Position numbers and translations under genes: made by a program. Shown here piece after piece: positions 1 to 32,293 of a stretch of DNA of 32,293 nucleotides. Under the pieces are notes generated by a model. It did no database searches, was not told the DNA's origin, and saw only the letters and a program-made list of their open reading frames with translations. Positions within the stretch are counted from its first letter, which is position 1; every line of letters begins with the position of its first letter. Source of the DNA: Spirochaetota bacterium (GTDB lineage Bacteria > Spirochaetota > UBA4802 > UB4802); assembly GCA_026414805.1 (NCBI GenBank), contig JAOAIH010000037.1:1-32293 (forward strand), read 5' to 3'.

Positions 1-2
1 GC

Positions 3-311
3 TCACATCAAGTCAGGCAGCGAGTAATCAAAGCCCGTGAAATACAGGCAATGCGTTTCAAAGGAAGAAGCACTACCTGCAATGGCCGTATGACTAGTGA
101 TGAGGTAAAGGAATTCTGTGCTATTAACTCTGAGTGTCAATCGATACTTGAGCTTGCAATCAAGCGCATGAACCTTTCTGCCCGAAGTTTTTTCCGTATA
201 TTGAAAGTAAGCCGTACCATAGCTGACCTGGACAATTCAGAGACAATTGAAAAGCGACATATCCTTGAGGCACTTTCATACAAAAATTTACAGCGCTATT
301 ATGATATTTAG
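3..311 (+). CDS. ComM/YifB-family Mg-chelatase-like AAA+ ATPase, C-terminal fragment
   Basis: The frame is open from base 3 to the stop at 309-311, so this is the 3' end of a gene that starts before the window. The visible part (about 102 residues) matches the C-terminal Mg-chelatase-like domain of the ComM/YifB family. It has an arginine-rich helix (SHQVRQRVIKAREIQAMRF), then a segment ending in NLSARSFFRILKVSRTIADL, and a last helix before the stop. In this family the SAR..HRILRVARTIADL-type block follows the AAA+ core. ComM is known in Haemophilus and Vibrio as a branch-migration helicase used in natural transformation, but many non-competent bacteria also carry it. The Walker motifs lie outside the window, so ATPase function cannot be confirmed here. 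Confidence 0.85.
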   Translation, partial: SHQVRQRVIKAREIQAMRFKGRSTTCNGRMTSDEVKEFCAINSECQSILELAIKRMNLSARSFFRILKVSRTIADLDNSETIEKRHILEALSYKNLQRYYDI

Positions 312-395
312 TAGAAATATATGCTGATAAAAAATTTTTTTATTTGATGCGTGGGCAAGAAAAGGTTATACTGAACCCTGTCATAAATTTATTTT

Positions 396-402
396 AAGGA
401 GG
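396..402 (+). promoter_or_regulatory. Shine-Dalgarno site that argues for a start upstream of 430
   Basis: AAGGAGG is an almost perfect anti-16S match. Six bases after it, at 409, is ATC in the permease frame. The canonical TTG at 430 is too far away for this site, so the site decides against it. Confidence 0.6.
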
Positions 403-429
403 CGTTTTATCTGGGTCATCTATGCACTT

Positions 430-1254
430 TTGTGTGCACTGTTTTTAGCCATTGGCGATGCGCTTGTTAAAAATGCACCACGTATACATCCTGTCACAGT
501 GGCTGCAGGGCGTATATTTTTTTCATTACCGGTGTTATGGATCATAGCTATTGTTAAAGGCATTCCTGCTATAGATCATAGGATTGTGTATGCATTTATT
601 CTCTCTCCGCCACTTGAAGTTATCGCGCTGGTACTGTACATGCATGCATTGCAAATTTCACCAATGTACCGCACGTTACCATTTTTAGCGTTCACACCGC
701 TTTTACTCATCCTTACTTCATGGTTTATGCTAGGAGAAAAGGTAACTGTATGGGGTGCGCTTGGCATTGTGTGTGTAGTTGGTGGAACCTATAGCTTGTA
801 TTTTAAGCCTGGACAGCGTTTGGATGAGCCATTAAAAACTATAGTATCTGACAAGGGGTCGCTTTTAATGCTTGCAGTTGCATTTTTATACAGTATAACA
901 GCAAATTTTGGTAAAATGGGGGTGATGTATTCAAGTCCATCTTTTTTTGGAGCAGTATATTTTACAATTCTGACTTTAATTTTGATTATATGGTCAATGG
1001 TTGTAGATAGTATAAAGCGTATTTTTTCTAAAGAAATCTTGCTCATTGGTATCACACAGGGTGTCATGATTACGTTTCATATGTTAGCTCTGGAGATAGC
1101 TCCGGTAAGCTATATGATTTCGGTTAAGCGTTCCAGTATGCTGTTTGGGATCATTTTTGGCTCTCTATTCTTTGGCGAGAAGAATGTACTGCAGCACAGC
1201 ATTGCAGCATTGATTATTCTTACAGGAATTGGCTTTATCAGCATACTTGGTTGA
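430..1254 (+). CDS. DMT-family (EamA) permease
   Basis: An integral membrane protein of about 275-280 residues with roughly ten hydrophobic segments arranged as two EamA-type repeats. The loop DEPLKTIVSDKGSL separates the halves, and the second half ends in SSMLFGIIFGSLFFGEK, a typical EamA signature. The family moves small metabolites across the inner membrane; the substrate cannot be told. The start is uncertain. The first canonical in-frame start is TTG 430, but the strong Shine-Dalgarno AAGGAGG (396-402) lies 27 bases before it. The reading frame continues upstream through hydrophobic codons (WVIYAL) to an ATC at 409-411, which has ideal spacing. The true start may be that ATC, or the base may be a change from ATG. 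Confidence 0.85.
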   Translation: MCALFLAIGDALVKNAPRIHPVTVAAGRIFFSLPVLWIIAIVKGIPAIDHRIVYAFILSPPLEVIALVLYMHALQISPMYRTLPFLAFTPLLLILTSWFMLGEKVTVWGALGIVCVVGGTYSLYFKPGQRLDEPLKTIVSDKGSLLMLAVAFLYSITANFGKMGVMYSSPSFFGAVYFTILTLILIIWSMVVDSIKRIFSKEILLIGITQGVMITFHMLALEIAPVSYMISVKRSSMLFGIIFGSLFFGEKNVLQHSIAALIILTGIGFISILG

Positions 1255-1298
1255 TGTTGTAAAAATGATACACTGGTATTAATATTCAACATAAAGAA

Positions 1299-1311
1299 GC
1301 AATAGTTACTG
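1299..1311 (+). repeat. dispersed 13-mer, one mismatch
   Basis: GCAATAGTTACTG, one base away from GCGATAGTTACTG. It lies in the gap before the sigma-54 promoter, and a second copy with two mismatches lies inverted at 1349-1361. Confidence 0.5.
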
Positions 1312-1493
1312 GTAAAATATAGACAATAATAAAATAATGTTCAATTTACGGTTACTATCGCCCCTAAAAAATATTAAAGAAAAGAGCAAAATGGCATATT
1401 ATGAATATTGAAATATGCTAAAAAAAGAAAATTTTGTTAAAAAAAACAATAAAACCTCATATAAATGAAAAAGCCTAAGAAATTTGCCTAAAA

Positions 1494-1510
1494 CTGGCAC
1501 AGTAATTGCT
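1494..1510 (+). promoter_or_regulatory. Sigma-54 (RpoN) promoter
   Basis: CTGGCAC-N5-TTGCT has the invariant GG at 1496-1497 and GC at 1508-1509, exactly ten bases apart, as required at -24/-12. The expected transcript start is near 1521, giving a leader of about 50 bases before the ATG at 1572. The surrounding gap 1255-1493 holds no gene. It contains two copies of the dispersed GCGATAG motif in opposite orientation (1299-1311 and 1349-1361). I did not find a clear enhancer-binding-protein site. Confidence 0.65.
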
Positions 1511-1571
1511 TATTTATTTAAGCACATGCTTTGTGAATATAAACAATATGAGTATAGATAAGGAGGACATA

Positions 1572-1775
1572 ATGGGAAATTCTATATGTTCAACATGCAT
1601 CAACAGAAATATATGTGGCAAGGATTCTTTGGCTCATTGCGAACATTATGATGTTGTATTAACCAGAGCCGAAGTTGTTGACCTGTTAAAGACAGCCCGT
1701 GAAAAGGATCCTAACAGATTTCAGACAATTCTAAACGGTATCAAGAAAACCTACCATATAAATCTGGCATACTAA
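1572..1775 (+). CDS. small Cys-rich putative metal-binding protein (67 aa)
   Basis: The product is unnamed. The start is ATG 1572 because AAGGAGG (1560-1566) sits five bases before it; the longer upstream extension has no such site and would overlap the predicted leader. The N-terminus has Cys6, Cys9, Cys15 and Cys23 with His22 and His25, in a CxxC-x5-C-x7-C pattern like short zinc-ribbon or iron-binding proteins. A charged helix-forming tail follows (TRAEVVDLLKTAREKDPNRF). There is no signal peptide or membrane segment, so it is probably cytosolic. The sigma-54 promoter upstream suggests expression under a specific activator, such as a nitrogen, redox or motility signal. The gene stands alone: the next gene is convergent. 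Confidence 0.7.
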   Translation: MGNSICSTCINRNICGKDSLAHCEHYDVVLTRAEVVDLLKTAREKDPNRFQTILNGIKKTYHINLAY

Positions 1776-1801
1776 TACACTTAACAGTACTTGTTGATGT
1801 G

Positions 1802-1821
1802 GGGCAGGTTTTTACCTGCCC
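1802..1821. terminator. hairpin between convergent genes, possible bidirectional terminator
   Basis: GGGCAGGT and ACCTGCCC form a perfect 8-bp stem with a TTTT loop between the convergent genes ending at 1775 and 1812. It overlaps the stop codon of the minus-strand gene. The T-tract after it is poor on both strands, so termination is uncertain. Confidence 0.45.
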
Positions 1822-2780
1822 TTGCATTTAATGCAACGAACAAAATGTCCTTTTGTTTTCTCTTCCAGAATAACAGGATTTTGTAAACATTCGCTATCAC
1901 CCAAATAACATCGTGGGTGGAACACACACCCCTGGGGTGGCTGTGTAATAAGTGGCACATTTCCGGGAATGGTATACAGCCTTTTGGCGGTTTTGCGTAA
2001 GCTGGGTATGCAGTTCATGAGTCCGTGAGTGTATGGATGTAATGGATTTTCAAAAATCTCTTTTGTTAGCGCCATCTCTACAATTTCACCTGCATACATT
2101 ATTGCAATATAATCAGCCGTATTGGCAACTATCCCCAAATCATGAGTTATTAAAAGCATGGACATATGCTCTGTAGACTGCAGTGTCATGAGCAAATCTA
2201 ATATCTGTGATTGAATGGTGACATCAAGTGCTGTTGTTGGCTCATCAGCAATCAAAAGGTCAGGGTGAGCAGCAAGTGCCATTGCAATCATTGCACGCTG
2301 ACGTAATCCACCGGAAAGCTGGTGGGGATAGGCGTAGTACCTCTGTGAGGGATTGGGTATACCTGCTTTTCCTAAAAGTTCAATGGTGTATTCTTTTGCT
2401 TCTTTGTTTTTGTAGTGTAAATGAACTTCAACAGCTTCCTGCACCTGGTAGCCAATTGTAAATACAGGGTTAAGCGATGTCATGGGTTCCTGAAATATCA
2501 TGGAAATGTTTTTACCACGAATTGAACGGAGTGTGGAATCAGGGCAGCGCAGTAGATCAATGGAATTGTAGGTGATAGTGCCGGATTCAATTGTGCCAGG
2601 TTTTGGCACCAGGTTAAGTATTGAATATGCAGTTACCGATTTACCACATCCTGATTCTCCAACAAGCCCTAATGTTTTGCCTTGGGGGATGGACAACGAT
2701 AGATTTCGTACTGCATAGCTTTTGCCGTACAGATTTGTAAAAGAAATGGTGAGGTTTTCTATAGTTACTATCGCTTTCAT
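1812..2780 (-). CDS. oligopeptide/dipeptide-type ABC transporter ATP-binding protein (OppD/DppD family)
   Basis: A 322-residue ATPase that would energise an inner-membrane peptide or nickel-type importer. It has Walker A GESGCGKS (about 41-48), a Q-loop in MIFQEP, the signature LSGGLRQR, Walker B LLIADEPTTALD and the H-loop LLITHDLG. The C-terminus has the OppD/DppD extension with Cys residues near GCVFHPRC and at the end (CIKCKGR), typical of the oligopeptide/dipeptide C-terminal domain. The start is the ATG two bases after the stop of the upstream gene, so translation is probably coupled. No permease or binding-protein gene is adjacent, so the partner is unknown. Codons 3-6 (GCG ATA GTA ACT) are a near-copy of the dispersed 13-mer. 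Confidence 0.93.
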   Translation of the reverse strand: MKAIVTIENLTISFTNLYGKSYAVRNLSLSIPQGKTLGLVGESGCGKSVTAYSILNLVPKPGTIESGTITYNSIDLLRCPDSTLRSIRGKNISMIFQEPMTSLNPVFTIGYQVQEAVEVHLHYKNKEAKEYTIELLGKAGIPNPSQRYYAYPHQLSGGLRQRAMIAMALAAHPDLLIADEPTTALDVTIQSQILDLLMTLQSTEHMSMLLITHDLGIVANTADYIAIMYAGEIVEMALTKEIFENPLHPYTHGLMNCIPSLRKTAKRLYTIPGNVPLITQPPQGCVFHPRCYLGDSECLQNPVILEEKTKGHFVRCIKCKGR

Positions 2781-2782
2781 GA

Positions 2783-3064
2783 TTATGTGATATTCCTGCT
2801 ACGCCTGGTTAGTTCAAAGCCTTCATCTTCAAGCCTTGCATATAGGTTGCCCAAATCAGCATTTTCAATTTTGCATTTATAAATAGTGGCATCCTTATAG
2901 GCAAGTATTTCGGCAATAATTACATCTACTACCTGTAAAGTGCCCGGTTGCATTTCAACTGCACGCTTTTCGTTAATTTGTGTAAATGCAACTTTTGTTA
3001 TGCTATTAGCATGCAGGGCATCAATAAATGCTTGTAATGAGTCAAATTTGATTTCTCGTTGCAT
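2783..3064 (-). CDS. hypothetical protein (93 aa)
   Basis: I do not recognise this protein. It begins MQREIKFDSLQAFIDAL, shows mixed alpha/beta character, and ends in basic residues (LTRRSRNIT). There is no signal peptide. I chose ATG 3064 because AAGGG lies six to seven bases before it; a TTG at 3085 would extend it by seven residues and overlap the stop of the upstream gene. It sits in a tight minus-strand cluster, after the phosphoesterase-like lipoprotein and two bases before the ABC ATPase, so the three are probably co-transcribed. Confidence 0.65.
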   Translation of the reverse strand: MQREIKFDSLQAFIDALHANSITKVAFTQINEKRAVEMQPGTLQVVDVIIAEILAYKDATIYKCKIENADLGNLYARLEDEGFELTRRSRNIT

Positions 3065-3081
3065 GGCATACCCTTGTATGT

Positions 3082-3888
3082 TCAAAAATACCGTGGTACA
3101 ACAATAATCTCGTGTCCGTCAAAGTCAACGACATAATAGCGTATTGCTTTTTTATACTTATTTGTATAGTTGTTATCAGCGGTAACAGGGATGTATTGAA
3201 TGGTGCCGATAGTTACTGGATGAGTAATCCCTGCAGCGCCAAAGAAAGCCTTAACATTATATTGCATCAGTAGTTGGTGTAAATTCTGATGGGAACTGGT
3301 TGTAAATTGCTGTTTTGTGCGGTGAATGTTTGGCAAAAAATATGAAAATATAAAAATATGTGAGAGAGAATGTTTTTTTAAATCCTCTTTAAGCCAAAGC
3401 AATTGTGTATCTGAAATTGAAAGAGCATCAGGATTGTTACTGAATAAAACAACAAAATGATTGGTGCCATAATTAAAGGAATACCATGCATTCTTCTGAG
3501 TAAATTGAGTATAAATGTTTGTTGAATCATTATAGATGTCCATTGGCCCGCATACAGTAAAAAGAATGCTGTGCAGTTTTTTTGCAAACTTATAAAATTG
3601 GCGAAATTGTTTTTCAATGTCTTTATAATTAATCCCCATAGCTGATGAACCACCGTGAATTATATTGCCACAGTGAACAGTGAACACTGGATTTTCTCTA
3701 TTGATGGATAGAGTGGTATTTTCTAACTGTGGGCTATAGTCTTCATAGGGCGAATCAGGTGATGTATTATTAATTATAACAAATCGAATTGGTTGAGCCG
3801 GCAAAACACGACCAGAACTGCAGCTGTTATAAATAAAAAAGGAAAAAATTAAAACAATTAATGCGATAGTTACTGATAAATGCCTCAT
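3082..3888 (-). CDS. degenerate calcineurin-like phosphoesterase lipoprotein (probable pseudoenzyme)
   Basis: 268 residues with an N-terminal hydrophobic segment followed by YNSC, so probably an exported lipoprotein with a loose spirochaete-type lipobox. The body follows the metallophosphoesterase order: FVIINNTSPDSP where the family has an SDTH block, HCGNIIHGG where it has GD, CGPMD where GNHD is expected, YSFNYGTNHFVVLFS, QLLWLKEDLKK, IFIFSYFLP where active enzymes have a metal-binding His, and KAFFGAAGITHP where GH.H is expected. The first Asp (to Asn), the GD Asp (to Asn) and the HH and GHxH histidines all seem replaced. The fold appears kept but metal binding lost. This reading comes from motif comparison by eye, not from an alignment. 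Two dispersed-motif copies lie within it. Confidence 0.7.
   Translation of the reverse strand: MRHLSVTIALIVLIFSFFIYNSCSSGRVLPAQPIRFVIINNTSPDSPYEDYSPQLENTTLSINRENPVFTVHCGNIIHGGSSAMGINYKDIEKQFRQFYKFAKKLHSILFTVCGPMDIYNDSTNIYTQFTQKNAWYSFNYGTNHFVVLFSNNPDALSISDTQLLWLKEDLKKHSLSHIFIFSYFLPNIHRTKQQFTTSSHQNLHQLLMQYNVKAFFGAAGITHPVTIGTIQYIPVTADNNYTNKYKKAIRYYVVDFDGHEIIVVPRYF
3206..3218 (+). repeat. dispersed 13-mer, one mismatch
   Basis: CCGATAGTTACTG, inside the phosphoesterase-like lipoprotein gene, where it encodes PVTIG on the other strand. Confidence 0.6.
3863..3875 (+). repeat. dispersed 13-mer, exact copy
   Basis: GCGATAGTTACTG, within the signal-peptide codons of the minus-strand lipoprotein gene (SVTIA). 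Confidence 0.75.
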
Positions 3889-4160
3889 TGCTTTATCACC
3901 ATAATACTCATGGAAAATTGTATGAATATGTACAAGCTGGTAATCTTAAGAAATAGTAATATCACAATAAGAATAGCTGCACTATTTTTTAGCAATGATA
4001 ATTTTAATCAAACATCGCAAAGTTGTAGAGTACAATTTGTAAACATTATTCTCTTAACGTTGTTTTTTATTATTCATGATAAAAGCCTATAATTTTTAAA
4101 AAATTTATGTATATATATTATCCCATAACAATAGCGGTGGGGATAACAATTAATTGAAAA

Positions 4161-5270
4161 TTATGTAATCCTTTTTGGTCCATATAGATGAACTGAAATA
4201 TAGGCGGTAATTGGTATACATATAAACATGCCAATACTGCCTATGATTGATTTTACTATCTCACTTAAAATGGGGTTGTAGTTAAATATCATCCACAGGG
4301 GCATACCCGGCTGTATGCGCATAGAAATAAGCAAAATTAACGATAGCGAGCTTCCCACATACGCCAATATCAACGTATTTACCATTGATCCCAGTATGTC
4401 AGTTCCTATATTTAAAACTGATCTGAAAGCCTGTTTATGGGTTAAATCTGGATTTGCGTTGTATATTTCTGCTGTAGCTGATGCTATGGATATACACACA
4501 TCCATTACTGCGCCTAATGCAGCAATGATAATGCTTGCAAGTGCTAATCCTCGAACATCAATCGTTACATCAGCAACATAAAATACTGTAAGCATTTCAT
4601 TGGTCACAAATCCTGATAGGTGCATCATATTGCCAACGATAAATGCAAGGATTGCTGCAATGATTATTCCACATGATGCACCCAATATTGCAGCAAGTGT
4701 CTTTTTTTGAAATCCAGCTATTACCGGCAATGTTATTGCAGTGGATATTATAGCGATAACTATCGCCACAGGTAATGGTGGATATCCTTTTAATGTCAGT
4801 GGTATTAATACAAAGAAGAGCAACAGTATGGTAATTATTAATGCAATAAGCGAAAGAACGCCTTTTGTTTTCCCTATAACTAAAACAGATACTACCAGCA
4901 ACAATGCAAGAAAAATAATCATTGATGTGTTATCAATATCATATAACGAAATGTATTCCGGAGTATTTTCTTCACCTGATTTAGATATGCCAATGAATAC
5001 CACATCACCTGTTTTATAAAACATATCTTTTGGCAAATCATGTTCGCCCCTGAAGGTAGCTATTTTTGATTGTCCCTTTAAATTGCCATCTAAAATAGTA
5101 ACATGGATTCTGGTTTCGTACAGAGGATAGTAATCATCACCAGCTATACGGTGCCTTTCAATCTTTGTTATCGTTGCACGGGTAAATATTCTTTCATCGT
5201 CATAAGGTGTTTTGGCAAGTAAAGGTAAAGCCATAGATATAATAAAGAAAATAAAGAATATTTTTTTCAT
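4161..5270 (-). CDS. YibE/F-family multi-pass membrane protein
   Basis: 369 residues. A signal-peptide-like N-terminus (MKKIFFIFFIISMALPLLAK) leads to an extracytoplasmic beta-rich domain of about 100 residues. Some seven to eight transmembrane helices follow, including the conserved block GLALASIIIAALGAVMDVCISIASA, which is characteristic of YibE/F-like proteins (DUF-type family; homologues in lactococci and other Firmicutes are poorly characterised). The C-terminus ends with a helix and YGPKRIT. The start ATG at 5270 is preceded by GAAAGGAA at usable spacing, and the dispersed-motif core GCGATAGTT lies directly between the ribosome site and the ATG. It is probably monocistronic, since neighbours are more than 250 bases away. 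Confidence 0.88.
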   Translation of the reverse strand: MKKIFFIFFIISMALPLLAKTPYDDERIFTRATITKIERHRIAGDDYYPLYETRIHVTILDGNLKGQSKIATFRGEHDLPKDMFYKTGDVVFIGISKSGEENTPEYISLYDIDNTSMIIFLALLLVVSVLVIGKTKGVLSLIALIITILLLFFVLIPLTLKGYPPLPVAIVIAIISTAITLPVIAGFQKKTLAAILGASCGIIIAAILAFIVGNMMHLSGFVTNEMLTVFYVADVTIDVRGLALASIIIAALGAVMDVCISIASATAEIYNANPDLTHKQAFRSVLNIGTDILGSMVNTLILAYVGSSLSLILLISMRIQPGMPLWMIFNYNPILSEIVKSIIGSIGMFICIPITAYISVHLYGPKRIT

Positions 5271-5500
5271 GCGATAGTTCCTTTCATAATAATCATATAT
5301 AAGGATATACTTATGCGTTGTATACTAAAAGAAAATGTCAAGCTACAAAATATTATTGAATAAAGTGATGAGTTTCAAATTTATGTTATTCAATTTTTAT
5401 TCAGTATCATCAATTGCAGTTGCACAATGCAAAGTTATATTATGTAAATATTAAAAAACTTTATTGATATATTTAACAATAAAGTAATATATTAAATTAT

Positions 5501-5529
5501 TTGACATCAAAATTAAAAATAAATACATT
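5501..5529 (+). promoter_or_regulatory. sigma-70-type promoter for the gene at 5552
   Basis: TTGACA (5501-5506), a 17-base spacer and TACATT (5524-5529). Transcription would start near 5536, giving a short leader that contains GGGAGG (5541-5546). The promoter overlaps the upstream part of the longer possible ORF, which supports ATG 5552 as the start. The rest of 5271-5500 holds no gene. Confidence 0.6.
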
Positions 5530-5551
5530 CATACAATCAAGGGAGGAAATT

Positions 5552-6043
5552 ATGGATTTTGAAACAACTACCTGTATTTCATTTGCTCATCTAAATATCC
5601 TGAATGATTGTGCAAAAAGATTATCTATACCCCTTAGCTTGTTTATTGTTTACTTGTTAATGTATGCAGCAAAAAAAGAAAAAAAAGATTATGTTGCTTT
5701 TAAACGCATAGCATATCGCAAACGGGATAAAGATAATCCCTGGAAACGTGTACATTTAGTGGTGTATCAGTCGGAGTATGAGTTCTTATTAGATATTAAA
5801 AAGCTGTGGAAAATGTCTATTGCACATATTATTGCTTTTTGTGTAGATAATGTACTTGATGAATTTTTTCTGTATTTTGAAAAACGCCTGAAAGAAATAA
5901 ATACCGATAACTATCCTAATAATTTGCCAAGTTATTATGAAAATAGGTCATATACATTTGATTTTTTTAAAGAAAAAGGTATACATTGCCTAAAATTCTA
6001 CTGGGGACCACCCCCAAAAATACTAAAAAGAGCACATATATAA
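5552..6043 (+). CDS. hypothetical protein (163 aa), possibly related to spirochaete DUF1564-like proteins
   Basis: No confident family. ATG 5552 is the start: GGGAGG lies five bases upstream and a promoter lies just before that. The N-terminal half has a hydrophobic helix (RLSIPLSLFIVYLLMYAAKK) and then a lysine-rich stretch. The segment WKRVHLVVYQSEYEFLLDIK followed by a helix AHIIAFCVDNVLDEF looks like a strand-helix-helix, ribbon-helix-helix-like unit. This recalls the Leptospira DUF1564 family, but the resemblance is impressionistic. It has no signal peptide and is basic in the middle, so a DNA-binding role is possible but unproven. Confidence 0.6.
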   Translation: MDFETTTCISFAHLNILNDCAKRLSIPLSLFIVYLLMYAAKKEKKDYVAFKRIAYRKRDKDNPWKRVHLVVYQSEYEFLLDIKKLWKMSIAHIIAFCVDNVLDEFFLYFEKRLKEINTDNYPNNLPSYYENRSYTFDFFKEKGIHCLKFYWGPPPKILKRAHI

Positions 6044-6249
6044 CAAAATTCACATAAGTTGCAAAAATTCAATGATTACTTACAAAGTAATAGCAGGGTA
6101 ATTTTATTCAATCATAGCTTCAAGGAACTTTTTAATGCTTGTTCTTCAATGTTAATATAATAAGTGTATAATGGTATATTGAAGAGTGCAAATTAAGTTA
6201 CCCATACAAGTCTTTGCCAAAACCAGAATGAGTAATGAGTATTATAACT

Positions 6250-6414
6250 CTACTTTTTTAAATCATTCAGATTTTTATTTTGATTTTTATCAATGCTCTG
6301 TTCCACAGGGCATGATTGCGATAGTCAGGTGCGTATGCCAAATTTTGGTAACACCCACACATTAAGCGCAATCCATGCTGCCATGAGGATTAAAAACCAA
6401 AGTGCTTCTTTCAT
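6250..6414 (-). CDS. small membrane selenoprotein (54 aa, UGA/Sec at codon 30)
   Basis: Reads MKEALWFLILMAAWIALN (one transmembrane helix), then VWVLPKFGIRT, then an in-frame TGA at 6325-6327, then LSQSC and a polar, Lys/Asn-rich tail to a TAG at 6250-6252. Sec30 and Cys35 would form a U-x4-C pair just outside the membrane helix. ATG 6414 lies 17 bases after the stop of the HesB-like gene, with AAGAAGG upstream. A bacterial SECIS-like hairpin lies 20 bases after the UGA. I recall small Sec proteins of the form helix-LPxxGVxTU-x4-C in metagenomes, but that is recollection. Without Sec insertion the product would be a 29-residue peptide. Conventional callers will miss this gene. Confidence 0.75.
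6289..6316 (-). promoter_or_regulatory. bacterial SECIS-like hairpin for the small selenoprotein
   Basis: Minus strand: AUC-AUGC, one C/A mismatch, CUGU, loop GGA, ACAG, GCAU, a bulged U, GAU. That gives eleven pairs with a GG-containing three-base apical loop. The loop begins 20 bases after the UGA (6325-6327), within the distance SelB normally tolerates. The conserved feature of bacterial SECIS, guanines in the apical loop, is present. Confidence 0.6.
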
Positions 6415-6431
6415 TATAGTACCTTCTTAGT

Positions 6432-6752
6432 TTAGCAGCTGCATGAAGAATCACAGGATGAACCTGTATCTACCATAAAACCCGAGCCATACGGAGTTTC
6501 AACAAAATCTATTTTAATGTTAGTTCCAGCATCCATAAATCGGGCAATATCACTGTCATAGATTACTGGTATTTCATTTGCTATTATAACTGTGTCTTTA
6601 CTGTTTTCTGACTCATCCAGAGCCAGTCCCAAACGGGGGCCACCTCACCCTATTCCCGAAAATACTAATCGCAACCCTGGATGTTTAAAGTCAACATCTT
6701 TGGCAGCTTCAATTATTTTTTGTTTAGCTTGATCTGTTATAATTATATTCAT
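6432..6752 (-). CDS. HesB/IscA-like selenoprotein (106 aa, UGA/Sec at codon 36)
   Basis: An A-type iron-sulfur carrier fold. Starting at ATG 6752 the frame reads MNIIITDQAKQKIIEAA, then LRLVFSGIG, then TGA (6645-6647), then GGPRLGLALDE, IPVIYDSDIARFM, KIDFVETPYGSGFMVD, and ends in a Cys cluster CDSSCSC. The context GIG-U-GGP is the hallmark of the known HesB-like selenoprotein family, where Sec replaces the first metal-binding Cys of IscA-like proteins. The start has AAAGGAAAG six to seven bases upstream. Conventional callers would report only the 66-residue part after the UGA. It is the first gene of an operon with the small membrane selenoprotein. Its presence implies that SelA, SelB, SelC and SelD exist elsewhere in the genome. 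Confidence 0.88.
6608..6626 (-). promoter_or_regulatory. bacterial SECIS-like hairpin for the HesB-like selenoprotein
   Basis: Minus strand CUGGCUC, loop UGGAU, GAGUCAG: seven consecutive pairs including one G-U. The stem starts 18 bases after the UGA and the loop 25 bases after it, within the usual bacterial SECIS window. The loop contains the expected guanines. A competing smaller hairpin (GCC-CCC / GGG-GGC) sits nearer the UGA. Confidence 0.6.
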
Positions 6753-6778
6753 GAGCTTTCCTTTAAATAATTTATGTA

Positions 6779-6784
6779 ATTATA
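6779..6784 (-). promoter_or_regulatory. possible -10 element of the selenoprotein operon
   Basis: On the minus strand TATAAT occurs about 20 bases before the expected leader of the HesB-like gene. The -35 region is only AT-rich, with no good TTGACA match, so this is a weak call. Confidence 0.3.
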
Positions 6785-7119
6785 AAATACTTAATATTTT
6801 TAAAATTTCAAAGAATTTTTTTTAATTATGAACACTATTTATTCCTAATTAGCCTTTTATATTACTAATTATTCAATGCTTTGCTCATACATTGATATTT
6901 TGGGGATAATTTATGATTTTATATGCTTAATCGTCAAGTTGTTAAAGCACATACATCGGTCAATTAAACATAGAATTAGTTATTATTTGAATTATTCTGC
7001 GTAATACTTAATTCAATAAAAACATTGTGAAGAATTATATATCTGTAATTGAGACATTGATGTTACAGTTTGCAATTAAAAAGCGTAAGCCAGTCAAGGA
7101 TGTATTTACACTCAATTGG

Positions 7120-7164
7120 ATACCACATTTTGTTATAGTTGACATATGTGGTATAGTGTGGTAT
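7120..7164 (+). promoter_or_regulatory. operator-like repeats around the MNT/HEPN promoter
   Basis: ATACCACAT (7120-7128) is the exact inverse of ATGTGGTAT (7146-7154). A second half-site TGTGGTAT (7157-7164) repeats ten bases, one helical turn, after TGTGGTAT 7147-7154. The three half-sites straddle the -35 and overlap the -10 of the promoter, an arrangement expected for autoregulation of a toxin-antitoxin operon. The rest of 6785-7119 holds no gene. Confidence 0.6.
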
Positions 7165-7167
7165 TAT
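7139..7167 (+). promoter_or_regulatory. consensus sigma-70 promoter of the MNT/HEPN operon
   Basis: TTGACA (7139-7144), a 17-base spacer and TATTAT (7162-7167) with an extended TGG just before the -10. The transcript should start near 7174. This places the possible ATG at 7146 inside the promoter and rules it out as the start of the MNT gene. Confidence 0.75.
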
Positions 7168-7208
7168 CAAATCACTTGATGGAGTCAGTATATAAATGTG
7201 TTGATAGT

Positions 7209-7532
7209 ATGTTATCTATAGAAATTGAAAGCCTGAAAAAAATTAAAGAGAAGTTATTGCACATGTTTGGTACCCGTATTGTATATATGTATGCATTTGG
7301 TTCACGTGTGCGGGGTGATTTTAATTTCGATTCTGATTTTGATATTCTTATTGTAGTTAACAAAAAAACACCAGAACTTGAGGAGGCGATAGTTACTGTA
7401 ATAACAGAAGAAGAATTACAGCATAATGTGTCATTCACTCCAATTATAAAAGATATTCAGGCGTTTGAAATGGAAAAAAAATTTAATAGTCCATTTTATC
7501 AGAATATAATAAACGAGGGTATATTGCTATGA
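7209..7532 (+). CDS. MNT-type minimal nucleotidyltransferase (antitoxin of an MNT/HEPN pair)
   Basis: A nucleotidyltransferase of about 107 residues with the signature AFGSRVRGDFNFDSDFDILIVV: GS, G and the two catalytic Asp residues of the GSx(n)SDxDxxV motif are all present. MNT antitoxins act on partner HEPN toxins, in characterised cases by AMPylating them. ATG 7209 is preferred because the promoter starts transcription near 7174; ATG 7179 is possible but would be nearly leaderless, and neither has a good Shine-Dalgarno site. The stop overlaps the HEPN start as ATGA. The codons for EAIVTV contain an exact copy of the dispersed 13-mer (7386-7398). Confidence 0.82.
   Translation: MLSIEIESLKKIKEKLLHMFGTRIVYMYAFGSRVRGDFNFDSDFDILIVVNKKTPELEEAIVTVITEEELQHNVSFTPIIKDIQAFEMEKKFNSPFYQNIINEGILL
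7386..7398 (+). repeat. dispersed 13-mer, exact copy
   Basis: GCGATAGTTACTG inside the MNT gene, read in frame as AIVT. Confidence 0.75.
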
Positions 7533-7935
7533 CATTATCTCCTGATGATAAAAAGCTTTAAGCTACTTTAGGCTTCAGAAAGCTAAAGAGTTTTTACAAG
7601 ATGCAAAAAAAAATTATGATGAAGGAAGATACAAAACCTCTGTGAATAGAAGCTATTATGCTGTGCTCAATGCTGCACGTGCACTTTTGATTCTTGAAGG
7701 TGCAAATCCAGTAACACATGATGGAGTTATCACGCTATTACGTTTGCGATTTGTGAAAAATGAAATTTTGCCTCAAGAAACAATAAAGCACTTCAAACTG
7801 CTGCTTTCACGTCGAACTGATGTTGATTATGGTGATTTTGACACCATTGATAAAGATGATGCACTGGATTCGTATAATAAAGCAGCATCGTTTATTGAAG
7901 CTATTAAAAAGGCAAAGGAAAATATCATACTATGA
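7529..7935 (+). CDS. HEPN-domain protein (toxin partner) with an early -1 frameshift
   Basis: ATG 7529 overlaps the MNT stop (ATGA). The frame reads MTLSPDDKK and meets TAA ten codons in. The homologous frame continues without a gap as ALSYFRLQKAKEFLQDAKKNYDEGRYKTSVNRSYYAVLNAARALL through to 7935. The two frames join at the A-run in GATAAAAAGCTT (7547-7558), so either one A has been lost or ribosomes slip by -1 at AAA-AAG. The rest is a complete UPF0332-type HEPN domain (NRSYYAVLNAA near the first helix, DYGDF and a final coiled helix). A canonical Rx4-6H RNase motif is not evident. A GTG start at 7642 would drop the first helix. It could be a pseudogene, an assembly indel or a recoded gene. 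Confidence 0.7.
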
Positions 7936-7961
7936 GCATTTCTGCATCATAGATTAATTGA

Positions 7962-7974
7962 CAGTAACTATCGC
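7962..7974 (-). repeat. dispersed 13-mer, exact copy
   Basis: CAGTAACTATCGC lies in the 47-base gap between the convergent HEPN and lon genes, so it is non-coding. On the minus strand it is preceded by TTTTTG, the same left flank as the copy at 31329. Confidence 0.75.
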
Positions 7975-7982
7975 CAAAAAAA

Positions 7983-10358
7983 TTAATACACTATATCCAG
8001 CACTTCTTCAAAATAGCTCACAAAGCGTGCATCTACCCCTTTTTTAATGTGCTCAGGCAATTCGTCAAAATCCTTTTTGTTTTCGGCAGGGTATATTATT
8101 GTTTTTACCTTTGCTCGTTTTGCGGCGATAGTTTTTTCTTTTACGCCGCCAATAGGAAGCACCCTTCCTGTTATGGTGAGCTCACCTGTCATTGCAACGC
8201 TCTTTTTAATGGGCTTATTTTTGGCTAGCGAATACAGTGCGGTTGCCATAGTGATTCCCGCCGAAGGACCATCTTTTGGTGTGGCTCCCGCAGGCACATG
8301 GAGGTGTATAAAATGGTTTTCAAAAAAATCGGGGTCAATGCCAAACTGTTTGACCTTTGAACGGATATATGAATATGCAATCTCGGTTGATTCTTTCATG
8401 ACATTGCCAAGCTGACCAGTTTGGGTAAATCCCTTTGTTTTTGAAGGAATAGCTGTTGCTTCAATATACAGCGTTGCACCGCCTAAGCTTGTCCAGGCAA
8501 GCCCCATCACCACACCTGGTATTGGCTTTTTGTATAAGGATTCGTCGGTAAAGCGTGGTTTTCCTAAGAATTCTTCAATATTTCTTTCATTTACAATTAC
8601 TGAAGTAGTTGAACCTTCTACAATTTGGCGTGTGGCTTTGCGCATGATCTTTTTTATATTGTTTTCTAAACTTCGCACACCTGCTTCTCGGGCATAGCCA
8701 TCAATAATTTTCTTGATTGCTGCAGTGTCAATTTTAACTTCATTTTTATTGAGTCCGTGCTCTCTAAGCTGTTTTGGGATAAGGTAGCGCTTTGCTATCT
8801 CCAGTTTTTCTTCAAGTATGTAACCAGAAAGGTGCATTATTTCCATGCGGTCCATAAGTGGAAGTGGGATAGTATCTAATTGATTTGCTGTTGCAATAAA
8901 GAGAATGTTGGATAAATCATATCGCACATCAAGGTAGTGGTCAAGAAACTGGGAGTTTTGCTCAGGGTCAAGTACTTCCAGGAGTGCTGAAGCCGGATCA
9001 CCCTGAAAACTTGCACCAATTTTATCTATCTCATCCAGCATAATGACAGGATTTGATGTTTCAACCACTTTAAGGCTTTGGATAATTTTGCCGGGCATTG
9101 CACCTATGTAAGTTCGCCGGTGGCCTTTAATTTCGGCCTCATCACGCATCCCACCAAGCGAGAAGCGGTAAAACTTGCGGTTTAAAGCCGCAGCTACAGA
9201 TTTTCCTATTGAAGTTTTGCCTACACCGGGAGGCCCTACAAAGCATATAATGGAACCAGTGATACTGCCTTTCTTTTTTCCAGCACTTATGAATTCTAAT
9301 ATACGGTCTTTGATATCCTGCAAGCCATAGTGGTCCCTGTCCAGTATCTTGCGGGCTTTGTGAATATCATAATTGTCTTGTGAGTAAATGCCCCATGGAA
9401 GTGATGTGAGCCAGTCTAAATAATTGCGGCTTACACCATACTCGGCGGAATGGGGTTCCAGCACTTTTAATTTTTCAATTTCTTCATTAAAACGCTTGAG
9501 TGCTTCTTCGCTCAATTTTAGTTTCTTTACGCGCTCTTCAAATTTTTCAATTTCTGAGGTTTTTTCATCTTTTTCAAGACCTAACTCTTTTTTAATTTCT
9601 TTAAGCTGCTCGCGTAAAAAAAATTCCTTTTGGTTTTTGGCAATGCGCTCCTCAATCTGCTGCGAAATTTTTTTCTGTAATTTTGACAATTCCAGTTCTT
9701 TCTTTAACAAAAGCAGTACTTTTTCCACGCGCGATTTTATATCAAATGTTTCCAGTATTTCCTGTACTTCTGCAGGTTCGGCCGAAGTGAGGGAAGCTAC
9801 AAAATCAGCTAATTTACCGGGGTCTTCTAAGCTGAACCGGTTTAAAAAAAGTTTAAGCTCTTCCTGAAAAAGGGAATTGGATTTAATTAACTCTTTTACC
9901 GAAGAAAGAATAGCAGCCGAGTAGGCTTTCATTTCGTCTGTTGGTTCAATCTCAGGTTCATAGTAATGATCAACCTTCCAGCGAATAACCGGCTGTTCAG
10001 TCATAACCTGAACCAGTGTAAAGCGCTTCAAGGCATTTACCATTACCTGTATAGTGTTTTCGTCGATAGGTGCTATCTTCAAAACCTTAATAGTAACCCC
10101 CACTTTATAGAGGTCCTCTGAAGTCACCATGCCTTCTCGCTGATTCTGGATTAGTACTACACCTCCGATTTTATGGTCAGATTCGGCAATGGCGCGTGCT
10201 GTATTGAGCATGGTATCACCAGTGAGCACCAGTGGTACCATCATGCCAGGGAATATTGGCCTGTGGGATATTGGAATAATGGGTATAATCTCAGGTAAAA
10301 TTTCAGATGGCAATATTAAATGCTTGGATTCAACAACATGGTTTGAATCATCAGACAT
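7983..10358 (-). CDS. lon: ATP-dependent serine protease Lon
   Basis: 791 residues from ATG 10358. The order is an N-terminal LAN domain (ILPIIPISHRPIFPGM), a long coiled coil, the AAA+ module with Walker A GPPGVGKT (375-382), Walker B VIMLDEID (ending near 445), the sensor region, and the C-terminal protease domain with Ser699 in PKDGPSAG and Lys742 in GGVKEK (numbered from ATG 10358). Both catalytic residues of the Ser-Lys dyad are present. It degrades misfolded and regulatory proteins in the cytosol. An upstream start at 10415 would add 19 residues of low-complexity sequence; ATG 10358 has GAGG about ten bases before it and leads directly into the conserved domain. The gene is single and convergent with MNT/HEPN. 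No CIRCE-like heat-shock operator was seen upstream. Confidence 0.96.
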   Translation of the reverse strand: MSDDSNHVVESKHLILPSEILPEIIPIIPISHRPIFPGMMVPLVLTGDTMLNTARAIAESDHKIGGVVLIQNQREGMVTSEDLYKVGVTIKVLKIAPIDENTIQVMVNALKRFTLVQVMTEQPVIRWKVDHYYEPEIEPTDEMKAYSAAILSSVKELIKSNSLFQEELKLFLNRFSLEDPGKLADFVASLTSAEPAEVQEILETFDIKSRVEKVLLLLKKELELSKLQKKISQQIEERIAKNQKEFFLREQLKEIKKELGLEKDEKTSEIEKFEERVKKLKLSEEALKRFNEEIEKLKVLEPHSAEYGVSRNYLDWLTSLPWGIYSQDNYDIHKARKILDRDHYGLQDIKDRILEFISAGKKKGSITGSIICFVGPPGVGKTSIGKSVAAALNRKFYRFSLGGMRDEAEIKGHRRTYIGAMPGKIIQSLKVVETSNPVIMLDEIDKIGASFQGDPASALLEVLDPEQNSQFLDHYLDVRYDLSNILFIATANQLDTIPLPLMDRMEIMHLSGYILEEKLEIAKRYLIPKQLREHGLNKNEVKIDTAAIKKIIDGYAREAGVRSLENNIKKIMRKATRQIVEGSTTSVIVNERNIEEFLGKPRFTDESLYKKPIPGVVMGLAWTSLGGATLYIEATAIPSKTKGFTQTGQLGNVMKESTEIAYSYIRSKVKQFGIDPDFFENHFIHLHVPAGATPKDGPSAGITMATALYSLAKNKPIKKSVAMTGELTITGRVLPIGGVKEKTIAAKRAKVKTIIYPAENKKDFDELPEHIKKGVDARFVSYFEEVLDIVY

Positions 10359-10732
10359 AGGATTTGTACCTCGCGTAATTTTATTTTTGTTATAATATTT
10401 ATAATAATGTAGCAATGAGGGTTTTAAAAATCAAGGATTTTATGAAATCACTATGAATAGTAGCTTCTTCAACATCAACAGTTAAAAAAGTTTTCTTAAA
10501 AGTTTTATCATAAAAAAATAATAAATCTATACTTGATACTTTTATCACCAGATGTGTCAAAATTGAATCACATATAAAGAGGGGCTATGGTTATATACGT
10601 TTTGTAAAGTTCAGTTAGACTTTAAAAAAAATAAAAAAAGGATTTACAGATTAAAGTTTATTAATCAATATTACAACAATAAAATCATAAATGTTTGATT
10701 ACATAAAAATTTTATTATATGAGGTAGAACAG
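10359..10732. other. intergenic region between divergent lon and FecR-lipoprotein genes
   Basis: 374 bases, strongly AT-rich, and expected to hold the promoters of both flanking genes. I could not find a -35/-10 pair good enough to call on either strand. It holds no ORF and no copy of the dispersed motif. Confidence 0.5.
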
Positions 10733-11725
10733 ATGGTTTTGCGACGATTGTATTGTTGCTTTCTTTTAGCAATTATTGTTTTTTTAATTCTTTCTTGTAC
10801 ACCACAACCAAAGTCAGTATCAGCTCATCTTATTTTTATGCAGGGGGATGTTACCATAATACGAAATGAGGTAAATGTTCCTGTTATATTAGGATCAATT
10901 GTTCAACCTGAAGATATTATTACAACAGGAAACCAGTCTATTGCGGTGGTTCAGATAGCTGATAGAGCTGTGGTACATATTACCAGCAACAGCAAGCTGG
11001 CAGTCAAGACACTTGTTGCTACATCAACAACGCTATATTTAGAAAGAGGGGAAATCATATCAAAGGTTGAACGTTTACAAAAAGCCCAAGAATACAGAGT
11101 GAAGACCCCCTCAGTTGTAGCTAGTGTTCGTGGAACACAATTTTTGGTTAAGGCCGATGAAAAAATTGGTAAAGTGGCTGTGCACACTGGAAGTGTAAGT
11201 GTTAAACCCGTTATTGAAGAAACAAAAATCGAAGAAATTCAAATAGAAGAAACAATAGTGGATGGGGGCAAAGAGGCGATAGTTACTGTTGAAAAAGAGA
11301 AGGCTGCTAAAGAGATTCCAGTTTCTGTAAAGGAAATTTCTATAAAAGATAAAATGAAGATAGAAGAAGCAGGAAAAATTGAATTGCTTCCCCAGGAAGT
11401 AGTTATAAAACCTGAAGCACTTGAAAAAGTTCGTGAAACAATAAAACAGAACATTGAAAAAATTGGGACAATAGAATCTTCAACCGAGGAACAATTGAGG
11501 CAACAGATAAAGAAAGAGCGGATTGAACGGTTAATGCAACAAAAAACACGAACACTTGAGGAAATTAAGGAAGCATGTGAACGCATTGATGTGATACGTC
11601 TGTATTCAGGTAAACAAATACAAGGAGCAATAATTAGTAGGGGCGATAGTTACAAGATATTGACTACAACTGGAGTAATAGATGTGCCTAAGAAAGATGT
11701 ACGGTCAGTAAGCGTGATGCGATAG
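10733..11725 (+). CDS. FecR-domain lipoprotein with coiled-coil C-terminus
   Basis: 330 residues. ATG 10733 is chosen for GAGG (10721-10724) at eight bases; it leads into MVLRRLYCC, a hydrophobic helix and the lipobox LILSC. A FecR domain follows: GDVTI, GSIVQPEDIITTGNQSIAVVQIADRAVVHITSNSKL and VKTPSVVASVRGTQFLV, the core repeat of the family. Then comes a Glu/Lys-rich, probably coiled-coil stretch of about 130 residues and a short C-terminal unit (IQGAIISRGDSYKILTTTGVIDVPKKDVRSV) resembling the small beta module at the start of the next gene's protein. FecR domains of this kind in spirochaetes are cell-surface or periplasmic and are not necessarily linked to iron. Two dispersed-motif copies lie in it (11276 and 11643). 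Confidence 0.85.
   Translation: MVLRRLYCCFLLAIIVFLILSCTPQPKSVSAHLIFMQGDVTIIRNEVNVPVILGSIVQPEDIITTGNQSIAVVQIADRAVVHITSNSKLAVKTLVATSTTLYLERGEIISKVERLQKAQEYRVKTPSVVASVRGTQFLVKADEKIGKVAVHTGSVSVKPVIEETKIEEIQIEETIVDGGKEAIVTVEKEKAAKEIPVSVKEISIKDKMKIEEAGKIELLPQEVVIKPEALEKVRETIKQNIEKIGTIESSTEEQLRQQIKKERIERLMQQKTRTLEEIKEACERIDVIRLYSGKQIQGAIISRGDSYKILTTTGVIDVPKKDVRSVSVMR
11276..11288 (+). repeat. dispersed 13-mer, exact copy
   Basis: GCGATAGTTACTG in the coiled-coil part of the FecR lipoprotein gene, read as EAIVTV. A shorter 11-base copy in another reading frame follows at 11643-11653 (GDSY). Confidence 0.75.
11643..11653 (+). repeat. dispersed motif, first 11 bases exact
   Basis: GCGATAGTTAC in the same gene as the copy at 11276 but in a different reading frame. 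Confidence 0.6.
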
Positions 11726-12174
11726 CACTTGCAGTGATTGTGGTACAAATGAGGCATTGTGTGGTAGGGTTTTGATCTGTACAATAGTTGGATGTACACA
11801 AAACTTTAATATATAATGTTGCTACCAAATGCCTGCATATTAATACCTTCCCAATGTGGAATATGGTCAATGCTGGTAACGAATATAAATTAAATGAGCG
11901 TTGTTATGACAAAAAGTAGATCATTTATTTCATTAGGTGTTGCTAGATGTGCAATATTAGTTGTTGCATCTTTTGTTTTTAATTACAATACAGGGAATAA
12001 TCTTATAGCTGATGCGTTCTATAGGCTTAAGGGCCAAAGCTGCTTAGGGCTGGATGCAATGTACAGGTTCAGAATCTTTAGTGGCTGTAAGAGTTACCCA
12101 GAACATTAACAAGAAAAAATAGCAGGTTATACCTGCAATGATGTTAGAAAGTTTATTTATATCGAGGGTACTAT
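11726..12174. other. intergenic region with a small hairpin
   Basis: 449 bases between two co-oriented envelope genes. It contains one weak ORF (11894-12109, listed separately) and a perfect GCAGGT/ACCTGC hairpin with a TAT loop at 12122-12136, about 40 bases before the next start. The ribosome site GAGGG lies just before ATG 12175. Nothing else is supported. Confidence 0.4.
11894..12109 (+). CDS. doubtful small ORF (71 aa)
   Basis: Starts MSVVMTKSRSF, has one hydrophobic stretch (CAILVVASFVF), and ends YRFRIFSGCKSYPEH. There is no Shine-Dalgarno site before either Met and I do not recognise it. It is kept only because it fills most of a 449-base gap and the hydrophobic segment could be a signal anchor. 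It may well be non-coding. Confidence 0.2.
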   Translation: MSVVMTKSRSFISLGVARCAILVVASFVFNYNTGNNLIADAFYRLKGQSCLGLDAMYRFRIFSGCKSYPEH

Positions 12175-13263
12175 ATGAAAATAAGAGAAAACAAAGTTTT
12201 TACTTTAACAGTAATTGTGCTGATTATTTCTTTTGCTCTTCCTCTTTTTGCTGAATCCATCTTTTTAAAAGATGGTACCATAATAGAAGGGGATATCATA
12301 AAAGAAACCGATAAGGCAATGGATGTAAAGCTTTTAGAGGGGAAAAAAATTACTATACAACGGAAGGACGTGTTGAGGACGCTGGTAAATAACACTTACA
12401 AGATAAAAATGTACATTATGAAAAGCAACAAAGATATTTTACCGGTATATATTGTAGAAGAAGATAATGAAAGCTATACCTGCAGAAAAGATTTGTTATC
12501 AACAGATGAATTTAAAATAAATAAAGCTGACGTAATATTTGTTTCAAAAATACCGCCAAAAGATTTTATAGATGAAGAGGTACAGAAGAAAGCTGGGGAA
12601 TTAGGGGTAAAAAAGCAATACACATGGGAGAAAAATTTAAAATGGCGGGCACCTTTTTTACGGATAGGATATTCAAATATTGGTACATATATAGATTCTG
12701 ATATAAATGATACATATTCAGATAGCCGCAATATTAATGCTTTCATTGATCTTTTTCCATGGCGGTTCAGAAATGAAAGCGGAAATGGATTTGATGCTAT
12801 GGTCAGGGCACGTTTTGTGGGGAATTATGACCGAATTGACTATACTGATCCACGGACTGCAACAATAATGAAACTTTACCAGGTTGTTATTTCAGAAAAA
12901 TATGAATTTAAACTTAACATTGGGCAAATTTGTGGTGGAGTTAGATATGGATACAGTATGTTTTATGGGATCTTGATCCAGCCGTATGTGTATGGACTAT
13001 TACAATTATATGTATTCCATGATGAAATAAAAATTGAGTCAATTAATTCAAGCGCCATTAACGAGCAGGTGGCAACTTCAAAGTTTGGATACCAGGTGGG
13101 TGCTGGTATTGATTTTGGTTTAACATCATATGTTGGTGTTTTTGTTGAGGGTATGTACAGCTACATTGAAGCAAAATTCAATGATAAAAAAACACGCAAT
13201 GTGGATGGGTATTATATTTATTATGGAGTTACCTGGCGTACTTCGTATGGGTTAATTGAATAA
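12175..13263 (+). CDS. exported protein: small beta module plus outer-membrane beta-barrel-like domain
   Basis: 362 residues. A signal peptide (VFTLTVIVLIISFALPLFA-ES) is followed by FLKDGTIIEGDIIKETDKAMDVKLLEGKKITIQRKDVLR, an Sm-like small-barrel unit common in spirochaete and Bacteroidetes envelope proteins. The rest alternates aromatic and polar residues (LRIGYSNIGTYI, YGYSMFYGILIQPYVYGLLQLYVF, GYQVGAGIDFGL) and ends in strands with Tyr/Trp, as expected for an outer-membrane beta barrel. The function is unknown. The start has GAGGG eight bases upstream. It follows the FecR lipoprotein, whose C-terminus carries a similar small module, suggesting the two act in the same envelope. Confidence 0.75.
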   Translation: MKIRENKVFTLTVIVLIISFALPLFAESIFLKDGTIIEGDIIKETDKAMDVKLLEGKKITIQRKDVLRTLVNNTYKIKMYIMKSNKDILPVYIVEEDNESYTCRKDLLSTDEFKINKADVIFVSKIPPKDFIDEEVQKKAGELGVKKQYTWEKNLKWRAPFLRIGYSNIGTYIDSDINDTYSDSRNINAFIDLFPWRFRNESGNGFDAMVRARFVGNYDRIDYTDPRTATIMKLYQVVISEKYEFKLNIGQICGGVRYGYSMFYGILIQPYVYGLLQLYVFHDEIKIESINSSAINEQVATSKFGYQVGAGIDFGLTSYVGVFVEGMYSYIEAKFNDKKTRNVDGYYIYYGVTWRTSYGLIE

Positions 13264-13348
13264 TTTATTATTGTTTCAAAAATCTTATTGCCAAAATATT
13301 TCTTTTATGAAAATATTATCCTGTCACTATAATAATAGCAGGATAATC

Positions 13349-13768
13349 ATGTCAACAGTAGAAATAAGAATCAAAGGCTATCATCTTGATCTTTTTGGCC
13401 GCGTGAGCAATCAGCGCTTTTTAGATTTTCTAGAAGATGCGCGATGGAGTTATCTGGATTCCATAGGGCTCAATTATGATGAATTTGCTAAACGCGGTGT
13501 TTTTCTTGCGGTGGTTAATATAAATGTTAACTTTCGTGCACCATCGTTTCTTGGCGATGTGTTGATAATTGAAACCGAAGTTGATAGAATTGGCAATCGC
13601 AGCATAACAGTTAAACAAAAAATGTACAATAAAAAAAACGAACAGATTATTCTTGATGCTGAAGTGGTATATGTTATAGTTGACCTTGCAACAGGCAAAT
13701 CCATACCCATAGACAATGAAATGCGGCAGCAGTGGCTTGAGCTATCGAACAAAAAAAATACACATTAA
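13349..13768 (+). CDS. acyl-CoA thioesterase, 4HBT/hotdog fold (YbgC/FadM-like)
   Basis: 139 residues from ATG 13349, which has AGGA seven bases before it; a longer reading from 13256 overlaps the previous gene and lacks homology. The family pattern is clear: VEIRIKGYHLDLFGRVSNQRFLDFLEDARWSYLDSIG matches the D-x-D-x-x-G-x-V-N active-site block (here HLDLFGRVSN, with the usual GH changed to GR), then VNINVNFRAPSFLGDVLIIET and a final strand VVYVIVDLATGKSIPI. It would hydrolyse an acyl-CoA in the cytosol; the chain length cannot be told. Confidence 0.85.
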   Translation: MSTVEIRIKGYHLDLFGRVSNQRFLDFLEDARWSYLDSIGLNYDEFAKRGVFLAVVNINVNFRAPSFLGDVLIIETEVDRIGNRSITVKQKMYNKKNEQIILDAEVVYVIVDLATGKSIPIDNEMRQQWLELSNKKNTH

Positions 13769-13830
13769 AAATTTTTTATTGCTAAGAAAAAGGATATAGT
13801 ATAGCATGATTGAGAGGTGTGTCAGTCATT

Positions 13831-14394
13831 ATGGAAGAGGGCATAATGAGAAAATATATTCGTTATGATAAATTGTCAGCAGAAATTAAAGAAGCAATCT
13901 ATAAGTATTGGGAAATAGCAAAACAAAAAAAACCTGATACAGCATTGGATGATGCAATGGAAGATTGGTTTTTGCATCAGTTTGATGCGTTTATGATTGC
14001 CAAATATCATACCCGTGGCGATAACATGCGCAAACACTTCCGCCTTGACGTAGAGATTCCTATACGAATAGTGGAACTTTTAATAGAATCTTCAAAGGAT
14101 GAAGCTGAAGCACTGGAGCTTATTGGAACAATATTAAACATAAGCAAGGGTGGCCTTTATTTTATTTCCGACATCCCTCTTGAGCTTTCTTCGATTATAC
14201 GTGTAGTTATTGATTTCAGGGCTGTAGATAATGAGCTGACTGATATTGAAGCCTTAGCAATGGTGGTGCGCCAGGATAAACGTGATGATGGCAAATATGG
14301 AATTGGCGTAATGTTCAGTAGCATTTATGACAATGGCAAACGCAATTTAAATATATTTATATTAAAAAATCTCTCTTACTATCTTTATTCATGA
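13831..14394 (+). CDS. PilZ-domain protein
   Basis: 187 residues. The N-terminal half is a helical region. The PilZ domain starts at MRKHFRLDVEIPIRI, giving the RxxxR motif, and has NISKGGLYF, the NxSxxG variant of DxSxxG; both cyclic-di-GMP-binding motifs are present. It continues with MVVRQDKRDDGKYGIGVMF. Proteins of this type act as c-di-GMP effectors in the cytosol, often controlling motility or exopolysaccharide. The start is uncertain: ATG 13831, ATG 13846 (with GAGGG five bases before it) and TTG 13810 are all in frame. The 3' end abuts the convergent lipoprotein gene with no gap. Confidence 0.82.
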   Translation: MEEGIMRKYIRYDKLSAEIKEAIYKYWEIAKQKKPDTALDDAMEDWFLHQFDAFMIAKYHTRGDNMRKHFRLDVEIPIRIVELLIESSKDEAEALELIGTILNISKGGLYFISDIPLELSSIIRVVIDFRAVDNELTDIEALAMVVRQDKRDDGKYGIGVMFSSIYDNGKRNLNIFILKNLSYYLYS

Positions 14395-14844
14395 TTACTT
14401 GCCAAGTGCATCAATTTCCGCTTTAAGCCCATTTTTTGTTATATCATAATAATAGCAATAGCGAGTTGAACAAGACGAATTCCTTTTTTTAATTGAACCA
14501 TAGCTAGAAATTATTGTCAGCAGGTAATTATGGATTTTTGAATCAAAAACTTTATTTTGAGTAGTAATGTAATTTTTCAAAGAGACGTATGCACGTTCCT
14601 GTCCTTTTTGTTGTGCCGATAGCTCATTGTATTGTTCCTCTGCAGGAAGTATCACCACAACGCGGAACGTGTTGTTATCAATAAACCCTTCTTTTTCGTA
14701 CTCAAAAAGAAGCTCTTCTCTTCCCGTTGTATTCGTAGGGGGAATAGGAGTGGCTGGTTTTTTGGATGCACATGAAGAAAGCAGAAATACCAGGGGAAGA
14801 AGTAAAAACAGGATGCATATAATTATTCGTAATGAAGAAACCAT
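14395..14844 (-). CDS. lipoprotein, paralogue of the gene at 14877
   Basis: 149 residues with a hydrophobic signal and lipobox LLSSC. A proline/threonine spacer is followed by a globular part: EGFIDNNTFRVVVILPAEEQ, a helix (GQERAYVSLKNYI) and a C-terminal basic region. It resembles the LPP20-like arrangement of a strand pair and a helix, but I cannot name it. A strong ribosome site (GGGGGAG) precedes ATG 14844. It is separated by 32 bases from the next minus-strand gene and is probably in one operon with it. Confidence 0.7.
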   Translation of the reverse strand: MVSSLRIIICILFLLLPLVFLLSSCASKKPATPIPPTNTTGREELLFEYEKEGFIDNNTFRVVVILPAEEQYNELSAQQKGQERAYVSLKNYITTQNKVFDSKIHNYLLTIISSYGSIKKRNSSCSTRYCYYYDITKNGLKAEIDALGK

Positions 14845-14876
14845 ATCTCCCCCTCAATAAAAATTGTAGTGCGCCT

Positions 14877-15332
14877 TTACTTACACTGCAATGACGCCAG
14901 TTTATGTTTTAATCTGCTTTCATATATGCGGATGACCGCAGTTTTGCTGTAATCTTCATTGTAATACGTTACTACAATCACCCGTTTATCAATATATGGT
15001 TTTAGTTTTGGTAACAGACAATCATTAAATGAGCTATCGCCCATGCTATTATTGTGCAACTGTACTACTGCACCATATAATTCCTGGTAACATTGCGTTT
15101 CAAGTGTTTTTATTAAATTAATGTGTGCACTTTCCCTGTTAGATACAAGGCCTTCAATCCCAGGATCAGGACGTGCAGTTATGATACATTGATAGCAATC
15201 ATCATTAAGGAATCCATTTGTTGTAATGTCATTGCTGATTGATTTTATATACGATTCATTGTATGTGCACGCTTGCACCAGTAAAAGCATGATGCAAAAA
15301 AACATAATTACAACAGATTTTATTATTTTCAT
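14877..15332 (-). CDS. lipoprotein, paralogue of the gene at 14395
   Basis: 151 residues from ATG 15332, which leads into MKIIKSVVIMFFCIMLLLVQAC with Cys as the lipidation site. The segment GFLNDDCYQCIITARPDPGIEGL...NRESAHINLIKTLE matches GFIDNNTFRVVVILPAEEQ...QERAYVSLKNYI of the neighbour in position and pattern, so the two probably arose by tandem duplication. No good Shine-Dalgarno site lies before either candidate start (15332 or 15377), so the start is uncertain. Confidence 0.65.
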   Translation of the reverse strand: MKIIKSVVIMFFCIMLLLVQACTYNESYIKSISNDITTNGFLNDDCYQCIITARPDPGIEGLVSNRESAHINLIKTLETQCYQELYGAVVQLHNNSMGDSSFNDCLLPKLKPYIDKRVIVVTYYNEDYSKTAVIRIYESRLKHKLASLQCK

Positions 15333-15454
15333 TGGTGAGGAAAAGAAATGAAAAAATATACGGTTTTGCATTGGCATACCAGGTTATTCAAAATAATCAA
15401 TTTAATATACAAAAATATAACAAATCGTTATAAGTCAAATAAAAAATTATACAA

Positions 15455-17839
15455 TCACTGCTTCTTTAGCATAGCAATAATATCGCGTATCTGGTCGGCT
15501 TTGGGGTGGTTTGGCTTTATTGAAAGCAACTTTTCAAAATGGTATACAGCCTTTTCATTATTTTTGAGCTTTCGGTAATATATCATCCCTAGTTCTTCAT
15601 GTGCATCAGCGAGTGAAGTGTTGATTTGCAGTGATCGCTCAAATTCCTTTACAGCCTGGTCAAAAACACCTTTTTCTTTATATGCTACTCCCAGAAAGAA
15701 ATGTGCCTGGTCATTCATTGGCGATAGGTCTATTGCTGTCTTGTATTCTTCAATAGCTTCATCGTTCATATTTGCAGCTAAATAGGCATTAGCAAGATTA
15801 TAATGAGCTTCAAACGATTTGGGATCATTTATAGTTGCCTGTTTAAACTGCTCTATTGCCTTATCATGGAGTTTATTCTTTTTGTAAAGGTTGCCAAGAT
15901 TTATATATGCCTTGGTATAGTTGGGGTTTTTAGTGATAGCTAGTGAATAGTATTCTATAGCCTTGTTGTCATCGCCTAATCCTTCATAGGCTTTGCCCAA
16001 TTCATACAAGGTTGGTGGGTCATCATTTTTGATTGATAATGCTTTGGTGTACAATGAAATGGCCTGGGTGTAATTTTGCTTTGTGGCTGCAATGAGGCCT
16101 AAATTAAACAATGCCTGAAAGTATTCTGGGTCAGCTTCAAGTGTTTTATTGTAGAACGTCTCAGCATTTGAATATGATTTCATTTCATGATAGGTTTCAG
16201 CTATTTTAAACAGTGTATCAGGGTTGTTTGGACGCAACTCTCTGTCTTTTGTGAAATAATCTAATGCCACTTTATAATTCTTTTGTTTAAGATAAATATC
16301 GCCTAAATTAAAGTATGCCCTGTCTAGATTAGGATCCTGTTCAATGGATTGTTTTAAATCCTTAATTGCTGCTTGCAGGTTATTCATTTTATATTGAGCC
16401 AGGCCACGGGCATAGTAAGCTTTTGCAAATACAGGCTTTTCTTCAATAGCTTTGGTAAACTCATTGACTGCTGGAGAGTACTTGCCTTCAGAATAATAGA
16501 TGAGCCCTAGGTGATAGTGAGAATCAGCATTCTTTGGATTTGCGATTATTGCATTCTGGAATGATTTGTTTGCCTCTTCATCCATCTGGTTGTGGTAGTA
16601 GATGCGTCCCATCCAGTAATGCGAGTGGTCATCAGTTTTGTCAAGCTGTGTTGCCTTTGCATACGCCTTGAGTGCCTCATCATACTTCTTTTCTGCACGA
16701 TATTTGTCGCCCAGTTCACGCCATTTAAGTGCCGATTCATTCACTTGATTTGCTGGTGTTGTTTGAGGAGCTGTGTCTGATAAATCCTTTGATTCCTTTT
16801 CTCTGCTTATTGTCTGTGGTGTAGAAGATTCTTCTTTTTGTTTGGGTGCTACGGCAAATTGTTGAGTATCAGGCTGGCTAATGATAGAGGGTTTTTGTAA
16901 ATTTGATAGTGCATTTGCATATTTGTTTTTTAAATTTTCATCATTACTGTTATAGCTTAATGCCTGCTTATAATAATCTGCTGCTTTAGCCAAGTTGCCC
17001 TGTGAAGCATAGATGTCGCCAAGCTTTTCAGCAGAAAGAGCATCACCAGGATCTTTTGACAGTGCAGTTGAATATGCACCAACTGCATCGGGTATTTTAT
17101 TCAAAGCTAAGTATGCATCACCAAGGGCACGGTAGTATTTCCCTGTGCCTGGTGATAGTGTAATAGCCTTCTGGTATTGAGGGATTGCTTTTGCATACTG
17201 CTTTTTGTGCACATAGAGGTTGCCAAGATTGTAGTACCCTTCGGGATCACTGGGATTAGCTTTGATGCCTTTTTTAAGGATATCCTCTGCTCCTTTATAG
17301 TCACCTTTTTTCATGCGCTGTTTTGCAATATTCCAGTAACTTTCCTGGTATTGCGGTGCAACTGCAATAGCACTTTTATATTCTTTAAGGGCTTTATCTA
17401 ATTTTTCCTGTGTATCATATACGTTGCCCAACTTATTATATGCCTGTGGATATTTTGGAAAATATTTTTTTGCTAGTTCCAACGTTTTGATTGCATTTTC
17501 ATAGTCGCCTTTTAAAGCATATGCGTGCCCCAACTCGTTGAGTGCATTATAATTATCAGGTTGCACAGCTAATGCTTTTTTATAGTAATCAATTGCTTTA
17601 TCAATGTTGCCTATTTCTTTATAAAGATTTCCTAATTTTATCAGGGTATCCACATCATTAGGGTTTGTTTCTAAAATCTTTTCATACAGCTCAATCTGCT
17701 TTTGTCGGATATCAACAATATCCTTTAGTGCATCGCGTGAACGCGACAAAAAATGATAGCCGCCAAAAAGCAGTAAAAGTACCAATGCAACAACTCCTGC
17801 AATCTTAAGATTGCGGTAACGGTCATAATAGTATGCCAT
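15455..17839 (-). CDS. membrane-anchored TPR protein (794 aa)
   Basis: An N-terminal transmembrane helix (residues about 12-30) after MAYYYDRYRNLK is followed by many 34-residue tetratricopeptide repeats. The repeat pattern A-x-x-x-Y-x-x-A-x-x-x-x-P-x-x-x-x-a-x-x-x-L-G is seen throughout, with two blocks of about eight and twelve repeats separated by a low-complexity linker (KQKEESSTPQTISREKES). The domain would sit outside the inner membrane as a protein-binding scaffold; the partner is unknown. It starts 28 bases after the stop of the smaller TPR gene, so the two are probably one operon. The end region overlaps no other gene. Confidence 0.9.
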   Translation of the reverse strand: MAYYYDRYRNLKIAGVVALVLLLLFGGYHFLSRSRDALKDIVDIRQKQIELYEKILETNPNDVDTLIKLGNLYKEIGNIDKAIDYYKKALAVQPDNYNALNELGHAYALKGDYENAIKTLELAKKYFPKYPQAYNKLGNVYDTQEKLDKALKEYKSAIAVAPQYQESYWNIAKQRMKKGDYKGAEDILKKGIKANPSDPEGYYNLGNLYVHKKQYAKAIPQYQKAITLSPGTGKYYRALGDAYLALNKIPDAVGAYSTALSKDPGDALSAEKLGDIYASQGNLAKAADYYKQALSYNSNDENLKNKYANALSNLQKPSIISQPDTQQFAVAPKQKEESSTPQTISREKESKDLSDTAPQTTPANQVNESALKWRELGDKYRAEKKYDEALKAYAKATQLDKTDDHSHYWMGRIYYHNQMDEEANKSFQNAIIANPKNADSHYHLGLIYYSEGKYSPAVNEFTKAIEEKPVFAKAYYARGLAQYKMNNLQAAIKDLKQSIEQDPNLDRAYFNLGDIYLKQKNYKVALDYFTKDRELRPNNPDTLFKIAETYHEMKSYSNAETFYNKTLEADPEYFQALFNLGLIAATKQNYTQAISLYTKALSIKNDDPPTLYELGKAYEGLGDDNKAIEYYSLAITKNPNYTKAYINLGNLYKKNKLHDKAIEQFKQATINDPKSFEAHYNLANAYLAANMNDEAIEEYKTAIDLSPMNDQAHFFLGVAYKEKGVFDQAVKEFERSLQINTSLADAHEELGMIYYRKLKNNEKAVYHFEKLLSIKPNHPKADQIRDIIAMLKKQ

Positions 17840-17867
17840 ATATACCCTCTAAAATTTTTATAATATG

Positions 17868-18578
17868 TTATAGTTCGTCGTCACGGTAAATTTCTTCAAG
17901 TTTGTTCTTTGTTTTCTTTGTTTCGTGACCGGCTTTTTTATCTGGAGCTTCTCGCTGCACATCATCAAGCATTATCCCGCCAAGATGTAACGCTTCTTCA
18001 ATTGATACATCGCTTCCCGGTGGTGGAAGAACAAATTTTGGGTCTTTTAATAATTCAATTACTCTTTTTATTTTTTCATATTGGGGATCTTCAGGAGCTA
18101 TCGCCAAAAATTTTTCCCAGGATTCTATTGTTTTTTCTTTATCCCTGAGCAACATTAAATATGTCAAGCCAATATGGTAATATGCAAATTTCAGCTGTGG
18201 ATTTAAGCTGAACGCTTTTTTAAAATATGCCAGAGCTTCCTGTGGCTGCTTCTTATAATAGTACACCTGCCCAATGCGGAATGCATCCTCTGCACTCTTT
18301 GGATTTAACTCCATCGCTTTTATGTACAGTTGCAGTGCTCCATCATAACGCTTCTTATAAAGGAAAATATCACCAAGATACGAGTATGCGAGGGCGTTTT
18401 CTGGATTTGCTTTCAATTCTTCCTGAAATAAAAGCTCCGCTATCTCAAATTTTTGCTGATAGAAATATTTCACACCCTTTTTAAATGGGGTTTCGTCATC
18501 CTTTTTAGCGGCTAAGGATATAGTATACGCGATAGTTACTGATAAAACTAGTAGGCTATGTAAAAGTATTTTCTTCAT
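17868..18578 (-). CDS. secreted TPR protein (236 aa)
   Basis: A signal peptide (MKKILLHSLLVLSVTIAYTISLAA-KK) leads to four or five TPR units (FKKGVKYFYQQKFEIAELLFQEELKANPENALAYSYLGDIF and on), then a basic, Lys-rich tail. It is periplasmic by prediction. It precedes the large TPR protein by 28 bases. An exact copy of the dispersed 13-mer (18529-18541) encodes part of the signal peptide (SVTIA); the phosphoesterase-like lipoprotein at 3082 has the same coding use. No strong ribosome site precedes ATG 18578. Confidence 0.85.
   Translation of the reverse strand: MKKILLHSLLVLSVTIAYTISLAAKKDDETPFKKGVKYFYQQKFEIAELLFQEELKANPENALAYSYLGDIFLYKKRYDGALQLYIKAMELNPKSAEDAFRIGQVYYYKKQPQEALAYFKKAFSLNPQLKFAYYHIGLTYLMLLRDKEKTIESWEKFLAIAPEDPQYEKIKRVIELLKDPKFVLPPPGSDVSIEEALHLGGIMLDDVQREAPDKKAGHETKKTKNKLEEIYRDDEL
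18529..18541 (+). repeat. dispersed 13-mer, exact copy
   Basis: GCGATAGTTACTG followed by ATAAA, the same right flank as the copy at 3863. It lies in the signal-peptide codons of the smaller TPR protein. Confidence 0.75.
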
Positions 18579-18640
18579 ATTTCTATAATTATCGGCATCA
18601 CATAAATCAAAGGCTTACGAAAAAAAGCAAAGGTAATGTT

Positions 18641-18721
18641 TCAGCAGATAAACACTGTTGTAAAAAAGAATGCCATCATTGCAAGAAATGCAACAATAAA
18701 TCGCTTCCATTCAAAATCCAT
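18641..18721 (-). CDS. 26-residue single-helix membrane peptide
   Basis: Starts MDFEWKRFIVAFLAMMAF, is hydrophobic to the end (TTVFIC), and stops at TGA 18641-18643. The strong ribosome site TAAGGAGGTG lies five bases before ATG 18721, a much better site than for most genes here. The peptide is one transmembrane helix with a basic N-terminus. It lies 62 bases upstream of the TPR operon on the same strand, so it may be its first cistron or a leader peptide. I do not recognise it. Confidence 0.55.
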   Translation of the reverse strand: MDFEWKRFIVAFLAMMAFFFTTVFIC

Positions 18722-18838
18722 TAGCACCTCCTTAGAAAATAGCTTGTGTATACATCTTTTTGGGCTTTATACGGAATATTTAGTGCATGCAGAGCATGGA
18801 TCAATTCTTACCATAAATTAAAAAATTAAAAAAACACC

Positions 18839-18851
18839 GTTCAGGATGACT
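18839..18851 (-). repeat. half copy of a REP-like palindromic repeat
   Basis: GTTCAGGATGACT is the exact inverse of 20258-20270, the left half of the palindrome at 20258-20283. Together they flank the DHH gene in opposite orientation. The rest of 18722-18979 holds nothing I can call. Confidence 0.5.
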
Positions 18852-18979
18852 TATCTCCAAAATATCCTAAAAACCTCTTCCTTACACAAGCTATGACTAA
18901 TCATTAGCATTATCATTATTTTAAAATACTCAATAAAATGATGCCAGTCAAGCATAACAGTACATAAAAAAAAATATGC

Positions 18980-19021
18980 TATTGACATTTTATTGATGAT
19001 GTTCTATATTTACTGTCAATA
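18980..19021 (+). promoter_or_regulatory. sigma-70 promoter of the DHH gene, framed by an inverted repeat
   Basis: TTGACA (18982-18987), a 17-base spacer and TATATT (19005-19010). The predicted start is near 19017, with a leader of about 20 bases that lacks a clear Shine-Dalgarno site. The -35 lies in TATTGACA (18980-18987), and its exact inverse TGTCAATA lies at 19014-19021, so a dimeric regulator could bridge the promoter. Confidence 0.6.
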
Positions 19022-19036
19022 ATACTGGTACTATAC

Positions 19037-20191
19037 ATGCCTAAAGAAGGGTTTACAACAGCAAAACAAAAAAATGACTGCATTGAAGCAATAATTCAGG
19101 AATTAGTAAACCGTAACGGGTTTCTTGTGTTAGGGCACAAAAATCCTGATGAAGACTGTGTTGCTTCAATGATTGCATTTGCTCTGCTGGCAAAAAAATT
19201 TGATAAGCAGGTGAAGATATTTTCGTCTAAAAAAATTCAGGAAAACTTTAAGTACCTTGTTGATATTGCAGTGTATAATCGCATAGATGTGGTATCATCA
19301 CTCCCTCGCTCGTTTTTGATTGATACCATAGTCATCTGCGACACGGCAAAGCCATCAATGATAGATGCCAACAGAACTGTACTGCAGCTTTTAAAAAAAA
19401 GCCACATTCGCAAGATAGAGATAGATCACCATATTGGTGCCGATAGCGACTATTCAGGCGATACAGGATACTGCCTTGTTACAGAGGCATCAAGTGCAAG
19501 TGAATTAGTAGGGCAGATAGCTCTCAAGCTAAGGGCAAAAAAAGATATCCTAAAAAAATATGTCATACTTGATCCGCTGTCACGAAATCTGGTGCTTGCA
19601 ATTTTAACTGGTATCATCGGTGATTCACAGATGGGACGATATCTGAAGTCGTCCAGGGAAAGGAGAATGTACAGAATATTCAGCACTCTGTTTAATGATA
19701 TATTAAGTACATCTACCATTAAAGAAACCAATATCACCAACATGAATCAGATATTTGAACAGTTGAAACAGGCATCCGAAAAAGAAAAACGTTGTTTTCA
19801 GTATATAAAGAAAAAAAGCAAAGTGTACAAGTCAGTTGGGTATGCAATACTGTCAGAAGATGATATGCGCTATCTGTATGAAAACTTTGATGATGATGAT
19901 ATTATTTCTACTACCCGCACACTAGCAGATATGCTGGCTGAAGATTCAGGAAAAGTTGGTTTGGTGTCGTACTATGATGTTGCTGAAAAATCAGATCTTA
20001 TACAATTCCGGATGCGCCGAAGCCAGAATTATAAAAACTACGATTTGAGGGATTTCCTTAAGGTAATGAATATTGAAAATGGCGGAGGCCATGAAGGTGC
20101 AATTGGTTTTAGAGTCACCAAAGACGTAATTGATGATTATCAAAAGTATGTAATGTCTATAGTTAAACAAGTAAATTCACTTTTACCGTAA
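19037..20191 (+). CDS. DHH/DHHA1-family phosphoesterase (NrnA-like)
   Basis: 384 residues. Motif I is GHKNPDEDCVAS (about 33-44, the HxNPDxDxxxS block), motif II is DTAKP around Asp102, and motif III is IDHH at 129-132. The C-terminal DHHA1 domain carries GGGHEGAIGF near residue 353. All metal-binding motifs look intact. Relatives degrade nano-RNA, pAp or cyclic dinucleotides in the cytosol, and the exact substrate cannot be deduced. The middle is longer than in short NrnA proteins, with a helical insert after LTGIIGDSQMGRYLKSSRERR. The gene is transcribed alone from the promoter at 18980. Confidence 0.88.
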   Translation: MPKEGFTTAKQKNDCIEAIIQELVNRNGFLVLGHKNPDEDCVASMIAFALLAKKFDKQVKIFSSKKIQENFKYLVDIAVYNRIDVVSSLPRSFLIDTIVICDTAKPSMIDANRTVLQLLKKSHIRKIEIDHHIGADSDYSGDTGYCLVTEASSASELVGQIALKLRAKKDILKKYVILDPLSRNLVLAILTGIIGDSQMGRYLKSSRERRMYRIFSTLFNDILSTSTIKETNITNMNQIFEQLKQASEKEKRCFQYIKKKSKVYKSVGYAILSEDDMRYLYENFDDDDIISTTRTLADMLAEDSGKVGLVSYYDVAEKSDLIQFRMRRSQNYKNYDLRDFLKVMNIENGGGHEGAIGFRVTKDVIDDYQKYVMSIVKQVNSLLP

Positions 20192-20204
20192 AAATCTTTT
20201 ACGG
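20186..20204 (+). terminator. hairpin at the 3' end of the DHH gene
   Basis: CCGTAAAA and TTTTACGG form a perfect 8-bp stem with a three-base loop that spans the stop codon. No clear T-run follows, so it may be an RNA-stabilising or weak terminator structure. Confidence 0.4.
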
Positions 20205-20257
20205 ATATTACAATTTCTTGAAGCTATGTAAACGTGTATAAAATATGTATAATAGAG

Positions 20258-20283
20258 AGTCATCCTGAACTTGATTCAGGATC
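20258..20283 (+). repeat. REP-like palindromic repeat
   Basis: Contains ATCCTGAA (20262-20269), a five-base loop and TTCAGGAT (20275-20282), a perfect 8-bp hairpin framed by AGTC and C. Palindromes of the CATCCTGAAC...TTCAGGAT type recur in many unrelated bacterial genomes. A half copy lies at 18839 on the other side of the DHH gene. It may also act as a terminator. Confidence 0.55.
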
Positions 20284-20385
20284 TTAAATAAAATGAAATA
20301 CACCTCAAAAATTTGGAATGGTGATGGTACGATTTAGCATCAAAACTGTAATGAATTTTGTGAAATCATATTTGGAGGGTATGCT

Positions 20386-22233
20386 ATGAAAAAAATCATC
20401 ATGGTATTATTCTACTCTTTAATTTCTATTACAGTAGTTACGTTTTTTTTGCAGTGTGCTGGTAAAGCAGTGAAAGAGGGGAAGCCAGCTGCTACTGAAG
20501 AGACTGCCACAGATATGCTATCAAAGGTAGATGAAAGTGAAGCAAAAACCTCTAAAGCCCTTAAAGCAGAAAGCTTAAAGGAAGAATCATTTACTAAAGA
20601 AGCTCCCAAGACAAAAGGATTAGCTCCCAAAAAACTAGAAGGCACAAAGCAGGTTTCTGGGCTCAAAGCAGGCTTTGCAGATGATAACAAACAGTTCAAC
20701 TACTATGTCAATTTTTTGAGAGATTATAAGGATAAAGTTCCTCACTATCCCATACAAATATCTGAAAGAATTATTGTATATTGTAAAGATGTATCAGGTA
20801 AGTCAATACCTAATGCTAAAGTTAACGTTTTCAGTGGCAATCGGCTTCTTGAAACAGGCAAAACGTATGCTGATGGGTCGTTCATGTTTTACCCATCCGA
20901 ATACGATGCAAAATACAAAAAATATTTGCTGGTGTTTGAAGCATTGAATACAAAAGCTGAGCTGACCATAGACAGGCAGGGCAAACGGGAACACACTGTA
21001 ACCTTGCAAACACAGAGGCCACAGTATAAAAATGTCCCACTGGATATAGTGTTTGTATTTGATACAACCGGAAGCATGGGTGAGGAAATTGCCCGCCTTA
21101 AAAAAACTATAGAAATTATTAACCTTAATATTGCGTCATTGAGCACAAAACCCGATGTTCGTTTTGGCATGGTTCTCTACAAGGATAAAGGTGATGAATA
21201 TGTCACTAAAGTAATTCAATTAACCGGGGACCTTGAAAAGTTTCAAAAAGAGTTGGCACTTGTTACTGCTGGTGGAGGAGGTGATGGTCCTGAAGATTTG
21301 CAGTCGGCACTTGAAGATACTGTAAAAAAAATTAAATGGAATAAAGATGGAATCCGCCTGGCATTTATAATAACTGATGCAGAACCCCACCTTGATTATG
21401 GGCAACAATATACCTATGTTCATGCAGCCCGTGATGCAAAGCAATCTGCAATTAAGTTTTATTCAATAGGCACTGGTGGACTTCCGCTTGCCGGCGAAGT
21501 GGTGTTGCGTCAGATATCCCAATACACACAGGGAAGATACATCTTTCTTACCTACGGTGAAACCGGGGAAAGTGAGGGTGGCAGGGAAGGAAGTGTTAGC
21601 CACCATACTGGAGCAAATTTTCAGACTGACAAGCTTGAATCAATCATAATACGCTTTACAAAAGAAGAACTGGCATATCTGACTGACCAGCCACTGGAAG
21701 AAGGTGAAGCATACTTTGATGCAAAAAAGGTTGAAGATGAAACAAATGAGGAAACCCTACAAAAACTTTTTGATATGGCGATAGCTCAATTAATTGACTA
21801 CTCAGCAATCAATATACAAAAAGGCGAACCAACTGCAGTGTTGCCCATACAATCATCTGATGCTGCACTTGCAACAAATGCTGAATATTTCACTGAACAG
21901 CTTTCGATGGCACTTAGTAAAAACAAGGTGTTTACACAGGTTGAACGTAAAAACATGCAACAGATATTGAATGAAATTGGTCTGGGGCAGACTGGTATAA
22001 TAGATGAAACTAAAGCTGCCAAAGCTGGCAAACTTTTAGGGGCAAGGATGCTTATTACCGGTAGTATGTATGCAAAGAACAATAATTACGAGCTGTTCCT
22101 TAAGCTTATCAGGGTAGAAAGTGCTGAGGTATTGTCAGCAACAAAGGCAATAGTAGACAAAAATTTGGGAGTTGCTGAAGGGGTAAAGAAACCAAAGCAA
22201 AAACAGCCGGGGCAAAAAAAGCAAACAAAATAG
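20386..22233 (+). CDS. lipoprotein with VWA domain and C-terminal CsgG/FlgO-like domain
   Basis: 615 residues. A signal segment ends at FFLQC (Cys24), followed by a Lys/Glu-rich linker. A carboxypeptidase-regulatory-like beta domain is at about 125-205 (VSGKSIPNAKVNVFSGNRLL). The VWA domain begins at PLDIVFVFDTTGSMG (MIDAS DTTGS, 226-230) and continues with GGGGDGPEDLQSAL and FIITDAEPHLDYG. From about 470 the chain resembles the FlgO/CsgG-type nucleotide-binding-like fold (LSMALSKNKVFTQVERKNMQQILNEIGLGQTG, KLLGARMLITGSMYAK) and ends in a Lys/Gln tail. The VWA MIDAS suggests metal-dependent ligand binding outside the cell. GGAGGG precedes ATG 20386. The gene runs in the same direction as the large fibronectin-type protein and may share function with it. 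Confidence 0.85.
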   Translation: MKKIIMVLFYSLISITVVTFFLQCAGKAVKEGKPAATEETATDMLSKVDESEAKTSKALKAESLKEESFTKEAPKTKGLAPKKLEGTKQVSGLKAGFADDNKQFNYYVNFLRDYKDKVPHYPIQISERIIVYCKDVSGKSIPNAKVNVFSGNRLLETGKTYADGSFMFYPSEYDAKYKKYLLVFEALNTKAELTIDRQGKREHTVTLQTQRPQYKNVPLDIVFVFDTTGSMGEEIARLKKTIEIINLNIASLSTKPDVRFGMVLYKDKGDEYVTKVIQLTGDLEKFQKELALVTAGGGGDGPEDLQSALEDTVKKIKWNKDGIRLAFIITDAEPHLDYGQQYTYVHAARDAKQSAIKFYSIGTGGLPLAGEVVLRQISQYTQGRYIFLTYGETGESEGGREGSVSHHTGANFQTDKLESIIIRFTKEELAYLTDQPLEEGEAYFDAKKVEDETNEETLQKLFDMAIAQLIDYSAINIQKGEPTAVLPIQSSDAALATNAEYFTEQLSMALSKNKVFTQVERKNMQQILNEIGLGQTGIIDETKAAKAGKLLGARMLITGSMYAKNNNYELFLKLIRVESAEVLSATKAIVDKNLGVAEGVKKPKQKQPGQKKQTK

Positions 22234-22249
22234 CATTTTAAAAATTACA

Positions 22250-22278
22250 TTGACTTAATGTAATACATAGTATATTTA
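22250..22278 (+). promoter_or_regulatory. possible promoter of the large secreted protein
   Basis: TTGACT (22250-22255), a 17-base spacer and TATTTA (22273-22278). The leader would be about 50 bases. The -10 is imperfect, and TATATT two bases upstream gives a shorter spacer, so the call is modest. Confidence 0.4.
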
Positions 22279-22336
22279 TGAACTATATAAATACTACATA
22301 AAGCATAATTTAATTTTGGCACAAGAGGTTTTATCT

Positions 22337-25300
22337 ATGAAAAGATGGAATTCCTTGTTTGCTGTCATCATTATTATATTAAGTTTTTCTCCTTTTTTAT
22401 ATGCAGCAACACAAACCAGAGATGTAGAATTTATCAACTGTATATCCTGGAACTTTCAGGATAAACCAACACCACAAACGTACTGGTCGCCATATCTTCC
22501 AATGCCAACCCAGCAAGTGTTCAGAATGAAGATGGGATTTAGGTTTTCAACAGGAACTATCGCACTTAAAAATTCAGTAAAAGTAAACTTTAGCTGGGAT
22601 GATACTCAGGCAGTTGCATTTAAGACATTACAACTAAAAATAAAACCATCATTTAAAGATGAAAATTTTAATGTATTTGAAAGTGCATTTGGCCTTTATC
22701 TTCCCAATGCTATTGAAATTGGCTTTGTTGGTATATCGGGTGTGCCTGATGTGTTGCCATGGTTTGAACTCCCCTATGATTTTTGGGATTTAGTTGGTTT
22801 TATTCCAAAGGTTGGAAGCTACATAGCAAGTGCACAGGATCAGATTGGGGTCAATATGAGTTCAAAAAATAAATTGCCGTTAGGTGGGCAGGCTGAGTAT
22901 CACGATACACGCGATCTTATCAGTTTGAGTGTTGCAGATTTACTATCAGATCAAAAAAAAGAACAGTTGGCAACAAAGATATTTGATAAAGTTCCATCCA
23001 GCTCAAAAACTGCACTCTTGGCAGCTATTAAAGCTGCAAAAAAAGTTAATGATGCAGGTGCAGAAAAATTTGCAAAAGATTTGATTGGCAAAGGGCTTGA
23101 AAAACTGGGATCAATGGCATCAATTACTATTAAAGGTGATCCTTACTACACAATCAAAGGCCACTCACTGGTAGTTCTTGTTAAATACTGGATACCTGGT
23201 AAAATGAGTGGCAACTACCCAATAACATTTACCAAACCCGACGAAGACTTCACGCTTAACATTAAGTTGCCAGCTTTTATTAAAGAAGGTGATCAGTTGC
23301 ACGTAACAGTTGAAAGCATTACATATAATTTTACCCTTGAACAAAATCTTAATTTCAAGATTGCTTTTGGAACAATTCCCCTTGTGTCTTCACCTCAGTG
23401 GGATGTCATTAATTCACATAAAGTAGTTACGTATTCACAGGCTAAGAAGGTGTTATCTACTTCGGATTGTCTTCTACAGATTCCAATAGCAAAGAGTACA
23501 GAAAAAATACTTGATTATAAAGTAAAAACAGGAGTTACCACAGCTACTGTCTGGTGGGCATCGCCTGATGTTATGCTGAAAGGTACAGTAAAAGTATATA
23601 AAGGCACACAGCTTGTTGCACAAAAAACCGAACCCACTTTTACCACTTCGCATCAGGTTCAGTTTGCAGGGCTTGAAAAAAATACTACATACAGATTTGT
23701 GACAAGTTGCGTTGACAGCCAGGGTTCAGTTTCGCCCGAGATGAGCATAGAAGCTGCCACAAAGGATAAATCGTCATTTTATTTTACCAACAATACACAG
23801 GTCCAATATGATTTTGGTACATTTCAAATGAATTTGCCCACTGTAGTGGCTGATACCAATACAATTACTTTCACATGGCCAACCAATGCGCCATCTTCAA
23901 CCGAAGTGTTTCTGGGGTTGGCTTCGGATTTTTCGGACAACTATGTTGGCTATGTAAAAAAAGGTACCCGAAATCCTGATGGAAGTTATACTAATATAAG
24001 CATTGCTAAAGGATATTATGATTCTAATGATAAGCCGGGCGACAGAGTGTTTGAAACCAATCATTCCATAACAGTACCAGGATTGGAACCTGGTACGCTG
24101 TATTACTATCGTGTGGCTTCCTGGTTATTTTATGATCCTAATAAAAGAGTAATTGTTACTGAACCTACAGGTACCCCTCTTTATGTTCTTGAATATGTTG
24201 GCACAGTCACTACAAAACAGGCTCCACTGTTGAATGTTCAGTGCATAAAAGCAAGTAACAATCAACCGGCAAAAAATCTTGAAGTTATAGTTGCACAAGG
24301 TCAAACAAGTCAGGTGTATGTGAGCGATAGTAATGGGTATTTGCCTCAAGTTGTACTAGAAAAAGGTAAAACATATACTGTATCGGTGGTGAATCACCCG
24401 TATTTTGCTGATAGGAGTCTTTCAATAACCGTGCCAGCACAGCAGGATGGGTTGATGCAAAAAAATGAATTATTTTTAGCATATAAAAATATACCTGGTG
24501 GGTATGTGTACGATAGCCGTGGCAATCCTTTACAGGGAGTAATAATTACTGCAACAAAAGGAACTCAGACAAAGACTGCAACAACCGATACTAAAGGATT
24601 CTATGCATTTGATGGTGACTGGTTGGGACAGGGAAGTTTTACGCTATCAGCACAAAAGGAAGGTTATTCAAGTGTGAAAATTCAGGCAGAGGTTGATGCT
24701 GGAGGAATTTTTACTGCAAAACCTGCAATATTGAAATCAACATCAATTGAGTTTAACATAATAGCAAAAAATTACAAAGGAAATGTATTGCCTAATGCTA
24801 ATGTCACTATAAAAGAAGGAAATACCATAAAAGCTACTACAAAAACAAATCAACAGGGAATAGCTCGTATAACATTACCAGGATATACCGATAGCAATGA
24901 GCACACATTTACAGTAGAAGTTGTTTCAACTCAAATGGATTCATTGCAGGTTCCTGATTACATGCCTTTTGTAGTTACTGTGACATCATTTGCTGATGAC
25001 GTGAATGTGATCAATGCAATATGTCAAGCAAATACAACTCCACCATCTGTACTTGCATCATCAATTGCAAGAGTGGCAAATACCTTTGAATTGAATTGTC
25101 AACTCAATATGACAGCTGAGTATTCAATAACTCATACCAGACCAGATGGCAGTGTTACAACATCACCTATTGCCAACACGGTACTTAATGAAAACAATAA
25201 GCCAATTATTAAAAAGACATACGATATGAGTGGACAACCATATGGTGTGCATACATTCACAATCTATGCAAAGGATAAATATAAAACAAAGTTACACGAA

Positions 25301-26344
25301 ATAATTACGTTAGAGAAAGAATGGAAATATATTGACATTGCAACTTCACCAACAGTGTATCCAAGTTTACAAACTACCAATAATTCAATTATTTTTAAGT
25401 GGAAAGCGTGGTATAAAGAATCAGAATTTGGCAAGTATGTGTTGATTCTTGAAAATCCATCAAAAACCATTGAAATACCCAGCTTTGAAACAACAACCTA
25501 CACGCTTACAGGGTTAACACCTGGAACATTATATTGTGGTACATATAAAGTGTACGATAAAAATGGAAATGTACTTTTTGCAATGCAAAATCCCTCTCAA
25601 TTTTGTGTACGCACAAGTTCTCAACCGCCGGTAATAAGTAATGTACAGATTACACCAAATCCTGCAGGAACAAATCAGGAAATCAGATTACAGGCATCAG
25701 TCAATGACCCTGACACCACTATAGGTAAAGTGACAGTAACATTACAAAAAATTGAAGAAGTGAAAGACGGTAAAGGCAATGTGATAGATAAAAAGATACT
25801 TTCCTCAACGGTAGTATATGAAAATTCAAATTTTACCGGAAAAAGTGCAACAATAAATACACGATATACAGTAAACGAACCGGGAACCTACACTGTGCTA
25901 CTGCGTGCACAAAGTGTTGATCCTAATGAATTTGCTGAATCGTCTCATACGGTGAGTATACTCAAAGAGCTTGATATTTCAGCACCAAAGATTTCACTCT
26001 CAGTACCGGTGCAGGTATCATTAAAAGAAGTGCGCGCATTGGGCTATGCGCTGCACATTACTATTATTTCAATTGATGCTGAAGCTGTCGATATGAAAGC
26101 CAGCGTAGACTGGGGTGATGGAAATAAGGAATTAGTGGAAATAAAGCCTGATATGCTTTCCAAAACCACAACAGGTAAAGAAGGATCTGCAGATTATCAG
26201 AATATATATACAGGGAAAGTTTCATTACCACTTCAATATCAAAAGGCGGGGAAATATGTAATAACTGTATTTGTAGAAGCAAATGCAAAAGGTAAATTGC
26301 TTCAATCGGTGCCTGCTCGTGCGGAGGTTGAAGTAATTGAATAA
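22337..26344 (+). CDS. large secreted surface protein with fibronectin-type III and carboxypeptidase-regulatory-like domains
   Basis: 1335 residues from ATG 22337 (GAGG nine bases before it); an in-frame TTG at 22316 would add seven residues. A signal peptide ends at FLYAA-TQ. The N-terminal 350 residues are a mixed alpha/beta region without a named family. Fibronectin type III-like units follow, marked by AGLEKNTTYRFVTSCVD, PGLEPGTLYYYRVASW and TGLTPGTLYCGTYKV. Two or three carboxypeptidase-regulatory-like beta domains are near 690-860 (GGYVYDSRGNPLQGVIITATKG, DTKGFYAF). A PKD-like segment with VDWGDGNKE lies near the end. This is a typical cell-surface architecture for adhesion or carbohydrate binding, with no catalytic motif seen. 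It has no lipobox, so it is probably exported past the inner membrane. The codon usage resembles its neighbours. Confidence 0.85.
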   Translation: MKRWNSLFAVIIIILSFSPFLYAATQTRDVEFINCISWNFQDKPTPQTYWSPYLPMPTQQVFRMKMGFRFSTGTIALKNSVKVNFSWDDTQAVAFKTLQLKIKPSFKDENFNVFESAFGLYLPNAIEIGFVGISGVPDVLPWFELPYDFWDLVGFIPKVGSYIASAQDQIGVNMSSKNKLPLGGQAEYHDTRDLISLSVADLLSDQKKEQLATKIFDKVPSSSKTALLAAIKAAKKVNDAGAEKFAKDLIGKGLEKLGSMASITIKGDPYYTIKGHSLVVLVKYWIPGKMSGNYPITFTKPDEDFTLNIKLPAFIKEGDQLHVTVESITYNFTLEQNLNFKIAFGTIPLVSSPQWDVINSHKVVTYSQAKKVLSTSDCLLQIPIAKSTEKILDYKVKTGVTTATVWWASPDVMLKGTVKVYKGTQLVAQKTEPTFTTSHQVQFAGLEKNTTYRFVTSCVDSQGSVSPEMSIEAATKDKSSFYFTNNTQVQYDFGTFQMNLPTVVADTNTITFTWPTNAPSSTEVFLGLASDFSDNYVGYVKKGTRNPDGSYTNISIAKGYYDSNDKPGDRVFETNHSITVPGLEPGTLYYYRVASWLFYDPNKRVIVTEPTGTPLYVLEYVGTVTTKQAPLLNVQCIKASNNQPAKNLEVIVAQGQTSQVYVSDSNGYLPQVVLEKGKTYTVSVVNHPYFADRSLSITVPAQQDGLMQKNELFLAYKNIPGGYVYDSRGNPLQGVIITATKGTQTKTATTDTKGFYAFDGDWLGQGSFTLSAQKEGYSSVKIQAEVDAGGIFTAKPAILKSTSIEFNIIAKNYKGNVLPNANVTIKEGNTIKATTKTNQQGIARITLPGYTDSNEHTFTVEVVSTQMDSLQVPDYMPFVVTVTSFADDVNVINAICQANTTPPSVLASSIARVANTFELNCQLNMTAEYSITHTRPDGSVTTSPIANTVLNENNKPIIKKTYDMSGQPYGVHTFTIYAKDKYKTKLHEIITLEKEWKYIDIATSPTVYPSLQTTNNSIIFKWKAWYKESEFGKYVLILENPSKTIEIPSFETTTYTLTGLTPGTLYCGTYKVYDKNGNVLFAMQNPSQFCVRTSSQPPVISNVQITPNPAGTNQEIRLQASVNDPDTTIGKVTVTLQKIEEVKDGKGNVIDKKILSSTVVYENSNFTGKSATINTRYTVNEPGTYTVLLRAQSVDPNEFAESSHTVSILKELDISAPKISLSVPVQVSLKEVRALGYALHITIISIDAEAVDMKASVDWGDGNKELVEIKPDMLSKTTTGKEGSADYQNIYTGKVSLPLQYQKAGKYVITVFVEANAKGKLLQSVPARAEVEVIE

Positions 26345-26414
26345 CCAATTGCATAATCTACAAACTACTTGTATAATATATATTATTTTTTGGCAAAGTA
26401 TCATTTGATTTTTT

Positions 26415-26430
26415 AAAAGCTATCGCTTTT
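26415..26430 (+). terminator. small hairpin after the large secreted protein gene
   Basis: AAAAGC and GCTTTT form a 6-bp stem with loop TATC. The loop and stem contain the motif core CTATCGC. The stem's own T-run gives weak terminator character. The remainder of 26345-26569 holds no confident gene. Confidence 0.35.
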
Positions 26431-26569
26431 ATTATCCAAATAATCTACTTGATGGGATTGCCCATATAGATGGCACATCAAGATGATGAAATTTTTTGCT
26501 ACGGTAAATGATAAACCCACCACGATAGCATGCCCCACACTTATGCTTTAATACATTCTACTTTTTTTC

Positions 26570-26600
26570 TTGACACAAATACTATATAAAAGTATAGTAT
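26570..26600 (+). promoter_or_regulatory. sigma-70 promoter of dinB with an overlapping palindrome, apparently leaderless
   Basis: TTGACA (26570-26575), a 17-base spacer and TATAGT (26593-26598). The start point falls about at the ATG (26605), so the mRNA would be leaderless; no Shine-Dalgarno site is present. ATACTATA (26579-26586) and TATAGTAT (26593-26600) form a perfect 8-bp inverted repeat over the spacer and -10, where a repressor such as LexA would be expected for an SOS gene. Confidence 0.6.
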
Positions 26601-26604
26601 ATCC

Positions 26605-27786
26605 ATGGGCCGAATAATCCTTCATGTTGATATGGATGCCTTCTTTACTTCAGTTGAGCAAGTGGACAATCCATCGCTTAAGGGGAAGCCTGTTGTGGTT
26701 GGAGCTCTTCCAAAAGGTGGCAGGGGCCGCGGGGTGGTGTCTGCAGCAAGCTATGAGGCACGGAAATTTGGCATCCATTCGGCAATGCCCATTTCAAAGG
26801 CATATGCACTATGTCCAAAGGCTGTGTTCTTGCCCCCACGGTTTGACCGATACGTTGAGCTATCGCACACAATTATGAAACTATTGGAACACTATTCACC
26901 ATGTATTGAACAAATCAGTATTGATGAAGCATTTCTTGATTGCAGCGGTACACTGGGAATATTCAAAAGCAGGGAAAATATTGCGCACAGTATAAAGAAA
27001 GAAATTTTTGAAAATACTGGCCTTACTTGCAGCATTGGGATTGCAACTAATAAACTAGTTGCAAAGATTGCATCTGACTTACACAAACCTGATGGACTCA
27101 CGATATGCCCACCTGGTTATGAAAAAGAATTTTTAGCACCGTTGCCAATTTCAAAGTTGTTTGGTGTGGGGCTAAAAACACAGAAGTATCTGGAGTCATT
27201 GGGGTTTTATACCATTGGGGATATTCAGCGTACAAATGAGAGCTATCTTCAAAGCCTTCTTGGCAAATGGGGTAGTGTGCTTTTTCAATTTGCGATGGGC
27301 ATTGATAACAGACCTGTGGAACAATACGCGCAGGCAAAATCGGTAAGTGAAGAAACAACGTTTGATGTTGATACTAATGATGAAAATAGCATCATTGCAA
27401 CATTAATTGAACTGTGCCACCGAGTTGTAAGAAGAGTCAGGAAAGATGAGTATTCCTTCAAGACCATCACGTTGAAAATACGATTGGAAGGTTTTGAAAC
27501 ATACACCCGAAGCACAACGCTCAAGCAGCATGCTCGTGATATGGCAACACTGCAAAAAAACATACTGCGCCTTTATACATCATTTGGGCGTGGTAAAAAG
27601 AAAGTGCGCCTTGTAGGTGTTCGTGTTTCTAATTTAGTGTGCAATGCAGATGTGCAGATGGATCTTTTTGATACACAGCAACAAAAGATTGAAAAAATTG
27701 AAGAGGTCATAGATACTATTCACAGCAGGGGGTTGAACCTCTTGCGAGCGTCAGTTGTAAAACCACCAAAAAAGTTTAAGGGATAA
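26605..27786 (+). CDS. dinB: DNA polymerase IV (Y-family translesion polymerase)
   Basis: 393 residues with all Y-family landmarks: HVDMDAFF (Asp9, Phe13 steric gate), the YEAR motif, SIDEAFLD (Asp107, Glu108 metal ligands), TCSIGIATNKLVAKIASDLHKPDG, and the helix-hairpin-helix region KLFGVGLKTQKYLESLG. The little-finger domain follows and the beta-clamp motif QMDLF is at 351-355. It copies damaged templates at the cost of fidelity and is normally part of the SOS response. The downstream gene starts four bases after the stop, so the two are co-transcribed. Confidence 0.97.
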   Translation: MGRIILHVDMDAFFTSVEQVDNPSLKGKPVVVGALPKGGRGRGVVSAASYEARKFGIHSAMPISKAYALCPKAVFLPPRFDRYVELSHTIMKLLEHYSPCIEQISIDEAFLDCSGTLGIFKSRENIAHSIKKEIFENTGLTCSIGIATNKLVAKIASDLHKPDGLTICPPGYEKEFLAPLPISKLFGVGLKTQKYLESLGFYTIGDIQRTNESYLQSLLGKWGSVLFQFAMGIDNRPVEQYAQAKSVSEETTFDVDTNDENSIIATLIELCHRVVRRVRKDEYSFKTITLKIRLEGFETYTRSTTLKQHARDMATLQKNILRLYTSFGRGKKKVRLVGVRVSNLVCNADVQMDLFDTQQQKIEKIEEVIDTIHSRGLNLLRASVVKPPKKFKG

Positions 27787-27789
27787 CAC

Positions 27790-28206
27790 ATGGCACAACG
27801 TTTGCGTGAGTATGTACACAATATGGTTGTCCAATGGGGCGTGGAAAATCCTTTTTTTGGCGATAGCACCCAGGGGCAGTTGGTTGAACAATGGACTACA
27901 GATTTAGAGGGGCTTGAAATATTTTATTCGTATGTACGAAATAGCAGGTGGATTACAATAACAGTGCTGCCCACAGAAACTGGTATTCATCCTGAAAAAT
28001 CAATATACCGATGGAAGGGATATATCAATGAACATATTGCTGAAACAGCTGTGTGGTGGGCATTTGAGCTTTTGACTGAAAATGAAGCGCGAAAATTCTT
28101 GATACAGAATAAACCTGTGGTGAAGTTTCAATTTATACGCTTGGGGCATCCATATGAATTGATGGTAAAATTTGATGGGTATAACTGGGTGATTGTTGAG
28201 GATTGA
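27790..28206 (+). CDS. hypothetical protein co-transcribed with dinB (138 aa)
   Basis: Not recognised. Soluble, aromatic-rich (WITITVLP, YRWKGYI, AVWWAFELL, YNWVIVED), with mixed alpha/beta character, no signal peptide and no Cys cluster. It starts four bases after the dinB stop and so is probably translated from the same message. A function linked to damage tolerance is possible only by association. A short form of the dispersed motif (TTTTTTTGGCGATAGC) lies at 27852-27867. Confidence 0.75.
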   Translation: MAQRLREYVHNMVVQWGVENPFFGDSTQGQLVEQWTTDLEGLEIFYSYVRNSRWITITVLPTETGIHPEKSIYRWKGYINEHIAETAVWWAFELLTENEARKFLIQNKPVVKFQFIRLGHPYELMVKFDGYNWVIVED

Positions 28207-28216
28207 GTAGTTTAAC

Positions 28217-29638
28217 TTATCCTGAAATTTGTTTGTTAGTGCGTGTCCATATCTTCATCTTTTCGGCTTGTTTTATAAGATCATCCTGGAATTTTGGATG
28301 AGCTATGCTGATAAGCTTTTCTGCACGCATCCATGTGGGACAGGCAACCAATTTTACTGCGCCAAATTCAGTAACAATGTAGTCAACCATCTGCCGTGGG
28401 ATAGTTACCGTTGAGGCAAGTGGAAGCTGCGGTACAATGCGTGACTGAAGCTCGCCTTTGGAATTGGTGTAGGTGGATGAAAGGCATATAAAGCTTTTAC
28501 CGCGTTTTGACCACTGTGAGCCAAGGACAAAATCCCACATGCCGCCATTGCCGGAAACCTGTCCTGATCCCAAGCTTTCTGCATTAACCTGTGAGAATAA
28601 ATCCACCTGTATTGCATTACAGATACTTACCATATCGTCATTCTGTGCAATAATACGCGGATCATTGGTATAGTCAACGGGATACGATGCCAATGCTTGA
28701 TTGTTATGCATAAAATCATACATCCGCTGTGAGCCTATTGCAAAAGTATACACACATTTGAATTTGTCTATGTTTTTCTTTGCGCCATTCATTCTTCCTG
28801 ACTCAATCATGTCGACGTAAGCATCAACAAACATCTCTGTATGGCCACCTAAATTCTTTAAATCAGACTGTGCGATGAGCTTCCCCACCATGTTAGGCAT
28901 GCCACCAATACCTAATTGTATACAACAGCCATCATATAAAAATTTCATTACATGCTCAGCTATCTTTTTATCAGTTTCGGTTGGGGGTACGTCGGGTGCA
29001 GCAAAAAGCATCTGGGTTTCTGGAGCTTCTACAATGAAATCAACGCGAGAAATGTGAATAGCTTCCTCGGAGCCCCCAAGGCATCGTGGCATATTTTTAT
29101 TCACTTCAACAAGCACATAGTCTGCGGCATCAATTTTTGCCGAAGTTTCAGAATTCTGTGGTCCTATATTAAAAAATCCCTGGTCATCCATTGGTCCAAC
29201 CTGCAGCATTGCAATCCATTTAACTTTTTTGCTTTTTTCAGGGCGGTTATAGTAGTATGAACGATAACCAGGATCTATATTTTCATGTGGGTCCTGGTTA
29301 AGTAAGTAACGATAATAAAATGGCGCTCTGTGATAGAGGATTGGGCAGTAGTAAGCAGCTTCAACCTGTGTATGAAGTAATCGGGTTAGTTTGCTCCACT
29401 GCCAATCGATATAGGTAAAGCTTTCTGGGTGCTTAATAACTTCTGGAACTGGTGGAAGTGTTACTGCTGTATAGATTAATACATCCTTTAATTCAGGCGC
29501 TCTCTTTGCCAATGCCTGATCAAGTATAACAGGCTTACCATTGAAAAAACCATAATCTACTACATCACCGCAATCAACAACTTTGACCGCCTGCTCAGGT
29601 GTTGTTAACTTGGACCTGTATTCATTCCAGTAATTCAT
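28217..29638 (-). CDS. acetyl-CoA hydrolase/transferase-family CoA-transferase
   Basis: 473 residues of the 4-hydroxybutyrate/butyryl-CoA:acetate CoA-transferase type. The oxyanion-hole motif GIGGMPN (243-249) and the HTEM block with the likely catalytic Glu268 are present, as is SLGSGQVSGNGGMWDFVLGSQWS, a typical C-terminal substrate-pocket signature. It would exchange CoA between an acyl-CoA and acetate or another carboxylate in the cytosol, as in fermentation or beta-oxidation. The substrate is undetermined. ATG 29638 has GGAGG six to seven bases before it. It is convergent with the gene ending at 28206. Confidence 0.88.
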   Translation of the reverse strand: MNYWNEYRSKLTTPEQAVKVVDCGDVVDYGFFNGKPVILDQALAKRAPELKDVLIYTAVTLPPVPEVIKHPESFTYIDWQWSKLTRLLHTQVEAAYYCPILYHRAPFYYRYLLNQDPHENIDPGYRSYYYNRPEKSKKVKWIAMLQVGPMDDQGFFNIGPQNSETSAKIDAADYVLVEVNKNMPRCLGGSEEAIHISRVDFIVEAPETQMLFAAPDVPPTETDKKIAEHVMKFLYDGCCIQLGIGGMPNMVGKLIAQSDLKNLGGHTEMFVDAYVDMIESGRMNGAKKNIDKFKCVYTFAIGSQRMYDFMHNNQALASYPVDYTNDPRIIAQNDDMVSICNAIQVDLFSQVNAESLGSGQVSGNGGMWDFVLGSQWSKRGKSFICLSSTYTNSKGELQSRIVPQLPLASTVTIPRQMVDYIVTEFGAVKLVACPTWMRAEKLISIAHPKFQDDLIKQAEKMKIWTRTNKQISG

Positions 29639-30382
29639 ATATTTCCTCCATTTAGGAATAATTTATTAAAAATAATATAATAATACAATAATATAATGTC
29701 AATAAAAAATTATATTATAAAATATAAAATTATATATAGATAATATTATATAACCATAGTAACAGTAATGTTTTAATTTTGCAAAACCCATGATATTTAT
29801 TTTTGAACAAAAAGTTGCTATAACTATAAATAGAAAATCACCCATATATAATTAATGTTTGGCAAAACGCAATTGTAGTGATGTTTCAGCATATATATGA
29901 TCAGTTGAGCTATAGGATAGTGAATGCTATCGAAAGGTTAAAATATCCTTTGTTATTATAGGGGATTAAGACACTTTTTATAAGTGAGTTGCTTAAATAA
30001 ATATATCATTGTAAGGTTAAAAAAAATTAATACTAATATTGTTTTGCAGTGTTAAAAAATTCTTTACAAATACAAGTTGCTTGTTACAATGGGCTACGAT
30101 AAATAAATAATTTAGCAAATTGAAAGCGTAGCTTTAAAAAAAGAATATCAAATTGTGTAAATGGCCAAAGCGGAATACAATATAGTTTAAAATACTTTAT
30201 ACAAATAGAGTGATATACAATTAAAAAATAAAAATAAAATAATTTTTAAAATTTTAAAAAATAATTTTTAACAATATTTGCATGTGTACATATAAAAATG
30301 CTTTCTCTATAGTAAAACTTTTAAGGAAGGAATACCTTTTTGCATATGTGTATAAATAAATACAATTTTTGGAGGTTTTTTC
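29639..30382. other. 744-base AT-rich non-coding gap
   Basis: A strongly AT-rich stretch between divergent genes with long runs of A and T. It holds the minus-strand promoter at 29674-29702 and a possible plus-strand promoter (TTTACA 30063-30068, 16 bases, TACAAT 30085-30090) far from the next start. The ribosome site GGAGG (30371-30375) precedes ATG 30383. No ORF, RNA structure or motif copy was found. Confidence 0.5.
29674..29702 (-). promoter_or_regulatory. sigma-70 promoter of the CoA-transferase gene
   Basis: On the minus strand TTGACA (29697-29702), a 17-base spacer and TATATT (29674-29679). The start point falls near 29667, giving a leader of about 29 bases with GGAGG just before the ATG. 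Confidence 0.65.
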
Positions 30383-32293
30383 ATGAGGGTTCCAATGAAA
30401 ATAATAGTCGTATTAGTTGTTGGTATTATCCTATCAGGTGTTATTGTTGCCACTGCCATTTTAATTGGTAACAATGAAATAAAGCTATACATTGATTATT
30501 CTTTGTCAGTACCATATACCGAGATGGCTCTACAAAGCTCAAAGGATATTTTTGTCATTTCGGATATTGATTCAATGAATAAGGACGTGGCACAAAAGCT
30601 AATTATTACCTTTACTCCAAAACTTGAATATCGTATAAAACCCCTTGATGCACGTAATTGTATAATAGAAATATTGAATCCACTTCCAGCAAACGAGTAT
30701 TATTTTACTGTAACAGTTAACAATGTTGATAAAAAGGATTTAAAAATAACGTTGAATAATAAAGAAATAGAGCTGGAAAAGGAGTATTATTTTGTCACGC
30801 CGCTTCTAGAGGTCAGTAACTGGTATCGTGATAGTAAATTGTTAAATGCTCCTATTACGCTGAAATTTAATTTCCCTGTATCTTTGGAAATATTGAAAAA
30901 AAATATTAGCATAAGTCCAAAAGTTGATTTTGACATTGTGTATGATACAAACGATACAAAAAATACAACAGTGATTGTAAAACCAAAAGATGAAAAAAAA
31001 GCAACACAATACAAATTAACAATATCCAGAGAAATGACTCCAATTGGCGGTGTTAAAGGTATGGAGTCAAAGTTTACATGCAATTATGAAACCTTTTACC
31101 CTTTCGAATTGATGGAAGTGCAATCTAGCTATGGTAGATATAATAATGACTCGTCTTTTTATCCCGATTATCCAATTGAGTTTATTTTTAACAATCCTAT
31201 TAAGTTAAAAGAAGATGAATCAATTGCTTCATATATTACAATTTCGCCTAATCCTGGTGGCGTGCAGATAAGTAGATTTGGATCAACAATTTCAATAAGT
31301 GGCAATTTTATTGGCAAAAAGAAATACACAGTAACTATCGCCAAAAACTTAAAAGATGACTATGATCAAACGCTGGGTCAAGATATTAGAAAAACAATTA
31401 CATTTGAACATGCGTTTTCATATTTTTCCTGTCCCACGGGTAATATGATTATTGAAAGTTATCTTGATACAATAATCCCAATACGATTGGTTAACGTTTC
31501 TTCATTTACGTGTAAATATTTATCACTGACAAATGATTCAGATATTGCAAAATATATAGCAAGCCCAAAGGAGTATTTTGATGAATATGCAAAAGAAAAG
31601 AAATATTCAGTAAACTGGTCATGGGATGTGTATAAAACTATTAAATATGATTTTTCAAAACTTCATAATGCAAAGCATGGTCTTTTTGTGTATCAGATTA
31701 TTCCTAAAGAAGAAAATCCATATAGCAAATCAAAAGAAATGTATAGTGGAATAATACAAATTTCAGATATTGGGGTAACGGTAAAAGAAACGAAAAATCA
31801 TATCCTTTTTCACGTTAGATCGCTTCTTGATAATAAACCGCTTGAAGGTGCTTTGGTGTTTTATAGTTATAGTACTAGTCCAGCAAGCATAACCGATAGT
31901 AAAGGTGTTGCTATTATACCTAATAGTAAGTGCCAGTTTTATCTGGTGAAACATTCTGAAAGTAGGTTTTATTATTCTAAAGCTAAAGAAAGTTATGATG
32001 ACGAGTATGATGAGTATGATGATAACAATATTAATACCTTCTCAATACCTCAAAGGTATTGGGGATCAAGCTATCATATAAACAGGCCAGAGATGCTGCT
32101 TTTTACTGATAGATATTTATATAAACCTGGTGATGTGGTTCATGTAAAAGGGATTTTTAGATATAGAAATAATGACGAATGGAGCCTTAAACCACTATTC
32201 TCACCAATTGGCAATATTGTAATTAAGGTGTTTGATTCTAAGAATAATGAAATTACATCATTTAGAAAAGCTTTAACCCACGATGGTGATGTT
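30383..32293 (+). CDS. alpha-2-macroglobulin-family protein, N-terminal part
   Basis: The frame is open from ATG 30383 to the end of the window, 637 codons with no stop, so the C-terminal part lies outside. GGAGG lies about seven bases before the start. The N-terminus has one hydrophobic helix (MKIIVVLVVGIILSGVIVATAILIG), probably a membrane anchor or uncleaved signal. Several beta-rich domains follow. The segment MLLFTDRYLYKPGDVVHVKGIFR matches the MG-domain signature FTDRGxYRPGExVHxKG of bacterial alpha-2-macroglobulins (YfhM-type), which trap proteases at the cell surface. The thioester CxEQ motif, if any, would be beyond the end. It contains an exact copy of the dispersed 13-mer, inverted, at 31329. 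Confidence 0.88.
   Translation, partial: MRVPMKIIVVLVVGIILSGVIVATAILIGNNEIKLYIDYSLSVPYTEMALQSSKDIFVISDIDSMNKDVAQKLIITFTPKLEYRIKPLDARNCIIEILNPLPANEYYFTVTVNNVDKKDLKITLNNKEIELEKEYYFVTPLLEVSNWYRDSKLLNAPITLKFNFPVSLEILKKNISISPKVDFDIVYDTNDTKNTTVIVKPKDEKKATQYKLTISREMTPIGGVKGMESKFTCNYETFYPFELMEVQSSYGRYNNDSSFYPDYPIEFIFNNPIKLKEDESIASYITISPNPGGVQISRFGSTISISGNFIGKKKYTVTIAKNLKDDYDQTLGQDIRKTITFEHAFSYFSCPTGNMIIESYLDTIIPIRLVNVSSFTCKYLSLTNDSDIAKYIASPKEYFDEYAKEKKYSVNWSWDVYKTIKYDFSKLHNAKHGLFVYQIIPKEENPYSKSKEMYSGIIQISDIGVTVKETKNHILFHVRSLLDNKPLEGALVFYSYSTSPASITDSKGVAIIPNSKCQFYLVKHSESRFYYSKAKESYDDEYDEYDDNNINTFSIPQRYWGSSYHINRPEMLLFTDRYLYKPGDVVHVKGIFRYRNNDEWSLKPLFSPIGNIVIKVFDSKNNEITSFRKALTHDGDV
31329..31341 (-). repeat. 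dispersed 13-mer, exact copy
   Basis: CAGTAACTATCGC in the alpha-2-macroglobulin-type gene, read as TVTIA, with the TTTTTG left flank shared with the copy at 7962. Confidence 0.75.

Follow-up and report, generated by a model that had tools for sequence, protein, structure and literature searches.

The locus

The window (the whole stretch of DNA analysed, 32,293 nucleotides) carries two closely spaced genes with an in-frame UGA on its minus strand (Table 1). The downstream one is the subject of this work. Its translation, with TGA taken as U, is MKEALWFLILMAAWIALNVWVLPKFGIRT-U-LSQSCPVEQSIDKNQNKNLNDLKK, a protein of 54 aa. With UGA taken as a stop the product would be 29 aa long, the length that a sequence-only reading of this DNA had also given. 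All elements described in that reading (one transmembrane helix, LPKFGIRT, the in-frame UGA, LSQSC and a polar tail) are present, and the ORF indeed begins 17 nt after the stop codon of the HesB-like gene. The gene had further been called the second selenoprotein of the stretch, its strand (minus) being left unstated; the comparative evidence given below supports the Sec reading.

Table 1. Features of the two-gene locus.
Feature	Position	Strand	Evidence
Selenoprotein gene, 54-aa single-pass membrane protein	6250..6414	(-)	TGA=U translation; homologues in Spirochaetota, Desulfobacterota, Planctomycetota, Acidobacteriota, others
Start ATG and stop TAG of the same gene	6414-6412 (ATG), 6252-6250 (TAG)	(-)	
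Predicted Sec codon UGA, residue 30	6325..6327	(-)	UGA in 99 distinct homologues; Cys codon in four genomes without detected Sec machinery
Transmembrane helix, residues 2-23	6345..6411	(-)	AlphaFold2 and Kyte-Doolittle
Shine-Dalgarno-like AAGAAGG, 6 nt 5' of ATG	6421..6427	(-)	Sequence
SECIS-like hairpin, GGA apical loop at 6304-6302	6289..6316	(-)	Fold z, two-sided pair changes, register test
HesB/IscA-like selenoprotein gene, UGA at 6647-6645 in IGUGG, C-terminus CDSSCSC	6432..6752	(-)	PF01521 and NF038090 matches

In the AlphaFold2 model of the 54-aa protein, residues 2-24 form a helix (pLDDT 86-89 for residues 1-20) and the remaining chain is of low confidence. The same layout recurs in the homologues described below: a short N-terminus is followed by one hydrophobic helix, by [NQ][RK]W[IV]LP[RK]xG[VI]xTU, by MSxSC and finally by a polar tail. 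The best 19-residue Kyte-Doolittle window has a mean of 2.0 over 99 homologues. Members are usually 44 to 60 aa long, reaching ~90 aa in Planctomycetota. The 13 residues before Sec contain on average 2.0 K/R against 0.04 D/E in these 99 homologues, and the segment N-terminal of the helix 0.4 K/R against 0.7 D/E. Because the stretch before Sec is rich in K/R, we infer from the positive-inside rule that Sec and the C-terminus face the cytosol.

The HesB-like ORF matches PF01521 (E = 8e-9) and the IscA_HesB_Se model NF038090 (E = 2e-14, under its cut-off). In neither of the HesB selenoprotein models does its score reach the cut-off (53.8 of 85 and 43.5 of 66.35 bits), which suggests a divergent subfamily. 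A HesB-like selenoprotein gene lies directly upstream in most Spirochaetota loci of the family, usually at a distance of 6-24 nt.

Distribution and conservation of the family

Relatives of the 54-aa protein occur in about 29 of 148 related genomes. This search gave matches in 34 genomes at a loose cut-off, the weakest of them due to chance, and most matches contained one internal TGA. The UGA occupies the same column in all 27 aligned relatives, with P, G, T and U invariant. When 84,980 species genomes were scanned with the 27-sequence alignment, one degenerate pattern alone returned 261 relatives. Among the best 80 of them, all 80 carry TGA at the Sec site, and their record titles name Spirochaetota, Deltaproteobacteria/Desulfobacterota, Planctomycetota, Acidobacteria, Verrucomicrobia, Armatimonadetes and KSB1.

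Profile searches in phylum samples located the family in 169 of 395 genomes of Desulfobacterota (43%), 57 of 247 of Acidobacteriota (23%) and 27 of 296 of Spirochaetota; 25 of 246 Planctomycetota genomes matched, two of them by chance, leaving ~23. TGA is present in every listed match from Desulfobacterota and Spirochaetota, and likewise in all Acidobacteriota matches that end short of the Sec column (L184-L188). Two low-scoring matches without a stop (G661, G732) were rejected as chance. No homologues were found in the viral contigs searched. Judged from these searches, the family spans hundreds of bacterial species in several phyla.

Its signature consists of one transmembrane helix followed by [NQ][RK]W[IV]LP[RK]xG[VI]xT-U-M-S-x-S-C. 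All 99 distinct proteins have P, G and U, and nearly all have W at U-16 (97/99), T at U-1 (97/99) and L at U-8 (93/99). All but two of the 99 also carry a Cys between U+4 and U+7. The U-x4-C arrangement proposed from the single sequence is thus the usual spacing and not an invariant one, and a fixed U-x4-C redox pair had to be rejected. The two Spirochaetota members without Cys in this interval (L042, L043) keep LPxxGxxTU and have Leu in place of Cys at U+5 (UMAQFLSL, UMTPFLSV). The Cys is retained in several members in which its distance from Sec has changed (L040, L052, L080, L101, L116), which argues for its role at the protein level. The residues written as CSLDE or CAVSP, on the other hand, are partly constrained by RNA, since the stem of the hairpin encodes much of them.

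Several Spirochaetota genomes also carry a second, divergent UGA-bearing paralogue (L189-L194). In four of the six read its tail is very short, for example RTUMSRTCSLDGRK.

Reading of the UGA codon

The imperfect GGA-loop hairpin reported in the sequence-only reading folds with -9.1 kcal/mol (z = -1.96 against dinucleotide shuffles), and its loop begins 20 nt past the UGA, as had been stated. Across the family, synonymous shuffling, which holds the protein fixed, gives weaker hairpins behind the UGA than the natural sequences have (mean z -1.44, n = 97). In 51 of 98 sequences a run of at least six pairs falls in one of three registers, compared with 9.5 in synonymous shuffles (shuffle maximum 19); the three registers were picked from the very sequences that were later tested. 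Covariance, which had been named as the test of the hairpin, was sought in 26 Spirochaetota sequences. All six stem pairs show two-sided changes there, and 71.8% of cells are paired against 38-55% in slid controls, a value reached by none of 500 shuffles.

The motif M-S-x-S-C behind the UGA is kept among the 99 distinct homologues, so that conservation past this codon, also named beforehand as a check, was met with. The dN/dS-like ratio is 0.51 after the UGA, where the hairpin limits synonymous changes, and 0.21 before it; by this measure the post-UGA codons are under purifying selection. Because the same DNA encodes protein and hairpin, we did not take residue conservation alone as proof and used synonymous shuffles and Cys forms instead. 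For the same reason the Cys forms, together with the Sec machinery of the organism's own genome and of other carriers, weigh most.

A Cys homologue at the UGA position, the remaining check proposed in advance, was found four times, and only four homologues with a Cys (TGY) codon there are known to us from these searches (G723, G737, G794 and G1020). Three are from Planctomycetota, namely LLPRLGMQT-C-LSGMC (L173), ILPRLGMQT-C-LSGLC (L174) and VLPWLGIPT-C-MSGGCC (L175), and one from Acidobacteriota, VLPAMGIGT-C-MSGAC (L183, G1020). SelB was detected in none of the three Cys-form Planctomycetota and in 19 of 20 UGA-bearing ones of the same sample (p = 0.002 in Fisher's exact test, worked out by hand). 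The sole UGA-bearing genome without SelB, G565, has tRNA-Sec at 74.6 bits. No tRNA-Sec was found in the Cys-form genomes G1020, G737 and G794; G723 gave one match of 49.9 bits, with the cut-off at 47 bits and best matches elsewhere at 59 to 81 bits. Among UGA-bearing genomes, tRNA-Sec went undetected in two of 26 tested (G849, G863), and of 23 carriers examined for SelB, 20 gave a score over the cut-off.

The organism's own genome contains tRNA-Sec (71.7 bits), selA and selD at one locus and selB elsewhere. Its SelB scores 304 bits and is interrupted by one in-frame TAA in this assembly. The TAA lies in the middle of an otherwise continuous frame (L009 433-2100, C77) and may be an assembly error or a true lesion.

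We are practically certain, on comparative grounds, that the gene at 6250-6414 encodes a selenoprotein of an unrecorded family and that its UGA is read as Sec through SelA/SelB/SelC/SelD and the downstream SECIS hairpin. Short of a detection of selenium in the protein, the Sec reading appears close to proven. The reverse assumption, that translation simply ends at the UGA and yields a 29-residue peptide, agrees with standard ORF calls, which terminate at this codon, and is hardly credible in the face of Cys codons replacing it in genomes without detected Sec machinery, of conserved and selected residues behind it and of the conserved downstream hairpin.

Genomic neighbours

There is no universal operon partner. 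Pfam tallies of neighbours are diverse, and the HesB-like selenoprotein, FmdB and DUF2892/rhodanese are each limited to certain lineages. Linkage to enzymes of sulfane sulfur is strong in Planctomycetota, present in Acidobacteriota and weak in Desulfobacterota; in the first two phyla the neighbours concerned are sulfide:quinone reductase, MBL-rhodanese, YgaP/DUF2892, CoA-disulfide reductase-rhodanese and TauE.

In Planctomycetota, YgaP (rhodanese + DUF2892) or DUF2892 lies within 6.5 kb of the gene in seven of 24 genomes (G160, G161, G723, G725, G827, G831, G833), where ~0.04 would be expected. The expectation is based on 20 PF11127 matches in ~162 Mb over the 24 genomes, some of which are related. 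MBL-rhodanese is encoded near six loci (L073, L079, L086, L111, L173, L174). The last two, both Cys forms, share an operon with the order TauE, MBL/rhodanese, LPxxGxxTU-family protein, SQR-like protein, an unknown protein and a SoxA/TsdA-like cytochrome c. The SQR-like protein reaches 262 bits with the model of type III sulfide:quinone reductase, the cut-off being 525 bits, and the best sulfur-specific model for the MBL-rhodanese is Blh, again with a score under the cut-off.

In Acidobacteriota, CoA-disulfide reductase-rhodanese is encoded directly upstream of the Cys form of G1020. DUF2892 stands beside the family gene in L185, and the order in L188 is DUF2892, ArsR-like regulator, family gene, FmdB. 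Within the interval from -212 to +75 relative to the L185 gene, the DUF2892 gene ends ~2 nt before the selenoprotein gene, which suggests that the two are translationally coupled.

Desulfobacterota, where the family is commonest, have mixed neighbours: often FmdB, sometimes CcdA, NrfD or TrxB, and little SQR or persulfide dioxygenase. The FmdB zinc ribbon is encoded no more than ~0.7 kb away in 23 of 154 loci (L071 and L188 included), a count with some duplicates; the loci belong to several phyla, and FmdB may precede or follow the gene. The FmdB family is listed as having Sec members (PMC13188914). Because the role of FmdB is unknown, these neighbours do not argue for sulfur.

Possible function

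The gene neighbours suggest that the protein helps cells to handle reactive sulfur. A redox or metal site, as envisaged from the sequence alone, is not ruled out; genomic context points to sulfane-sulfur (persulfide) chemistry. We propose a membrane-anchored selenol that takes sulfane sulfur at the cytosolic face. Topology and persulfide chemistry are inferred here without any biochemistry, and we regard the proposal as no more apt to be right than wrong. Anchored by its helix, the protein would have the C-terminus in the cytosol and present the Sec selenolate at the inner membrane surface. Sulfane sulfur in the form of persulfide or polysulfide would reach Sec from enzymes of the membrane or the cytosol, the candidate donors being sulfide:quinone reductase, rhodanese/YgaP and CoA-persulfide reductases. 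The resulting intermediate might be Sec-S-SH or Sec-S-Cys, from which sulfur would be handed on or reduced, with the nearby Cys as a possible resolving residue. Two members have no nearby Cys, so the mechanism cannot rest on a fixed U-Cys pair alone. For the organism of the window, the co-encoded HesB-like selenoprotein may be imagined as a partner in sulfur or Fe-S handling.

Against such a sulfur relay stand the lack of any universal neighbour, the mixed neighbours in Desulfobacterota, the scores of MBL-rhodanese and SQR under their own cut-offs and the absence of confident structure beyond the helix.

The 97 members with Cys close to Sec would also suit a membrane-anchored redox partner. 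Here a Sec-Cys selenenylsulfide would link a membrane substrate with thioredoxin/TrxB, CcdA or respiratory Fe-S/NrfD modules by electron transfer, no sulfur being carried. CcdA is encoded near L134, L136, L141, L148 and L152, TrxB directly upstream in L132 and L135, and NrfD within ~1.6 kb in L058, L088, L112 and L142. These neighbours are, however, lineage-limited, and the densest conserved context is that of sulfane-sulfur enzymes; the distance from Sec to Cys, moreover, differs by as much as three residues among members, and L042 and L043 have lost the Cys. Electron transfer of this kind remains possible and, in our opinion, rather unlikely.

Sec and Cys could also bind a soft metal or metalloid (Cu, Zn, Hg, As) at the membrane, as a ligand or accessory in sensing, delivery or efflux. 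Many selenoproteins are thought to be metal binders (PMC13188914), FmdB zinc-ribbon neighbours are frequent, ArsR-family regulators adjoin the gene in L082 and L188, and RND-type genes lie near L082 and L185. ArsR regulators of the BigR/SqrR type, however, sense sulfide and persulfide as well; the regulator at L082 gives matches to both BigR and metal sensors, always under equivalog cut-offs, and no metal transporter is found among the conserved neighbours. We consider a metal function improbable. Slightly less probable still is a helper of Fe-S assembly, with the HesB-like A-type carrier as its partner, which it would supply with persulfide sulfur or dock at the membrane: the HesB-like selenoprotein gene does precede most Spirochaetota loci, but in other phyla HesB is not the neighbour.

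We thus retain the uptake of sulfane sulfur by a membrane selenol as the working hypothesis. In its broadest form the proposal describes a family of microproteins of ~45-90 aa, among the most widespread bacterial selenoproteins, with Sec as the rule and Cys rare, serving as a membrane selenol carrier of persulfide sulfur, a role of selenium in sulfur trafficking without a precedent known to us. Taken as a whole, this statement is more tentative than the selenol hypothesis itself and falls a little short of even in our estimation.

If the sulfur link is true, selenium and sulfane-sulfur metabolism are joined at the membrane. With 43% of sampled Desulfobacterota and 23% of Acidobacteriota, the family would rank among the common bacterial selenoproteins. 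It also exposes a blind spot, as methods hunt for Sec by Cys/Sec pairs and the ORF stops at 29 codons if UGA is taken as a stop. The signature permits immediate re-annotation in hundreds of genomes.

Relation to known selenoproteins and neighbouring families

No Pfam, NCBIfam or Rfam model matches members of the family, Rfam has no match anywhere in the window, and the PDB holds no sequence relative. Nothing corresponding is listed in Table 1 of PMC13188914, the May 2026 catalogue of 119 prokaryotic selenoprotein families, and none of the families credited there to Haft and Tolstoy 2025 (10.1128/msystems.01417-24) corresponds to LPxxGxxTU. The earlier suspicion of a poorly described family was therefore an understatement. 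The family is unrecorded in the catalogue and models searched; a prior mention in 10.1128/msystems.01417-24 or in the paper on the Olavius algarvensis selenoproteome (10.1093/nar/gkm514) cannot be fully excluded.

It has been noted that selenoproteins without Cys homologues may be filtered out, all known ones seeming to have them (deep-Sep, PMC12013277). Our family was likely missed because discovery pipelines require Cys homologues, which are very rare in it: four Cys forms compare with UGA forms numbering well above 250 (at most ~1 in 60). In the catalogued families Cys members mostly far outnumber Sec members, whereas here Sec members far outnumber Cys members. With the usual ratio reversed, the family lends itself directly to testing why organisms keep Sec.

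Families of PMC13188914 and NCBIfam, including UXX-star, SaoC and TsoA/B/C/X/Y, are likewise small, with one Sec and a downstream bacterial SECIS, and several catalogued small selenoproteins are tied to metal or sulfur chemistry; none in PMC13188914 combines LPxxGxxTU with one transmembrane helix. Two other families are encoded next to the gene. The HesB-like selenoprotein (TIGR01911 / NF038090) adjoins it in Spirochaetota, probably in the same operon, but has the soluble fold of A-type Fe-S carriers and a sequence unrelated to the membrane protein. The FmdB family zinc ribbon (TIGR02605), which also adjoins the gene, is soluble and unrelated in sequence too.

There is a weak resemblance to the YgaP-like transmembrane domain or DUF2892 (PF11127), some members of which end in WCPxxxIL[SKR]xLG[LIV]xPC, similar to W[IV]LPKLG[IV]xTU of our family. 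Membership in YgaP-like_TM/DUF2892 was rejected, as no member matches PF11127 and hhalign gives a probability of 20 over 15 columns. DUF2892 proteins have two transmembrane helices and no Sec, whereas LPxxGxxTU proteins have a single helix and Sec.
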